Source: an uncultured Erysipelotrichaceae bacterium (GTDB taxonomy: Bacteria; Bacillota_I; Bacilli_A; Erysipelotrichales; Erysipelotrichaceae). Taken from it: DNA of 64,000 nucleotides. Under the pieces are notes generated by a model that searched no databases, was not told where the DNA came from, and was given only the letters and a program-made list of their open reading frames with translations. Below are positions 1 through 64,000 of this stretch, one piece after another; the first letter of the stretch is position 1, and every line of letters begins with the position of its first letter. The position numbers were made by a program, and so were the translations under genes. The DNA lies in assembly GCA_944325685.1 (NCBI GenBank), contig CALVBC010000026.1, positions 1-64,000 on the forward strand. The letters are read 5' to 3'.

Positions 1-76
1 ATTATGGAATATATCTTAGATATCTATGATATCTATTATCCAAAATTAATGAATTGACGTTTGGTTTAATTGATTC

Positions 77-126
77 TTATTCAGTTTTCAAAGATCGATA
101 CGCACACTCAAGTTCCTCAAGCGTGC
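77..126 (-). promoter_or_regulatory. rRNA operon leader: hairpin plus conserved pre-rRNA box
   Basis: Read on the minus strand, 126-102 forms an 11-bp stem with a GAA loop (GCACGCTTGAG / CTTGAGTGTGC, with wobbles). It is followed at 96-77 by GATCTTTGAAAACTGAATAA. The core CTTTGAAAACT resembles the motif found upstream of 16S and 23S rRNA in Bacilli, associated with rRNA antitermination and processing. I therefore read 1-132 as 16S leader. No mature 16S 5' end is visible before position 1. Confidence 0.65.
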
Positions 127-132
127 CTAATA

Positions 133-161
133 ATAATACCTGATCGTATTATTATTGTCAA
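133..161 (-). promoter_or_regulatory. rRNA operon promoter (proximal)
   Basis: On the minus strand there is a consensus TTGACA (161-156), a 17-nt spacer and TATTAT (138-133). Upstream lie A/T-tracts resembling an UP element (162-190). Downstream is a GC-rich discriminator, GGCACGC. The leader that follows contains the conserved pre-rRNA box described at 77-96, so I infer this drives an rrn operon whose 16S gene lies left of position 1. The 16S itself is not in the window. Confidence 0.75.
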
Positions 162-238
162 CCAAAAATTTAACTTTTTTTAAACTTTTTGATCAGACAT
201 TCCACCAACAGATGTATCACCTATTGGCGAGTGATGAT

Positions 239-267
239 ATTATAGACTCTTTTAAATTAAATTTAAA
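239..267 (-). promoter_or_regulatory. Possible second (distal) rrn promoter
   Basis: A minus-strand TATAAT (244-239) lies 17 nt downstream of TTTAAA (267-262, 4 of 6 to consensus), about 105 bp upstream of the stronger TTGACA/TATTAT promoter. Tandem promoters are common for rRNA operons of Gram-positive bacteria, so this may be the distal one. The -35 is weak, so the call is tentative. Confidence 0.45.
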
Positions 268-298
268 GTATTTGATCGAAATTTTACGCAAAAATTCG

Positions 299-799
299 TC
301 AAAACAGCAAAATATACTTATCTAGCGTGTTCTTAGCCTCTGGTATATCGATATATCCAACATTTATAAAACCGAATGATCGATATAAGCTTACTGCCCT
401 TTCATTGATCGCATCAACGGTGATAGCTAATCCGTCATACCTTCTATCTTTTGCTTCTAATATCGCTTCCTTTATCAGCCTTTTCGCTAGACCTATATTA
501 CGATAGTAAGGTGAAGTCATGATCCGAGAAAAGCTCAAAAGATAGTGACCTTGATAGAAATCTCCTTCATAATCGATCGATGTTTCAATAAGAGCCATAT
601 AGGCAACGACCTTTTCATCTATCGTTATGATACGGCCATAATCATTTACTATGTCGCTTTTTAATAGATCACGATTTGGATAGTCATCTTGCCATATATC
701 AAGATCTTTCTTAATGATCTCCTTTTTGACTTCATCCTTTAAAGATATTAACTTGTCGAGATCTTTTAGATCTGCCTTTCTATATAGACTATTTTGCAT
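299..799 (-). CDS. GNAT-family N-acetyltransferase
   Basis: A 166-residue protein with the GNAT fold pattern. A central segment beginning SRIMTSPYYRNIGLAKRLI matches the acetyl-CoA-binding motif A (R/Q-x-x-G-x-G/A), followed by helix AKDRRYDGLAITVDAINERA and the late LYRSFGF motif typical of GNATs that acetylate small molecules or protein N-termini. The acceptor cannot be inferred. I chose ATG 799 and not the upstream TTG at 835, because 835 would place the coding start inside the promoter. TATAAT (811-806) ends exactly 6 nt before ATG 799 and no SD exists, so the mRNA is probably leaderless. It ends against the rrn promoter region with no obvious terminator. Confidence 0.8.
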   Translation of the reverse strand: MQNSLYRKADLKDLDKLISLKDEVKKEIIKKDLDIWQDDYPNRDLLKSDIVNDYGRIITIDEKVVAYMALIETSIDYEGDFYQGHYLLSFSRIMTSPYYRNIGLAKRLIKEAILEAKDRRYDGLAITVDAINERAVSLYRSFGFINVGYIDIPEAKNTLDKYILLF

Positions 800-846
800 A
801 AACATATTATAAAAAAGCGCTATAATCATTAGCAAGGAGGAAGATC
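797..846. promoter_or_regulatory. Overlapping divergent promoters of the GNAT gene and tldD
   Basis: Minus strand: TTGCTA (835-830), 18-nt spacer, TATAAT (811-806), ATG at 799 with no SD. Plus strand: TAAACA (799-804), 16-nt spacer, TATAAT (821-826), then the strong SD AAGGAGG (834-840) and ATG 847. The minus -35 overlaps the first bases of the tldD SD, and the plus -35 overlaps the GNAT start codon, so the two transcription complexes must compete. Confidence 0.6.
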
Positions 847-2241
847 ATGTTTAGTACATTTTTAAGTGAAAGAAAAGAAGTAGCTAAGAAGATCGTCACT
901 GAACTCGCTAAAGAATATCCTTATGTATCGATCTTTGGTAAGCACGCCATAGGTAAGCGTTTCTTAGTAAACTCAAAGATGATCCAAGTCGGTGATTCGA
1001 CAAACGCCATGGATTCAGAAGCTGGTTTTGTGATCAAGGTCTTCAACGGTGATCACTATAGTGAGTATTCTTTAGATGATATCAACGATCTTGATATAAC
1101 AGAGTTTAAAAAAGCGATCACTCTATCAGATCTTGATCAAGATACAGTCGATGTCGGCATCTTAAGTGATGAACCGCTACACAAAAGCTTTATCCGCGAA
1201 GATAAAGAACCATTAAGCAATGATGAGATCTTAGAAAAACTCGAAGGTTTTAAAGATCATCTCACTGCATTTGATCCAAGGATCGTAAATGTCACCACGA
1301 TCTTTAGTCGCCGGGAGACATCTTCGATGTTTATAAGTCCTAATCGCGATCTAGAACAATACTATATCTGGCACAATTGCATGTCACAAGTTATCGTTAG
1401 TGATGGTGAAAACATCCAAAGCAATTTTGACGTCACCTATGGTAGTACATCAAAAGAAGCGATCGAAGCTTTCGATCAAAAGAAAGAAGATATCGCTAAG
1501 ATGAGCGTCAAATTATTAGAAGCCAAGCCGATCGAACCGGGTGTGTATGATGTTATAACCGATCCTTCGATCACTGGTCTTATCGCCCATGAAGCATTTG
1601 GCCATGGCGTTGAGATGGATATGTTTGTCAAAAACAGAGCTAAAGCCAAAGACTTTATCGGCAAACAAGTTGCCAGTGGATTAGTTGAGATGCACGATGG
1701 TGCTGCCGCTGCTCTTAGTGCTGCTTCTTATTTCTTTGATGATGATGGTGTTTTAGCTAATGATACAACGATCATCAAAGATGGCATCTTATTAGATGGT
1801 ATCTCTGATGTCTTGACTGCACTTGAGCTTAAAAAGACACCAAGTGGTAATTCAAGACGAGAATCCACAAGAAGGAAGGCCTATACAAGGATGACCAACA
1901 CCTTCTTTATGCCAGGCACATCAAAAGTTGAAGATATGTTCAAATCGATAGAACATGGTTATTATTTGTGTAAGACGAATAACGGTATGGAAGATCCTAA
2001 AAACTGGAATATCCAATGCACAGCCCAATATGGCCTTGAGATAAAAGATGGTAAATTCACCGGCAAGATCGTATCACCAGTCATCATCAGTGGTTTTGTC
2101 CCTGATGTCTTAAAGTCGATCTCGATGGTCTCAGATAAATATGAAGTTATCGGCTCGGGAACTTGTGGCAAAGGTCATAAAGAATGGGTCTATGTCGCAG
2201 ATGGTGGACCATATTTGAAAGCGAGGGTCAAATTAGGATGA
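847..2241 (+). CDS. tldD: TldD-family zinc metalloprotease
   Basis: 464 residues. The diagnostic HExxxH zinc motif of TldD is present as HEAFGH at about residues 248-253, within GLIAHEAFGHGVEMDMF. In the known TldD/TldE heterodimer only TldD is catalytic and cleaves unfolded peptides inside the barrel; E. coli examples are microcin B17 maturation and CcdA decay. The second subunit follows immediately with an ATGA stop/start overlap (2238-2241), which fits a stoichiometric complex. Start ATG 847 has SD AAGGAGG seven bases upstream. The substrate in this organism is unknown, and no small precursor peptide lies next to the pair. Confidence 0.92.
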   Translation: MFSTFLSERKEVAKKIVTELAKEYPYVSIFGKHAIGKRFLVNSKMIQVGDSTNAMDSEAGFVIKVFNGDHYSEYSLDDINDLDITEFKKAITLSDLDQDTVDVGILSDEPLHKSFIREDKEPLSNDEILEKLEGFKDHLTAFDPRIVNVTTIFSRRETSSMFISPNRDLEQYYIWHNCMSQVIVSDGENIQSNFDVTYGSTSKEAIEAFDQKKEDIAKMSVKLLEAKPIEPGVYDVITDPSITGLIAHEAFGHGVEMDMFVKNRAKAKDFIGKQVASGLVEMHDGAAAALSAASYFFDDDGVLANDTTIIKDGILLDGISDVLTALELKKTPSGNSRRESTRRKAYTRMTNTFFMPGTSKVEDMFKSIEHGYYLCKTNNGMEDPKNWNIQCTAQYGLEIKDGKFTGKIVSPVIISGFVPDVLKSISMVSDKYEVIGSGTCGKGHKEWVYVADGGPYLKARVKLG

Positions 2242-3512
2242 TCAAAAAAGTATGTGATTTATTAGCTAAAAGCACTGTAAGTGACTACGAAGTCATCGAT
2301 GTAAGGACAAGATCAGTACAATTGTTCTATGTCCTCAACAAACTAGAGACTAATCGCTATACCGACAATCGCGATCTGATCGTCAATATCTATGTCGACC
2401 ATGAAGATCATCGTGGTTCTAGTTCCTTTAAAGTACTAGCTAGTGATGATGAAGAATCAATAAACAATAAGATCGACGAAGCGATCGAGGTTGCGCAAAA
2501 GATTGATAATCCACCATTTGAACTATATGATGGAGATCCTTGTGCATATACTAAGATCGGTGCAGATGGGCAAGGTCTTGATGTGCTAGCGACCAAAGTC
2601 ATGGATGCGATCGTCAAAGCTGATCACTTCGATAATGTTTGGATCAATTCGACCGAGATCTTCATCACGACAAAGGACACGCACTTCATAAATTCGAAAG
2701 GGATCGATGAATCCTTTACAAAGACGACTGTTGAGATCGAACTGATCCCGACATCAAAGAATAAAAATGGTGAAGAATTTGAGCTTTACTTTGATAAGAC
2801 ATATATCGATCCAGATCTTGATGAGATCAAAAATGATATCGAGACCGTTCTTAAAAAAGCGATCGATCGCGCTGATGCGGTAATATATGATCCTCAAAAG
2901 ATGCATCCGCAAATGGTAGCGATCGATGGTGATATGGCTGAGGTCATCTTAGGTTCGATCATCAATGATATCAACTACATGAATGTCTTGATGCAAAATA
3001 ACCACTACAAATTGAATGATAAGATCACCCCTTATGATCTATCAATCACCTTGAACGCGAATATCGATAAAGCTAGTAATGTAAGACCATTTGATGATAA
3101 TGGTGTTGTCTTATCATCAAAAGAGATCATCAAAAATGGCGATGTCATCGAAAATTGGGGCTCTCTTATCTATGGTCAATATCTAAAAGTAGACAAACCT
3201 AGTGGCAGTTACTCCACCTATGTGATCAGAGTTGATGAGAAACAAAGGATCGAAAAACCGAATGTACCATATATGGAACTCATCAGTTTTTCAAGCCCAC
3301 AATTTGATGCGAGCACCGGTTATTTTGGTGGTGAAGTACGCTTGGCTCGCTATCATGATGAAGACGGTAATATAGTACCTGTAACAGGACTTAGTTTAAG
3401 TGGCGATCTTTATCTAGCGATCCAAACCGCAAACTATAGTATTGAAGATGTGACTACTGCTCGTGGTATCAGACCAGAAGTCATTTACTTCGATCGATTT
3501 AAACTACATTAA
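2238..3512 (+). CDS. tldE: TldE/PmbA-family partner of TldD
   Basis: 424 residues. It shares the PmbA/TldD fold but lacks the HExxxH motif, as expected for the non-catalytic TldE subunit. Recognisable family segments are a C-terminal GLSLSGDLY followed by TTARGIRPEVIYFDRFKL, and a mid-protein NVRPFDDNGV. ATG 2238 overlaps the tldD stop (ATGA), implying translational coupling; a longer in-frame extension upstream lies wholly inside tldD and is rejected. The gene ends at a hairpin (3517-3560) and faces ffh across a bidirectional terminator. Confidence 0.88.
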   Translation: MIKKVCDLLAKSTVSDYEVIDVRTRSVQLFYVLNKLETNRYTDNRDLIVNIYVDHEDHRGSSSFKVLASDDEESINNKIDEAIEVAQKIDNPPFELYDGDPCAYTKIGADGQGLDVLATKVMDAIVKADHFDNVWINSTEIFITTKDTHFINSKGIDESFTKTTVEIELIPTSKNKNGEEFELYFDKTYIDPDLDEIKNDIETVLKKAIDRADAVIYDPQKMHPQMVAIDGDMAEVILGSIINDINYMNVLMQNNHYKLNDKITPYDLSITLNANIDKASNVRPFDDNGVVLSSKEIIKNGDVIENWGSLIYGQYLKVDKPSGSYSTYVIRVDEKQRIEKPNVPYMELISFSSPQFDASTGYFGGEVRLARYHDEDGNIVPVTGLSLSGDLYLAIQTANYSIEDVTTARGIRPEVIYFDRFKLH

Positions 3513-3516
3513 AAAG

Positions 3517-3560
3517 AAGTGTAAAGACTCAAGATCTTAAAGCTTTGGATCTTTACACTT
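3517..3560 (+). terminator. Hairpin downstream of tldE
   Basis: A perfect 11-bp stem (AAGTGTAAAGA 3517-3527 with TCTTTACACTT 3550-3560) encloses a 22-nt loop and starts five bases after the tldE stop. The trailing T-run is short (TTTAGATC), so it may be a weak terminator or a 3'-end stabiliser ahead of the stronger hairpin at 3621. Confidence 0.55.
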
Positions 3561-3620
3561 TAGATCTCTAGATATCATCATATCGTAGATCACATATGAC
3601 TGATATATTAAACAAAATAG

Positions 3621-3664
3621 AAAAAGAGGTATAGATCTTGCCGATCTTAGTACCTCTTTTTTAA
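3621..3664. terminator. Bidirectional terminator between tldE and ffh
   Basis: AAAGAGGTA (3624-3632) pairs with TACCTCTTT (3651-3659). Runs of A and T flank both sides, so a U-tract follows the stem in either direction. It sits between two convergent genes. Confidence 0.8.
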
Positions 3665-4981
3665 CTATTTGAATAATCCTCTAAGTGAAGACATTTGTTT
3701 CATCATCTTCTTTGTGCGTTCATATTGATTGATCAAACGATTGACATCATTGATCGTCGTTCCAGAACCACTGGCGATCCTTCTTTTATGTGAGTTACGC
3801 ATGATCGATGGATCTTCTTTTTCTTCTTTAGTCATTGATTGGATCATCGCCTTGACCTTCTTTAGTTGGGCATCCGCATCTGTATCTTCTAGTTGTTTTG
3901 ATAATTCACCCATACCTGGTAACATTTTGACAAGTGATGCAAGTGGTCCCATCTTCTGAGTAGCTTCGATCTGTTGTAATAGGTCATCCATCGTGAATTT
4001 ACCAGACATGAAACGCTGAGCACTCTTTTCCGCCTTTTCGATATCCATCTGTTCTTGGGCTTTTTCAACTAAAGTGACGACATCACCCATGCCGAGGATC
4101 CTTTGTGCTAAACGATCAGGATAGAAGACTTCTAGATCATCGACCTTCTCACCGACACCAGTAAATTTGATCGGTACACCAGTGATCGCCTTGACTGATA
4201 AGACGCCACCACCTTTTGAATCACCATCGAATTTGGTGACGATAAGACCAGTGACTGATAATAGATCATTAAACGACTTAGCGACATTAACGATATCTTG
4301 ACCAGTGAGTGCATCGACAGTCAAGAGTATCTCATTAGGTTCGATCTTGTCTTTGATCTCTTTTAGTTCATCCATCAAAGCTTCATCGATATGTAAACGA
4401 CCTGCTGTATCGATAAGGACAGTATCAAATGACCCTTTTTGTGCATAGTCGATACCTTCTTTGACGATATCGATGACTTTTTTATCAAGGTCAGAACTAT
4501 ATACCTCTACACCGATCTCTTGACCTAAGGTCTTTAATTGTTCAATAGCTGCTAAACGGAATGTATCAGCCGCGATGATGAGTGGCTTGCGATTTTGTTT
4601 CTCTTTGATATATTTAGCGATCTTAGCAACATGAGTGGTTTTACCTGTACCCTGTAGACCAACGACCATGATCTTACTGACACCACTAGTTGAATAATTC
4701 AAAGAAGTCGATTCGCTACCTAAAAGTTCGATCAATTCATCATTGATGATCTTGATCATGAGCTGACTTGGTTCGACCGCATTGATGACGTCCTTACCTA
4801 AGGAGTCTTCCTTTACCTTCTTTAAAAAGTCATTGACAACACGATAGTTAACATCAGCTTCAAGTAATGCTACACGCACTTCTTGCAGTGTATCTTCGAT
4901 ATTCTTTTCTGTGATCTTCCCTTTTCCTTGCAGATTACGGAAAGATTTAGTTAGTTTTTCCTGTAATGAATCAAATGCCAT
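3665..4981 (-). CDS. ffh: Signal recognition particle protein Ffh (SRP54 GTPase)
   Basis: 438 residues, normal length. N domain 1-95, then the G domain with P-loop GLQGTGKTT at about 108-116, the DTFRLAAIEQL switch, DTAGR (G3) and TKFDGDSKGGG (G4/closing loop). The methionine-rich M domain includes GSGTTINDVNRLI and MMKQM for signal-sequence and SRP RNA binding. With FtsY and SRP RNA it targets nascent membrane proteins to SecYEG. The -10-like TAGAAT and SD GAGGTG precede ATG 4981 just after the ssb terminator, so it probably has its own promoter. The usual neighbour ylxM is absent here. Confidence 0.95.
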   Translation of the reverse strand: MAFDSLQEKLTKSFRNLQGKGKITEKNIEDTLQEVRVALLEADVNYRVVNDFLKKVKEDSLGKDVINAVEPSQLMIKIINDELIELLGSESTSLNYSTSGVSKIMVVGLQGTGKTTHVAKIAKYIKEKQNRKPLIIAADTFRLAAIEQLKTLGQEIGVEVYSSDLDKKVIDIVKEGIDYAQKGSFDTVLIDTAGRLHIDEALMDELKEIKDKIEPNEILLTVDALTGQDIVNVAKSFNDLLSVTGLIVTKFDGDSKGGGVLSVKAITGVPIKFTGVGEKVDDLEVFYPDRLAQRILGMGDVVTLVEKAQEQMDIEKAEKSAQRFMSGKFTMDDLLQQIEATQKMGPLASLVKMLPGMGELSKQLEDTDADAQLKKVKAMIQSMTKEEKEDPSIMRNSHKRRIASGSGTTINDVNRLINQYERTKKMMKQMSSLRGLFK

Positions 4982-5010
4982 AAAAACACCTCGAGTGATA
5001 TTCTACCATA

Positions 5011-5036
5011 AAAGAAAGTCCTCTTGAAGAGGACTT
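5011..5036 (-). terminator. Rho-independent terminator after ssb
   Basis: On the minus strand AGTCCTC-TTCAA-GAGGACT is followed by TTTCTTTTATG. It begins about ten bases after the ssb stop, upstream of the ffh start. Confidence 0.7.
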
Positions 5037-5045
5037 ATAGCACCA

Positions 5046-5357
5046 TTAGTTCAAACGATCGAGTTTTTCAGCTATTAGATCGACCTTATAACTGATCGAC
5101 CCGTCATCTTTGACAAAATTATTATCGATCAATCGACCTTGAAACGATACGATATCCCCTCTTTTGAGGTCCATCGCCGAGTCGATAAGGTTTCGCCATA
5201 CAGTTATCGAGAATTGGTCACTCTCTTTAACTGCATCTTGTTTCTTGAAAGAGCGTTCGACATCGATGATGATATGGCCAAATTGGATACCGCTAGTTGT
5301 CTCCTTAACTACTAATGGCTCAGAAACGATTCCTACTAGATTTAAGCTATTTAACAT
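5046..5357 (-). CDS. ssb: Small single-stranded DNA-binding protein (SSB family)
   Basis: 103 residues forming a single OB-fold. MLNSLNLVGIVSEPLV resembles the SSB beta-1 start, followed by FSITVWRNLIDSAMDLKRGDI and a closing QGRL-type strand. It stops at the end of the OB-fold, so it lacks the Gly/Gln-rich linker and acidic tail (DDDIPF-type) that recruits partner proteins in full-length SSBs of about 160-170 residues. It is therefore probably an accessory or paralogous SSB; the replicative SSB should be elsewhere. The SD AAGGAGGT lies in one arm of a perfect inverted repeat (5360-5391). Confidence 0.75.
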   Translation of the reverse strand: MLNSLNLVGIVSEPLVVKETTSGIQFGHIIIDVERSFKKQDAVKESDQFSITVWRNLIDSAMDLKRGDIVSFQGRLIDNNFVKDDGSISYKVDLIAEKLDRLN

Positions 5358-5359
5358 TT

Positions 5360-5391
5360 AACCTCCTTACGATTACTATCATAAGGAGGTT
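5360..5391 (-). promoter_or_regulatory. RBS-sequestering hairpin in the ssb leader
   Basis: On the minus-strand transcript AACCTCCTTA (5391-5382), a 12-nt loop and TAAGGAGGTT (5369-5360) form a perfect 10-bp stem. The downstream arm contains the SD AAGGAGGT of ssb, and the upstream arm copies the anti-SD core CCTCC of 16S rRNA. Folding would hide the SD. No U-run follows, so it is not a terminator of the upstream nup genes. Confidence 0.7.
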
Positions 5392-5447
5392 TAAAGTTTT
5401 ATTCCAATCGAATATATGTCAATAAACTGTCAATTTTAGCCACATTA

Positions 5448-6407
5448 TCAACGTTTACCTGGGTCGTAGATCTCACCACTCGCCTTAGGACCAAAGCTCT
5501 TGCCACTGAAAAGTACAAGGACGATGATCGTCAAGATGTATGGGAACATACTGAAAAACTGTGATGGAATACCTGCTAATAATGGTAAGCTGTTGGTGTA
5601 GTAACCGAGAACTTGGGAGAAACCGAATAACATACCGGTGAATAAACAACCGATCGGATGCCATCTACCAAAGATCATCGTCGCGATAGCAACGAAACCA
5701 AGACCGTTGATCGAACCACCGTGGAAGTATGTCTGTGTCGTTAAGACAAGAGCAGCACCACCTAATGCCGATAACATACCACTGATCAAAACAGCGATCC
5801 ATCTTGTCCTTTGGACTTTGATACCCATTGAAGCACTGGCTTGCGGATATTCACCACAAGATCTTAGCCTTAGACCAAATGCTGTCTTATATAACATGAA
5901 CCAAGCGAAGATCGCTAAGACGTATGTGAAATAAGTGAATGGATAGTTATTCGTAAAGAACAAGTCACCGATGATCGGGATATCCGATAGGATAGGGATC
6001 GAGATACGTGGGAAGATAGCACCTAAGCTATATGCTGTCGTACTCTTATGACCGAAGATGATCTCACACAAGGTGATAGTAAGGCCACCAGCGAAGATAT
6101 TAAGAGCTGTACCGGATACGGTTTGGTCAGCACGCATATTGATCGATGCAAATGCGTGGATCGCTACAAATACACCACCGGCGATAATAGCAGCTAAGAT
6201 CGAATACCATATAGCACCTGGTACACCCATACCATCAAGGATGACAAGTAAAGCCGCAGCGACGAAACCACCGATCTGCATACAGCCATCTAAGGCGATA
6301 TTGACGACACCACTTCGCTCGGAGAAGACGCCACCAAGACCGGTGATGATAAGAGGCACCGATGATGTCAGAGCCAAAGGAAACATTTCATAGATAAGAT
6401 CTAACAT
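5448..6407 (-). CDS. nupQ: Nucleoside ABC transporter permease (NupQ-like)
   Basis: 319 residues, mostly hydrophobic, with about eight to ten predicted membrane segments. It shows BPD_transp_2-family segments (GLGGVFSERSGVVNIALDG near residues 23-41, GMLSALGGAALVL, GRWHPIGCLFTGMLFG). In B. subtilis the homologous YufQ/NupQ pairs with NupP to form the channel for guanosine and other nucleosides. Start ATG 6407 is preceded by GAGGTGG inside the end of the upstream permease gene. It is the last gene of the bmpA-nupO-nupP-nupQ array, and no terminator is visible before ssb. Confidence 0.88.
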   Translation of the reverse strand: MLDLIYEMFPLALTSSVPLIITGLGGVFSERSGVVNIALDGCMQIGGFVAAALLVILDGMGVPGAIWYSILAAIIAGGVFVAIHAFASINMRADQTVSGTALNIFAGGLTITLCEIIFGHKSTTAYSLGAIFPRISIPILSDIPIIGDLFFTNNYPFTYFTYVLAIFAWFMLYKTAFGLRLRSCGEYPQASASMGIKVQRTRWIAVLISGMLSALGGAALVLTTQTYFHGGSINGLGFVAIATMIFGRWHPIGCLFTGMLFGFSQVLGYYTNSLPLLAGIPSQFFSMFPYILTIIVLVLFSGKSFGPKASGEIYDPGKR

Positions 6408-6410
6408 ATA

Positions 6411-7508
6411 TTATGCCACCTCCTCTTTTACTTTTTTATTCATACGGTGTTTACCGATGAGATCAAGAACGATCTTGATACCGTATTGGATCGCAACGAA
6501 GAAGACGATCGCTGCTTGGATATTATCAGAAACCTCACTTGGGATACCGAGGATCTGGAATTGTGTTTCTGATGCATTCATCAAACCGAATAATAGACCG
6601 GCAGCTAAGACACCACCAGCACTAGAACCACCGACTAAGGCAACGGAGATACCATCGAAACCATAATTATCAAAGGCGGTAAAGATTCGTCCATAACCAT
6701 AGCTACCGATGATGACGATCGCACCTGCGACACCAGTGAAAGCACCAGCGATCATCATCGATAATACAGTGTTCCTTCTATTTTTCATACCAGCATAACG
6801 TGAACCTTCACTGTTAAAACCAGTAGCTCTTAATGAATAACCAAATGTCGTCTTTTCCATGATGAACCAGAAGATGATGACACCGAGGATCGCGAAGATG
6901 ACACCGTAATTGAATTGCGATGCGGTGCCAAAACTGAGGTCACCAAGTGATACAGTTTCTGGGAAAGCAACTGTTCTAGCTAGTGTAAGTTTATCGATCG
7001 GTAAGAATGATCTGACAAACCAATCATTGAAGTATAGGGCGATATAGTTCATCATAACGCAGATGACTACCTCATTGATATTCCTAAAGGCCTTTAAGAA
7101 ACCTGGTAAGAACGCCCATAATGCACCAGCGATACCACCAGCTAAGATACAAGCGATCGGATGGATTACCGGTGGAAGATCAACTAGTAAAGCCACTGTC
7201 GCACAAGCCAAAGAACCAGCGATAAACTGTCCTTCACCACCGATATTGAACATACCAGTGCGATATGCAAAGGCAACCGATAGACCAGTGAGGATGATCG
7301 GTACAGAGCTCAATAACCAGTTGAGTGGATACATGATATTGATACCACGAGCTGGGTTATTGACACTGAAACCAGTCAATGATCTGATCAAAGCGATAAA
7401 GATGTTGACCGGATTTCTACCAGTGATGACCAAGATCAAACAACCGACGAGGATACCGAGGACGACCGCGATCAAAGAAATGGTCAATTTACTATATCTT
7501 CTTGTCAT
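6411..7508 (-). CDS. nupP: Nucleoside ABC transporter permease (NupP-like)
   Basis: 365 residues, larger than its partner, with an N-terminal membrane helix and the family signature FRTGMFNIGGEGQF-like AYRTGMFNIGGEGQFIAG near residues 85-102. A later GFNSEGSRYAGM EAA-like loop contacts the ATPase, and GGSSAGGVLAAGLLFG follows. It forms the heterodimeric channel with the adjacent permease. The start ATG overlaps the stop of nupO (ATGA), indicating coupled translation. Substrate assignment to nucleosides is by family and gene order, not by direct evidence. Confidence 0.88.
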   Translation of the reverse strand: MTRRYSKLTISLIAVVLGILVGCLILVITGRNPVNIFIALIRSLTGFSVNNPARGINIMYPLNWLLSSVPIILTGLSVAFAYRTGMFNIGGEGQFIAGSLACATVALLVDLPPVIHPIACILAGGIAGALWAFLPGFLKAFRNINEVVICVMMNYIALYFNDWFVRSFLPIDKLTLARTVAFPETVSLGDLSFGTASQFNYGVIFAILGVIIFWFIMEKTTFGYSLRATGFNSEGSRYAGMKNRRNTVLSMMIAGAFTGVAGAIVIIGSYGYGRIFTAFDNYGFDGISVALVGGSSAGGVLAAGLLFGLMNASETQFQILGIPSEVSDNIQAAIVFFVAIQYGIKIVLDLIGKHRMNKKVKEEVA

Positions 7509-9043
7509 ACTTTAGCCTCCTCATCAAATTTACTTAGGCCACCAGACATCATGAGACCGATATCGTTCTCACTGATGCCCTTATTCATCACAAGACCTGT
7601 CAATTCGCCATTGTGGATGACGGCGATGCGGTCAGATAGATTCATGATCTCATCTAGTTCAAGACTGATAAGCAAGACGGCAGCGCCTTTATCACGCTGT
7701 TCGACGATCTTCTTGCGGACAAGCTCGATAGCACCGACATCAAGACCACGTGTCGGTTGAACGACGATCATGATCTTGCTGTTGCGGTCGAATTCTCTAG
7801 CGATAATCGCTTTTTGTTGGTTACCACCAGACATCGAACGAGTGATCGTCTCTTTACCTTCACCGCTTCTGACGTCGTATTCTTGTGATAAACGCTCAGC
7901 ATATTCATCAACAGCCTTCATTTGGATGACACCATTTTTTGCAAATGGTTCATCAGTATAAGAATGCACAATGTAATTTTCTTTGAGTTTGAAATCGAGG
8001 ATCAAGCCGTGTTTATGACGATCTTCTGGCACATGGCACATATCATGCCTGTAGTGTGACATGATACTCTCATGGGTGACATCATCGCCCATGAATTTGA
8101 CTGTTCCGCTTTCGATCTTCGTCATACCCGTAAGGGCATAGGCTAGTTCCGTTTGACCATTGCCATCGATACCGGCTAAACCGACGATCTCACCTTGTCT
8201 GACCTTTAAGCTGAAATCTTTGACTGCTAATACACCTTTAGCACCCTTGACATTTAGATGTTCGATATCGAGATATACATCACCAGGTGTAGCATCTTGA
8301 CGATCGACCATGAAGCTTACAAAATGACCGACCATCATCTCTGCCATCTTTTCTTCCGAAGTCGTCTCGACATCGATCGTACCGACTGATTTACCCTTTC
8401 TTAAAACAGTACATTTTTGTGCTACTGCTTTGATCTCTTTGAGCTTATGGGTGATAAGTAAGATCGTTTTTCCCTCTTTGATGAGGTTACGGATGATATC
8501 CATAAGTTCAGCGATCTCTTGTGGAGTAAGGACAGCTGTCGGCTCATCAAAGATTAGGATATTCGCATCGCGATATAACATCTTTAAGATCTCGACACGC
8601 TGTTGCATACCGACGGTGATATCGGATATCTTTGCATCTGGATCGACTTGTAAGCCATATCGTTCTGATAGTTCTACGACTTTAGCCCTTGCCGCTTTCA
8701 TATCGACTGTCCCTAATTTGGTCCTTGGTTCTTTACCTAAAATGATGTTTTCCGTGACCGTAAAGCACTCAACTAATTTAAAGTGTTGATGGACCATACC
8801 GATACCAAGATCATTAGCAACGTTTGGATCGGTGATATGTACTTCATTACCATTGACTTTGATCGTCCCAGAAGTCGGTTGGTATAGACCAAACAAAATA
8901 GACATCAAAGTCGACTTACCAGCACCATTTTCACCTAACAATGCATGTACGGTATTTTCCTCTACCTGTAATGTGATATCATCATTAGCTCTGATGCCAG
9001 GAAAGTCTTTTGTAATATGGAGCATTTCTATAGCATACGCCAC
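7505..9043 (-). CDS. nupO: Nucleoside ABC transporter ATP-binding protein (NupO-like, duplicated ABC)
   Basis: 512 residues with two tandem ABC domains, as in sugar/nucleoside-type importers. The first has Walker A GENGAGKST near residue 37, a VGMQQRVEIL signature and ILIFDEPTAVL Walker B. The second has the typically modified Walker A GIDGNGQTE near 290, SMSGGNQQKAI and a degenerate Walker B (IMIVVQPTRGLD). The start is GTG 9043, supported by SD GGGAGGG seven bases upstream. The gene follows a terminator after bmpA and has its own promoter/operator (9071-9103), so transporter and binding protein can be expressed at different levels. Confidence 0.92.
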   Translation of the reverse strand: MAYAIEMLHITKDFPGIRANDDITLQVEENTVHALLGENGAGKSTLMSILFGLYQPTSGTIKVNGNEVHITDPNVANDLGIGMVHQHFKLVECFTVTENIILGKEPRTKLGTVDMKAARAKVVELSERYGLQVDPDAKISDITVGMQQRVEILKMLYRDANILIFDEPTAVLTPQEIAELMDIIRNLIKEGKTILLITHKLKEIKAVAQKCTVLRKGKSVGTIDVETTSEEKMAEMMVGHFVSFMVDRQDATPGDVYLDIEHLNVKGAKGVLAVKDFSLKVRQGEIVGLAGIDGNGQTELAYALTGMTKIESGTVKFMGDDVTHESIMSHYRHDMCHVPEDRHKHGLILDFKLKENYIVHSYTDEPFAKNGVIQMKAVDEYAERLSQEYDVRSGEGKETITRSMSGGNQQKAIIAREFDRNSKIMIVVQPTRGLDVGAIELVRKKIVEQRDKGAAVLLISLELDEIMNLSDRIAVIHNGELTGLVMNKGISENDIGLMMSGGLSKFDEEAKV

Positions 9044-9070
9044 ATGTAAGCCCTCCCTTTCTTTTTTATC

Positions 9071-9103
9071 ATTGTAACATTGTCATCCTTAAATTGACAA
9101 TGT
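9071..9103 (-). promoter_or_regulatory. nupO promoter overlapped by a 9-N9-9 inverted-repeat operator
   Basis: Minus strand: TTGTCA (9100-9095), 18-nt spacer, TACAAT (9076-9071). A perfect inverted repeat ACATTGTCA-N9-TGACAATGT (9103-9077) covers the -35 and the entire spacer. This geometry is expected for a dimeric repressor binding site. I do not recognise the repressor, and it is not CIRCE. Confidence 0.6.
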
Positions 9104-9124
9104 ATATTGTTGTGTAAAGGCAAT

Positions 9125-9158
9125 AAAAAAACACAACCTCTGAGAGATCGTGTTTTTT
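9125..9158 (-). terminator. Terminator/attenuator between bmpA and nupO
   Basis: Minus-strand hairpin AAAACAC...GTGTTTT with an 11-13-nt interior, followed by TTTATTG, directly after the bmpA stop. It should cut most transcripts after the binding-protein gene, a usual arrangement for abundant solute-binding lipoproteins. Confidence 0.75.
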
Positions 9159-9169
9159 AGAAGCTATAA

Positions 9170-10282
9170 TTAACCGATGATTAGTGGGTTAGTTTCGCTT
9201 GTTTGTGGTTCTGTAGAAACTGTAACTTCACCAGAGATGATAGCTTCTCTTGCTTCTTCGATAGCAGCTAGATCTGATTCTGTTAAGTTTGGATTTTCTG
9301 CAGGGATACCAACACCTTCGTCAGCTAATGTGTAATCGATATTACCACCTTGGAAGTTACCTTCAGCAACTTGCTTAGATGCATTGTATGTAGCTGTATC
9401 AACACGTTTTAACATTGATGTTAAGACACATGATTGGCTACCATCACCGTATGTACCTAATGAGTATTGGTCTGTATCAACACCGATTACCCATACATCT
9501 TCACCGTTTGTACGTCTTTCAGCAGCTTCTTGGATGATACCATTACCTGTACCACCAGCACATGCGAAGATGACTGTAGCGCCAGCGTTGTATTGTTTTT
9601 GAGCTAATGTCTTACCTAGAGCTGAGTCTGTGTAGCTGTTTGCGTTATCGTATGAGATAGTGCATTCTGGGCAAACTGACCAGACACCTTCTTGATAACC
9701 AGCCCAGAACATATTCATAGAAGCTGATTCACCACCGATGACCATACCAACATGGTTAGAACCATTTTCGATCGCCTTAGTACCAGCAGCAACACCTACT
9801 AAGTATGAACCTTCGTTGACCATGAAGTTAGCAGTTTGAACGTTTGGTAGATCAATTGGAGCAACGTCGATAGCTACGAAGTTGACATCTGGATATGCAG
9901 CAGCGACTTCTTCAACAGCTGATTGGAATAAGTAACCAGCAGCAGCGACAAGGTTAGCACCTTGTTCACCGAAAGCAGATAGGTTTGGAACATAGTCAGC
10001 TTCATTGCCTGATTGTAAGTATGTGAAGTTACCACCATCTTCGAAAGCACCTTCAACTAGACCAGCTTCTGAAGCGAATTTTCTGATACCTTCATATGAA
10101 GTTTGGTTGAATGACTTATCATCGATACCACCTGTATCAGTTACAAAGCCGATCTTGACTGATGATGTTTCACCAGTTGTAGCTGTTGAACCAGTAGGAG
10201 CTGGTTCATCAGTGCTGCTTGTACAAGCTACTAAGCTTAGAGCTAATACAGCAACTAATGCCATTTTGAATAATTTCTTCAT
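9170..10282 (-). CDS. bmpA: BmpA/Med-family nucleoside-binding lipoprotein
   Basis: 370 residues. The N-terminus MKKLFKMALVAVLALSLVAC is a lipoprotein signal peptide with lipobox LVAC, Cys 20 being the predicted lipidated residue. The mature part has the BMP-family pattern: KIGFVTDTGGIDDKSFNQ, FVAIDV, VGMVIGGES, and VIGVDTDQYSLGTYGDGSQ. Members bind purine nucleosides for NupOPQ-type importers. ATG 10282 is chosen because SD GAGGAG sits six bases upstream; the more upstream in-frame start lacks this. It is transcribed from a strong promoter (10344-10316) and followed by a terminator. Confidence 0.93.
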   Translation of the reverse strand: MKKLFKMALVAVLALSLVACTSSTDEPAPTGSTATTGETSSVKIGFVTDTGGIDDKSFNQTSYEGIRKFASEAGLVEGAFEDGGNFTYLQSGNEADYVPNLSAFGEQGANLVAAAGYLFQSAVEEVAAAYPDVNFVAIDVAPIDLPNVQTANFMVNEGSYLVGVAAGTKAIENGSNHVGMVIGGESASMNMFWAGYQEGVWSVCPECTISYDNANSYTDSALGKTLAQKQYNAGATVIFACAGGTGNGIIQEAAERRTNGEDVWVIGVDTDQYSLGTYGDGSQSCVLTSMLKRVDTATYNASKQVAEGNFQGGNIDYTLADEGVGIPAENPNLTESDLAAIEEAREAIISGEVTVSTEPQTSETNPLIIG

Positions 10283-10303
10283 TTTTTCTCCTCTCGTAAG
10301 CAA

Positions 10304-10344
10304 ACTTACATCATAATTATAGGAAAATTACCCTTCTTTAACAA
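10304..10344 (-). promoter_or_regulatory. bmpA promoter and 5'-terminal stem-loop
   Basis: Minus strand TTGTTA (10344-10339), 17-nt spacer, TATAAT (10321-10316). The predicted transcript begins near 10309, where GTAAG-TTTG-CTTAC (about 10309-10296) can fold just ahead of SD GAGGAG. A hairpin at the very 5' end is a known stabiliser of some Gram-positive mRNAs. I see no purine-riboswitch core. Confidence 0.7.
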
Positions 10345-10409
10345 TGATTTAAGATAGATTTCATAATGAAATCAAATTGTAAGAGCTATAGTTATTTTCA
10401 AATATAAAC

Positions 10410-10433
10410 AAAAAAGATGAAAGAATTTTCATC
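10410..10433 (-). terminator. Rho-independent terminator of the ftsK transcript
   Basis: Minus strand GATGAAA-ATTC-TTTCATC followed by TTTTTTG. The stop codon TGA of ftsK (10434-10432) shares bases with the first arm. Confidence 0.8.
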
Positions 10434-12696
10434 ATTCATCTTCTTCTGCTTTTTCTGCTTCGTTTTTGATATATACTTCACGAGGTTTAGAACCTTGTGC
10501 TGGACCAATGATACCGTTGTCTTCTAATGACTCGATAAGTCCTGCCGCCCGATTGTAGCCGATGCCAAAACGCCTTTGTAATAAGCTTGTCGAAGCTTTT
10601 TGGACTTCAATGACATATGCTTTTACTTCTTCATATAACTCATCTCTTTCACCTTTTGTAGAGGCGACCATGCCCCCTTCTTTAGCGTTATTCAAAAAGG
10701 CGAAGTAAGTATCATCATATTCTGGTTTTGCCTGAGCTTTGACGTAATTTGTGATCGAGCGTACTTCTTGGTCAGTCACAAAGACACCTTGTAGACGGAT
10801 CGGTGATGGTTCTCCTTGTGGGAAGTAGAGCATATCACCATTGCCTAATAGCCTTTCAGCGCCCGTCTGATCTAAGATCGTCCTTGAATCGATACTGCTA
10901 GCAACCGAGAAGCTGATCCGCGATGGGATATTCGATTTGATGATGCCGGTGATGACATCGGTCGAAGGTCTTTGGGTAGCGACGATCAAGTGGATGCCAC
11001 AAGCTCTTGCCAGTTGGGTGATCCTTTGGATCGAAGCTTCAACTTCCTTACCAGCTATCATCATTAAGTCAGCTAGCTCATCGATGATGACGACGATATA
11101 CGGAAGATGGACCATTGTCTTTTCAGGATCTTTATTCTGACTGTTGAAGTCATCGACCATCTGGTTGTAGCTTTTGATATTCTTAGCACCGAATTCCGCA
11201 AAGATATCATATCTTTCTTCCATCATCACGACGACCTTCTTGAGCATATTATTAGCCATCGTCGCATCGGTTATGACTGGCCATAATAGATGTGGGACAT
11301 CGTGATATGGGGTAAACTCGACTTTCTTTGGATCGACTAAGACCATCTTAACTTCACTAGGATCGGTCCGATAAAGAAGTGAAGTGATGATCGCGTTGAT
11401 ACAGACTGATTTACCACTACCAGTAGCACCAGCGATCAAAAGATGTGGCATTTTATCGATCTCGCAGGTCACAAGTCGACCCATCAGATCTTTGCCAAGA
11501 TAAAAGGTCAAGATGCTTTCCTTATCATTTTTGTCCATCTTGATGAGCTCTTTCATCCTTACAGGGATAACTTCAGCATTAGGGATCTCAACACCGACTG
11601 CACTTCGTCCTGGGATCGGCGCTTCGATCCTGATATCGCGCGCTGCTAGTTCCATCTTGATATTGTCTTGGATATTCAAGATCTTCGATACCTTGACACT
11701 GCTGTCCGGCTTGAGTTCGAATTTAGTGACACTAGGCCCGATATGTGTAGCGATGAGCGTTGCATCGATATCGAAGTTCTTCAAGATCTTGATGAGCGTC
11801 GCCCCTTTTATCTCAGCGCTTGAGCGATTGATACTGCTCGCCTTTGTATTGGCAACATCTTCAAAGACACTGATCGATGGTCTTTTATAGCCTTTAAAAT
11901 TAGTGCTCTTTTTTAAGATGCGCGTCTCTTCGACTGTTTGGCGAGGATCTTCTTCCTTTTCATTGATCACTTCGTTTTTGAATGGTCTTTCATCGATATC
12001 GATAAAAGCGTGATTATTGACCGGTCGATCGATCTCTTCTTTCTTTTGTTCGGTCTTGATGACATCAAGGTAGGTATCCTTTTTGACCTTGGTCATCTCT
12101 TTTTCCAGTTTCTTTTCCTGGTGTTTGATCTTTAGATCGCCACTAGTATCTTTGACTTTGATAAATAGGCGCTCATAGTACTTTAAAGGTACGATCAAGA
12201 TCGCATCGATGATCGCTAGCGCAACGATCAAAACGATCGTTCCGATCTTGCCAAATAAAGCCGAGATCCCAGCATATAGAAACATGCCGATAAGACCACC
12301 ACCATATGATAGACCATTATCCGATAATAGTTTTGGATCGATACTGAAATAAGCGTCGAAAACACCTGTACCGGTGCTATCACCCGCTTTAGTGAGCGCA
12401 AAAGCCAAGATCACCGTGATATTCAATAAAATGATCCCGATCACTACTTTAGCTGATAATTTGAACTTCTTTTCTAAAAAGACAAAGTAAGCGCACAAAA
12501 AGATGATCGATAAAACGGTCAAAAGATACAGTTCACCTAATATATAACGCAAGAAATTGTTAAAGATGATCCCGATCGTCCCTAAGCGAAACACCGCCAC
12601 TAGTAAGATCGTCACGATGACGATACTGACGATGATCTTGATGATCAGATCATCATTTGTCACTTTAGTCTTCTGTTCTCTTTTTTTCGTCGCCAT
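10432..12696 (-). CDS. ftsK: DNA translocase FtsK/SpoIIIE
   Basis: 754 residues in the standard order. An N-terminal membrane region has about four to five helices (residues 17-170), followed by a charged linker to about 290. The RecA-like motor carries Walker A GATGSGKS at about 413-420 and VVIIDELADLM Walker B. A C-terminal winged-helix gamma domain (SLLQRRFGIGYNRAA) would read KOPS/SRS polarity sequences. It pumps chromosome DNA through the septum and activates dif recombination. It begins two bases after the J-type RNase stop, in one transcript with miaB and that RNase. Confidence 0.95.
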   Translation of the reverse strand: MATKKREQKTKVTNDDLIIKIIVSIVIVTILLVAVFRLGTIGIIFNNFLRYILGELYLLTVLSIIFLCAYFVFLEKKFKLSAKVVIGIILLNITVILAFALTKAGDSTGTGVFDAYFSIDPKLLSDNGLSYGGGLIGMFLYAGISALFGKIGTIVLIVALAIIDAILIVPLKYYERLFIKVKDTSGDLKIKHQEKKLEKEMTKVKKDTYLDVIKTEQKKEEIDRPVNNHAFIDIDERPFKNEVINEKEEDPRQTVEETRILKKSTNFKGYKRPSISVFEDVANTKASSINRSSAEIKGATLIKILKNFDIDATLIATHIGPSVTKFELKPDSSVKVSKILNIQDNIKMELAARDIRIEAPIPGRSAVGVEIPNAEVIPVRMKELIKMDKNDKESILTFYLGKDLMGRLVTCEIDKMPHLLIAGATGSGKSVCINAIITSLLYRTDPSEVKMVLVDPKKVEFTPYHDVPHLLWPVITDATMANNMLKKVVVMMEERYDIFAEFGAKNIKSYNQMVDDFNSQNKDPEKTMVHLPYIVVIIDELADLMMIAGKEVEASIQRITQLARACGIHLIVATQRPSTDVITGIIKSNIPSRISFSVASSIDSRTILDQTGAERLLGNGDMLYFPQGEPSPIRLQGVFVTDQEVRSITNYVKAQAKPEYDDTYFAFLNNAKEGGMVASTKGERDELYEEVKAYVIEVQKASTSLLQRRFGIGYNRAAGLIESLEDNGIIGPAQGSKPREVYIKNEAEKAEEDE

Positions 12697-12698
12697 AA

Positions 12699-14363
12699 TT
12701 AATCTTTAAAGTTGATCTCGACGATAGCTGGTAAGATCATCGGTTTTTTACCAGTCTCCTTTAAAACATAACGCGATATCCGCTCTTTAGCTTCCATCCG
12801 TGTTTGCATATTGTCATAAGTACCATTTTGCACCGCTTCACTTATCGTATTCATCAAGATATTGCCGACTTGATTGACGATGTAGTCAGCATCTTTCAAG
12901 TAGATGACTCCTCTTGATTGCACATCAGGACCACCTAAGATCTCTTTAGTCTTAAAATTCAAGAAGACACCAGCTACGATCGCTCCTTCTGTCGACAAAG
13001 TCTCACGGTCTCTTAAGACCATGCCTTGCACATCGAGTTTGTCATTACCATCGATCATCGTATCGTTTAGTTCGATAAAATCACGTGTCGATACTAATCG
13101 GCCATCTTCAAATGTCGCAAACTGACCATTATCTAAGACGATGATCTTATCAGGGCGATAGCCCATCGATGTCGCGATATCGGCATTGGCAATGAGCCTT
13201 GAATAGTCACCTTTGACCGGTACATAGTACTTTGGCCTCAGCATAAATAGCATCATCTTCAGATCTTCGATCGACGCATGCATCGATAAGACTTCTTTCG
13301 CATTGATCTTGATCACATTTACGACCTCTTTATAAAGGTCATTTTCCATATTGCTGGCTTCTTTTTCAGTACCTGGTACAACAGGAGAAGCGATGATCAC
13401 CGTATCAGTGCTTTTTAATTCGATATATGGATCATCATCGATAGCGATCTTGTTCATGAGCTTGAATACTTCATTACCACTACCGGAAATGACACAGACG
13501 ATATCATCATCTTCGTTATTGAAATCCTCACGTCTGACGATGAGGTTTTTAGGGACTTTGTAGTAGCCTAATTCCTCGACATATTGTAAGATGCGATATT
13601 GGTCACTCTCATAAAACATCACCCTTCGACCATACTTGATCGCAAGATCTAATACTTCGATGATCCTGAAGAGATTCTGTTTGTATAGGGTTATCAAGAT
13701 ACGGTCTTTACAGGTCTCAAAGATCGGCTCGATCTTATCGGTGATGCGGTGTCTTGGTGATGTATAGCCAACACGATTAGCACCACCTGATTCCGATAAT
13801 AAACACAAGACACCCTTTTGGCCCATCTCAAAGAAGGAGTTGATATCCATCGTGAAAGCAGGGTTTTGGAAGTCATAGTCGACGATGAATTCACCCGTAA
13901 AGACGATCTGACCATATTCAGTCTCAAAAGAAAGACCGATCGCATCAGCTATCGACTGCATCACTGGGAAGGCATGGATGATCTGATCATTGATCTTGAT
14001 GATGTCTTTGCGCTTGATGATGTTGATCTGTTTTTTGATCTTCTGTTCTTTGAAACGATCTTGTAAGATCTTAGATGTCAAAGGTGTCGCATATACAGGG
14101 ACATCGACCTCTTTGAGGAAGTGTGCTAAAGCCATCATGACATCATCATGACCATGGGTGATAAAGACCGCTTTGACGCGTTCTTTATTTTCGACAAGAT
14201 AGGTAAAATCAGGGATGATATATTCGATACCTAATTGTTCATTTTCATTTGGATATTTGAGTCCAGCATCGACGATATAGATATTGTCATCTATTTCGAC
14301 GACAAACATGTTTTTGCCGTCCTCATCTAGACCACCAAGGGCCATTAAACGGATCTTTTGCAT
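12699..14363 (-). CDS. rnjB: RNase J paralogue with degenerate active site (RNase J2-like)
   Basis: 554 residues with the complete beta-lactamase/beta-CASP/C-terminal layout of RNase J, but metal ligands are altered. The HxHxDH motif reads HGHDDV (V75 replaces His). The second-site His of HSIPDS is Gln in MQSIADA (Q136), GDF is GEF (E158), and the final PVHGEY is PVKGDY. The beta-CASP serine-His loop keeps one His (SMHASIEDL). The window also contains an intact J1 (39370-41118). In Bacillus, J2 binds J1 and contributes little catalysis, so I infer a structural or regulatory partner. SD GGAGG precedes ATG 14363. Confidence 0.88.
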   Translation of the reverse strand: MQKIRLMALGGLDEDGKNMFVVEIDDNIYIVDAGLKYPNENEQLGIEYIIPDFTYLVENKERVKAVFITHGHDDVMMALAHFLKEVDVPVYATPLTSKILQDRFKEQKIKKQINIIKRKDIIKINDQIIHAFPVMQSIADAIGLSFETEYGQIVFTGEFIVDYDFQNPAFTMDINSFFEMGQKGVLCLLSESGGANRVGYTSPRHRITDKIEPIFETCKDRILITLYKQNLFRIIEVLDLAIKYGRRVMFYESDQYRILQYVEELGYYKVPKNLIVRREDFNNEDDDIVCVISGSGNEVFKLMNKIAIDDDPYIELKSTDTVIIASPVVPGTEKEASNMENDLYKEVVNVIKINAKEVLSMHASIEDLKMMLFMLRPKYYVPVKGDYSRLIANADIATSMGYRPDKIIVLDNGQFATFEDGRLVSTRDFIELNDTMIDGNDKLDVQGMVLRDRETLSTEGAIVAGVFLNFKTKEILGGPDVQSRGVIYLKDADYIVNQVGNILMNTISEAVQNGTYDNMQTRMEAKERISRYVLKETGKKPMILPAIVEINFKD

Positions 14364-14408
14364 TATTTGAGTAATTCCTCCATTAGCTTAATTATATATA
14401 AATATCCT

Positions 14409-15851
14409 TTAATCTTCAATGGCTTCACCATCAAGTGAGAAAGATTTAGCTTTTGTGATCTTGACTTTGATGATGTCACCTTCTTTGATATCGTGACCAG
14501 TAAAGTTGACGAGTTTGCCTTGGGGATTATATCCAGCAAAGACATCTTTATCCTTCTTCGATGGACCGTCGACCAAGACTTCTGTGGTCTGATCTTGGTA
14601 TTTTTGGTTATGCATATTGGCATATTCTGCGATCTTTGCGTTTAAGATCTGCAACCTTTCTTCCTTGACCTTCATATCGATATGATCTTCGATCTTAGCT
14701 GCCGGTGTTCCTTCTCTTTTGGAGTAGATAAAGGTATAAGCATTGTCATACTTACAATGATCGACCATCTTTAGTGTATCATCAAAGGCTTCATCAGATT
14801 CATTAGGGAAGCCGACGATGATGTCAGTGGTAAATGCACAATCATCGATCTTGTTTTTGAGCTTATCGAATAAGATACGGTATTCCTCGCTATTATAGCG
14901 CCTATTCATCTTAAACAAGATCTCATCATTACCTGACTGCAGTGGTAAATGGATCGATGGCATGATATTTTTATATCTAGCACAAACATCGATCGTCTCG
15001 TCATCGAAATTAGATGGATATGGTGTCATAAAGCGGATCCGATCAAGACCTGTCTCAGCGACTTCTCTCAAAAGATCAGAGAAACCATAATCGAGTCTAA
15101 GATCAAGACCATATGAATTGACATTCTGGCCAAGTAAAGTGATCTCTTTATAGCCTTCATCCTTTAAAGATCTGACTTCATCTAAGATATCTTCGATATG
15201 TCTGGATCGCTCTTTGCCTCGGGTATAAGGCACGATGCAATATGAACAGAATTTATCACAACCGTAGCTGATATTGACCCAAGCTTTATGGTGATTATCG
15301 CGTTTGACCGGTAGTGCTTCAACGATATCACCCTCTTTAGAGTAAACTTCAACTGTTTTCTCTTTATTCAATAAGGCATGATATAAGAGCTTTGGTAGGT
15401 TATAGATATTGTGGGTGCCAAAGATGAGATCGACTTGTGGATACTTGCTTAAGATATGAGTGACCATCTCTTCTTCTTGCGCCATACAACCGCTCATCGC
15501 GATGATCTTATCGGGATCATTGCGTTTTAACTTCTTGAGATTGCCAATCTCACCCAATACCTTTTCTTCCGCATTGCGTCTGATCGCACAGGTGTTTAAT
15601 AAGATGAGATCAGCCTTTTCGATATCATCGCTTTTAGTATAGCCAAGATCTTCTAAGATACCAGATATCGTCTCTGAATCATGAAAATTGGCTTGGCAGC
15701 CATACGTCCTGACAAAATAAGTCCGCCCATTACCGATGCCTTTGATCTTGTCGTCGATCACAAAGAGATCTCTTTCGATCGCTGAGATGTTTTTGGTTCG
15801 TTTACGGGCGCTTGTTTGTGATGGTAATATAAAATTCGTGTTATTCTTCAT
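14409..15851 (-). CDS. miaB: tRNA-2-methylthio-N6-dimethylallyladenosine synthase MiaB
   Basis: 480 residues with the MiaB triad of domains. The N-terminal UPF0004 domain holds three cluster cysteines (YGCQANFHDSE, NTCAIR, SGCMAQEE). The radical-SAM core has CxxxCxxC as YGCDKFCSYC, and a C-terminal TRAM domain ends in KITKAKSFSLDGEAI. It methylthiolates i6A37 of tRNAs reading UNN codons. ATG 15851 is preferred over an upstream in-frame start because CATAAT (15863-15858) ends 6 nt before it. No SD is present, so it is a leaderless candidate. The promoter sits right after the ferredoxin terminator, and that ferredoxin could plausibly supply electrons. Confidence 0.93.
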   Translation of the reverse strand: MKNNTNFILPSQTSARKRTKNISAIERDLFVIDDKIKGIGNGRTYFVRTYGCQANFHDSETISGILEDLGYTKSDDIEKADLILLNTCAIRRNAEEKVLGEIGNLKKLKRNDPDKIIAMSGCMAQEEEMVTHILSKYPQVDLIFGTHNIYNLPKLLYHALLNKEKTVEVYSKEGDIVEALPVKRDNHHKAWVNISYGCDKFCSYCIVPYTRGKERSRHIEDILDEVRSLKDEGYKEITLLGQNVNSYGLDLRLDYGFSDLLREVAETGLDRIRFMTPYPSNFDDETIDVCARYKNIMPSIHLPLQSGNDEILFKMNRRYNSEEYRILFDKLKNKIDDCAFTTDIIVGFPNESDEAFDDTLKMVDHCKYDNAYTFIYSKREGTPAAKIEDHIDMKVKEERLQILNAKIAEYANMHNQKYQDQTTEVLVDGPSKKDKDVFAGYNPQGKLVNFTGHDIKEGDIIKVKITKAKSFSLDGEAIED

Positions 15852-15857
15852 ATATTT

Positions 15858-15863
15858 ATTATG
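15858..15863 (-). promoter_or_regulatory. -10 element of miaB (leaderless arrangement)
   Basis: CATAAT on the minus strand, then six bases (AAATAT), then ATG 15851. There is no purine-rich SD. The -35 region falls in the U-tract and stem of the preceding terminator (nearest match TTCAAC at a short 15-nt spacing), so the -35 call is weak. Confidence 0.45.
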
Positions 15864-15867
15864 CCAG

Positions 15868-15894
15868 AAAAAAACCAAGTTGAACTTGGTTTTT
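15868..15894 (-). terminator. Rho-independent terminator of the ferredoxin gene
   Basis: Minus strand AAAACCAAG-TTCAA-CTTGGTTTT plus further T residues. The stem starts at the ferredoxin TAA stop codon (15895-15893). Confidence 0.8.
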
Positions 15895-16066
15895 ATTGAT
15901 TAATTGCGGAAACAGGACATGATGATACGCAAGCACCGCAATCGATGCATGTGTTTTCATCACACTCAGCCTTACCATCACCATTCAATGTGATAGCACC
16001 TGTAGGGCAAACTCCACAGCATGTTCCGCAACCAATGCAGACATCTTGATCTACCTTAACTGGCAT
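15893..16066 (-). CDS. 2[4Fe-4S] ferredoxin (57 aa)
   Basis: A 57-residue protein with two classic cluster motifs, CIGCGTCCGVCP (C10, C13, C16, C20) and CIDCGACVSSCP (C40, C43, C46, C50). This is the clostridial-type bacterial ferredoxin of normal length, a small low-potential electron carrier. Start ATG 16066 has a perfect SD AAGGAGG, with a TATAAT-like -10 further upstream in the ymdB-ferredoxin gap. It lies between the rny-ymdB pair and the radical-SAM enzyme MiaB; reducing the MiaB clusters is a reasonable guess but not shown by the sequence. Confidence 0.93.
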   Translation of the reverse strand: MPVKVDQDVCIGCGTCCGVCPTGAITLNGDGKAECDENTCIDCGACVSSCPVSAINQ

Positions 16067-16093
16067 TTCAAAAAACCTCCTTGAACAGAAACA

Positions 16094-16882
16094 TTATACA
16101 ATATTTTGATCGATATGTGGACGGATTTGTGATCTTTTGATACTGATCGCTCTTTTTGTCTTTTCATCGATCTCGATGATGACCCCACAGAAGATCGAAG
16201 GACCACTAGCGACGGTAAAACGCGTCTTTTCTTTTTTTATCATCGCCGCCTTCATCTCTTCGATATCACGACCGATGATACTGTCATAGACCCCATTCAT
16301 CCCGACATCGGTAATATAGGCACAACCATTTATAAGACGTTCATCAGCTGTTTGGACATGCGTATGTGTACCACATACCGCTACAAGACGGTCACTGTAA
16401 TAGTGGGCAAACAAGATCTTTTCCGCCGTCGCTTCTGCATGTAGATCCACAAAGTAGAGGTCAGCTTTATACTTAGTTAAGATCTCATCCATCGCTCTAT
16501 ATTGATCAAAGGCATTTTCCGCCATAAAAGCCGTGCCTAAGATGTTACAGATACAGATCGATAGACCTTTGACCTTTAAGATCTTTGGCTCTTTTCTTAG
16601 ATCGTTTGCATAGTTATAAGGAAAGACGAGATCATGACATTCATCGACATGTTCGATGATCTCCTTTTTAGAATAGGCGTGATTACCTAAGGTCACACAA
16701 TCGATCCCTACTTCTTTGAAGCGGTCGTATATCTTACGAGTGATGCCCTTTCCATGCGCGCTATTTTCACCATTGGCGATCGTAAGATCGATCTTTTCTT
16801 CCTTTTTGATGATCGGTAGATAATGAAAGATGATATCGCGGCCTGCTTTGCCGACGATATCACCTAGAAATAAGATCTTCAT
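16094..16882 (-). CDS. ymdB: YmdB-family metallophosphoesterase
   Basis: 262 residues of the YmdB/TIGR00282 family. Metal-binding motifs are FLGDIVGKAGRD at the N-terminus, NGENSAHGKGIT, LGNHAY, DLHAEAT and GTHTHVQTAD. The B. subtilis homologue is a 2',3'-cyclic-nucleotide phosphodiesterase that affects biofilm and motility and interacts functionally with RNase Y. Its ATG shares one base with the TAA stop of rny (TAATG), so the two are translationally coupled, matching the conserved rny-ymdB pair of Bacilli. Confidence 0.92.
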   Translation of the reverse strand: MKILFLGDIVGKAGRDIIFHYLPIIKKEEKIDLTIANGENSAHGKGITRKIYDRFKEVGIDCVTLGNHAYSKKEIIEHVDECHDLVFPYNYANDLRKEPKILKVKGLSICICNILGTAFMAENAFDQYRAMDEILTKYKADLYFVDLHAEATAEKILFAHYYSDRLVAVCGTHTHVQTADERLINGCAYITDVGMNGVYDSIIGRDIEEMKAAMIKKEKTRFTVASGPSIFCGVIIEIDEKTKRAISIKRSQIRPHIDQNIV

Positions 16883-18441
16883 TATTTAGCTATTTCACTA
16901 GCGCGCATGTCCCTGATGACAGTGACTTTGATCTGACCTGGATATGTAAGCTCATTTTCGATCTTCTCTTTGATATCATGAGCGATCAAATGACACTTAG
17001 CGTCATCTACTTTATCCGGCATGACCATGACCCTGACTTCTCGACCTGCTTGGATCGCAAAGGCTTTCTCAACGCCATCGAAACTCTTAGCGATATTCTC
17101 AAGATTTTCTAGACGGTTGATGTAGTTTTCTAAGCCTTCATTACGAGCACCTGGTCTTGCTGCACTTAATGTATCAGCAGCAGCGACAAGGTTAGCGATC
17201 AGTGAAGTGGCCGGTTTATCACCATGGTGTGATTCGATCGCATTGATGACGACTTCATTTTCGCCATATTTCTTAGCGATCTTAGCTCCGAGTTCAACAT
17301 GGGTACCATCGACTTCAAAATCGACCGCTTTACCGATATCATGTAGTAAGCCAGCACGTTTAGCTAACGATTGATTTAAGCCGAGCTCAGCTGCCATCAT
17401 CCCAGCGATGAAAGCAACTTCCATCGAATGTTCAAGACCATTTTGACCATAGGAATAACGATATTTCATCCGTCCGACGAGTTGGACTAATTCCTTGTTC
17501 ATCTTACCGATCTGGAGACGGAAGATCGCATTTTCACCAGCTTTATAGATCTCGTCATTGATCTCTTTGGTGACCTTTTTGACGACATCTTCGATCCTAC
17601 CTGGTTGGATACGACCATCGCGGATAAGTGACTCCAAAGATACACGAGCGATCTCTCTTCTGATCGGATTGAAACAAGAGATCGTGATCGTCTCTGGTGT
17701 ATCATCGATGATGAGATCGACACCAGTAGCTGCTTCAAATGCTTGGATATTCCTACCTTCACGACCGATGATCCGACCCTTCATCTCTTCATTTGGGATC
17801 GAGATGACCGAGACGCTTCTTTCGATCGCTTCTTCTTGTGAGTAACGTTGGATCGCTGTTGCGATGATCTCTCTGGCGATCTCTTGTGCTTTTAGTCTTG
17901 CTTCTTCTTCGCTGTCACGGATATAGACAGCTACTTCATTTTGGATCTTCTTTTCAACGACATCCATCAGTTCCGCCTTGGCATCAGCCTCAGACATATT
18001 CGAGACCTTCTCAAGGAGCGCGATCTGACCGTCGATACGCGATTGAAGTTCCTGTTCCATGTTGCTGAGCTTTTGTTCTTTTTCCTCAGCTTGTTTTAAT
18101 TTGTTATCTAGTTTTTTCTCCTTTTGATTCATCGTTTCATCACGATAATTCAAACTGTCTTCTCTTCTTAATAGCTTGTTTTCTAGATCTGTCAATTCAG
18201 CTCTACGATCCTTCAATTCCTTTTCTGCTTGCAATTTTAAATCGTAGACTTGCGTCTTACCATCAAGTATAGCTTGTTTGACCATATTTTTAGACTTAGC
18301 TTCCGCATCTTCAACGATCTGCTTGGCTAAGGCCTTACCTCTATTTAGACCGATCTTGCCAACTATCACCATGATAATGACACCAATCAAAAGACCGATC
18401 AAACATGCAATAATGAGAGAAGGAGATAATAAATCGTTCAT
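16882..18441 (-). CDS. rny: Endoribonuclease Y
   Basis: 519 residues in canonical order. One N-terminal membrane helix (about 8-30) is followed by a long charged coiled coil (about 35-190), a KH domain with GRIIGREGRNIQAFE, and an HD domain with LLHDIGKAVDFEVDGTH as metal site. It initiates bulk mRNA decay at the membrane. SD AAGGAGG precedes ATG 18441. The upstream promoter TTGACC-17-TATATA (18511-18483) lies just beyond the recA terminator. With the J-type RNases and PNPase in this window, most of the Gram-positive RNA degradation machinery is encoded here. Confidence 0.95.
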   Translation of the reverse strand: MNDLLSPSLIIACLIGLLIGVIIMVIVGKIGLNRGKALAKQIVEDAEAKSKNMVKQAILDGKTQVYDLKLQAEKELKDRRAELTDLENKLLRREDSLNYRDETMNQKEKKLDNKLKQAEEKEQKLSNMEQELQSRIDGQIALLEKVSNMSEADAKAELMDVVEKKIQNEVAVYIRDSEEEARLKAQEIAREIIATAIQRYSQEEAIERSVSVISIPNEEMKGRIIGREGRNIQAFEAATGVDLIIDDTPETITISCFNPIRREIARVSLESLIRDGRIQPGRIEDVVKKVTKEINDEIYKAGENAIFRLQIGKMNKELVQLVGRMKYRYSYGQNGLEHSMEVAFIAGMMAAELGLNQSLAKRAGLLHDIGKAVDFEVDGTHVELGAKIAKKYGENEVVINAIESHHGDKPATSLIANLVAAADTLSAARPGARNEGLENYINRLENLENIAKSFDGVEKAFAIQAGREVRVMVMPDKVDDAKCHLIAHDIKEKIENELTYPGQIKVTVIRDMRASEIAK

Positions 18442-18482
18442 TTTATGACCTCCTTATTTATTCTTGTTGAAGCGTTAACTTC

Positions 18483-18511
18483 TATATAATATTAAACCAT
18501 TTTAAGGTCAA
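18483..18511 (-). promoter_or_regulatory. rny promoter
   Basis: Minus strand TTGACC (18511-18506), 17-nt spacer, TATATA (18488-18483). It is followed by a leader of about 40 nt and SD AAGGAGG. Unlike many genes here, rny has a normal leader. Confidence 0.6.
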
Positions 18512-18535
18512 TCACAAGAATTTCCCATAATTGTC

Positions 18536-18557
18536 CAAAAAAAGACCCGAAGGTCTT
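18536..18557 (-). terminator. Rho-independent terminator of recA (UUCG tetraloop)
   Basis: Minus strand AAGACC-TTCG-GGTCTT followed by TTTTT. The recA stop codon TAA (18558-18556) overlaps the first base pairs of the stem. The loop is the very stable UUCG tetraloop closed by C-G. Confidence 0.85.
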
Positions 18558-19560
18558 AATCTTTGTTGAATAGAGCGTTTTTGATCTTAGCGGTGATCTC
18601 TTCATCGATCGCCGGATTTTCCTTTAAGAAACCACGGACAGATTCTTTACCTTGACCGATCTTTTCACCATTGTAACTAAACCAAGCTCCGCTCTTATCG
18701 ATGATGCCAAGGTCAACACCGAGTTGGACGACTTCTGATGTATGTGAGATGCCCTCACCATAGTAGATCTCAACTGATGTGCTCTTAAATGGGGCAGCGA
18801 CCTTGTTTTTAGATACTTTGACATTGACTTTATTACCGATGATCTCTGTACCGTTTTTGATCGATTCTGACTTTCTGACTTCAAGGCGGATCGTCGAATA
18901 GAACTTCAATGCACGACCACCAGTCGTCGTCTCTGGGTTACCAAACATGACTCCGACTTTTTCCCTCAATTGGTTGATGAAGATCGCAAGGCAATTATGC
19001 GTTGACATCGTTCCAGCAAGCTTGCGCATCGCCTTTGACATAAGGCGAGCGTGTAAGCCGACATTTTGATCACCCATCTCCCCATCGAGTTCAGCTTGTG
19101 GTACTAAAGCCGCTACTGAGTCGATGACGATGATATCGATCGCTCCTGACTTAGCTAATACTTCCGTGATCTCAAGAGCTTGTTCACCTGAATCAGGTTG
19201 TGACAAGATGAGATCATCAATATCGACGCCTAATGCTTTGGCATACTTAGGATCGATCGCATGTTCTGCATCGATGAAAGCAGCTTTACCACCGCTTTTT
19301 TGGCATTCAGCGATCGCTTGTAAGGCTAAGGTCGTCTTACCACTTGATTCAGGACCGTAGATCTCAACGATCCTTCCCTTTGGAAAACCACCTACACCGA
19401 GGCAATTATCGATCGCTAGTGAACCACTGGATATGACATCGACATCGACATTGCTGCGTTCACCGAGTTTCATGACCGAACCTTTGCCATATTGCTTTTC
19501 GATCTGTTTGATCGCTTCATCTAATAAGCGATCACGATTTTCATTGACTTCTTTTGTCAT
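18556..19560 (-). CDS. recA: Recombinase RecA
   Basis: 334 residues, slightly short because the acidic C-terminal tail is small. Walker [10 protein letters not shown] (about 69-77), the MAW/L1 segment, [20 protein letters not shown] (L2) and KVAAPFK are all intact. It drives homologous recombination and LexA-type self-cleavage. Start ATG 19560 follows SD GGGAGG. No canonical Gram-positive SOS box (GAAC-N4-GTTC) is seen in the 47-base gap to pgsA, so damage induction cannot be argued from this sequence. Confidence 0.97.
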
Positions 19561-19607
19561 TATTTAACCTCCCACTTAATATAAGGCTTAAAATCTCGAT
19601 TTTCCTA

Positions 19608-20201
19608 TTATTTTGATTCAAAAATGTAATCTTTCATCTGGATAAAGTATGAATAACCACTTACAACAGAGATCAAAGTTGCAAACCAAAGGAGGAAATC
19701 ACTGAATGGGATATTCCATAGGGCAAATGGTAGATTATTCAAAAGCACAAAGATGACCGTAAACATCTGTAAGACCGTCTTAAGTTTGCCTAAGATACCA
19801 GCAGCGACGACAACACCGCTTTTTGAAGCCATCATCCTACAACCATCGACGATGATATCCCTTCCGAGCATGATGATGACTGGAACAACAGGGATATAGT
19901 GTTCATAAGCCATCAAGATGAATAAGGTATTGACCAAGAGCTTATCAGCGAGCGGATCAGCAAATTTACCAAATGTCGTGATGAGGTTTTTGCGTCTGGC
20001 GATCTGACCATCGACAAAATCGGTAAACGATGCGATAGCGAATAAAGCTAACACGATGATATTGAGTACCGATAAACTCGTCTGTCCAAAGTGAAAGACA
20101 TAAAAAGCGATATCGAATTCCTCATATGGGAAAAGCCATACAAGGACGATGATCGGTACGAGTACGATCCGAAATACAGTTAGTTTATTAGGTAAGTTCA
20201 T
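19608..20201 (-). CDS. pgsA: CDP-diacylglycerol-glycerol-3-phosphate 3-phosphatidyltransferase
   Basis: 197 residues with about five membrane helices. The CDP-alcohol phosphatidyltransferase signature D-G-x2-A-R-x8-G-x3-D-x3-D is complete in DGQIARRKNLITTFGKFADP. It makes phosphatidylglycerol phosphate, the first committed step to PG and cardiolipin. I chose ATG 20201 (MNLPNKLTVFRI, a typical PgsA start) because the SD GAGAGG is eight bases upstream of it but only one base from the alternative ATG at 20207. A pgsA-recA neighbourhood is common in Bacilli. Confidence 0.93.
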   Translation of the reverse strand: MNLPNKLTVFRIVLVPIIVLVWLFPYEEFDIAFYVFHFGQTSLSVLNIIVLALFAIASFTDFVDGQIARRKNLITTFGKFADPLADKLLVNTLFILMAYEHYIPVVPVIIMLGRDIIVDGCRMMASKSGVVVAAGILGKLKTVLQMFTVIFVLLNNLPFALWNIPFSDFLLWFATLISVVSGYSYFIQMKDYIFESK

Positions 20202-20216
20202 TTCCATTCCTCTCTT

Positions 20217-20242
20217 TTAAATAAGGGCTATATCAGCCCTTT
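20217..20242 (-). terminator. Terminator downstream of rnpB
   Basis: Minus strand AAGGGCT-GATAT-AGCCCTT followed by ATTT. It lies four bases beyond the 3' strand of RNase P helix P1. The U-tract is modest. Confidence 0.65.
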
Positions 20243-20246
20243 TATG

Positions 20247-20587
20247 ATAACATTGCAGATAAGCCATGTTCTGTCTGCTACGCAGGACAATCATTTATCT
20301 ACGGTCTCCCGTCCCTATCAGGCTTCCTATTCGCCCTTTAGAGTTCCTCTACCAAATTTGAGTTTCTCGCTTGCGGGGTTTATCACGTTCCACATCTTCA
20401 GTTTACCAAAGACTCGTCTCTTTGACACTTTTATAGACTAGACCATAGTTTCCCTTAGGTCATCATCAGCCGTCAGCTAAAGCTGCCTGATCTTATCTTT
20501 TCGATCAGCACAAACACTACGATCATCGCAGATCGTGCGAGCATGGACTTTCCTCTAGTTTCCCAGCGATTGTCTCAGCAATGTTAT
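20247..20587 (-). ncRNA. rnpB: RNase P RNA, Bacillus (B) type
   Basis: Conserved RNase P elements appear in order on the minus strand: GAGGAAAGTCCATGCTCGCA (CR-I), the AGGCAG..GCTGACGGC region, GTGGAACGTGATAAACCCC, GCGAGAAACTCAAATTTGG with GGTAGAGGAACT, and the closing ACAGAACATGGCTTA (CR-V). The ends pair as helix P1: 5' ATAACATTGC (20587-20578) with GCAATGTTAT (20256-20247). The length of about 341 nt is somewhat short for type B. The order gpsB-rnpB is the same as in Bacillus. The 5' strand of P1 overlaps the gpsB stop codon. Confidence 0.95.
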
Positions 20588-20898
20588 TTACGATATACTT
20601 CTTCTTCTAAACGCGCTACCCGCTTGAGTAGATCGACTGAACTGTACGAAGTGGTATTAGCTAGATCAATGACCTTTTGCTTGCTTTCAAGATCGAGATT
20701 CTTGCGTTTTAAAGCTTCGATCTCTGCTTCTAATTCACTGATCTTCGCTTGTAGTTCTTCGATATTCTCGTCATAGTTTTGGTAATCATCTAATACGGTA
20801 TCCAAGAAACTATCGACTTCACTAGCGCTATAACCCTTGAAATCGACATTGAATTCCTTGTCTAAGATATCTTGGGCTGTAAGATTTAGTTTATTCAT
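20584..20898 (-). CDS. gpsB: Cell-division protein GpsB (DivIVA family)
   Basis: 104 residues. The DivIVA-type N-terminal membrane-binding and PBP-docking domain is clear (LTAQDILDKEFNVDFKGYS, ASEVDSFLDTVLDDY), followed by a coiled coil (about 35-70) and a short C-terminal helix bundle ending in RVARLEEEVYRK. GpsB links PBP1 and division proteins at the septum. ATG 20898 is supported by SD AGAGGTG; an upstream GTG at 20907 falls inside that SD. It diverges from recU-ponA, and PBP1 is its known partner in Bacilli. Confidence 0.92.
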   Translation of the reverse strand: MNKLNLTAQDILDKEFNVDFKGYSASEVDSFLDTVLDDYQNYDENIEELQAKISELEAEIEALKRKNLDLESKQKVIDLANTTSYSSVDLLKRVARLEEEVYRK

Positions 20899-20978
20899 AT
20901 CCTTCACCTCTAATTTCTCAACATAGATAATATAGCATATTTCACGCTTACTGGCTAGTAATCACCTTTTTAACATAA

Positions 20979-20984
20979 TATAAT
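20979..20984 (+). promoter_or_regulatory. -10 element of recU (leaderless arrangement)
   Basis: TATAAT (20979-20984) is followed by eight bases and ATG 20993. No SD is present in the interval. The -35 region has no good match at 16-18 nt (nearest TAGTAA), so the evidence rests on the -10 and its distance. Confidence 0.5.
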
Positions 20985-20992
20985 TTATTAAT

Positions 20993-21604
20993 ATGAAATA
21001 TCCAAACGGTAAAAAAGCAAGCGAGAAGTTCACCAAAAAGTCTGATGCACCTCATCACGATACTTCAAGACGAGGGATGACATTAGAAAGCGAGATCAAT
21101 AAGTCAAACGAATATTATCTTGCCTATAAGATATGTAATATCCATAAAAAGCCGACTCCGATCACGATCGTCAATGTCTCCTATCCAAGTCGTAATAAGG
21201 CAAAGATCACGGAAGCTTACTTCAAGATCCCTTCGACCACTGACTATAACGGCATCTATAAAGGACGATATGTCGATTTTGAAGCCAAGGAATGTAAAAG
21301 CAGGACCGCTTTCCCCTTTTCTAGTATCCACGCTCATCAGATCAAACATCTAGCTGATGTCTTAGAACATGGGGCTATCGCTTTTATCATCATCCGGATG
21401 ACTTATTACAACATCGACTATCTAATTAAAGCTGAAGATTTTCTTTTGTATTATAATAGTACTGATCGCCGGTCGATCCCCTATGATTGGATCAAGGAGA
21501 ATGGCTATGTGATCGCGAATACTTATTTGATCCCGGTCGACTTTATCAAGACGATCGATGATATTTATTTCAAGGAGGATTTAGATGACCAAGAAGATCA
21601 ATAA
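20993..21604 (+). CDS. recU: Holliday junction resolvase RecU
   Basis: 203 residues. RecU features are the N-terminal RRGMTLESEINKSNEYYL, the PD-(D/E)xK core GRYVDFEAKECKS with IHAHQIKHL, and a long stalk-like insertion between them. It cleaves four-way junctions and cooperates with RuvAB and RecA. It starts 94 bp from gpsB on the opposite strand and overlaps ponA by 20 bases, the conserved recU-ponA pair of Gram-positives. Start ATG 20993 has no SD and lies 8 nt from TATAAT, unlike ponA, which has a perfect SD. Confidence 0.93.
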   Translation: MKYPNGKKASEKFTKKSDAPHHDTSRRGMTLESEINKSNEYYLAYKICNIHKKPTPITIVNVSYPSRNKAKITEAYFKIPSTTDYNGIYKGRYVDFEAKECKSRTAFPFSSIHAHQIKHLADVLEHGAIAFIIIRMTYYNIDYLIKAEDFLLYYNSTDRRSIPYDWIKENGYVIANTYLIPVDFIKTIDDIYFKEDLDDQEDQ

Positions 21605-24404
21605 ACGATCAAAGGAACGCTTATCGTTACCGGCTAAGATCGTTTCTGTTATCGTGGCGATCGAACTGATCGGTATCATCGCTGCAGTAGTCGTATTTGC
21701 CATCTTACTAAATGATAAACCAACATTAAACATCAATGACTTCATGAGTGAACAATCGACACTGATCTATGACCGCAATGGTGAACAATTCGGCGAGATC
21801 GGTTCAGTCAAACGTGAAAACATCGGTTATGAAGACTTGCCAAATGTCTTAGTCGATGCCTTTTTAGCGACTGAAGATTCACGCTTTTTTGAACACAATG
21901 GCTTTGATGTGCCGAGGTTCACACAAGCCATCATCGAAAATCTCAAGACTTTGAGCTTTTCTCAAGGTGGTAGTACCTTTACGATGCAGCTTGTCAAATA
22001 CACCTACTTCATGGATGATGAAGCAGGTCAAGGTGCGGTAAAATCAGTTGAAAGAAAAGTCCAAGAGATCGCTTTAGCTTTAGAACTTGAACACAACATC
22101 TCCAAAGAGCAGATCCTTGAACTTTACTTAAACAAGATCAACTTCGGTGGTACAGGTAATATCCGTGGTATTCAAAGAGCTAGTCAATACTACTTCGATA
22201 AAGATGTCACCGATCTAAACCTTTCCGAAAGTGCCCTACTCGCTGGTATCATCAATGCGCCAAATGCATTCAATCCACACAATGACCTTGAGGCAGCGAC
22301 AGATAGACGTAATACAGTACTATATCTAATGAATCGTCATGGCTATATCAGTGACGAAGAGTATCAGATGGCTTTATCGGTCAAAGTCGAAAACCTATTA
22401 GTAGATCCTAATTATAAAGGTGAAGCTGGTGATGGTAATCCATATCAAGCTTATATCGACCAGGTCATTTCCGAAACGATCGAATTGACCGGTTATGATC
22501 CAACGGCAACACCGATGCGCATCTATACCGCCATGGACCGCGATGTCCAAGGGCTCATGGATGATATCCAAGCTGGTAATACCGATGGTTATATTGAATT
22601 CCCAGATGACGCCTTTGAGATCGCTTCGATCTGTATCGATAACGAGACCGGTGAGATCGTCGGTATCCTAGGTGGTAGGAATTACTCCTATGGTGGCGAA
22701 CTATTACTCAATCACGCAACTGATCAATATAACCAACCAGGTTCATCGATCAAACCGATGCTCGAATATGCCTTAGCTTTTGAAAATCTCGGCTGGGCTA
22801 CGTCGCATGTCTTAGTCGATCGACCTCTACAATGGGCAGGTACTGATGTCGTCATCTCCAATTCGACCAACACCTATGTCGGTGAAGTCCGTTTAAGAGA
22901 TGCATTAGGTAACTCCCTTAATACGACTGCCGTCCAAACGATGCAACAAGTCATCGATGAGATCGGTAGTGCTGCTGTGGTCGAATATATGAATAACCTA
23001 GGTTTTGATGTCACGATCGATGAATTCAACCTACAATATGCGATCGGTGGTTCGACCTTTGCCGCATCATGTCTACAACTTGCCAGTGCACAAAGTACGA
23101 TGCTCAATGGTGGTGTTAGAGTTGAACCACATACGATCTTACGCGTTGAATTCTTAAATGGCAATGATCCAGTTGAACCGACCTATGACCAACATCAAAT
23201 CCTTTCTGAAGGTAGTGCATATCTTGTAAGCGATCTTCTTTACAGCAATGTCCACGGTGGCTACGCTAATCTTATGGGCATGCTACAAGATGATTATGCT
23301 GTATATGCTAAGACCGGTACGACAGACTGGGGTTCAGCTGGTAATCAATATGGTATCCCAACCGGTACTGCTCATGATGGTTGGATGATCGGCTCGACCA
23401 CCGATTATACGACAGCTACTTGGGTCGGTTATGACAAGTATGATAGTGGTAGTGGTGAACGTGGTGAATATTTATCAAATAGTAAATATCTACTTAATAT
23501 CCAAGGTAAGATAACCAACCTCTTATTAGATCAAACCGTAGCTACCTTTGGTTCACCTTCAGAGCTTACAAGACCATCAAGTGTCTCTGAGATCGAACAT
23601 ATCTTAGGCACCTTCCCTTACGCAACGCCGATCGAAGGAATGAATGAATCACTTATCACAAGAGGCTATATCAACAGTGAAGATGTTGAACTAGTCGATG
23701 CATCACAGAACTTGACCGTTGAAGATATGGATACGACCGGCTTTGAGGCAACAGTTGGTGCCGATAATACGATCAGTGCTACCTGGCCTGAATATCCTGA
23801 CCCTGATGCCCTCATCATCGCTGATTCAACGATGGATATCAGCCTAAGGGATAGTGATGGAAACATCATCAGACAAGCTACTGGTACCCGCCTATTTGAT
23901 TATTCTTGGATCTATGGTCCGATACGCTATAAAGTTGATATCAAAGTCGATGGTCAAACAGTCGAGACGATAACTTCGGAAACTGCAGAGACGACCCAGA
24001 TGATCGACAGCGACTTCTCGATCGGTGATACAGTCGAAGTCTGTGGCTATTATGGCTATGAAAGTGCACCAAGTGGTCAAGGTTCAAATCAAGTATGTCA
24101 AGTCGTCAGCGTTGAAAGTGATAGTGGTGGTTATCCAAGCGCTGGCAACGTCTTAGATATCGACGGACCATTGGTCGGTGTCGTCGGTGAAGAGATCAGG
24201 TTTGAAGCTGATGTCAATAATAGCTATTATACTGACGATGAATACTTCATTTGGACCATCAGTGGAAATGGTGAAGAAGTAACGATCGAAGGCGATGATA
24301 TCATCGATTACACCTTCTCATCATCTGGCACTTATACGATAACCTGTTATTATGATGAAGGGATGTTGTCACTGAGTGATCGCATCCGGATCATGATCAA
24401 TTGA
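21585..24404 (+). CDS. ponA: Class A penicillin-binding protein 1 with C-terminal PKD-like extension
   Basis: 939 residues. A cytoplasmic tail and one membrane helix (about 17-43) precede a GT51 glycosyltransferase with catalytic ATEDSRFFEHNG (Glu near 97) and GGSTFTMQLVK. The transpeptidase has SxxK as SSIKPM (Ser near 388), SNSTN, and KTGTTD near 577. The last 90 or so residues, after a Ser/Gly-rich linker, resemble an Ig/PKD-like beta-domain (VVGEEIRFEADVN, YTFSSSGTYTITCYYD). The enzyme polymerises and cross-links peptidoglycan, showing the organism is walled. SD AAGGAGG lies inside the end of recU. Confidence 0.95.
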   Translation: MTKKINKRSKERLSLPAKIVSVIVAIELIGIIAAVVVFAILLNDKPTLNINDFMSEQSTLIYDRNGEQFGEIGSVKRENIGYEDLPNVLVDAFLATEDSRFFEHNGFDVPRFTQAIIENLKTLSFSQGGSTFTMQLVKYTYFMDDEAGQGAVKSVERKVQEIALALELEHNISKEQILELYLNKINFGGTGNIRGIQRASQYYFDKDVTDLNLSESALLAGIINAPNAFNPHNDLEAATDRRNTVLYLMNRHGYISDEEYQMALSVKVENLLVDPNYKGEAGDGNPYQAYIDQVISETIELTGYDPTATPMRIYTAMDRDVQGLMDDIQAGNTDGYIEFPDDAFEIASICIDNETGEIVGILGGRNYSYGGELLLNHATDQYNQPGSSIKPMLEYALAFENLGWATSHVLVDRPLQWAGTDVVISNSTNTYVGEVRLRDALGNSLNTTAVQTMQQVIDEIGSAAVVEYMNNLGFDVTIDEFNLQYAIGGSTFAASCLQLASAQSTMLNGGVRVEPHTILRVEFLNGNDPVEPTYDQHQILSEGSAYLVSDLLYSNVHGGYANLMGMLQDDYAVYAKTGTTDWGSAGNQYGIPTGTAHDGWMIGSTTDYTTATWVGYDKYDSGSGERGEYLSNSKYLLNIQGKITNLLLDQTVATFGSPSELTRPSSVSEIEHILGTFPYATPIEGMNESLITRGYINSEDVELVDASQNLTVEDMDTTGFEATVGADNTISATWPEYPDPDALIIADSTMDISLRDSDGNIIRQATGTRLFDYSWIYGPIRYKVDIKVDGQTVETITSETAETTQMIDSDFSIGDTVEVCGYYGYESAPSGQGSNQVCQVVSVESDSGGYPSAGNVLDIDGPLVGVVGEEIRFEADVNNSYYTDDEYFIWTISGNGEEVTIEGDDIIDYTFSSSGTYTITCYYDEGMLSLSDRIRIMIN

Positions 24405-24410
24405 CCAAGT

Positions 24411-24437
24411 AAAAAGAGCTCTAGTTGAGCTCTTTTT
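24411..24437. terminator. Bidirectional terminator between ponA and the Asp23-like gene
   Basis: AAAAAGAGCTC-TAGTT-GAGCTCTTTTT forms an 11-bp stem with A and T runs on both sides. The TAG stop of the minus-strand gene (24423-24421) falls at the loop, so its last codons form the stem. Confidence 0.85.
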
Positions 24438-24768
24438 CTTCATCACTACTTGTAAATCCGATGACATCGATATTGACAGCTTTCGTCCTGATCCCTGTCA
24501 TATCGAAGATATGGTCATATACCTCTCTTTGGAGATCTTCGCATACCTTAGCCACATCCGCGCCTTGCAAGATCTTGATATCGATATCGACTTGGATCTC
24601 ACCGTTTTTCAACATCTTGACTTGGCATGTATCCGTATCCTTCTTCATCGTGAAGGCATCTTTGACATTGCGGATAGAAGTCTTAGCGATATTAGCGATC
24701 GCTTCGATACTCATCATCGCTTTACCGGATTTCGGATTATCATCTAATAAGTAATATTCATTAGCCAT
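24421..24768 (-). CDS. Asp23/Gls24-family envelope stress protein
   Basis: 115 residues matching the Asp23/Gls24 (DUF322) domain: GKAMMSIEAIANIAKTSI near residues 15-32 and the alternating strand-helix region QVDIDIKILQGADVAKVCEDLQ. Homologues such as YqhY and Asp23 are abundant membrane-associated proteins, and YqhY links to fatty acid synthesis control in Bacillus. SD GAGGAGG lies seven bases before ATG 24768, with TATATAAT upstream as a likely -10. It is a single-gene unit between rsmF and ponA. Confidence 0.85.
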   Translation of the reverse strand: MANEYYLLDDNPKSGKAMMSIEAIANIAKTSIRNVKDAFTMKKDTDTCQVKMLKNGEIQVDIDIKILQGADVAKVCEDLQREVYDHIFDMTGIRTKAVNIDVIGFTSSDEEKELN

Positions 24769-24811
24769 AATATCCCTCCTCGCTAATTATATATCAATCC
24801 CAACTTTTAGA

Positions 24812-26071
24812 CTAGTTATGAATGCGTAAACCTTTAGGATACTTGTTTTTTAAAGTACCTTTGACTGCTTTACCAAAACCTAATTGATAGCCTCTATAAG
24901 TCACAAGGTTATATCCATCTAAGGCATCGACCTTGATCTCAAGGCCGACTATAAAGTCATGGTATTGAACATCATTTAAGTCGATGACCTTTTTATAGTG
25001 CCCTTTTAAGATGTTAGCACGATAAAAGCTATGGACTGGGATGACATCCTTACCCTTGACCTTGCCGATATGGATGCCATAACGCAAGACATGATCGGAT
25101 AGATCATATAAGGGCATTAGGCTCAAATAGTGATCATCACCGACTTTATATAAGTAATAGTCTTTAATATCTAGCTGTTCATCGATGAAGCTTTTGATGA
25201 TCTTATCATCGCTTTCTTTCATAAGTTTAGGTTCTATGATATCCGTCTCTTTTTCCTTTTTAAGCACACAGGAAAACTGCCCTTCTGATCCATCGATGAA
25301 ACTTAAAAGTTGTGGCTTTCGAATGATCTTTAGATCGCTATGGCGAGCTATCAGATCATGTATTTGATCTTCATTTTCTTCTTTTGTATAAGTACAAGTA
25401 CTATAGATCAATAGTCCATCCTTCTTTAGTATCTTATAGGCATCATCTAAGATCATCTTTTGATCATTGACACAGCGTTTGATATCACCTGCTCTAAGAT
25501 CATCTAAGATCGATGGGTATTTTCTAGCCATTCCCATACCAGAGCACGGTGCATCGACGATGACGATATCAGCAATCCCACAGATCTTCTTAGCGAGGTC
25601 ACTGCTGGTCGTTTGTGTGATGATGATATTCGATATCCCGGTCTTTTCGATATTGCTCAAAAGGGCTTTAGAGCGCGTTTTATCGACTTCATTAGCGATG
25701 ATGAGTGCCTTATCTTGGGTCTTGATCGCGATATCGATGGTCTTACCACCAGGGGCAGCGCATAGATCGACGATGAGCTTTGGTTCACAAATGGAAAGGT
25801 CTAAGATCGTCTTAGCTGCACTTTTCTCTTGCGGATAGATAAGTCCAAGCGTATAAGCGATGCTACTACCGACTTTTTCATCTTTGAAAGTATATGAACC
25901 TTCGGTATCTGTTTTAGCATACTCAAGATCACATAGATCTAAGATCGTCTTTTCATCCGCTTTGAGTGTGTTGATCGTCATCGCTCGCTCTGGTACTTCC
26001 TTTAGCTTTTGATAAAAAAGTTCAGGTTCAGCAAAGACATCTTCGACGATCTTACGATATAAGTCGTTCAT
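24812..26071 (-). CDS. rsmF: rRNA (cytosine-5) methyltransferase, RsmF/Sun family
   Basis: 419 residues. The NOL1/NOP2/Sun methyltransferase core shows the SAM site VDLCAAPGGKT, catalytic DAPCSGMGMARK and STCTYTKEENE, with both active-site cysteines present. A C-terminal PUA-like segment ending GYQLGFGKAVKGTLKNKYP is typical of RsmF, which makes m5C in 16S rRNA. The exact target base cannot be decided. I prefer ATG 26071 to the GTG two codons earlier. Its start overlaps the end of ribF by 20 bases, placing it in the truB-ribF-rsmF transcript. Confidence 0.88.
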   Translation of the reverse strand: MNDLYRKIVEDVFAEPELFYQKLKEVPERAMTINTLKADEKTILDLCDLEYAKTDTEGSYTFKDEKVGSSIAYTLGLIYPQEKSAAKTILDLSICEPKLIVDLCAAPGGKTIDIAIKTQDKALIIANEVDKTRSKALLSNIEKTGISNIIITQTTSSDLAKKICGIADIVIVDAPCSGMGMARKYPSILDDLRAGDIKRCVNDQKMILDDAYKILKKDGLLIYSTCTYTKEENEDQIHDLIARHSDLKIIRKPQLLSFIDGSEGQFSCVLKKEKETDIIEPKLMKESDDKIIKSFIDEQLDIKDYYLYKVGDDHYLSLMPLYDLSDHVLRYGIHIGKVKGKDVIPVHSFYRANILKGHYKKVIDLNDVQYHDFIVGLEIKVDALDGYNLVTYRGYQLGFGKAVKGTLKNKYPKGLRIHN

Positions 26072-26990
26072 CTTCACTCTGCCTTTCAGCTATTTCTTTA
26101 TCTTTAGCTAACTGTTCTTTTAATTCATCTAAGCTATCAAAGCGCTTATCATCGCGGATGCGCTTTTTAAGATAAACGGTGATCTCTTGATCGTAGATAT
26201 CACCATCAAAATCGATGATATGGACCTCATAGGTTATGCCATTATCGATCGCGATCGTAGGATTATTGCCGATATTGCACATGGCTTTATATATCTTGTC
26301 AGCGTATTTGACAAAACCGATATAGACCCCCGTGCGTGGGCATAGTATTTCGTCATCTAAACGGATATTGGCTGTTGGATAGCCTAATTTATGACCATTG
26401 CGTTTGCCATGGATGACTTTACCACGATTGAAGTAAGGATAGCCAAGTAGTTCATTGGCTAATTCGATATCCCCTTTTTCAATGGCGATCCTGACTCTCG
26501 TCGATGAGATCTTTTCGCCTTGATATAGGACTTCATCGATGATCGAAAGTGGATATTTACCAGCGATATGATCCTTTAGTTTTTGTGGTGTTCCTTCACC
26601 TTTATAGCCATAGGAAAAGTCAAAACCACACACAAGCCCAACTAAAGGTAGACTACATAAGACCTTTTGATAGAAGACATCTTCTGGCATCTTGCACATC
26701 TCTTGGGTGAAATCGTAGACGATCGCAATATCGATACCCATCTCTTGTGCGATCTTTAGGCGGTCGGTGAAGTTTTGGATATGACGATGTTTCTTTTTAG
26801 TGATGATATCTTTTGGATCGGGGTAAAAAGTGATCAATGCGCTTTTGGCCCCTTTTTCATAAGCGATCTTTTTCGCCTTTTTGATCAATTCTTGATGTCC
26901 TAGATGGAGACCATCAAAATAACCGATGCAGGCGACGATCGGCTCGTCGATATTGATATGTCCTTCACAGTTAGCCTTATATATCTTCAT
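26052..26990 (-). CDS. ribF: Bifunctional riboflavin kinase/FAD synthetase
   Basis: 312 residues. The N-terminal FMN adenylyltransferase has the nucleotidyl-transferase motif GYFDGLHLGHQELI and SSTRVRIAIEKGDI. The C-terminal flavokinase has VIHGKRNGHKLGYPTANI and GVYIGFV. The enzyme converts riboflavin to FMN and FAD. ATG 26990 shares its A with the truB stop (TGATG) and replaces a longer extension lying inside truB. The truB-ribF order is conserved in Bacilli. Confidence 0.95.
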   Translation of the reverse strand: MKIYKANCEGHINIDEPIVACIGYFDGLHLGHQELIKKAKKIAYEKGAKSALITFYPDPKDIITKKKHRHIQNFTDRLKIAQEMGIDIAIVYDFTQEMCKMPEDVFYQKVLCSLPLVGLVCGFDFSYGYKGEGTPQKLKDHIAGKYPLSIIDEVLYQGEKISSTRVRIAIEKGDIELANELLGYPYFNRGKVIHGKRNGHKLGYPTANIRLDDEILCPRTGVYIGFVKYADKIYKAMCNIGNNPTIAIDNGITYEVHIIDFDGDIYDQEITVYLKKRIRDDKRFDSLDELKEQLAKDKEIAERQSEDERLIS

Positions 26991-27832
26991 CAGAATAAAC
27001 CTCTTACACAACGATATCGATCATCTTCTGCTTCATATACAGCTAATGCTTTTCCTCCGCCTGTTATGACCAAACGCTTTTGATCACTATCGATCTTGAT
27101 ACGCTTGCCATTTTTGATATCCTTAATATCTGGATATTCATATGTAGCATAGCTCATCTTTAAAACATCTAAGATATCATGCGCGTGATAATTACCTTCT
27201 GTGATATCATCGATATCATCACAATCATTGATCGATATATCAGCTACTTTAGTTCTTTTTAAAGCTGTCAAAGTGCCAAGACCTCCTAGCTCTTGCATGA
27301 TATCGCGAACAAGTGCACGGATGTATGTGCCACTAGAAACATGACTTTTAAAAGTAAAGCCTTTGTCATCGCATTTGATAAGTTCATTTCGATAGATGGT
27401 CACTTCTCTTTTAGGCACTTCGACCTCGATCCCTTTTCTTTGGTATTCATAGAGTTTTTTACCATCGACTTTGATCGCTGAAGTTAGAGGTGGAAGTTGA
27501 TCATAGGCCTTTTCAAAGGCTTTTAATACCTTGACGATCTCTTCTTCCGTATACTTTTTGACATCACAAGTCTTTGTGACCTTTCCCTCTTTATCTAAGG
27601 TATCAGTCTCATAACCATATTCTAAAGTAGCGATATATTCCTTGTCGTGACCGACGACGAATTGGTTGATCTTGGTCGCTTTACCGATAAGGATGATCAT
27701 GACCCCTTCGGCCATTGGATCAAGCGTCCCGGTATGGCCGATGCTTTTAGTATTAAAGACCTTTCTTAGTTTATAACAGACATCAAAGGAAGTCATGCCC
27801 GGCTTTTTATTAACAAATAAAACTGTATCCAT
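26990..27832 (-). CDS. truB: tRNA pseudouridine-55 synthase TruB
   Basis: 280 residues. The catalytic motif GHTGTLDPMAEGVM contains the essential aspartate, with KPGMTSFDV at the N-terminus and the family's VSSGTYIRALVRDIMQELG. It isomerises U55 in the T-loop of nearly all tRNAs. The start ATG 27832 has TATAAT (27845-27840) seven bases upstream and no SD, hence a leaderless candidate. It diverges from ttcA with only 38 bases between the start codons. Confidence 0.96.
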   Translation of the reverse strand: MDTVLFVNKKPGMTSFDVCYKLRKVFNTKSIGHTGTLDPMAEGVMIILIGKATKINQFVVGHDKEYIATLEYGYETDTLDKEGKVTKTCDVKKYTEEEIVKVLKAFEKAYDQLPPLTSAIKVDGKKLYEYQRKGIEVEVPKREVTIYRNELIKCDDKGFTFKSHVSSGTYIRALVRDIMQELGGLGTLTALKRTKVADISINDCDDIDDITEGNYHAHDILDVLKMSYATYEYPDIKDIKNGKRIKIDSDQKRLVITGGGKALAVYEAEDDRYRCVRGLF

Positions 27833-27870
27833 CTTTTTAATTATATCATCTTGGTGTTATAATCGACTAC
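27833..27870. promoter_or_regulatory. Interlocked divergent promoters of truB and ttcA
   Basis: The 38-bp gap carries a minus-strand TATAAT (27845-27840) seven bases before truB ATG and a plus-strand TATAAT (27858-27863) seven bases before ttcA ATG. Only 12 bp separate the two -10 hexamers. The region where a -35 would lie for each overlaps the other gene's -10 or start codon. No SD is present on either side. Confidence 0.55.
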
Positions 27871-28608
27871 ATGAGTGTCAAAAAAGTCCTTGCAAGTATG
27901 CGCAAAGCTGATCTTGATTACGGTCTTATCGAAAATGGTGATAAGATCGGTATCGGTATCAGTGGTGGTAAAGATTCTAATCTTTTACTATATTGTCTAT
28001 ATCTATATCGCTTTTTAGCTAAGAATACCTTCGATAAGGATTTTGAGATCGTCGGTATCCATATCGATCTCAACTTCGGTGAAGAGGATTTTTCTATCAT
28101 CACCGATTGGTTCAGCAAATATCCGATCGATATCGTTTCAGAAAGATCCAAGATCGCTGATATCCTCGATATCCATCGCAAAAATGACAAGATCGAATGC
28201 AGTCGTTGTTCAACACTAAAAAAAGGTGCTGTGATCCAAGTAGCTAAAAGGCTCGGTTGTAATAAAGTAGCATTCGCCCATCATAGTGATGATGCGATCG
28301 AGACCTTATTCCTCAATATGATCTATGGCGCTAGGATCGCCACCTTTGATCCTAAGATGCATTTGACCAATCAAGATGTGACTTTTATCCGTCCTTTTAT
28401 CTACGCTTTTGAAAAAGACATCAAAAAAGCGACCAGAGAAGTCGCTTTACCGTCGATCAAAAGCGGATGTCCAAATGATGGTTTTACCAAAAGACAGGAT
28501 ATCAAAGAGCTACTGCATGAGATATACCATCGCTATCCTCATGCAAAAGAGAACTTCCAGCTCTCTTTACACAATCTCGATAAGCTCAACCTTTGGCATA
28601 AAGAGTAG
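27871..28608 (+). CDS. ttcA: TtcA-like tRNA 2-thiolation enzyme (PP-loop)
   Basis: 245 residues. The PP-loop ATP-pyrophosphatase motif SGGKDSNLLL lies near residue 30. CSRCSTLKKGA gives the CxxC and GCPNDG a third C-terminal cysteine, together the pattern of [4Fe-4S]-dependent TtcA/TtuA enzymes. TtcA makes 2-thiocytidine-32 in tRNA. Family-level assignment is firm, but the exact tRNA position is inferred. It is monocistronic, starts 7 nt after TATAAT without an SD, and its last 23 bases overlap the convergent methyltransferase gene. Confidence 0.85.
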   Translation: MSVKKVLASMRKADLDYGLIENGDKIGIGISGGKDSNLLLYCLYLYRFLAKNTFDKDFEIVGIHIDLNFGEEDFSIITDWFSKYPIDIVSERSKIADILDIHRKNDKIECSRCSTLKKGAVIQVAKRLGCNKVAFAHHSDDAIETLFLNMIYGARIATFDPKMHLTNQDVTFIRPFIYAFEKDIKKATREVALPSIKSGCPNDGFTKRQDIKELLHEIYHRYPHAKENFQLSLHNLDKLNLWHKE

Positions 28609-29266
28609 CTAATATGATGCCACATACAAGCGGGATCTCAAGTGAGATGTCGCTTTTCTTTTGGATGGTGATCTTGTCTTTAAGCTCCTTAGGACTATTG
28701 ATGATGATCGAATATGGCTTAGCAGGTCTAAGTTTATGGATATCGATCCCATCATCGGCATACATATATGGTGTATGATCTTTATATTCACTAAGATAGG
28801 TATCAAGATCAGGATAAGACTTGATCCGAGCGAAGAAGATCGATCCCATCGAAGCTCTGACGATCTTGGGCTCAAAGTAGTCGATATCCATACCGACAAG
28901 AACGATATCTTTAAGGTCAAATGATATCGCTGTCCTTAAGATCGTGCCGAGATTCCCTTCATCTTCAATGCCACAGAGAACCAGATGATCTGAATCTAAG
29001 GCTAACTTTTCCTTCACCTTTTTAAAATAAGCGATCACATAGCAGTTTTCTTTTACTGATAAGCTATCGATCACATGATCATCTAAGATCAGGGGGATAT
29101 TATTCTTATTGCATAGAGTTTGTAGTTTATCAAAGAATTCATTTTGATAGATCTTTGATGAATAATAGACTTTGATGACTCTATTTGGATGGTTGATCAA
29201 AAGTTCGATCGTGATCGACATTCCAAGGGTATAACTGAAATCAGCTTCTCTATAATAGCGTTCCAT
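28586..29266 (-). CDS. SpoU/TrmH-family RNA methyltransferase, degenerate motif 3
   Basis: 226 residues with a short substrate-binding N-domain and a SPOUT domain. Motif 1 is good (EDEGNLGTILRTAISFD, with the Arg) and motif 2 is good (KIVRASMGSIFF). The knot SAM loop usually reading IGNEG is INSPKE, and the final IPM-x-SLNVSVA motif is EIPLVCGIILATLYA without SLN. It may bind SAM poorly or have changed function. The rRNA/tRNA target is unknown. TATTAT ends six bases before ATG 29266 and no real SD exists. The gene end overlaps ttcA. Confidence 0.75.
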   Translation of the reverse strand: MERYYREADFSYTLGMSITIELLINHPNRVIKVYYSSKIYQNEFFDKLQTLCNKNNIPLILDDHVIDSLSVKENCYVIAYFKKVKEKLALDSDHLVLCGIEDEGNLGTILRTAISFDLKDIVLVGMDIDYFEPKIVRASMGSIFFARIKSYPDLDTYLSEYKDHTPYMYADDGIDIHKLRPAKPYSIIINSPKELKDKITIQKKSDISLEIPLVCGIILATLYAKG

Positions 29267-29272
29267 GCCCCT

Positions 29273-29278
29273 ATAATA
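29273..29278 (-). promoter_or_regulatory. -10 element of the SpoU-type methyltransferase gene
   Basis: TATTAT on the minus strand, six bases (AGGGGC), then ATG 29266. The GGGG is too close to the start to act as an SD. The -35 is poorly defined. Confidence 0.4.
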
Positions 29279-29315
29279 GCAAAATCCACCCTATATAAGC
29301 TAGGGCAGATCTTGT

Positions 29316-31847
29316 TTATTCGAATATATATCTGTCATCACGATAGTCGATCTTGAAGTGTTTCTTATCTGGATCACTGATGATGATCTTCGCAAGTGGC
29401 GATTCGATGGCTCTTTGGATATAACGCTTCATCGGTCTAGCGCCATAGGCTTCATCATATCCATTTATCGCGATCTCATCTAAAGCTTTATCGGTGATCT
29501 CTAAGGTCATATCACTTTGTAAGAGACGATCTTTGAGTTGTGATATGAACTTTTTCGCAACATCTCTGATGACTTTATGATCTAGTGGTTCAAAGATGAT
29601 GACCTCATCGATACGGTTGATGAACTCAGGTTTGAAATAGCGTTTGATGAGCGCATCGTATTCCTTCTCTTTTTTAACCTTATCCTTTTCAAAAGCGTAT
29701 TCACTACCGAGATTGCTGGTCATGATGATGATCGTGTTCTTAAAGTCGACCGTCACACCTTTAGAATCGGTTATCCTTCCATCGTCTAAGATCTGTAACA
29801 AGATATTAAAGACATCAGGATGGGCTTTTTCGATCTCATCTAAAAGGACGATCGAGTATGGATTACGTCTGACCGCTTCCGTGAGTTGACCACCTTCTTC
29901 ATAGCCAACATAGCCAGGAGGAGCACCGATCAAGCGCGATACACTGAACTTCTCCATATATTCACTCATATCGATCCTTACGATCTTTGTCTCATCATCA
30001 AATAGTTGTTCAGCCAAAGCCTTAGCGATCTCTGTTTTACCGACACCGGTCGGCCCTAAAAAGAGGAATGATCCGATCGGACGATCGATATCTTGGATCT
30101 GCGCTTTTGAGCGTAGGATCGCATCAGTGACCCTTTCGATCGCCTCATCTTGCCCCATGACTCTTTTCGCTAATATGTCGCCAAGATGCAAGAGCTTTTC
30201 TCTTTCGGTAGCCATGAGTTTGGTGACTTCGATATGAGTCCATTTTGATACGACCTTAGCGATCGCCTCTTCATCGACCACTTCCTTGATCATCTTATCT
30301 TTAGTCTCATTTTGTAACATCTTGATCTTCTTTTCTAGATCTGGGATCGTCTCGTATTTTAGCTTAGCAGCTACTTCATATTCGGCATCATTTTGTGCTT
30401 TAGTGAAATCAAGTTTAGCTGTCTCAAGGTCTTCTTTGGCTTTCTTCACTTCTTCGAGTTGCCCTTTTTCAAAAGACCACTTATTGTACATGACATCCTT
30501 TTCATCTTTAAGCTCTTGCATCTCTTCTTGCAGTTCAGCTAGTCTTCGCTTAGCTTTATCATCGCTTTCCTTTTTTAACGATACTTCTTCGATCTCTAAT
30601 TGTCTGATCTTACGGATCAGTTCATCGAGCTCGCTTGGCATCGAATCCATCTCGACTCTGATCGAAGCACATGCTTCATCGATGAGGTCGATCGCTTTAT
30701 CCGGCAAGAAACGGTCAGTGATATAACGATCGGATAACGTCGCGGCAGCGATGATCGCTTCATCTTTGATCTTGACGCCATGGTGGGTCTCATAACGATC
30801 TTTCAGACCTCTTAAGATCGAGATCGTCTCTTCGACTGATGGTTCAGCTACTTGGACCTTTTGGAAACGACGTTCTAATGCAGCATCCTTTTCGATATAT
30901 TTACGATATTCATCGAATGTCGTGGCCCCGATGCATTTTAGTTCCCCTCTTGCCAGCATTGGTTTAAGTAGATTAGCCGCATCCATTGCTCCATCGGTCT
31001 TACCAGCGCCAACTAAGTTATGGATCTCATCGATAAAGAGGATGACTTGGCCATTTTTCTCTTTGACTTCTTTTAAGACCGCTTTTAGACGCTCTTCAAA
31101 TTCGCCACGATACTTAGCACCAGCGATCAAAGATCCCATATCTAGCTCGATCAATTCCTTATCTTTTAAGCTTAGTGGTACATCACCATTCATGATCCGC
31201 CAAGCAAGTCCTTCGACGATCGCTGTCTTACCAACACCAGGTTCACCGATCAAGACCGGATTATTCTTGGTCTTACGCGATAATATCTCGATCACCCTTC
31301 TGATCTCTTCATCACGGCCGATGACCGGATCGATCTTGCCATCCTTGACATCAGCCACTAGATCATGACCGTATTTCTTAAGGGCGTTGAGATTGTTCTC
31401 TTGATCTTTTGTCTCCATCTTCTTATCACCTCTTTCCTTCTTTTCTTTCTCTTTTAATGCTTTTATATCGATATTGCATGTTTTACATATATCATTTGCG
31501 ACACCGCTGTCATTATCTAATAGACAGACAAATAATAGAAAAGCACTTAAGTAATTATCATGACGATCTTCCATCATCTTATAAGCGTCATTCATCGCTT
31601 TTAATGTATAACGATCAAAGCGAGCATCAGTGATATTATCCGTTTTCGCTAAGCGATCGAGATACCCCTTGATCACTTCTTTAGCCTTATTAGGATCGAT
31701 ATCGGCAAAAGCGACGATATCTTCATCATCCATATAAGCCCAAAGCATATGTTCACTAGATACTTCCGGATTTTTATTCTCACTAGCTAATGTGACAGCT
31801 TGATAGATGATCTCTTTTGTCTTATCTGTAAATCTTTCAATATCCAT
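29316..31847 (-). CDS. clpB: Disaggregase ClpB
   Basis: 843 residues. A Clp-N repeat region (1-145) and a charged linker precede AAA1 with Walker A GEPGVGKT near 200. A long coiled-coil middle domain (about 390-510) distinguishes ClpB from ClpC. AAA2 has GPTGVGKT near 600. It resolubilises aggregates with DnaK/DnaJ/GrpE, all encoded immediately upstream. SD AAGGAGG joins the CIRCE operator (31858-31884), so HrcA should repress it. The operon hairpin after dnaJ lacks a U-tract, so read-through from dnaK-dnaJ is also possible. Confidence 0.95.
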
Positions 31848-31857
31848 ATTTTCCTCC

Positions 31858-31884
31858 TTAGCACTTTTTTATTTAGAGTGCTAA
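31858..31884 (-). promoter_or_regulatory. CIRCE operator (HrcA) before clpB
   Basis: TTAGCACTT-N9-GAGTGCTAA, identical to the CIRCE consensus (TTAGCACTC-N9-GAGTGCTAA) except for one base. The clpB SD AAGGAGG begins within the proximal half-site, so on mRNA the repeat could also fold over the SD. A clear promoter is not visible between 31885 and 31925. Confidence 0.92.
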
Positions 31885-31895
31885 CACATGTGCTT

Positions 31896-31924
31896 TTTTA
31901 AGTAAGGACTAGCCTTACTTAAAA
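31896..31924 (-). other. Hairpin at the dnaJ 3' end without U-tract
   Basis: Arms TTTTAAGTAAGG and CCTTACTTAAAA (12 bp, 5-nt loop). The dnaJ stop TAA lies in the first arm on the minus strand. The bases following the stem on the transcript are AAGCAC, not U-rich. I therefore call it a processing or stabilising hairpin and not a terminator. Confidence 0.55.
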
Positions 31925-33054
31925 CTCTTTTTGAATTTGTCAAACACAGATTCCTTCTTATCTTTACTTGTGGCTCTTAGTTTTTCAAAGATCTCCTTCT
32001 CTTCACGAGAGAGTTTTTTCGGGATCGTTACTTCGACCTCAACGATCTGATCACCCTTGGCATTTGATCTGAGCTCTTTGATACCATACTCACGCATCCT
32101 TAGCTGTTGATTAGGTTGTGTGCCTGCTGGGATGGTAAGTTCAACATCGCCATAGACGGTCGGGACATCGATCTTGGTACCAAGGACTGCATCGACGATC
32201 GATACTGGTACTTTGATATGCACGTCATTGCCGACTCTTGTGAAGTACTTATGTGGTCTTACGATGATCTCGACATATAGGTCACCATTAGGTCCGCCAT
32301 TATATCCTCTTTCACCATAGCCAGCAAGCCTTACCTGTTGACCAGAGGCGATACCGGCTGGGATCTTGACTTCGACATCCTCTCTGGTGTGGATATATCC
32401 TTCACCTTTACAATCTGGACATTTCTTATCGATGATCTTACCAGTACCATGACAATCAGGACATTCGACGACTTGTTGCATCATGCCAAGCATCGTCCTT
32501 GTGGTCCTTGTCACTCGACCTGATCCATGACATGTAGGACAAGTCCTTACATCACTATCGCTATAAGCGCCAGTGCCATGACATCTTTCACAACGCTTGT
32601 CGACATCTAAAGTCAGTGTCTTTTCTACACCGTGGACAGCATCGAGGAAATCGATCTCGATGCGGATATAGCGGTTTTCGCCTTTAGTTGGCTGATTAGC
32701 TCTTTGCGATCTAGAACCACCGAAATTGAAGCCAAAACCGCCCATATTACCCATAAAACTCGAGAAGATATCATTGAGATCATCAGCACTGCCAAAGCCA
32801 CTAAAACCACCCTGTCCAGCAAAGCCATTAGGATCGACACCGGAAAAACCATAACGATCATATGCCGCTCTTTTTTCGGCATCACCTAATACTTCATAGG
32901 CTTCATTGACTTCTTTGAACTTTTCTTCAGCACCAGGTTCTTTATTGACATCAGGATGATATTTCTTGGCCATCTTACGATAGGCTCTTTTGATCTCATC
33001 TTCGGTCGCCCCTTTATTGATACCTAGTACTTCATAATAATCTCTTTTTGCCAT
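31915..33054 (-). CDS. dnaJ: Chaperone DnaJ
   Basis: 379 residues in type-I order. The J-domain (1-70) holds the HPD triad in [12 protein letters not shown], followed by a Gly/Phe-rich linker (about 72-115). Four CxxCxGxG zinc modules sit between about 150 and 215 ([40 protein letters not shown]), then the substrate-binding beta domains. It stimulates the DnaK ATPase. SD AAGGAG lies about nine bases before ATG 33054. It is the last gene of hrcA-grpE-dnaK-dnaJ. Confidence 0.97.
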
Positions 33055-33074
33055 TTTGACTCCTTACTTACTAA

Positions 33075-33092
33075 GACCCCTATATAGGGGTC
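33075..33092 (-). other. Palindromic stem-loop between dnaK and dnaJ
   Basis: GACCCCTATATAGGGGTC is an 18-bp perfect palindrome that folds as GACCCCT-ATAT-AGGGGTC in the intercistronic mRNA. No U-run follows, so it is more likely a processing or stability element adjusting DnaK:DnaJ ratio than a terminator. Confidence 0.6.
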
Positions 33093-33099
33093 GGATATA

Positions 33100-35430
<2,331 letters not shown>

Positions 35431-35459
<29 letters not shown>

Positions 35460-36480
35460 CTTTATCACCTCGATATCTATCTACCTGTCGTTTGATATAG
35501 TTTAGCAAACTCATGACTTTATCATACTGCATCCGATTTGGACCGACGACCATGAGTTTAGCGGTATCGTTATCACCATATTGGATATCCGACGATATGA
35601 CAGCGATATCATCAAACCACAAGAGATCGGTGCCTGACTCCGTATGGGTGACGACCGCATTATCATCGTTCTTCTTCTCACTCAAAAGATTGCGGAAGAG
35701 CTTTGAATCATTGACGATCTTGGTGAATTCCTTGAGCTTTTCGATATCTGAGAATTCAGGTTGATACATCATATTGCTGGTACCGCTCATATATAAGGTC
35801 TCAGAAGCAAACTTCACAAAAGCCGCATAGAATGCATTGAATAGCATCTCATGCCTTTTGACGTTTTCACATAGCAGAGGTCTGATGTCTTTAAGCCTAT
35901 GATTTAGCTCAGCGATCGGTGTATCACACAGATTGTCATTCAATATCTCCATGCACTTTTGGATGTCACTCAAAGAGACTTCATCTTGGAAATTGAACAT
36001 CTTATTTTGCGTATGACCACTACTAGTGATGAAAACACAGATAGCTGTCTTTGGATCTAAAGGGAAAAGCTTTAGATGCTTTAATGTTTGATGTGATGCA
36101 TCTGGTCCTAAGACACCGCTGACAAGATTGGTCATATCGGCGATGAGTTCACATGACTCTTTGATCGCGTCTTCGATATTGATCGATTCATTAGTAAAGA
36201 TATTGGCGATAGCGAATTTGATATCGCTATTCTCATGTGCTTCTAAGATGTTTTCACAATAAAACTGGTAACCTTTATTACTAGGAACACGACCAGCTGA
36301 TGTATGTGGCTTCTCTAGATAACCGAGGTTTTCTAATTGGGCCATATCATTTCTGATCGTCGCACTAGAATAAGGAAGACCGTATTTATCGACCAAAGTC
36401 TTTGAACCGACTGGCTCAGCCGTTTGGATAAACTCTTCGACGATAGCTTTTAATATCTCGATATTCCTAGCTGTCAACAT
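35431..36480 (-). CDS. hrcA: Heat-inducible transcription repressor HrcA
   Basis: 349 residues. An N-terminal winged helix (MLTARNIEILKAIVEEFI, SSATIRNDMAQLENLGYLEKPHTSAGRVPS) is followed by the GAF-like dimer domain. It represses from CIRCE elements and is refolded by GroEL. It heads its own operon, whose promoter and operator lie at 36487-36543, and a second CIRCE precedes clpB. GroESL is not in this window. Confidence 0.95.
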
Positions 36481-36486
36481 CCTTGT

Positions 36487-36543
36487 TTAGCACTCCTTTC
36501 TCTTTACTGCTAATATCCTACAATAAAGTGCTAGCACTGTCAA
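36487..36543 (-). promoter_or_regulatory. hrcA promoter with CIRCE and an extra palindrome
   Basis: Minus strand TTGACA (36543-36538), 17-nt spacer, TAGGAT (36520-36515). Downstream is a CIRCE-like repeat TTAGCACTC-N9-TACTGCTAA (36487-36513): one half is perfect, the other matches 7 of 9. Within the -35/spacer lies a perfect 12-bp palindrome AGTGCTAGCACT (36527-36538) built from the same AGTGCTA/TAGCACT half-site words in back-to-back order, possibly a second HrcA contact. Confidence 0.75.
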
Positions 36544-36560
36544 GGATTAATTGCTAAAAA

Positions 36561-37034
36561 TCACGATAGACGTTTTTTGACCTCATCGATGATCATTTCA
36601 GGTATCAATGCTTTGATATCGCCACCATAATGAGCGACCTCTTTTGCGATCGAAGATGATAGGAAAGAAAATTCCGGCTTAGCCACTAAAAAGACCGTTT
36701 CTATATCCTTTTCTAATTTCATATTCGTTGTAGCTAGAGCTAATTCATATTCATAGTCGGCGATCGCTCTGATACCTCTGACCAATACTCCACAACCTTC
36801 TTTTTTAGCTACATCAACAGTCAGGCCTTTACCGATGACGACTCTAACATTTTTAAACTTGGCAACGCATTTTTCGATGAGTACTTTACGTTCACTCGCG
36901 CTAAAGGTCGCTTTCTTAGCGACGTTTTCATTGATGGCAACGACGACTTCATCATAGAGCTTTGACGCCCTTTCGATGATGTCAAGATGACCGATGGTTA
37001 TCGGATCAAAAGATCCTGGATACATTGCTTTCAT
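36561..37034 (-). CDS. coaD: Pantetheine-phosphate adenylyltransferase
   Basis: 157 residues. The nucleotidyltransferase motif PGSFDPITIGHLDII is at the N-terminus. VRGIRAIADYEYELALA and FLSSSIAKEVAHYGGDI complete the CoaD pattern. It forms dephospho-CoA; the next enzyme, CoaE, is also in the window. Its ATG overlaps the rsmD stop (ATGA), and SD GAGGTG lies in the rsmD end. The rsmD-coaD pair is conserved in Bacilli. Confidence 0.95.
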   Translation of the reverse strand: MKAMYPGSFDPITIGHLDIIERASKLYDEVVVAINENVAKKATFSASERKVLIEKCVAKFKNVRVVIGKGLTVDVAKKEGCGVLVRGIRAIADYEYELALATTNMKLEKDIETVFLVAKPEFSFLSSSIAKEVAHYGGDIKALIPEMIIDEVKKRLS

Positions 37035-37570
37035 TCACACCTCTTAAAATAGTAAAGATCAGTTATTCCATATGATCGTTTTTTATACACGACAAGATCA
37101 CCATAGTGATCATTTAAGTTCGCCTTATTATCGACTTCATAGATGAGTATACCATCATCCTTTAATAGCTTTTTATCATTTATCGCCATCATGAGTTCAT
37201 CGCGTTTAGCAAACTCATAAGGTGGATCTAAAAAGATGATGTCGATAGGTTCATCTAAAGCCTTTAAAAGTTCACTTTGATCAAGGTTGTATATGATCAC
37301 TTCCTCTTCGACCTTTGCGATATTCTCCTTTATCACTTTGATCGCCTTCTTGCTTATATCATTGACGATCGCTCTTTTGACACCGCGCGACAAGGCCTCT
37401 ATCGCTACAGCACCACTTCCAGCAAAGACATCTAAGATCACCTCTTTATCACTTATATCACCAAGCGAAGAAAAAAGCGCTTCTTTGACCATGTCTTTTG
37501 TCGGTCTTGTCTTATCCACAGGGGCGATCAAGCGCATGTTTTTATATTTACCAGCTATTATCCTAAGCAT
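37031..37570 (-). CDS. rsmD: 16S rRNA (guanine-966 N2) methyltransferase RsmD
   Basis: 179 residues. MLRIIAGKYKNMRL and TRPTKDMVKEALFSSLG at the start, SAM motif LDVFAGSGAVAIEALSRG and catalytic FLDPPYEF match RsmD/YlbH. It methylates G966 in 30S subunits. The gene overlaps the end of ftsW by eight bases, so the ftsW-rsmD-coaD set is one transcript. Confidence 0.93.
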   Translation of the reverse strand: MLRIIAGKYKNMRLIAPVDKTRPTKDMVKEALFSSLGDISDKEVILDVFAGSGAVAIEALSRGVKRAIVNDISKKAIKVIKENIAKVEEEVIIYNLDQSELLKALDEPIDIIFLDPPYEFAKRDELMMAINDKKLLKDDGILIYEVDNKANLNDHYGDLVVYKKRSYGITDLYYFKRCE

Positions 37571-38747
37571 TGGTATTCTCCCTAGCGATCATCCTTATCC
37601 TGATGATCTCGTTTTGGGCGATACCTAAAGCGATCATGGCCGCTAATGAGCTAGAACCACCACTTGATACCAGTAATAAAGGAACACCGGTTAGTGGGAT
37701 AAGCCCGCTAACGCCACCGACATTGAGGATGAAGTGTAGACCAAAATAGAGGATGACCCCTAAAAAGACGATCTTAGCTCTTAGATCAGCATATTTACTG
37801 GAAGCGTGTTTAGCTAGTCTTATGATGATGACGCCATATAAAAAGACTAATATGACAAGTCCAAAGATGCCGAGTTCTTCAACGATGACCGCTAAGATAA
37901 AATCACTTGATGGGTTAGGGAAATTCATGTATTTATGGACAGAATTACCATAGCCGACACCAAATAGGCCACCAGTCGCAAAAGCGACAAGGGCCATGAC
38001 CAAATGATAACCAGTCGAATACTGATCGGCGAATGGGTCAGCAGCTGATGTGAACCTTGAGATCATGTAGTTATCACCTAGGCTATTCAAGATGGCCGTG
38101 CCGATCGGCGAAAGAAGAAAGATGATAAATATGATCCCGATGACCATGATCAGGCGCATCGTCGATTGATATTTATTCAAAGCTGGTGACTTCGGTATCA
38201 ATAAAAGAAGATAAGCGATACCAAATAGGATGACACCTGAACCGGTGTCCTTCTCCCAAGCGACGATGGTCCCGGCGTATATGAGCATCATATATATGAG
38301 ATAACGGAATTGATTCCGCTCAGTTTCTTCATCTTTAAAATTGGCTGATAGAGATCTAGCATAATAGATGATCAAAAAGACTTTAGCGAATTCCGATGGT
38401 TGGATCGTAAAGCTACCGATCCTGATCCAAGCATAAGCACCACCTAGATCACCGAATAAACGCGTCACTAAAAGCACGACAAACATCGCTACAGCTAGAC
38501 CATCAAAGATCTTTTTGCGCAATTTAAAAAGCGTAAAACGGCTCAAAAAGAGATATAAGATAGTACCAAGGGTCAAATAGACGATCTGTCTGATGATGAC
38601 ACCAGCGATGACGGATGTATCACCTTGGGCATTGCCCATCTCGGCACTAGCGATCATCAGTGTACCAAAGACCATCAAAGCAAGTAGAGCCATCGTTATA
38701 AAACGATCGCTGTTTTTTAAAAAGATACTAAAACGCTTTTTTTGCAT
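37563..38747 (-). CDS. ftsW: Septal peptidoglycan polymerase FtsW (SEDS family)
   Basis: 394 residues with about ten membrane helices. SEDS hallmarks are WIRIGSFTIQPSEFAKVFLI, WEKDTGSGVILFGIAYLLLL (catalytic Asp region) and LLVSSGGSSSLAAMIALGI. I favour FtsW over RodA because the order ftsW-rsmD-coaD matches B. subtilis ftsW-ylbH-ylbI; the sequence alone would also allow RodA. TAAAAT (38759-38754) ends six bases before ATG 38747 and there is no SD, so it is a leaderless candidate. It diverges from def. Confidence 0.88.
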   Translation of the reverse strand: MQKKRFSIFLKNSDRFITMALLALMVFGTLMIASAEMGNAQGDTSVIAGVIIRQIVYLTLGTILYLFLSRFTLFKLRKKIFDGLAVAMFVVLLVTRLFGDLGGAYAWIRIGSFTIQPSEFAKVFLIIYYARSLSANFKDEETERNQFRYLIYMMLIYAGTIVAWEKDTGSGVILFGIAYLLLLIPKSPALNKYQSTMRLIMVIGIIFIIFLLSPIGTAILNSLGDNYMISRFTSAADPFADQYSTGYHLVMALVAFATGGLFGVGYGNSVHKYMNFPNPSSDFILAVIVEELGIFGLVILVFLYGVIIIRLAKHASSKYADLRAKIVFLGVILYFGLHFILNVGGVSGLIPLTGVPLLLVSSGGSSSLAAMIALGIAQNEIIRIRMIARENTNA

Positions 38748-38753
38748 AAGCGT

Positions 38754-38800
38754 ATTTTATCATAATTGCACTATGGAAAAAAATCACCTATAATATGCTC
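38754..38800. promoter_or_regulatory. Divergent promoters of ftsW and def
   Basis: Plus strand: TTGCAC (38766-38771), 17-nt spacer, TATAAT (38789-38794), six bases, ATG 38801. Minus strand: TAAAAT (38759-38754), six bases, ATG 38747. Neither gene has an SD. The def promoter is close to consensus at both hexamers, making it the best leaderless example in the window. Confidence 0.7.
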
Positions 38801-39361
38801 ATGAAGATCAATGCAGAAACAATAGTCAAAGACAATAATGTTGCGATCAGAAATAAGAGTGTCGATGTTAAATTGCCACTGAGTGAAGAAGATCGCGACT
38901 TACTTATGGATATGTACAACTACGTCATAGATTCAACTGATGAAGAGATAGCAGAAAAGGAGAATTTACAACCAGCAGTCGGTATATCAGCGATCCAAGT
39001 CGGTGTCAATAAGAAGATGATGGCGATCGTCATCAAGAATAAAGACGGTGATATCGTCTATCAATTTGCGATGGCTAATCCTAAGATCATCTCTGAATCG
39101 GTAGAAAAGGCCTATCTAGCTGGTGGTGAAGGATGTCTATCAGTGCCAAATGAGCACGAAGGTTATGTCTATCGCGCTAGACGGATCAAGGTCAAAGGAT
39201 ATGACCTACTTACCGATCAAGAGGTGATCATCCAAGCTAGGGATTATTTGGCGATCGTCTTCCAACATGAATTAGACCACTTTAAGGGGATCTTATATTA
39301 TGACCATATCGATAGAGATGATCCTTTTAAGATATTAGAAAACGCATATTGTATCGAATAG
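38801..39361 (+). CDS. def: Peptide deformylase
   Basis: 186 residues, the long Gram-positive (type 2) form. Motif 1 is GISAIQVGVNKKM (in place of GxGLAAxQ), motif 2 is EGCLSVPNEH with the metal Cys, and motif 3 is QHELDHFKGILYYD with HExxH. It removes formyl from nascent N-termini. ATG 38801 is preferred to ATG 38795, which directly abuts the -10 hexamer and could not be inside a transcript starting 6-7 nt downstream. rnjA follows eight bases later. Confidence 0.93.
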   Translation: MKINAETIVKDNNVAIRNKSVDVKLPLSEEDRDLLMDMYNYVIDSTDEEIAEKENLQPAVGISAIQVGVNKKMMAIVIKNKDGDIVYQFAMANPKIISESVEKAYLAGGEGCLSVPNEHEGYVYRARRIKVKGYDLLTDQEVIIQARDYLAIVFQHELDHFKGILYYDHIDRDDPFKILENAYCIE

Positions 39362-39369
39362 GAGAAAAC

Positions 39370-41118
39370 ATGGCAAATCGTACTACTTATAACTACACCA
39401 ATTATGGAACGCTAAATTTTAATAATAAGACCGATACATTGGTCTACGCCTTAGGTGGGCTCGGTGAGATCGGTAAGAATATGTATTGTTTTGAACATGA
39501 TGATGAGATCATCATCGTCGATGCAGGAGTCAAATTCCCTGATGATGACCTTTTAGGTATCGACTATGTCATCCCTGATTACACTCATCTCATCAAAAAC
39601 AAAGACAAGATCAAGGCTTTGATCATCACCCATGGTCATGAAGACCATATCGGTGGTATCCCCTTCTTACTATTATCTTGTCCGATCGAGAAGATCTATG
39701 CACCAAGATTCGCTAAAGCTTTGATCGAAAAGAAGCTTTCAGAAAGAAGGCGTCTATCAAAGACCAAGATCATCGAGATCGACAGTGACTCATCGGTCAA
39801 GACCAAGTATTTCACCGTCGGCTTTTTCAATACCATCCACTCGATCCCTGATAGCTTAGGCATCCTGATCAATACACCTAATGGCCGGATCGTCGAGACT
39901 GGTGACTTTAAGTTTGACTTAACACCTATCGGCACTAATGCCGATTATCAAAAGATGGCCTATATCGGGGCTGCTGGTGTGACACTGCTCATGAGCGATA
40001 GCACCAACTCTGAAGTCGAAGGTTTTTCGATCTCCGAAAAGCAAGTCATCCAATCGATCCGTGACATCTTTAAAAAGACCAAAGGTCGCTTACTTGTATC
40101 GACCTTCGCTTCTAATGTCGATCGGCTATCCCAGATCTTAAAATGCGCTTATGATTGTGGTAGAAGAGTAGTCGTCTTTGGTCGCAGTATGCAAAATGTC
40201 GTCGAGATCGGTCTTAAATTGAAGACCATCGATATCGACGAAGAAGCTTTCATCGATCCTGAATTATTGGGTACGATCCCACCTGAAAAACTATGTATCG
40301 TCTGTACTGGTTCCCAAGGTGAGACCTTAGCTGCCCTATCACGTATCGCCAATGGCACCCACAAATTCGTCCGCATCATCCCAGGTGATACCGTTGTCTT
40401 ATCATCAAATCCAGTGCCTGGTAATGCGATCAACGTATCTGGTATCATCAATCAGCTCACAAGATGTGGTGCTACCGTCTTAGAGAATACGACCTTGGCT
40501 AGCTTACATACCACCGGTCACGCTTCACGTGAGGAGCAAAAACTCATGATCCAATTGATCAAACCAAAGTACTTCATGCCGATGCATGGCGAATATAAGA
40601 TGCTCAAAAAGCATGCTGAAACAGCCATGGAAACAGGTATCCCAAGCGAAAACTGCTTTGTGATGGCTAATGGTGATGCCTTAGTATTACACGAAGGTGA
40701 AGTATATCGTGCCAATACTAGGATCCAGACCGATGCTATCTATGTCGATGGTAATGATATATCCGGTCTATCGACATCGGTCATCAAAGATAGAAAGATC
40801 TTAGCTGATAACGGGATGGTCGCTGTCGTCGTCTGTATCGATTCTAGAAGCAATAAGATCTTATGTCGACCAGGTATCGTCTCACGTGGTTTCGTCTTCA
40901 TCAAAGAATCACAGACCTTACTAAAAGAAGCTGAATTACTAGTCTATGAAGCTTTAAAACAAGCTATGAAACAAAAGGTAACTTTCGGTGATCTTAAAAA
41001 CACCATCCGCAACACCTTAGAACCTTATCTATATCGTAAGACCAACCGCAATCCGATCGTCATCCCAGTCATCTTGAATCACCGTGATGCGATAAAGAGG
41101 AATCAAGGAGGCAACTAA
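39370..41118 (+). CDS. rnjA: Ribonuclease J1
   Basis: 582 residues. All metallo-beta-lactamase motifs are intact: HGHEDH (about 88-93), HSIPDS, TGDFKFD, the beta-CASP MSDSTNSEVEG, HTTGHASREEQ and MPMHGEY. It is a 5'-3' exonuclease and endonuclease in mRNA turnover and 16S maturation. ATG 39370 is supported by TAGGAG in the def stop region; a longer in-frame start lies inside def. It is the active counterpart of the degenerate paralogue at 12699-14363. Confidence 0.95.
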   Translation: MANRTTYNYTNYGTLNFNNKTDTLVYALGGLGEIGKNMYCFEHDDEIIIVDAGVKFPDDDLLGIDYVIPDYTHLIKNKDKIKALIITHGHEDHIGGIPFLLLSCPIEKIYAPRFAKALIEKKLSERRRLSKTKIIEIDSDSSVKTKYFTVGFFNTIHSIPDSLGILINTPNGRIVETGDFKFDLTPIGTNADYQKMAYIGAAGVTLLMSDSTNSEVEGFSISEKQVIQSIRDIFKKTKGRLLVSTFASNVDRLSQILKCAYDCGRRVVVFGRSMQNVVEIGLKLKTIDIDEEAFIDPELLGTIPPEKLCIVCTGSQGETLAALSRIANGTHKFVRIIPGDTVVLSSNPVPGNAINVSGIINQLTRCGATVLENTTLASLHTTGHASREEQKLMIQLIKPKYFMPMHGEYKMLKKHAETAMETGIPSENCFVMANGDALVLHEGEVYRANTRIQTDAIYVDGNDISGLSTSVIKDRKILADNGMVAVVVCIDSRSNKILCRPGIVSRGFVFIKESQTLLKEAELLVYEALKQAMKQKVTFGDLKNTIRNTLEPYLYRKTNRNPIVIPVILNHRDAIKRNQGGN

Positions 41119-41119
41119 T

Positions 41120-41653
41120 ATGCTAGTCATCATAGTGATCATCATCATTGTCATAGTCTTGATCATCTGGGCTATATCAACGACCAATAAATTCAAACAT
41201 CTTGAGATCAAGATCGATGAAGCACGCTCTGGTATCGAAGTAGCATTAGAAAAACGTTATGATACCTTAACTAAACTACGTGATGTCGCAAGCTCATATC
41301 AAAAGCATGAAACAAAGACTTTTACTGATGTCATTGCTTTGCGTAAAGGTATGTCTTTAAAGGAGCTTGAAAAAGCCGATGATCAAATGGGAACAATGAC
41401 AAATGATCTTATCGCTGTAGCGGAAAATTATCCTGAGCTAAGATCATCGGAGGTCTTTGTTGAACTAGAGAAAGGGATCCGTGATGCCGAAGAACACTTA
41501 CAAGCGGCAAGACGCGTCTATAACGCTAATGTTAGCGCTTTTAATACAGCGATCGCTATGTTCCCAAGTAGTCTTTTAAAAGGTACAAGGATGGCACAAA
41601 GCTTTTATGAGACCACCGGTCATAAAAGAGAAGATGTCAAAATGAGCTTTTGA
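41120..41653 (+). CDS. lemA: LemA-family membrane protein
   Basis: 177 residues. One N-terminal membrane helix (about 2-20, very Ile/Val rich) is followed by the LemA helical domain: EARSGIEVALEKRYDTLTKL, ENYPELRSSEVF and ARRVYNANVSAFNTAIAMFPS. The function of LemA is not established; it is usually linked to envelope stress. SD AAGGAGG lies at the rnjA end. The following DUF3137 gene is the frequent neighbour of lemA. Confidence 0.92.
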   Translation: MLVIIVIIIIVIVLIIWAISTTNKFKHLEIKIDEARSGIEVALEKRYDTLTKLRDVASSYQKHETKTFTDVIALRKGMSLKELEKADDQMGTMTNDLIAVAENYPELRSSEVFVELEKGIRDAEEHLQAARRVYNANVSAFNTAIAMFPSSLLKGTRMAQSFYETTGHKREDVKMSF

Positions 41654-41655
41654 TC

Positions 41656-42480
41656 ATGACTAATAACGAATACAATAGACAATTACAAAAAGAAAAAGGC
41701 AAACGTATCACCTACATCATCGTCGGTGTGATCGGCGTTGCCCTTTTTTTATTCATCCCTGTTATCGGTCTCATCATCATCATATTAGCGACCTTTCTAT
41801 TTTCACGTAGTAAGAAAATGATCAAAGAAGAGATCGGTGCTAAGATCGCACAAGATGTGATCGGTCGCTATATCGATGATCTTATATATGACCCTCACGG
41901 ATCGTTTGATACCACCATCATCAATGGCATATACATGGACTTCCCAAACTATGACCGTATCCACAGCAACGATCTCATCAAAGGCACATATAAAGGTCAT
42001 CGCTTGATGATGTGTGATCTAAGGCTAAGTGAGCGGCAAACGACATCTAATGGTCGTGGTACAAGGACACATTATGTAACGGTATTTGCTGGTCCTTATA
42101 TCGCGATATCTTTTGATAAGACGATCACTTCATCAGTCACTGTATCTCATCACCGCTTCTTCAGCCAAGGCAATATCAAAATGGAAAGTGAGCATTTTAA
42201 TGAGAACTACAATGTGACAAGCGAAAGTGAACATGATGCCTTTTATATCCTTACCCCACAGATGATGGAAAGGATCGAAAGGATCAATGCACTAGCAGGT
42301 GATGATATCTATATCTGCTTTGATCATAGTGGCTTTATCTATATCGCTGTCAACAATGATCAAAACAACTTTGAGATCAGTTTCGATCATGATGATACCA
42401 CTAAGATCAAGGAAGACTTTGATAAGCAGTTTATATATATCTTGCGTTTTATCGATGAACTATTAGAAGGTATACACTAA
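41656..42480 (+). CDS. DUF3137-family membrane protein
   Basis: 274 residues. Two close membrane helices (about 18-50) precede a soluble domain with GTYKGHRLMMCDLRL and TVFAGPYIAISFDK, the DUF3137 pattern. Biochemical function is unknown. It starts three bases after the lemA stop without its own clear SD (an alternative TTG at 41650 overlaps the lemA end), so expression probably depends on coupling. It is the last gene of def-rnjA-lemA-DUF3137, ending in a bidirectional terminator. Confidence 0.8.
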   Translation: MTNNEYNRQLQKEKGKRITYIIVGVIGVALFLFIPVIGLIIIILATFLFSRSKKMIKEEIGAKIAQDVIGRYIDDLIYDPHGSFDTTIINGIYMDFPNYDRIHSNDLIKGTYKGHRLMMCDLRLSERQTTSNGRGTRTHYVTVFAGPYIAISFDKTITSSVTVSHHRFFSQGNIKMESEHFNENYNVTSESEHDAFYILTPQMMERIERINALAGDDIYICFDHSGFIYIAVNNDQNNFEISFDHDDTTKIKEDFDKQFIYILRFIDELLEGIH

Positions 42481-42483
42481 TAA

Positions 42484-42511
42484 AAAAGCTAGATCGTTAT
42501 GTCTAGCTTTT
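42484..42511. terminator. Bidirectional terminator between the DUF3137 gene and pyk
   Basis: AAAAGCTAGA-N8-TCTAGCTTTT with flanking A and T runs on both sides, between convergent transcripts. It ends the long leftward polA-to-pyk run as well as the rightward def operon. Confidence 0.85.
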
Positions 42512-42517
42512 GTCTTC

Positions 42518-43936
42518 TTATTTGATCTCGATGATCTTCATCATATTGGCACTGCCTTCACCTGTTGGGTAGCCAGCTGATAAGATGATGAGTTGTCCTG
42601 GTTTGAAACCTTGTGATTTAGCAACTGCACTAGCTAATTCGTCATCGTTAGTCATCTCATTTTGGACCTTAGAGTAGATCGGATGGACACCCCAGTATAG
42701 TTCGAGCTTAGCTTGTGTCGATTTAGTGAATGTCACTGCAAAGATCGGACATGATGGTCTGTACTTTGACAAGCGTCTTGCGGTCGTACCACCTTGCGTG
42801 AAAACGACGATCGCGGCGATATCAAGGGTCAAAGTGGCCTCAGAGATCGAGATACCGATCGCATCTTGGACTGTTTGATCGTTATAGTTGCGTAGTGATT
42901 CTAGGTTCTTACGATATGGGATGATCGTCTCTGTTGCCTCGATGATATGTGCCATCGTCTTAACAGCTTCGACTGGATAGTCACCACTAGCTGATTCTGC
43001 CGACAACATGACCGCATCAGAACCATCTAATACCGCATTCGCGACGTCACTAGCTTCCGCTCTTGTACAACGAGGATTAGCCGTCATTGAATCGAGCATA
43101 TGGGTAGCAGTGATGACTGCTTTACCATGGCGGTTAGCAGCTTCGATGATCTTCTTTTGGTAGATCGGGACAAGTGCTGTCTCAACTTCGACACCGAGAT
43201 CACCTCTTGCGACCATGACGCCATCAGCTACTTCTAAGATCTCTTCTAAGTTATCAAAACCTTCTTGGTTTTCGATCTTGGCGATGATGTTGATCTTTGG
43301 TTGACCCATTTCAACTAAGATCTTACGGATCGCTAAGACATCTTCTTTACGTCTGACAAAAGATGCAGCGATAAAATCGACATTTTGTTCGCAACCAAAG
43401 CGAATATCGTCTTCATCTTTTTGCGAGATGAATGGCATACTCAATTTTACGCCTGGGACATTGCATCCTTTGTGTGATGATAAAGGCCCATTGACCTCAA
43501 CACGACACTTCATCTCAGAACCGTTATTCTCTAAGACCGTAAGTTTCATCTTACCATCATTGATGAGGATGTAGTTACCAGGTACGACATCATCGAATAG
43601 CTCTGGACATAAGATCTGGAAGCGATCATGTGTACCTAAGAAATCCTCTTTACAGACCGTGACGATCTCGCCGATCTTATATTCTTCCTTGTCATTAGCA
43701 AAGTCACCAAGTCGGATCTCCGGACCCTTTGTATCTAACATGATACCAAGATTGACCTGATTCTCCTTTTCAACTTGTCTGACTAATTTGATCCGATTGC
43801 CATGTTCCTCATGTGAACCATGAGAGAAGTTCAAACGGACGATATTCATACCCTCTTGGGCCATCTTCAATATCGTCTCGTAGTTTTCACTTGCTGGTCC
43901 GATCGTACAGACGATCTTTGTTTGTTTACTGTTCAT
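42518..43936 (-). CDS. pyk: Pyruvate kinase
   Basis: 472 residues. KIVCTIGPAS at the start, the active-site signature IAKIENQEGF (residues about 220), VMVARGDLGVEV, and MLDSMTANPRCTRAEASDVANAVLDG are intact. It lacks the extra C-terminal PEP-utiliser-like domain seen in the longer Bacillus enzyme. It converts PEP and ADP to pyruvate and ATP. It lies 24 bases after pfkA, the usual glycolytic pair of Gram-positives. Confidence 0.97.
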   Translation of the reverse strand: MNSKQTKIVCTIGPASENYETILKMAQEGMNIVRLNFSHGSHEEHGNRIKLVRQVEKENQVNLGIMLDTKGPEIRLGDFANDKEEYKIGEIVTVCKEDFLGTHDRFQILCPELFDDVVPGNYILINDGKMKLTVLENNGSEMKCRVEVNGPLSSHKGCNVPGVKLSMPFISQKDEDDIRFGCEQNVDFIAASFVRRKEDVLAIRKILVEMGQPKINIIAKIENQEGFDNLEEILEVADGVMVARGDLGVEVETALVPIYQKKIIEAANRHGKAVITATHMLDSMTANPRCTRAEASDVANAVLDGSDAVMLSAESASGDYPVEAVKTMAHIIEATETIIPYRKNLESLRNYNDQTVQDAIGISISEATLTLDIAAIVVFTQGGTTARRLSKYRPSCPIFAVTFTKSTQAKLELYWGVHPIYSKVQNEMTNDDELASAVAKSQGFKPGQLIILSAGYPTGEGSANMMKIIEIK

Positions 43937-43960
43937 ATTCTACCTTTCCGTATTTCCTAC

Positions 43961-44920
43961 TTATACTAAACGCTCGAATAAGCGATATAGCCCTTTACGT
44001 GATGCCTTTGGCATAGCTAGTGCTTCTGTGATCGGTAATGATACGATCTCATTGTTCAAAGTACCGACACAGTGACCACCGATACCACTTACCAATAGAT
44101 CAACAGCTTTTTCACCCATCCTACTAGCTAAGACACGATCATTAGGTGTTGGTGAACCACCCCTTTGGATATGACCAAGGACGGTAGCTCGACCTGAGAA
44201 ACCCGTTGATGCCGAGACTTTCTTCGCTAGCCCTTCAACATCACAGATCTTTTCGCTGATGACGATGATCGCATGGTTTTTACCAAGGTTATCAAGATAT
44301 CTTAGTTGATCTAAGATCTCTTCTTCATCATAACCAGTCTCTGATGTGATGACGATCTCTGCCCCACATGATATGCCCGAATATAAAGCTAGATCACCAC
44401 AGTGGTTACCCATGACTTCAACTAGCGAACAACGGTGATGGGAACTTGAAGTATCACGCAGTTTATCGACACATTCCACAACGGTGTTAAGAGCGGTATC
44501 AAAACCGATCGTAAGATCTGTACCGCTGATATCATTATCGATCGTTCCCGGTAGACCGATACAATTGATACCCTTATCAGTCAAAGCTTTAGCGCCACGG
44601 TATGAACCATCACCACCGATGACTACTAAGGCATCGATCTCATTGGCTCTTAGGATCTCGCATGCTTTGATGACCGTCGCCTCTTCCTTGAACTCAGGAA
44701 GTCTAGCACTACCTAAGATGGTACCACCACGGGATAAGATATCCGATACACTCGATTTATCAAAAGGCACGATCTTATTTTCGATCAGACCACGATAGCC
44801 ATCTTTGATGCCCATGACTTCGATACCATTGCCAAGAGCACATTTCGTTACAGCGCGGATCGCTGCATTCATACCCGGTGAATCACCACCGCTTGTCAGT
44901 ACACCAATCTTACGTATCAT
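43961..44920 (-). CDS. pfkA: 6-phosphofructokinase
   Basis: 319 residues, the standard bacterial ATP-PFK size. GGDSPGMNAAIRAV, GGDGSYRGA, PGTIDNDISGTD (catalytic Asp) and HIQRGGSPTPNDR are present. SD GGAGG precedes ATG 44920. It directly follows dnaI without a visible terminator, so glycolytic and primosome genes may share transcripts. Confidence 0.97.
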   Translation of the reverse strand: MIRKIGVLTSGGDSPGMNAAIRAVTKCALGNGIEVMGIKDGYRGLIENKIVPFDKSSVSDILSRGGTILGSARLPEFKEEATVIKACEILRANEIDALVVIGGDGSYRGAKALTDKGINCIGLPGTIDNDISGTDLTIGFDTALNTVVECVDKLRDTSSSHHRCSLVEVMGNHCGDLALYSGISCGAEIVITSETGYDEEEILDQLRYLDNLGKNHAIIVISEKICDVEGLAKKVSASTGFSGRATVLGHIQRGGSPTPNDRVLASRMGEKAVDLLVSGIGGHCVGTLNNEIVSLPITEALAMPKASRKGLYRLFERLV

Positions 44921-44942
44921 AATAAACCTCCAATTAATTCTA

Positions 44943-45869
44943 TCACAAAGCGCCTTGTTTTAAACGCTTATTTTCACCACTTAGGTTATATTCTTCACCT
45001 AGATATCTGATCCTTTCGATCAAGCGATTAGCCTTTAAGGTATCAGGGTTATTATTTTTGTCATAAGTAAAGACTTTTTTGAGCTCATCGATCGGGATAT
45101 TACTGGTGAAGATCGTAAATAGGTCGTTCTCCATCCGATGATCTAAGATATTGAATAATAGATCATCGCGTGAATAAGCACTGACCGATTCTGTTCCTAG
45201 ATCATCGATGATGAGATATTCAGCATTTTTGATATCATCCATCGTCGTATCATAGGCATCCGAATGATTGGCGATATAGCGTCGCATCTTGTTGATGAAG
45301 TCATTGACCTTCATAAAGGCACATTTCTTGCCTCTTTTAGCCATCGTATTGATAAAAGCGATACTTAGATAGGTCTTACCGACACCAAGATCACCATAGA
45401 TATAAAAACCGCGTTTGCGCTCGCCAGCGCTTGCCATGATGAGATAGTAATAAAGGGTCGTCGCACTATCTGGTTTAGTGCCATATTGTTTAGATAGGTC
45501 TTCTAAGGTCAGATGTTTTAGGCGCGTTGGGATATCTGAATATAAGAAATTACTTAAAAAAGCATCTTGTGAAGAAGCCTTCACCTTATAAGGGCACTCC
45601 TTAAGACGATCATATAAAATACCATCATAGACAAGGTCCATCTTTAAGCCAGGCATCTTTTGTGTACAGGTATCTAGACCTTTGCATTTAGCGCATTTAG
45701 CTTCACTGATACGATAATCATCTAATAGGGATAAACGGTCGATATCTTCGATCTTTAGACCTTTAGAAGCTAAAAAGTTCATGATGATCGGATCTTCCTT
45801 TAATTCCTGACGCTTTTTATCGGTATCGAATACCCTTTTTTCTAATCCTTCGTACAATAGCTTATTCAT
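44943..45869 (-). CDS. dnaI: Helicase loader DnaI
   Basis: 308 residues. The N-terminal zinc-binding region has CAKCKGLDTCTQ. The AAA+ domain carries Walker A GDLGVGKTYLS, Walker B YLIIDDLGTE and sensor-1 FTSNIP. It loads the replicative helicase at oriC with the adjacent DnaB. ATG 45869 is favoured because SD AAGGAG is six bases away, while ATG 45875 abuts the SD. It overlaps dnaB by eight bases. Confidence 0.92.
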   Translation of the reverse strand: MNKLLYEGLEKRVFDTDKKRQELKEDPIIMNFLASKGLKIEDIDRLSLLDDYRISEAKCAKCKGLDTCTQKMPGLKMDLVYDGILYDRLKECPYKVKASSQDAFLSNFLYSDIPTRLKHLTLEDLSKQYGTKPDSATTLYYYLIMASAGERKRGFYIYGDLGVGKTYLSIAFINTMAKRGKKCAFMKVNDFINKMRRYIANHSDAYDTTMDDIKNAEYLIIDDLGTESVSAYSRDDLLFNILDHRMENDLFTIFTSNIPIDELKKVFTYDKNNNPDTLKANRLIERIRYLGEEYNLSGENKRLKQGAL

Positions 45870-46986
45870 GGTCATCTCCTTGGATATACTTCTTAAATCT
45901 GAGCATGTCTTCTTCGCTCATGACAGGATTGTGTGAATCATCATATACTGGGATGATATCTTCTTTTGTGCTTGTCTTGTTGACTGTCTTAAAGTCGCTT
46001 AAAGCCTTTTTAGCCTTTTCCGCTGTATCGATATCTTTATAATGCCATTCATTAGCGATCGAATAGATCATACTGCGATTGAGATTAGAACCAAAGCGAT
46101 CATAGACATATTCTAGTAATACATTGATGACACTATTATTAAGGGCATAGTTTTCATCTGATGCCAGATTTCTTATCATCCGTCTATCATCGGTGGTCAG
46201 ATTCTTGACTTTGCGTAAATTTTTAAGGAAGGTCATCGGTGAGATAGCGTAGCCATCACCTTCATATGCGCTATCCCCTTCACCTTTGATGCAATAGCGT
46301 TCTAAAGTCGCATAGTCGATGTGTAGGTCTTTACCTGTTATGATCGAACGATTGAGATACTTGCGCATGTCATCGACACTGATATTGTATAATTCACCAT
46401 ATTTTGCGATCTTATCAAGATCATCAAAATTCCTTAGCTCTTTAGGTAATAAGACGGTGCTCGTCGTATCTAAAAGCTCTTGGATCGGGAAGACATAACG
46501 TTCTTTGACATCCTTGATCGCATCACCTTCATCATCGTGATCATCTTTCTTAAGGCGCTTTTCGCTGATCTCGCGATAACCTTCTAAATTCGGTCTATCT
46601 TCGATCATGACACCTTTTAAAAAACTGATCCGCTCTTTATTTTTAAAGGAAGCTGATGAAACTAATGTTTCATCTTCAAAAAAATCCTTGACCTTTTTTA
46701 CATCCAACAATTCGATCAAGTATTCACCAGTTCGATAATAAGTCCTGATAAGACCGTTTCGCTCAAGGTCATGCATCATATCTTCTAACCGCTCGACATT
46801 TAAACCAATGGTCTTTAAAAAGGCATCACATTTATAGTAGTGATCGTGTTTTAAACATAGTAAAGATAGATATAAGTCGATCACGGCATGACTTAAAAAC
46901 TCCTTGTACAAAAGTAGCAAAGACCTCAATCTATCCTTAGTGATCTCCTTTGTCCCGATGATCTTGATAATATCGTTATTTAACAT
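45862..46986 (-). CDS. dnaB: Replication initiation/membrane attachment protein DnaB
   Basis: 374 residues. An N-terminal winged-helix-like region (1-100) leads to a charged linker and DnaD/DnaB-II-type helical repeats (about 180-330) ending YSIANEWHYKDI, which resembles the YxxxIxxxW motif of this family. It acts with DnaD and DnaI to load the helicase. It overlaps coaE by 11 bases. In B. subtilis nrdR sits between coaE and dnaB; here it is absent. Confidence 0.85.
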   Translation of the reverse strand: MLNNDIIKIIGTKEITKDRLRSLLLLYKEFLSHAVIDLYLSLLCLKHDHYYKCDAFLKTIGLNVERLEDMMHDLERNGLIRTYYRTGEYLIELLDVKKVKDFFEDETLVSSASFKNKERISFLKGVMIEDRPNLEGYREISEKRLKKDDHDDEGDAIKDVKERYVFPIQELLDTTSTVLLPKELRNFDDLDKIAKYGELYNISVDDMRKYLNRSIITGKDLHIDYATLERYCIKGEGDSAYEGDGYAISPMTFLKNLRKVKNLTTDDRRMIRNLASDENYALNNSVINVLLEYVYDRFGSNLNRSMIYSIANEWHYKDIDTAEKAKKALSDFKTVNKTSTKEDIIPVYDDSHNPVMSEEDMLRFKKYIQGDDHE

Positions 46987-47572
46987 CTGTAATCCTTTTT
47001 ATCCACTTATCGACTTCTTCTTTAAGCTCGATAAGATCACCATTATTATATATTACATCATCAGCTAAAGCTATTTTTGTCTTGATATCCATCTGTTTAG
47101 CGATACGTGCTTTAGCTTCATCAAATGTATAACCCTTATTTAAAAGACGATCGATCATCTTATCCTCGCTTGCACATACTAGTAAGGTCCTATCGAATAG
47201 ATCTTGCCACCCCACTTCAAATAAGATCGGGACTTCGGCGATAAAGAAGGTCATTTCATTCATCTTTTCTAACATCACCTCTTTGATGAGTGGGTGCATG
47301 ATATCATTCAACATCTTGATCTTTTCTTCGTCATTAAAAACGATCGAAGCTAGCTTCTTACGATCGATAACACCATCATTTAATACCGTCGGAAATAAGC
47401 TTTTGACTTTATCGTAGCCCTTAGCTTTTGGTAGTAATAGGTCATGTGCACATTTATCAGCATCAAAGACATAAAAGCCAGCTTGGCGCAAGATATCTGA
47501 GACAGTCGATTTACCACTAGCGATCGATCCGGTGATCGCGATCTTTAACGCAGTACTTGGCATTTTGGACAA
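46976..47572 (-). CDS. coaE: Dephospho-CoA kinase
   Basis: 198 residues from TTG 47572. Walker A GSIASGKST near residue 16, FDADKCAHDLL, and EVPILFEVGW match CoaE. It phosphorylates dephospho-CoA, the last step of CoA synthesis. Start choice: SD AAGGAAGGGGG lies eight bases before TTG 47572, but 17-18 bases before ATG 47563, so I prefer the TTG despite its rarity. The start lies inside the last codons of mutM. Confidence 0.9.
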   Translation of the reverse strand: MSKMPSTALKIAITGSIASGKSTVSDILRQAGFYVFDADKCAHDLLLPKAKGYDKVKSLFPTVLNDGVIDRKKLASIVFNDEEKIKMLNDIMHPLIKEVMLEKMNEMTFFIAEVPILFEVGWQDLFDRTLLVCASEDKMIDRLLNKGYTFDEAKARIAKQMDIKTKIALADDVIYNNGDLIELKEEVDKWIKRITDVK

Positions 47573-48357
47573 TAGTATGTCCCCCTTCCTTGAACTTTGA
47601 TCTTCTTGATCTCACTACCACAGATCGGACATACCTTTTGTGTATGGACGCCTAACTCATTTTGGAAACGACCGGTTACACCAAGCGATGATGTATAAGA
47701 TCTGATCGTCGTACCGCCTTCATCGATCGCTTTTTGTAGGATCTCTCTTGTATACTTGATCAAATTATCTATGTCATCATCGTTCAATGATGAAGCCTTG
47801 GTATTTGGATGGATACCCATCCTAAACAAGATCTCATCAGCATAGATATTACCGATCCCAGCAACAAAAGCCTGCTCTAATAAGACCCCTTTGATCGGTG
47901 TCCTTTTATTTTTGAGATAAGCTTTACAATACGCATGATCAAAATCATCACTAAAAGGCTCAGGTCCTAGCCCTCTGAAGACCTTATAACCATCTCTTAA
48001 GACAAGGCCCATCCGACCGAATTTGCGCGTATCATGATAGCGTAATTCCCTTGCATCAGAAAGCGTAAAGATCACATGGGTATGCTTATCATATGGTTCA
48101 TGACTTTGTTGGACATAGTATTTTCCTTCCATCCGTAAGTGCGAATAAAAGGCGACATCATCATCCATCTCAAAGATCAGATATTTACCCCGCCTTTTGA
48201 TATCAGTGATCGTCTTACCGATGACAGCACTTTTAAACGCATCGATATCACCATCGACGATATTAGGATACAAGACCTTTATATCAGTGATCTTTTGACC
48301 TTGGATCATATTTAATAGGGTCCTACGGACCGTTTCAACTTCTGGTAATTCTGGCAT
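47545..48357 (-). CDS. mutM: Formamidopyrimidine-DNA glycosylase
   Basis: 270 residues. PELPEVETVRRTL after the initiator Met gives the catalytic Pro/Glu. The H2TH region is followed by a C-terminal zinc finger with CPICG and CPKCQ. It excises 8-oxoguanine and other oxidised purines. Its ATG shares a base with the polA stop (TAATG), the conserved polA-mutM-coaE order. Confidence 0.96.
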   Translation of the reverse strand: MPELPEVETVRRTLLNMIQGQKITDIKVLYPNIVDGDIDAFKSAVIGKTITDIKRRGKYLIFEMDDDVAFYSHLRMEGKYYVQQSHEPYDKHTHVIFTLSDARELRYHDTRKFGRMGLVLRDGYKVFRGLGPEPFSDDFDHAYCKAYLKNKRTPIKGVLLEQAFVAGIGNIYADEILFRMGIHPNTKASSLNDDDIDNLIKYTREILQKAIDEGGTTIRSYTSSLGVTGRFQNELGVHTQKVCPICGSEIKKIKVQGRGTYYCPKCQVLR

Positions 48358-50927
48358 TACTTCGCCTCATACCACGAATAGCCATAGCTCATCGAAACAT
48401 CGAGTTTGACATGGAGGTCCATCGCACTAACCATCCCATCATGGACAAGCTCTTGCATGACTTCCAATTCATCTTCAGGCACATCAAAGATCAGTTCATC
48501 GTGGATCTGTAAGACCATCTTTGACTTTAGTCCCTTTTCTTTGACCATCCTAGCGATATTAACCATCGCCACCTTGATGAGATCAGCAGCTGAACCCTGG
48601 ACTTTTGAATTCATCGCTGCCCGTTTGGCAAATTCGTGTAAGCGGTGATCTTTCGATCTGATCTCTGGGATATAGCGGCGTCTGCCTAAGATCGTCGTGA
48701 CATAGCCGTTTTCTTCGCATTCTTTTATGGCTTCATCTAAGAAAGCCTTGATATTGGGATAGGTCATAAAGTAATCACTGATAAAATCCTTAGCTTCCAT
48801 GACGGATACACCAGCTTGTTTGGCTAAGCCAAAATCACTGATACCGTAGATGACACCGAAGTTGATGGCTTTAGCTTTGCGACGGTGCATACTATCGACT
48901 TCATCGTGTTCTAGATGGAAGATATCCATCGCAGTCTTAGTGTGGATATCGATATCATTGTTGAAGGCATGTTTCATCTTTTCTTCATCAGCTAATGAAC
49001 TAAGGACCCTTAATTCGATCTGTGAGTAATCACTAGATAAAAGATAGTGACCATTAACACCTTTGAAGGCTTTGCGTATCATCTTACCATCTTCATCACG
49101 GACGGTGATATTTTGAAGATTTGGCTCTGATGATGATAGACGACCAGTCTGCGTCATGGTCTGTGAGAAGATCGTATGGATCTTCTTCTCTTCATCGATA
49201 TACTTACTTAGACCTTCGATATAAGTTGTATAGAGTTTATTGTCTTTACGATACTCCATGATCTGTCTGATGACTGGATGATATAGCTCAAGTTTTTCTA
49301 ACTCTTCGACATTAGTTGAACGCTTCTTATTAGCTGGTAAACCAAGCTCATCAAATAGGACAGTTGCAAGTTGCGCAGGAGAATTGACATTGAACTCATG
49401 ACCGACAGTATCAAAGATAGCTTGTTTTTTAGTGTCGATGCGGACCTTTAATTCGCTGCCGATCTCATCTAATACCTTTTGATCACAGATGATCCCTTCA
49501 TTTTCCATCGCAAATAAGACATCGACTAGTGGTAATTCCACTTCGGTATAAAGCTTATATAGGTCATCCTTCTTTAAGCCAGTTGTGATATCTTGATACT
49601 TTTCCGCTAAAAAGCCAGCGATCGTGCTCGCTCTTTTAGTTTGCGCGATCGAATCGATCGCTTTTGGTTTTTTCGGTGTACCATAGATATCAGTGAGCGT
49701 TTCAATGATGATGCCATTTGAAGCTAAGATACTTTCAAGCGAATCATTGAGATTGTTCAAAAGGAAAGCCATGAGATAGATATCATCATTATTGTCGCCA
49801 AGTACTAGTCCATTATCCTTAAAGATGTGTTTGATGAATTTAAGATCGAAGAAGATCTTGTGTTTATCACTAGCTAAATACTTGATAGCTTTTTCATCAT
49901 TAAGTAGATCTTCATATGGGATATATTCGATCTTATCACCTTTGGCAAATGTCATCCCATAGATCCTGGCGTTATAATATTTAAAACCATCAGTATCGAT
50001 AAATATCAAAGTATCATCATCTAATAATCCATCACTGATCTTATCGGTCCTGATCGCCTTTACTTCACTGCTCCCTTTGACATCGAGCTTTTTGATCATA
50101 GAGCGCATCTCATACTTCTTATAGAATTCATTGACACCAAAGTCATCAAGTGCTAGCTTTAGATCTTCAAGTTTCACATCGATATCGATATCGGTCTTTA
50201 TGACGGCTAACTCCCTCGATAAAAAGGCAGCATCTTTATCAGCGACTAATTTCTTCCTGAGTTTTGGATCAACATCATCGATATGGTCATAGATATCCTT
50301 GACACTATCATAGCTTCTCAAAAGCTTTATTGCCCCGACTTTTCCGATGCCATCGACACCTTTGATATTATCGCTCTTATCGCCCATCAGGCCCTTAAGA
50401 TCTGGGATCTGTTCTGGTCTTACTGGCCAGATATCTTTGAGATTTTCATCATCGATGATATCGATATCGCTAAGGCCTTGACGCATGAAATACACATGGG
50501 TCGATCGATCAAGCAACTGTAAGATATCCTTATCACTGGTCAAGATACAGACATCAACAGAAGGATATTTTTTAGCGATCGAACCGATGATATCATCTCC
50601 TTCGACATCATCATATTCTAGATATGGTACATGATAGGCACTTAAAAACTCCCGCACTAATTTAAATTGGGGCACAAGCTCAACAGGCGCCGGTTTTCGA
50701 TTAGCCTTATATTCAGGGTCTAATTCATGGCGAAAATTGTGTTTGCCCTTATCAAAAGCGACAACACAGTATTCTGGATGGATGAGTGACAAGGCTTTAT
50801 TGAACATATTGGCAAACGCAAAGACGGCGTTTGTATAAACGCCATCGCTTGTCTTCATCATGTTGTGACTAGTTGCATAGTAAGCTCTGAATAATACCGA
50901 GTTACCATCGATCAATAACATTTTCAT
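48357..50927 (-). CDS. polA: DNA polymerase I
   Basis: 856 residues. The 5' nuclease domain (1-290) has DGNSVLFRAYYA and GLMGDKSDNIKGVDGIG. The middle 3'-5' exonuclease domain has lost its acidic motifs (no FDTETD; DTDG is seen), as in many Bacilli Pol I. The polymerase domain has DYSQIELR (A), RRKAKAINFGVIYG (B) and QIHDELIFDV (C). It processes Okazaki fragments and repairs gaps. SD AGAGGA lies seven bases before ATG 50927. Confidence 0.97.
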   Translation of the reverse strand: MKMLLIDGNSVLFRAYYATSHNMMKTSDGVYTNAVFAFANMFNKALSLIHPEYCVVAFDKGKHNFRHELDPEYKANRKPAPVELVPQFKLVREFLSAYHVPYLEYDDVEGDDIIGSIAKKYPSVDVCILTSDKDILQLLDRSTHVYFMRQGLSDIDIIDDENLKDIWPVRPEQIPDLKGLMGDKSDNIKGVDGIGKVGAIKLLRSYDSVKDIYDHIDDVDPKLRKKLVADKDAAFLSRELAVIKTDIDIDVKLEDLKLALDDFGVNEFYKKYEMRSMIKKLDVKGSSEVKAIRTDKISDGLLDDDTLIFIDTDGFKYYNARIYGMTFAKGDKIEYIPYEDLLNDEKAIKYLASDKHKIFFDLKFIKHIFKDNGLVLGDNNDDIYLMAFLLNNLNDSLESILASNGIIIETLTDIYGTPKKPKAIDSIAQTKRASTIAGFLAEKYQDITTGLKKDDLYKLYTEVELPLVDVLFAMENEGIICDQKVLDEIGSELKVRIDTKKQAIFDTVGHEFNVNSPAQLATVLFDELGLPANKKRSTNVEELEKLELYHPVIRQIMEYRKDNKLYTTYIEGLSKYIDEEKKIHTIFSQTMTQTGRLSSSEPNLQNITVRDEDGKMIRKAFKGVNGHYLLSSDYSQIELRVLSSLADEEKMKHAFNNDIDIHTKTAMDIFHLEHDEVDSMHRRKAKAINFGVIYGISDFGLAKQAGVSVMEAKDFISDYFMTYPNIKAFLDEAIKECEENGYVTTILGRRRYIPEIRSKDHRLHEFAKRAAMNSKVQGSAADLIKVAMVNIARMVKEKGLKSKMVLQIHDELIFDVPEDELEVMQELVHDGMVSAMDLHVKLDVSMSYGYSWYEAK

Positions 50928-50930
50928 ATA

Positions 50931-51956
50931 CTATTCCTCTATAAGTTCAGCGACACTGCCGTTTGTCTGTTGGGTCATAAGGACATCAGTCGTCAAATTC
51001 TCTAAGACATTGAGATTCTCATACATGATCGAAAGATAATCCTTATTAGCTGCGATCTGTGAAGGAGTCAAACTGCTGAGATTGCTGATGTTGACACGAG
51101 TAAGACCAAGCTCGGTCTCTAGTTCATTGAACAAGGCGATCATCTCATCGGTCATATTTGGTTCATAAGCGATATATTGGACATTATCGGCGACGATACG
51201 CTCTTTGATGAGCTGTAATTGTTGATCAGTTGGTAAAGTCCCGTATTTTGACATACAGACTGGATATATCTGGAAGCCATAAGCCTTTTGCCAGTTACCG
51301 AGATTTGGTGTCATCGTTACGAATTTGATCGTCTGGTTATTGTCTTTGAGCCTTTGGGCTAATTCTTGATAAGAAGCATCTAAACGGATGAGGTCCTCTT
51401 TTAAAGCCTCGTAATTGGCACTGAAGACATCAGCCCTTTCAACATAATTGGTGGCAAAGATGTTATAGATGCGCTCCGCCATCGATAGCATACCGATCGG
51501 ATCGGTCCAAAGCGCTAGGTCATTTTCATTGGTGTCGATCGCGTTGAAACAATCACCACTGTAATAAGGTGATTCGATATAGCTCTCATTACCATCGACA
51601 TAGACCAGAGTATACCGTTGGAATTTATAGATCGCATTGAGCTCACTTAGATCGACGACTTGGACACCACTGCTTTCGATCTCATTGCTATATAACTCAA
51701 GATAAGGTTCAAGCGAACCGATGTGAAAGAAATATAACGAGTGATCTAATAGCTCTTGATAGTTCGCTACGACATTGGCGGTCTGGACCAATTCATTTTC
51801 TTGGATCGAATAGCTCTCTAAAGAATCACCGACGATCCGATCGATCAGATAACCGACCGGATAGACGGAATAAGTTATATATGTCCGATCACTTGAACAG
51901 CCACTGACCGGTAGGATAAGCAATAACGCTAAACACAAAGACAATATTTTCTTCAT
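50931..51956 (-). CDS. ZnuA-like (SBP_bac_9) lipoprotein lacking metal ligands
   Basis: 341 residues. The signal peptide ends in LPVSGC (Cys 20 lipidated). The fold markers of the metal-binding cluster A-I family are visible: TYSVYPVGYLIDRIVGD, LWTDPIGMLSMAERI (family HxWLDP), and VQYIAYEPNMTDE. However the His ligands are gone: HxW is LW, the H-D-AF segment is TMTPNLGNW, and only His 72 and His 78 remain in the whole chain. No permease or ATPase is adjacent. It may bind another ligand or act structurally. TATAAT ends six bases before ATG 51956. Confidence 0.65.
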   Translation of the reverse strand: MKKILSLCLALLLILPVSGCSSDRTYITYSVYPVGYLIDRIVGDSLESYSIQENELVQTANVVANYQELLDHSLYFFHIGSLEPYLELYSNEIESSGVQVVDLSELNAIYKFQRYTLVYVDGNESYIESPYYSGDCFNAIDTNENDLALWTDPIGMLSMAERIYNIFATNYVERADVFSANYEALKEDLIRLDASYQELAQRLKDNNQTIKFVTMTPNLGNWQKAYGFQIYPVCMSKYGTLPTDQQLQLIKERIVADNVQYIAYEPNMTDEMIALFNELETELGLTRVNISNLSSLTPSQIAANKDYLSIMYENLNVLENLTTDVLMTQQTNGSVAELIEE

Positions 51957-51962
51957 GTGGAT

Positions 51963-51968
51963 ATTATA
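51963..51968 (-). promoter_or_regulatory. -10 element before the ZnuA-like lipoprotein gene
   Basis: TATAAT on the minus strand, six bases (ATCCAC), then ATG 51956. An AGGAG lies just upstream of the hexamer, 12 bases from the ATG. A leadered read-through mRNA from trmB could use it weakly, while transcripts from this -10 would be leaderless. Confidence 0.45.
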
Positions 51969-51974
51969 CTCCTG

Positions 51975-52586
51975 TTAGGCTTTTTTAAAAACCGCATAAT
52001 AGATCGGTTGACCATTATCGGTAAATTTCTTTTCATAAGCAGTCATGACATCATCGTTTTCGACACGATGACGATCAGTAGAAAAATCACACATCTTATA
52101 GCCATGATCTAAAAAACTCATGATCGAAAAATCAAAGAAAGCACTGTTATCGGTCTTAAAGTATATCATCCCATCATCTTTTAAGACTTGATCATAGATA
52201 TCCAAAAAGCTCTTATAGGTCATCCGCCTTTTGGCGTGTCCTTTTTTAGGCCATGGGTCACTAAACTGGAGATAGATACGATCGACGATCTTTGAAAAGT
52301 ACTTTAAAAGCTTTTTGACATCATCGTGGATGACATAGACATTTTTTAGACCCATTTCTTCAAACTTCATGATCGCTCTTGCGACACAGACCTCCTCCTT
52401 TTCATAGCCGATATAGAGGATGTCTTTATTCCTTTGGGCACTGTGCAAGATAAAATCACCCATCCCCATACCAAGTTCAAGGTAGATGGCTTTATAGGCT
52501 TTTGTATCTGGTAGTACATCTTTGATCAGATAGTGTTTTTCATTAGCGAGATATGGCGCTACCCATTTTTTCTTTCTTATACGCAT
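51975..52586 (-). CDS. trmB: tRNA (guanine-46 N7) methyltransferase
   Basis: 203 residues. The N-terminal RIRKKKWVAPYLANE is characteristic of TrmB. YLELGMGMGDFILHSA is the SAM motif, and IYLQFSDPWPKKGHAKRR with the catalytic SDPWPKxxH is intact. It makes m7G46 in the tRNA variable loop. It follows the pnp terminator by 12 bases without an SD; TATTAA six bases from the ATG is a possible leaderless -10, weaker than the others. Confidence 0.94.
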   Translation of the reverse strand: MRIRKKKWVAPYLANEKHYLIKDVLPDTKAYKAIYLELGMGMGDFILHSAQRNKDILYIGYEKEEVCVARAIMKFEEMGLKNVYVIHDDVKKLLKYFSKIVDRIYLQFSDPWPKKGHAKRRMTYKSFLDIYDQVLKDDGMIYFKTDNSAFFDFSIMSFLDHGYKMCDFSTDRHRVENDDVMTAYEKKFTDNGQPIYYAVFKKA

Positions 52587-52595
52587 AGCTTGTTA

Positions 52596-52622
52596 ATAAA
52601 AGGATGATCACTCATCCTTTTT
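52596..52622 (-). terminator. Rho-independent terminator of pnp
   Basis: Minus strand AAAAGGATGA-GTGA-TCATCCTTTT. The pnp stop TGA (52610-52608) forms the loop, so its last codons make the ascending stem. Confidence 0.75.
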
Positions 52623-54782
52623 CTTACCGAAGAAACGAACTTCACCAGTTGGTCTTGATTCGTGTTTTTCTTCTTTCTTTGGTTTCTCTAAGAGATCTTT
52701 CGCACTGACATTGATCCGACCTTTGTCATCGATCTCGATGACTTTGACCTTGATCATATCCCCGATCTTGAGGACATCTTCTGGTTTGTCGATGCGCTTG
52801 TTAGCGATCTTTGAAACATGTAAGAGCGCTTCTTTATTGCGGTATAGTTCAACAAAGGCGCCAAATTTTTCTAAGCGGATGACTTTACTATCATAGATCT
52901 CACCGACTTGGACTTCTCTGATGATATCGTAGATGATACCTTTAGCCTTATCGATCATCTCACGATCTTGATGGTAGATGACACACTTACCATCATCGTC
53001 GATATCGATCTTGACACCACCGCATTCTTCGATGATCTGGTTGATGATCTTACCACCTGTACCGATGACCTCTCTGATCTTATCGACAGGGATATCGATC
53101 GTATCCATCTTCGGTGCATATTTAGAGACATCTTTACGTGGTTCACTGATCACTTGTAGCATATTGTCGAGGATGAATAGACGACCTTGTTTTGCTTGAG
53201 CGAGAGCTTCTTTAAAGATCTCTTTAGTGATACCTTTGATCTTGATATCCATCTGTAAAGCAGTGATACCATCTTTAGTACCAGCTACTTTGAAATCCAT
53301 GTCACCATAGTGATCTTCCATACCTTGAATATCACTTAAGATCGTATAGTGATCACCATAAGTTATAAGACCCATCGCGATACCAGCGACTGGAGCTTTG
53401 ATCGGGACACCAGCTGCCATCAAAGACATCGTGCCAGCACAGATCGAAGCCTGTGACGATGAACCATTTGATTCTAATACTTCAGCGACCGTCCTGATCG
53501 CATATGGGAATTCTTCTTCACTTGGTAATACTTGTAATAGTGCTCTTTCACCTAGTGCACCATGACCGATCTCCCTGCGTCCTGGATTTCCCATCCTACC
53601 GACTTCACCAACTGAGTAAGGTGGGAAGTTATAATGATGCATGAAACGCTTCTCTTCGACATCAGTGATATCATCGATGATCTGATTGTCACCAAGTGGA
53701 CCTAAGGTCGTTACAGATAATACTTGCGTCTCACCACGGGTGAACATAGCACTACCATGTGCTCTTGGTAAGAGATCGACTTGTGAATCTAATGGTCTGA
53801 TCTCATCAAGAGCTCTTCCATCAGGTCTGATCTTTTCCACGCTGATCAGTCTTCTGACTTCACCAGCAACGATCTCTGTACAGTATTCTGTAGCTTGTTT
53901 AGCTGCTTTTTCTTTATCGATCGATAGTTCTACTTCCGTCTCACTGAAATGTAAAGCCATCTCATCGGTGATCTCATCGATCTTACCATATCGTTCTAGC
54001 TTTTGTTTGATGGAGACAGCTTCTTCTAGACGTGCTTTACCATTTGCATCCACATATGCTTTTACTTCAGGAGCGATCTCATATAAGGTGACTTCCATCT
54101 TTTCCTTGCCACACTTAGCGATGATCTCTTCTTGATATGCACATAATTTCTTGATGTATTCATGACCGAACATCAGTCCATCAAGCATCACTTCTTCACT
54201 GACTTCCTTGGCACCAGCTTCGACCATATTGATCGCCTCTTTAGTACCAGCGATCGTCAAATGGATCAAAGAACGCTCTTCTTCTTCCTTTGTTGGGTTG
54301 ATGATGTATTTGCCATCGACATAGCCAACGACAACACCAGCTACTGGGCCATCAAATGGGATATTAGAGATACATAGCGCTAATGATGAACCAAACAGTG
54401 CTGCCATCTCTTGTGAGCGATCTTGGTCAACGGATAAAACGGTATTGACGACTTGGACTTCATTACGGAAGCCTTCAGCGAATAGTGGTCTGATCGGACG
54501 GTCGATCAAACGCGCCGTCAAGGTCGCATGTTCACTAGGTCTACCTTCTCGTCTTAAGAAACCACCAGGGATCTTACCGACGGAGTATAACTTTTCTTCA
54601 AAACTTACCGTCAAAGGGAAAAAATCCGTATCTTTAGCGACAGAAGATGCGGTAGCAGTCGATAAGATGACGGTGTCATCATATCTGACAAGTACTGATC
54701 CTCCTGCTTGTTTGGCGATCTCGCCTGTTTCAATAGTAAGATTTCTTCCTTCTAGATCAAAATGAAATACTTCTTTTGCCAT
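52608..54782 (-). CDS. pnp: Polynucleotide phosphorylase
   Basis: 724 residues. Two RNase PH-like cores flank an alpha-helical segment, with [21 protein letters not shown]-type sequence in the first and [18 protein letters not shown] in the second. A KH domain ([12 protein letters not shown]) and an S1 domain ([17 protein letters not shown]) follow. It degrades RNA 3'-5' by phosphorolysis and works with RNase Y and the J-type enzymes. SD is weak (GAGGAAAG, about 11 bases off). rpsO, its common neighbour, is absent. Confidence 0.96.
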
Positions 54783-54850
54783 TTCTTACTTTCTTTCCTC
54801 TTCTTTTCTCTTAAACGTCAATATTCTAGCATAATATCCCCTTTAATTAA

Positions 54851-54874
54851 ATAAAAAAGGAGATCGCTCTCCTT
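54851..54874 (-). terminator. Rho-independent terminator of yebC
   Basis: Minus strand AAGGAGA-GCGA-TCTCCTT followed by TTTTATT. The yebC stop TAA (54875-54873) overlaps the first stem bases. Confidence 0.8.
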
Positions 54875-55595
54875 AATCTTCGATAACGTTGTGGAAGACT
54901 TCTTGGACATCATCGACTTCATCCAAAAGCCTTAATAGACGTTCCCACATCTCCTTATCTTCAGCATTTTCTAATTTGACATACTCATGAGGGATCATCT
55001 TTATCGCACAAACTGAGAATTCAACTCCTGGGATCAATGCTTCGATCGCTTCTTGTGCTTTATGTAGATCACTTGGATCGGCATAGACGGTCATGATGCC
55101 ATCTTCGACTTCTAAGTCATTCACATTGACATCATTTTCGATGAGCGTCTCTAGCATCTTTTCTTCATCATCGTAGTTGAATGATAGAACAGCTAAGTTG
55201 TCATAATTGAAAGATACTGAACCCTTGACACCTAACTTGCAATGCGACTTGTTGAAACAAGAATTCATCGCCGCTACAGTACGGTTAGAATTGTCCGTCA
55301 AACAATCGATGATGATCGTTGCACCACTTGGACCGATGCCTTCATAGCGCAAAGAATCGTAGTTCTCGTTTGAGCCACCTTTTGCCTTTTCAATGGCTCT
55401 TTTTATGACATCAGAAGGTACTTGGTTAGCCTTCGCTTCAGCGATCTTTCTTTTGAGGGATAAGTTCATCTCTGGATCAGGGACACCACTTTTGGCAGCG
55501 ATGTATAATTCCTTGCCATATCTTGAATACAGTTTTGATTTCATTGCGGCTGTCTTAGCCATTGAGGCAGCACGCACTTCATGTGCTCTTCCCAT
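54873..55595 (-). CDS. yebC: YebC/PmpR-family protein
   Basis: 240 residues. The start MGRAHEVRAASMAKTAAMKS and LKRKIAEAKANQVPSDVIKR are the YebC signature, followed by GPSGATIIIDCLTDNSNRT. Members were annotated as transcription regulators. More recent work assigns some of them a role in relieving ribosome stalling at proline-rich sequences, so I leave the role open. SD AAAGGAG precedes ATG 55595. It ends in a strong terminator. Confidence 0.92.
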   Translation of the reverse strand: MGRAHEVRAASMAKTAAMKSKLYSRYGKELYIAAKSGVPDPEMNLSLKRKIAEAKANQVPSDVIKRAIEKAKGGSNENYDSLRYEGIGPSGATIIIDCLTDNSNRTVAAMNSCFNKSHCKLGVKGSVSFNYDNLAVLSFNYDDEEKMLETLIENDVNVNDLEVEDGIMTVYADPSDLHKAQEAIEALIPGVEFSVCAIKMIPHEYVKLENAEDKEMWERLLRLLDEVDDVQEVFHNVIED

Positions 55596-55632
55596 TTAAT
55601 CTCACTCCTTTATTTAACTTGTACATTATACA

Positions 55633-56094
55633 CTATAATGTGGAAATGTAATCATCTAATTTTTGGATGAAATCGCTTTGATGATCTATATACTCCTTAG
55701 GTATAAAATGGATTGCTTTTTCGATCAGTTCATTGATATCATCGTCTTCATTTAAAGCGAGGATATATCCTTCATCTTTGAATTTAGTGACGATCTCTAG
55801 TTGATGGTCATTGGTATGTTCGTGGTATTTTTTAAGCCTTGCACATGCGATGACCTTCTTATGTTTTTTAAGTGCGCTTAAGATCGATCCCACCCCACCA
55901 TGGGTGATGACGATATCCGCTTCTTCAATGTGCTTGATAAAGGCATCTTGATCCATGTAGTCAAGATGGTCGATGCCATCACAGCGCGTATAACCATTTT
56001 GGATAAAGATGTCATGACCTTTGATCTTCTTAGCTTCAGCGATCAGACGATCAAAGGCTTTGTCTTGCGTTCCTAATGTCACAAAGATCTTCAA
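55633..56094 (-). CDS. Alg13-like glycosyltransferase subunit (PssE/CpsG-type)
   Basis: 153 residues, a single GT28 C-terminal nucleotide-binding domain: KIFVTLGTQDKAFDRLI at the N-terminus and EEADIVITHGGVGSILSALK at about 75-95, the UDP-GlcNAc-binding GG motif. Such half-enzymes need an Alg14-like membrane partner, which is the gene directly upstream. Start is TTG 56094: SD GGGAGG is six bases upstream, and the start overlaps the partner's TGA stop by two bases. The acceptor (lipid-linked sugar or glycolipid) is unknown. Confidence 0.8.
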   Translation of the reverse strand: MKIFVTLGTQDKAFDRLIAEAKKIKGHDIFIQNGYTRCDGIDHLDYMDQDAFIKHIEEADIVITHGGVGSILSALKKHKKVIACARLKKYHEHTNDHQLEIVTKFKDEGYILALNEDDDINELIEKAIHFIPKEYIDHQSDFIQKLDDYISTL

Positions 56095-56558
56095 AATAGA
56101 CCTCCCCAATATTCACTTTCTGGATAGTACTTTTTAAGTTCAGGCCACTGGATGATGAATTTATCAGCGATCTTATACACCATCTTACCAGCCTCAGTCG
56201 GATGATAGACGTTGGCAAATGTCTCGATATAGATGACTTTCTTTTTAAAAAGATGGGCAATATAGCACATCGGTACCGCTGTATGGGTACCTGTTGTGAT
56301 GATGACATCCGGTCTTATCTTTATGAAGTCGATAAAAGAGATGATGATATTAGCGGAAAAGATGAATAAGTACTTAAAAAGATGATCTTTAGTACCATAT
56401 AGAAGATATTTGACCTTAGGATATCTTTCTTTAAGATATGCAGTGGTCTTGGTCTTTTCGGTGATGATAGTACTATCGTACTTTGAAAATAATGGGCTCA
56501 ACTGTAAGAGCTCATTTAAATGTCCACCACCACTTGCGATAAATACGATCTTTTTCAC
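56091..56558 (-). CDS. Alg14-like membrane subunit (PssD/CpsF-type)
   Basis: 155 residues. KKIVFIASGGGHLNELLQL at the N-terminus, ITTGTHTAVPMCYIAHLFKKKVIYIETFANV in the middle (GT28 N-terminal-like acceptor domain) and a membrane-associating hydrophobic stretch near 65-85 match Alg14/PssD proteins. With the downstream Alg13-like subunit it should form a bipartite UDP-sugar transferase, as in capsule loci (Cps14F/G) and eukaryotic Alg13/14. The start is GTG 56558; TATAAT ends six bases before it and there is no SD, another leaderless candidate. Confidence 0.8.
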   Translation of the reverse strand: MKKIVFIASGGGHLNELLQLSPLFSKYDSTIITEKTKTTAYLKERYPKVKYLLYGTKDHLFKYLFIFSANIIISFIDFIKIRPDVIITTGTHTAVPMCYIAHLFKKKVIYIETFANVYHPTEAGKMVYKIADKFIIQWPELKKYYPESEYWGGLF

Positions 56559-56564
56559 TCTGCC

Positions 56565-56593
56565 ATTATAAATAAAAAAGCTGCCTTACTCAA
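56565..56593 (-). promoter_or_regulatory. Promoter of the Alg14/Alg13-like pair inside the ptsI terminator
   Basis: Minus strand TTGAGT (56593-56588), 17-nt spacer, TATAAT (56570-56565), six bases, GTG 56558. The -35 is in the loop region of the ptsI terminator and the spacer covers its descending arm and U-tract. Confidence 0.65.
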
Positions 56594-56607
56594 TTGAGCG
56601 GCAGCTT
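56572..56607 (-). terminator. Rho-independent terminator of ptsI
   Basis: Minus strand AAGCTGCC pairs with GGCAGCTT, with an inner CTCAATTGAG palindrome and a following TTTTATTT. It starts six bases after the ptsI stop. Confidence 0.85.
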
Positions 56608-56612
56608 AACTT

Positions 56613-58322
56613 TTATCTATTTTTGAGATAATCCTCAACGTAGGCACGGATCTCATCTTGTGATTCTAGATCCAAGACCTTCTCCGCTAAGCCTTTCATC
56701 TCTTCGTAATTGAGGCTTCTGATCATCTTACGTGCTGGTAAGATCGATGGCGCCGTCATCGAGAATTCATCAAGGCCTAAGCCAAGCAAGATCGGTGCAG
56801 CGACGACATCACTTGCAAGTTCACCACAGACACCACACCATTTACCATACTTATGAGCGGCATCGATCGCCTTTTTGATGAGGGTCAAGACACCTGGGTT
56901 AAGTGGTTGATATAGGTATGATACCTCTTTAGAGCCACGGTCAGCAGCCATCGTGTATTGAGTGAGGTCATTAGTACCGATCGAAAAGAAATCAGCGTAT
57001 TGAGCAAATTTCTCCGCCATGATCGCACTAGCAGGGATCTCGACCATCATACCGACTTCAATATTTTCACCGACATTGTACCCTTCTTTGATGAGCTTTT
57101 CTCTTTCTTCTTCATAGAGGGCTTTTGCGCGTTTGAATTCATCGATCGTAGCGATCATCGGGAACATGATCGCTGCTCTACCATAAGCGCTAGCTCTTAA
57201 GATCGCTCTTAGTTGGGTCCTAAAGATATCTTGACGGTCAAGACATAGTCTTACAGCACGATATCCTAAAAATGGATTTAGCTCTTCTGGGAACTCAAAG
57301 TAGTTTAGCTTCTTATCACCACCGATATCTAGTGTCCTAAAGACGACGCGTTTGCCATTCATCCTTTCAAGGACTTCTTTATAAGCGACAAATTGTGTCT
57401 CTTCATCTGGGAAGTCATCAACTGAATCCATATAGAGGAATTCGGTACGATATAGGCCAACAGCTTCACCACCATTCTTGATGACACCATCGACATCCTT
57501 TGGTGTACCGATATTAGCTGCGATCTCGACCTTATGACCATCTAAGGAGATGCTCGGTTGATCGACTAATACTTTTAATGCTTCTTTTTCCGCTTTTAAG
57601 GCATCACCGCGCTTTGTATAGTCAGCGACGATATCTTCACTAGGCGAAACGATAACATCACCTGTGGTAGCGTCCATCGCGATGATATCGCCATCTTTAG
57701 TGCCTTCTAAAATGCCACGGCAACCGACGACGGCTGGGATCTCTAAAGATCTAGCCATGATCGCTGAGTGTGAAGTCCTACCACCCTCTTCTGTACAGAA
57801 GCCGATGATATAGTTTTTATCCATCTGAGCTGTATCACTTGGTGTAAGGTCACTAGCGACGATGATGACCTCTTCATCGATGGTCGTTAGATCAGGTACT
57901 TTGACCCCGATGATATTGCACAGTAAGCGATGTCCGACATCCTTGATATCAGCCGCTCTCTCTTTGAAGTATTCATCTTCCATCATCGAGAACATATTGA
58001 CCATCATATCAGTCACTTCTTGACAAGCAGCATCAGCGTTACTTCCATCATTGATCTTCATTTCGATCTGACCCTGATATTCAGGGTCTTGTAGCATCGT
58101 CAAATGCGCATCGAAGATCTCTAATTCTTCGGGTTTTAACTTACCTGTAGCTCTCTCTTTGATCTTGGTGATATCAGCCTCAGTCTTAGCGACTGCCTCT
58201 TTGAATTTAGCTAATTCACTAGCTGTTTCACCTCTTGTTTCTTGTAAGACGATCTGTGGTTGGACATATTTATAGACCTTACCGACAACGATCCCACTTG
58301 ATACAGCGATTCCTTTTAACAT
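56613..58322 (-). CDS. ptsI: PTS enzyme I (phosphoenolpyruvate-protein phosphotransferase)
   Basis: 569 residues. The N-terminal HPr-binding domain and the phosphohistidine segment GGRTSHSAIMARSLEIPAVVG (His near 189) are followed by the PEP-binding TIM barrel with YRTEFLYMD, MVEIPASAIMAEKFA, FFSIGTNDLTQYTMAADR and GVCGELASD. It transfers phosphate from PEP to HPr for sugar uptake. HPr (ptsH), usually adjacent, is not here. SD AAAGGAG lies before ATG 58322, with promoter TTGAAG-17-TAAAAT upstream and a terminator after. Confidence 0.97.
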   Translation of the reverse strand: MLKGIAVSSGIVVGKVYKYVQPQIVLQETRGETASELAKFKEAVAKTEADITKIKERATGKLKPEELEIFDAHLTMLQDPEYQGQIEMKINDGSNADAACQEVTDMMVNMFSMMEDEYFKERAADIKDVGHRLLCNIIGVKVPDLTTIDEEVIIVASDLTPSDTAQMDKNYIIGFCTEEGGRTSHSAIMARSLEIPAVVGCRGILEGTKDGDIIAMDATTGDVIVSPSEDIVADYTKRGDALKAEKEALKVLVDQPSISLDGHKVEIAANIGTPKDVDGVIKNGGEAVGLYRTEFLYMDSVDDFPDEETQFVAYKEVLERMNGKRVVFRTLDIGGDKKLNYFEFPEELNPFLGYRAVRLCLDRQDIFRTQLRAILRASAYGRAAIMFPMIATIDEFKRAKALYEEEREKLIKEGYNVGENIEVGMMVEIPASAIMAEKFAQYADFFSIGTNDLTQYTMAADRGSKEVSYLYQPLNPGVLTLIKKAIDAAHKYGKWCGVCGELASDVVAAPILLGLGLDEFSMTAPSILPARKMIRSLNYEEMKGLAEKVLDLESQDEIRAYVEDYLKNR

Positions 58323-58360
58323 ATTGATCCACTCTCCTTTATATTTGAATCTCTGTCATC

Positions 58361-58389
58361 ATTTTATTGCATTTATATAAAAACTTCAA
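58361..58389 (-). promoter_or_regulatory. ptsI promoter
   Basis: Minus strand TTGAAG (58389-58384), 17-nt spacer, TAAAAT (58366-58361), with a leader of about 35 nt and SD AAAGGAG. It is a normal leadered promoter. Confidence 0.65.
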
Positions 58390-58423
58390 TAAACGCTTAC
58401 ATTTTTTTGTCATCAATATCACA

Positions 58424-58452
58424 AGTTAAAAGCCGGCGCATATGTCCGGCTT
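58424..58452 (-). terminator. Hairpin after the small HTH-like gene
   Basis: Minus strand AAGCCGG-N9-CCGGCTT followed by TTAACTT. GC-rich stem with a short U-run, five bases after the stop. Confidence 0.7.
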
Positions 58453-58457
58453 ACCAT

Positions 58458-58736
58458 TCAGATTTTTAGAGCTTCGATAAAACTGGCAAAGGCGATCGCC
58501 TTACGACGGTTAAATGTCGACTCTGAGTAAAGATCATAGAACCAGTTTGGATCTTGATCATCATCTTCAAGCATGTGCTTGATGATCTCACGTGACTTCG
58601 AATCTAAAGTCGATACAGCGTATTCGATCTTAAGGATGGTGTCACGAGCATGTCGTAATGTGTCAAGATCAACATTCAAGGTCCCTACGACGTGTGCATC
58701 GATCAAAAGCTTATGCCTTCGATAGCACGCTACCAC
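58458..58736 (-). CDS. Small helical protein with ArpU/sigma-4-like HTH, unusual start
   Basis: I do not recognise the family with certainty. From GTG 58736 it encodes 92 residues. The C-terminus (WFYDLYSESTFNRRKAIAFA) resembles the SxSTxxRxRxxAI helix-turn-helix of ArpU/MG284-like proteins, and the rest is helical. The GTG has SD GAGGAG at a long spacing (11). The same frame stays open for 21 more codons back to the hpf TGA stop, with plausible coding sequence (ITKYSTRINRGVVELV) but no ATG/GTG/TTG. An ATG overlapping the hpf stop (TGATG) is in another frame and ends after 12 codons. The true start may be non-canonical, or the gene may be frameshifted. Confidence 0.5.
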   Translation of the reverse strand: MVACYRRHKLLIDAHVVGTLNVDLDTLRHARDTILKIEYAVSTLDSKSREIIKHMLEDDDQDPNWFYDLYSESTFNRRKAIAFASFIEALKI

Positions 58737-58799
58737 TAATTCAACAACTCCTCGGTTGATCCTAGTGCTGTACTTTGTTATAACTCTCCTTACTGGCCA

Positions 58800-59327
58800 T
58801 CACTCGTCGATCTCGATCAGACCGTAGTTATCATCAAAACGCTTGTAAACTACTGCTAGCTTATTTGCATCGATGTCTTTGTATATGAAGAAGCTGTGTG
58901 ATAGCATCTCCATCTGCATGATGGCCTCATCTAAAGTCATCTCATCTGCATAGATGCGTTTTGTTTTTACGAGGGTTTCATCTTCATTTGGCTCTTCATT
59001 GAGCGTGATGAAATTCTCGGCTAATGAATCCTTGTGTCTGCGAGATAATCTCGTCTTCTGTCTGCGTATTTGATCTTCTAGCTTGTCGATCGCTAGGTCT
59101 ACCGCAGCATAGAAGTCCTGATGCATGACTTCTGCTCTTAATAGTCCTACTTTCGTTGGGATCGTCACTTCTACTTTTTGCCCATTTGGGTACACCTTAG
59201 CGACTACACGTGCTGTCGTGTCGTCATCGATCATGAAGTACTTCTTCAAAAAGCTCAACTTCGTTTCGATCTTATGACGCATACCGTCAGTGATAGTGAT
59301 ATTTTCGCCATAAATTTCAAATTTCAT
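58800..59327 (-). CDS. hpf: Long-form ribosome hibernation promoting factor
   Basis: 175 residues. The N-terminal HPF/YfiA domain (MKFEIYGENITITDGMRHKI, LDLAIDKLEDQIRRQKTRLS-like at about 75-95) and a C-terminal dimerisation domain (TKRIYADEMTLDEAIMQMEML, HSFFIYKD, YKRFDDNYGLIEI) mark the long form that makes 100S ribosomes in one protein. ATG 59327 has SD AAGGAG eight bases upstream; longer starts enter the upstream gene. The stop TGA overlaps an ATG and is followed in frame by the ORF described at 58458-58736. Confidence 0.95.
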   Translation of the reverse strand: MKFEIYGENITITDGMRHKIETKLSFLKKYFMIDDDTTARVVAKVYPNGQKVEVTIPTKVGLLRAEVMHQDFYAAVDLAIDKLEDQIRRQKTRLSRRHKDSLAENFITLNEEPNEDETLVKTKRIYADEMTLDEAIMQMEMLSHSFFIYKDIDANKLAVVYKRFDDNYGLIEIDE

Positions 59328-59341
59328 ATAGAAAACTCCTT

Positions 59342-60796
59342 CTAAGTTGCCATTAGATCTAACAACCATTTATATATTAAGTATAAGCTATATGAGTCCA
59401 ATGAACAATATGCCGATAGATCCTTTTTCACATCATCAAGATCGACATACTTGTCATTTAGATCTAATAGCCGCCACTTATATACCGCATCCATACCACT
59501 CGATATCGCTAATTCCTCATAGTCCATATCCGATACGACCTTGACTAAGGATTTGACCGAAAAGTTACCACGCATCTTCGTATCATAGACTAGCCCTTCT
59601 TGGAAAGGATAGGCCATGTCGATAAACCGCGACAGTAGCTCATCGATAAACGGAGCATATGCTTCAAATTGCCGTTTTAATTCACTGAGGCGGAGCATCT
59701 CCGCACCCTTAGCGTTATAAGCGATAAGGTATGCATCTTTTGGGACATCCTTTAATAGTGATCTGATGAAATCCTCACGACAATCACCCGTTTGGATAAA
59801 CTCACGATGAGTTAGGGTCCCATCTTTTTTGAGCATGTGCATCGAATACTGGAATGGCACATGTTCATATGGTCTTAGACCTCGATACGGTGGGATCATA
59901 TATGTCTCCCACTCGAAATCGATAAAGACTAAGGTCTTATCTTTAAAGCTCGCAAGCCATTTACTTAACGCCAGATCATCATGATATGATCCACCATTAC
60001 GATCGGCTTGGATCTGCGCATATTGGACCCTCGTCCCTTCGATCAGATCGATCCTTGCATCTTTAAGGTACTTGATACCTTCGTTTATCATCTGGTCTTT
60101 TTTAGCTGATGATACGAGGAATTCGATACTGTTATCAGGCAGAACTTGCGGGAAGCACTGCGCGTAAAAGTCGCAAAGACCGCGTAGCTTACATCGACGC
60201 CTTTTGATCGGCGGATGTTGCGCGAGTGATCCTTTCTTCATCCGAGCTAGGATGTCGGAAAGATCATAGCCATCATCGATCAAGTCATCTAACTTGATGC
60301 TTGGTCGCCCCTGATGGTAAAGATGATCGCTGACCACAAAGAGCTTTTTAAGATCAAGATCTTTATCGCGTACATATTCGCCATTTAGATGGACGATATA
60401 TACTTTGGTGATCTTGATGCCGTTTTCCCTTAAGACCCAAAGATTATCGCGATAGAATTCAACATCTTCATCTTTGGGGAACGGGGCATACATCACAAAG
60501 TACAATTCATACCCATCTCGCACTTTATGCAAAAGTGGGACCTTGATCCTGAGATCATCATAAGCAAAGCGAGCTTTGACGAACCATTCGTGATCATTGA
60601 GCTCCTTAATCACACGTTCTGGTGCGTCGCCCCTTTGTCCGATATAGTAACCGTCTATGCCTAAGTAGTCGACAACGAGTTTTGTGAGCTCTTCATCATG
60701 GCGTAGATATGGTTGGTAAACTGTAGCTTGGTCTTGATCTAGGTAATATAAGCGCTGACAGCGTTTATACCTCTTGACGTCGCTGATGTGTATCAT
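59342..60796 (-). CDS. DUF2779 protein: Cas4/RecB-like plus DEDD-type nuclease domains
   Basis: 484 residues. The N-terminal part has MIHISDVKRYKRCQRLYYL (first cysteine of a Cas4/RecB-type Fe-S nuclease) and a later cluster RRRCKLRGLCDFYAQCFP giving the remaining cysteines near 200-215. The C-terminal DUF2779 domain has FIDFEWETYMIPPYRG and PYEHVPFQYSMHML, similar to a DnaQ-like DEDD exonuclease with D-x-E, and LSAYCSLDSYS near the end. It may process nucleic acid; the substrate is unknown. TATCAT ends six bases before ATG 60796, with no proper SD. hpf follows 14 bases after its stop. Confidence 0.78.
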   Translation of the reverse strand: MIHISDVKRYKRCQRLYYLDQDQATVYQPYLRHDEELTKLVVDYLGIDGYYIGQRGDAPERVIKELNDHEWFVKARFAYDDLRIKVPLLHKVRDGYELYFVMYAPFPKDEDVEFYRDNLWVLRENGIKITKVYIVHLNGEYVRDKDLDLKKLFVVSDHLYHQGRPSIKLDDLIDDGYDLSDILARMKKGSLAQHPPIKRRRCKLRGLCDFYAQCFPQVLPDNSIEFLVSSAKKDQMINEGIKYLKDARIDLIEGTRVQYAQIQADRNGGSYHDDLALSKWLASFKDKTLVFIDFEWETYMIPPYRGLRPYEHVPFQYSMHMLKKDGTLTHREFIQTGDCREDFIRSLLKDVPKDAYLIAYNAKGAEMLRLSELKRQFEAYAPFIDELLSRFIDMAYPFQEGLVYDTKMRGNFSVKSLVKVVSDMDYEELAISSGMDAVYKWRLLDLNDKYVDLDDVKKDLSAYCSLDSYSLYLIYKWLLDLMAT

Positions 60797-60802
60797 ACCT
60801 AT

Positions 60803-60808
60803 ATGATA
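60803..60808 (-). promoter_or_regulatory. -10 element of the DUF2779 gene
   Basis: TATCAT (5 of 6 to consensus) on the minus strand, six bases (ATAGGT), then ATG 60796. The -35 is not clear. Confidence 0.4.
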
Positions 60809-60844
60809 ACATATTTAATTGATATAGATAGTTAAAATCACAAT

Positions 60845-60879
60845 AAAAATTAAAAACTGGACAGTTTTAACTATCCAGT
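60845..60879 (-). terminator. Rho-independent terminator of potD
   Basis: Minus strand ACTGGATAGTT-AA-AACTGTCCAGT (one G-U pair; terminal pairs open into the loop) followed by TTTTAATTTTTATT, a strong U-rich tail. Confidence 0.85.
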
Positions 60880-60886
60880 CATTTGA

Positions 60887-61966
60887 TCAGCTATTCTTTA
60901 CTTTGATCCAAAGCTCTGAGAGCTTTTCCCTTAATACTTCATTATTGCGGAAGACCTCATCTTTTGGATTATCGGTCCTAGCTATATAGGCATCATTGCC
61001 ATAATACTCACCATCTTCCGCTGACATCGACTCTAAAACTTCAGCATTGCTAGATGCATAACCAACGGTAGATGAATTGTCATATGAAGCATCATAAGTC
61101 AAGATGTAGTTGATGAATTCATTGGCGAGTTTAGGACAATCAGCATTCTTAGGAATGACCATGGCATCTGTCCAGATATTAGTCCCTTCTTCCGGTACAA
61201 AGAAAGCCATATTTTCATTTTGTGACAGGATATAAGCAGCATCACCTGAATACATGAAGCCCATCGCCTTTTCGCCAAAGATAAGCCCATCGATCGCCTC
61301 ATCGGTGACATACGCTGGCTCCATCGTCTTTTGTACATCTACTAGCCATTCATACGCTTCATTGATCTCATCCTCATTTTCGGTATTCATCGAATAGCCT
61401 AAGGCTTTTAAAGCGACCATGAAGGCATCGCGTTCAGAATCGTACATGTAGATCTGACCTTTGTATTTGGTATTTTTAAATACCTCCCAGCCTTGGCTTT
61501 CGACGTCACTAGGATCGACGATCGTCTTATCATAAACGATACCGACATTGCCCCAGAAGTAAGGGATACTATAGGTATTATCGGGATCATAATCCTTATT
61601 CAAAGTACCTTCATATAAAAGATCGGTATTGGTGATGATATCGTAGTCGAGTGGTTGAAGTAAGTCTTCTTCGATCAACCTTTCGATCATGTAGTCAGAT
61701 GGTACTAAGATATCATAATGCGATCCACCGAGGATCTTGGTGTACATCGCCTCATTGGAGTCAAATAAGCTGTAATTGACTTTGACATTATAAGCATCTT
61801 CAAAATTGCTGATGACATCTTCACCGATGTATTCACCCCAGTTATAGACATTTAAGACATCGCATCCATACTCTTCGTTCGGATCGACATTGCTAGTTGA
61901 AGAGCTACAACCACTTAGGGTAAATACTAACAATAGGCAAAGTGCGACATATAAAATCTTCTTCAT
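60887..61966 (-). CDS. potD: Spermidine/putrescine-binding lipoprotein
   Basis: 359 residues. The signal peptide ends in LFTLSGC-type lipobox (VFTLSGC), followed by a Ser-rich spacer. NVYNWGEYIGEDVI, YDILVPSDYMIERL, YSIPYFWGNVGIVYDK and the conserved acidic/aromatic binding residues fit PotD/PotF. It delivers polyamines to PotABC. SD GGGAGG lies five bases before ATG 61966. It has its own promoter and a palindromic operator (61983-62059) and is separated from potC by a terminator, so it is regulated apart from the permease genes. Confidence 0.94.
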   Translation of the reverse strand: MKKILYVALCLLLVFTLSGCSSSTSNVDPNEEYGCDVLNVYNWGEYIGEDVISNFEDAYNVKVNYSLFDSNEAMYTKILGGSHYDILVPSDYMIERLIEEDLLQPLDYDIITNTDLLYEGTLNKDYDPDNTYSIPYFWGNVGIVYDKTIVDPSDVESQGWEVFKNTKYKGQIYMYDSERDAFMVALKALGYSMNTENEDEINEAYEWLVDVQKTMEPAYVTDEAIDGLIFGEKAMGFMYSGDAAYILSQNENMAFFVPEEGTNIWTDAMVIPKNADCPKLANEFINYILTYDASYDNSSTVGYASSNAEVLESMSAEDGEYYGNDAYIARTDNPKDEVFRNNEVLREKLSELWIKVKNS

Positions 61967-61982
61967 ACATACCTCCCCTTAA

Positions 61983-62059
61983 TTTGTTTAGTATTACTAA
62001 ACAAAAGATTTTCTTTTATAAAACAAAAGTAATTATACATATTTTTAGGACCATGTAAA
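61983..62059 (-). promoter_or_regulatory. potD promoter and 23-bp palindromic operator
   Basis: Minus strand TTTACA (62059-62054), 16-nt spacer, TATAAT (62037-62032). About 20-40 bases downstream of the predicted start is a perfect palindrome TTTGTTTAGTA-T-TACTAAACAAA (61983-62005; 11-bp arms, one central base). No U-run follows on the transcript, so a repressor site is more likely than a terminator. The regulator is unknown. Confidence 0.65.
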
Positions 62060-62081
62060 TAACTTGGAGCCAAAAGAATAC

Positions 62082-62101
62082 AAAAAGTGGCCGTAGCCAC
62101 T
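62082..62101 (-). terminator. Rho-independent terminator after potC
   Basis: Minus strand AGTGGC-TACG-GCCACT followed by TTTTGTATTCTTTT, starting two bases after the potC stop. Confidence 0.8.
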
Positions 62102-62103
62102 TA

Positions 62104-62901
62104 TTAGATCTCATTAGTTTCCGCTTTTTGATGACGTTTTGTAGCGATCAGAGGGATCACATTTGCTAATACCAGGACGATCGTGATACCGACAACGATG
62201 ATCGTCGATAGAGCATTGATGCTCGGATTGATCCGCCTGACGCTTGAATAGACATAAGTCGAGATATTATTGATACCAGGACCGGTCACAAAATAGGAGA
62301 TGACAAAGTCATCAAAGGACATCGTAAAAGCCGTAAGAGCACCGGTGAAGATACCTGGCTTGATCTGGGGGATGATGACCTTATATAGGGCTTGCCAAGG
62401 TGTACAACCTAAATCTAAAGCCGCTTCTGCTAAGTTATCATCGAGCTGGCGGATCTTGGGCATGATCGAAAGGATGACATAAGGGATACAGAAGATGATA
62501 TGCGCTAATAATAGCGTACCAAAACCGGTCGTGATACCAAATGTCACAAACAATAACATGAGTCCGATCGCGGTGACGATCTCAGGGTTAAGCATCGATA
62601 AATTATCCATCTGATTGACGAACTCCTTGACCACACGCTTGCTTTTCGATAGACCGATCGCCGTTATCGTGCCGATGATCGTCGAGACGATCGTCGCGAT
62701 GATGGCGATGACGACCGAATAATAGATCGATTCCATCATCGTCCGATTCGCAAACATCTTTTCATACCACTGCAGGGAAAAACCGGTGAAATTAGTCAAG
62801 GAACGCGAGTCGTTGAATGAGAAAAAGACGACATAGACGATCGGTAGATAGAAGAATAAGATGACTAAAGCTAAATAGATCTTCGGTAGATACTTACGCA
62901 T
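62104..62901 (-). CDS. potC: Spermidine/putrescine ABC permease PotC
   Basis: 265 residues with six predicted membrane helices. The EAA loop is EAALDLGCTPWQALYKVIIPQIKPGI, characteristic of PotC-like importers. ATG 62901 is chosen because SD AAGGAGG lies five to six bases upstream. The start overlaps the end of potB by eight bases. Substrate is inferred from gene order with PotA/PotB/PotD. Confidence 0.94.
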   Translation of the reverse strand: MRKYLPKIYLALVILFFYLPIVYVVFFSFNDSRSLTNFTGFSLQWYEKMFANRTMMESIYYSVVIAIIATIVSTIIGTITAIGLSKSKRVVKEFVNQMDNLSMLNPEIVTAIGLMLLFVTFGITTGFGTLLLAHIIFCIPYVILSIMPKIRQLDDNLAEAALDLGCTPWQALYKVIIPQIKPGIFTGALTAFTMSFDDFVISYFVTGPGINNISTYVYSSVRRINPSINALSTIIVVGITIVLVLANVIPLIATKRHQKAETNEI

Positions 62902-63679
62902 TGTCAGCCTCCTTTTCATGGTCGAATTTTCTCGTTATAAACATCGATACTAAGATGACGATGGTCATGATGAGCGATATCGCTGCCCCGAAGTTCCAAT
63001 CACCAGCGGTCAAGAAGTAGCTCTCGATGAGATTGCCGATGAGGACAAATGAGCCTCCACCCAAAAGTTTTGGGATGAAGAAAGATGAAACAGCTGGTAA
63101 AAAGACTAAGGTTATACCTGAGATTATGCCTGGTACACTTAACGGCAATGTCACCTTCATAAAAGCTTGGCGAGCATTACAACCGAGGTCAGTCGCGGCG
63201 ACAAGGTAATCCTTGTTCATCTTGGATAGTGATGTATAGATCTGTAAGATCATAAAAGGCAAGAAGTTATATACCATCCCGATATAGACCTTCACTTCTG
63301 GTGATAATCCTGATTCTAGCAAGATACCACGCCATGCGTATGTCCTTACTAGCATATTGATCCACATCGGTAAAGTTATGATAAGCACAGCGACGCTTTG
63401 GCTATTCGGTCTTAATTTAGCGATGAAATAAGCCGCTGGATAGCCGAACAGGATGCAGATGATCGTCGTCGCGATCGCGATCTTTAGAGATCGCCATAAG
63501 ACCTCGATAAAGATCGAATCTTCAAAGAAACGCAAGAAGTTGTCGAAGGTGAAATTGAAGGTCATGACACTATTGCCTTCGTCGGTGAAGGCATAGATCA
63601 AGATCATAAACATCGGCACCAGGATAAAGATGATGCCCCAGACGAGATATGGATAGACTAAACGGCGAAATTCCTTCAT
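62894..63679 (-). CDS. potB: Spermidine/putrescine ABC permease PotB
   Basis: 261 residues with six predicted membrane helices. The EAA loop AATDLGCNARQAFMKVTLP and the LITLPMWINMLVRTYAWRGIL periplasmic-side segment typical of PotB are present. Its ATG overlaps the potA stop (ATGA), showing coupled synthesis of transporter subunits. Confidence 0.94.
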   Translation of the reverse strand: MKEFRRLVYPYLVWGIIFILVPMFMILIYAFTDEGNSVMTFNFTFDNFLRFFEDSIFIEVLWRSLKIAIATTIICILFGYPAAYFIAKLRPNSQSVAVLIITLPMWINMLVRTYAWRGILLESGLSPEVKVYIGMVYNFLPFMILQIYTSLSKMNKDYLVAATDLGCNARQAFMKVTLPLSVPGIISGITLVFLPAVSSFFIPKLLGGGSFVLIGNLIESYFLTAGDWNFGAAISLIMTIVILVSMFITRKFDHEKEADNA

Positions 63680-64000
63680 CCTTGTCCTCCCATCTTACTC
63701 ATGACATGGATATCAGCACCATTAAAGTCGATGGCGACCTTTTGGCCTTCTTCAAAGTACTTGGTCGTATGGACTTTGTATTCTCGTCCTTCGGTCGAGA
63801 AGGTGATCTCATAATCGCCTTCGACGATCTCATTAGGATCAAAGTCAAAGCGGACCTCCGTGATCGGCGCTTCTTCATCATTGTCGATATACCACGCATA
63901 GGCATCAGCCCATGTCTTAAGGTCGACAGAGATAGCCATACTTTCCTTGATCTCATCGACGGTCTTGTAGAAGTCAAAGGCAGTGATACCCATATTGTCT
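63676..64000 (-). CDS. potA: Spermidine/putrescine ABC ATPase PotA, C-terminal part (cut by window edge)
   Basis: Only the last 107 or so codons are inside; the frame stays open through the right edge, so the ABC domain with Walker motifs lies beyond position 64000. What is visible is the TOBE regulatory domain (VRFDFDPNEIVEG, YEITFSTEGREYKVHTTKYF, KVAIDFNGADIHVM). The identification as PotA rests on this domain and on the adjacent potB-potC-potD. Confidence 0.88.
   Translation of the reverse strand, partial: DNMGITAFDFYKTVDEIKESMAISVDLKTWADAYAWYIDNDEEAPITEVRFDFDPNEIVEGDYEITFSTEGREYKVHTTKYFEEGQKVAIDFNGADIHVMSKMGGQG

Follow-up and report, generated by a model that had tools for sequence, protein, structure and literature searches.

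Bacteria sometimes use rare and inefficient start codons to hold regulators at a low level. The 64,000-nucleotide stretch of DNA analysed here (referred to as the window), from an uncultured Erysipelotrichaceae bacterium, carries on its minus strand a small gene, X, whose frame is open right up to the stop codon of hpf and has no ATG, GTG or TTG ahead of a GTG at position 58736. Where does translation of X begin? An initial annotation, made from the letters of the window, presented X as a helix-turn-helix gene with a disrupted or unconventional start, and offered a +1 frameshift, read-through of the hpf UGA or a non-AUG start as explanations. The non-AUG start is the best supported of the three, and X is most likely an ordinary small regulator gene with an AUA start, as judged from its sequence and those of its relatives.

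Layout of the hpf-X locus

The gene order on the minus strand is hpf, X and ptsI, and the features of the locus are the following.

58803-59327, minus strand: hpf, ribosome hibernation-promoting factor, 175 aa (PF02482, E 3e-22; PF16321, E 7e-20)
58800-58802, minus strand: TGA stop codon of hpf, overlapped by an ATG at 58800-58798 (TGATG); TGA and TGATG likewise in the sister locus L014
58762-58800, minus strand: 12-codon frame of the overlapping ATG, ending at a TAG (58764-58762); unconserved (3 codons in L014)
58786-58792, minus strand: SD-like TAAGGAG, 4 nt 5' of the ATA (duplex -8.9 kcal/mol)
58779-58781, minus strand: candidate AUA start of X, kept in L014 and aligned with the ATG start of locus L016
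58458-58781, minus strand: X, putative 107-aa regulator of the MG284/MPN403 family (NF045770; AlphaFold2 model), coordinates including the stop codon
58734-58736, minus strand: GTG, rival start of X in the middle of predicted helix 1, codon 22 of the 113-codon frame, with an SD-like GAGGAG 11 nt upstream
56613-58322, minus strand: ptsI, downstream neighbour of X (PF02896, PF05524, PF00391)

X is read in the frame of hpf. Behind the hpf TGA (58802-58800) come 21 open codons and then the GTG (58736-58734), the first ATG, GTG or TTG in this frame. The initial annotation had described this correctly, as it had the ATG that overlaps the TGA, whose frame closes after 12 codons (peptide MASKESYNKVQH in the window), and the SD-like TAAGGAG, which it placed near 58790 and which lies at 58792-58786. 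An open stretch of 21 codons is by itself unremarkable, since its chance is about 0.37 by simple arithmetic, (61/64)^21. The case against chance comes from a sister genome, in which the frame relation is the same, no insertion or deletion separates the two species from hpf through X, and the substitutions upstream of the GTG are of the coding type.

In both species X is followed by a hairpin and then T (seen by eye; missed by a scan), so that hpf and X may share one message ending at this hairpin. On its other side hpf adjoins the gene of a DUF2779 protein (window 59342-60796; PF11074, E 2e-32), for which an RNase H-like match was also obtained but is weak.

Comparison with relatives

The closest relative of the window is genome G003 (locus L014), in which hpf is 99% and X 92% identical. 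The arrangement in L014 is that of the window, X lying in the hpf frame and lacking ATG, GTG or TTG at its start, and the alignment of the two is gap-free from hpf through X. The differences between window and L014 number 3, 1 and 50 at codon positions 1, 2 and 3 of hpf (50/54 at the third), and 10, 2 and 39 in X from the GTG onward (39/51 at the third), where 36 codon changes are synonymous versus 7 non-synonymous. By these changes X is a small gene under purifying selection, so that 'disrupted' is the wrong word if a dead gene is meant.

Between ATA and GTG the differences number 1, 2 and 7 at the three codon positions (7/10 at the third), and the changed codons are synonymous in 7 cases and non-synonymous in 3. 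In a neutral simulation, 10 differences were placed randomly in these 14 codons, with kappa set to 2 and 6. A BLOSUM score at least as high as that observed had a probability of 0.0008 (kappa 2) and 0.0027 (kappa 6), or 0.0012 and 0.0037, respectively, when open frames only were counted; for as few non-synonymous codons as observed, or fewer, the probabilities were 0.010 and 0.018, and at most 0.022 with open frames only. An 11-codon sub-block also entered the simulation, picked post hoc with the data already seen. These mostly synonymous changes, 10 differences between two species, support coding sequence that reaches back to about the ATA and bear out the coding-like appearance that the initial annotation had noticed upstream of the GTG. 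A search of genome contigs for further members of the clade returned one locus, L031, and no third species.

X stands behind hpf in all nine genomes of the genus. Read by position, its start is ATG in six of them and GTG in one (L019), and the window and G003 lack such a start; in L015 and L020 the start ATGAATGA overlaps the hpf stop. We surveyed four genera (g1, g3, g71 and g19), in which X was matched in 9/9, 33/36, 2/2 and 1/4 genomes, giving 45 X genes. The start codons that we picked from position and SD at 41 loci are canonical in 38 (ATG 29, TTG 5, GTG 4), ATA in two and ATT in one. In the remaining four genes (G227, G220, G212 and G236, of which G236 carries an internal TGA) a canonical start is available as well, so that it is available in 42 of the 45 genes, the exceptions being the window, L014 and G218. 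Across the wider family X has matches, mostly weaker, in 125 of 195 genomes, starts having been surveyed in the four genera plus a few loci; a search of viral contigs found no relative.

The neighbourhood is kept as well, with hpf upstream of X at 40 of the 41 loci (at one of them with only 30% identity) and ptsI downstream at 37 of 41, within the DNA fetched. These neighbours served as controls: hpf starts with ATG at all 39 scorable loci, and ptsI at all 37, at the aligned codon in 31 and one codon upstream in 6. Therefore, the missing start of X is no general fault of the assemblies. A close hpf is absent directly upstream of X in L089 (G144; no match) and L066 (G209; the 30% case), and ptsI still follows in both. 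In L019 the distance from X to the aligned ptsI start is 927 nt, versus 18 to 158 nt at the other 36 ptsI loci, and something may lie between the two genes there. X matches with one internal stop were seen in L076 (G236), G161, G100, G127 and G149, and are pseudogenes or assembly errors.

The exception in another genus, G218 (L078, 1501-1503), has the SD-like AAAAGGAG, then 7 nt and an ATT, with no canonical codon before a conserved Tyr of X; it appears to be a cleaner non-canonical start than the ATA of the window itself. Near-AUG starts are probably used within the genus of the window too, because in 9/9 genomes (L022-L030) infC has an ATC at the same position, as judged by eye, preceded by GGAGG. 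In two of these (L026 and L030) the sequence upstream offers no canonical codon; in the remaining seven other in-frame canonical codons are present upstream. In Escherichia coli, the non-canonical infC start serves autoregulation by IF3.

Candidate start codons and alternative explanations

Several observations make the AUA at 58781-58779 the probable, though far from certain, start of X. The ATA is identical in the window and L014, the 2/2 genomes of the clade, and the only near-AUG codons common to both species in this stretch are the ATA and an AGG inside the SD-like sequence. Moreover, it aligns in both MAFFT alignments with the ATG start of L016 (ATA ACA AAG vs ATG ACC AAA), in an alignment that spans gaps. 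A start at the ATA leaves 19 residues before the conserved Tyr and a start at the GTG only 4, while the 39 aligned homologues, with starts chosen by us, begin 11 to 38 residues before it. Homologues that begin exactly at the GTG and have no similarity upstream, which the initial annotation had named as the finding that would speak against it, were not seen: L014 retains similarity there, most of its changes being synonymous, and 39/39 homologues begin at least 11 residues before the Tyr, although 15 of these author-chosen starts have a nearer canonical codon behind them.

The signals around the ATA itself are of modest quality. The window has AAGGAG at 4 nt, and the sister only AGGA at 5 nt (-6.8 kcal/mol). 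The aligned SD-ATA spacing is 3, which is short, as 35 of the 38 frames of the window whose SD could be scored fall at 4-11 (38 scorable among 53 long frames, with starts chosen automatically). Pairing of the first two bases of the ATA is predicted at 69-81% for the window and 54-63% for the sister, and structured RNA around the start of X found no support (z -1.19 for 131 nt, +1.42 for 81 nt). Since AAGGAG-N4-ATA is not a rare pattern (2 in the window against 0.76 expected, with 15 of 100 shuffles reaching 2), the pattern alone proves nothing.

The most serious competitor is a start at the GTG (58736) with GAGGAG, the upstream open frame being a leftover of an ancestral N-terminus, which we hold to be unlikely but worth real consideration. 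The GTG and a GGAG core are kept in both species, with duplexes of -8.8 kcal/mol in the window and -12.4 kcal/mol in the sister; the aligned SD spacing of 10 (by our count) equals the value for ptsI; and 15 of the 39 homologues have, behind the chosen start, a further canonical codon at most 10 residues from the Tyr. On the other hand, the remaining 24 have no such near codon, and the codons upstream of the GTG evolve as coding sequence. In the AlphaFold2 model of the 113-residue frame, helix 1 comprises residues 3-38, the ATA being residue 7 and the GTG residue 22, so that a GTG start would cut about half of this helix, with 4 residues remaining ahead of the Tyr; the model thus agrees with coding sequence upstream of the GTG. 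The first canonical codon of the window falls inside helix 1, and that of L014 lies 8 residues before the Tyr. The GTG also sits in a predicted hairpin (window 58695-58770) whose loop holds most of the GAGGAG; the predicted pairing of the GTG is 94-99% for the window, more than for the ATA, and 70-82% for the sister, where the hairpin is less closed.

An Hpf-X fusion, produced by UGA read-through of hpf, is improbable. X is in the hpf frame and open in both species, and TGA TGG CCN is conserved; read-through by way of an altered tRNA-Trp is treated in the accessible part of PMC13092985. Against this, the six codons from TGA to ATA carry no coding signal, with differences of 0, 2 and 3 at the three codon positions, two of three changed codons non-synonymous and simulated P of 0.15-0.26 over the measures used, in what is a very short stretch. 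Of the seven other species of the genus, six have X outside the hpf frame, and the seventh (L021) has it in frame behind a TAA but with its own ATG. TGA is also the terminator of 16 of the window's 53 long open frames. Nothing positive for read-through emerged.

We give even less credit to ribosomes that restart at the overlapping ATG and then shift +1 into X. TGATG is common to both species, and in the window an AAA-G inside the 12 codons is a possible slip site (by eye), but the sister frame ends after three codons (ATG GCC GGA TAG), none of which re-pairs after a +1 slip, and shares no site with the window. Least credible of all is that X is a decaying pseudogene in the clade or its frame relation an assembly error: a canonical start is missing and both genomes are multi-contig assemblies, yet from the GTG onward synonymous changes in X far outnumber the others, and the arrangement recurs in two species, which likewise makes a mutation or sequencing error unlikely.

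Putative function of X and known non-canonical starts

X matches NF045770, the MG284/MPN403 family, with 40.4 bits against a curated cut-off of 37.3. The model has 57 positions and spans residues 49-104 of the 107 of X; the family name carries no function, and 11/11 aligned homologues match it at E <= 1 (best 4e-19). A match to the ArpU phage regulators (TIGR01637) is weak and limited to the C-terminal half (E 0.0025; 18.0 bits vs a cut-off of 43.1), and X adjoins a chromosomal hpf instead. A Pfam search with X gave no convincing family (best E 0.037 and 0.011, short of the cut-off wherever one was given), a PDB sequence search nothing convincing (best row a designed helical repeat protein), and Foldseek with the X model no match at E <= 0.001. 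A literature search on MPN403 and MG284, by title and start of abstract, found no paper on either protein. The AlphaFold2 model has a mean pLDDT of 88.3; along helix 1 the mean rises from 52 (residues 1-10) through 84 (residues 11-20) to 96 (residues 21-30). The top structural matches of its C-terminal part are promoter-binding domains of sigma factors (3hug_A, Z 6.5, thus <8, rmsd 2.3 over 72 aligned residues), and X may possibly have a fold like sigma region 4, although this likeness is suggestive only.

If X starts at the AUA, its translation from the hpf-X message would begin 18 nt behind the hpf stop, where fMet-tRNA would be placed on the AUA by a ribosome that has either just bound at TAAGGAG or finished hpf and reinitiated. 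X would be kept scarce because initiation discriminates against this codon; we infer this low output, as we do any effect of IF3 and any coupling to hpf. The ancestor of the clade probably had an AUG here, as L016 still has, and a one-base change would have given the AUA. A bolder proposal, which we think rather unlikely, is that in this lineage a sigma-like regulator behind a hibernation gene uses near-cognate starts (AUA in the window, AUU in G218), its level thereby reporting either how stringent initiation is or how often ribosomes reinitiate after making Hpf; if true, the reading of near-cognate starts would tie hibernation to transcription through the choice of start codon. For annotation the matter is simpler: mechanical ORF calling puts the start of X at the GTG and cuts helix 1, and genes like X are easily mis-started or missed.

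Non-canonical starts of this kind are already known from infC, ccpN and sigR. The available portion of PMC11497404 holds nothing on AUA as a start codon. In Staphylococcus aureus, as far as the accessible text of PMC13009471 goes, infC, ccpN and citZ start at AUA and cvfC1 at AUU, and three tested genes gave about 10% of the AUG output in one medium, ccpN reaching up to 30% in another. The likeness to X extends beyond the AUA and AUU codons to the products, ccpN encoding a repressor, cvfC1 a possible regulator and X a putative one. The S. aureus starts, however, have extended SDs and were mapped by profiling of initiation (PMC13009471, same portion), whereas the SD of X is short-spaced, weak in the sister and known from sequence. 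In Streptomyces, according to the part of PMC5472188 at hand, IF3 represses sigR at its GTC start; as proposed for X, a sigma-type regulator is held down by a non-canonical start within a co-transcribed pair, but the codon is GTC where X has ATA, sigR is paired with an anti-sigma factor, and the effect of IF3 has been demonstrated for sigR. Our results suggest that X adds a case to these starts, and the AUA of an uncharacterised regulator beside hpf would be a further entry among the few regulators whose output appears to be limited by a poor start codon.
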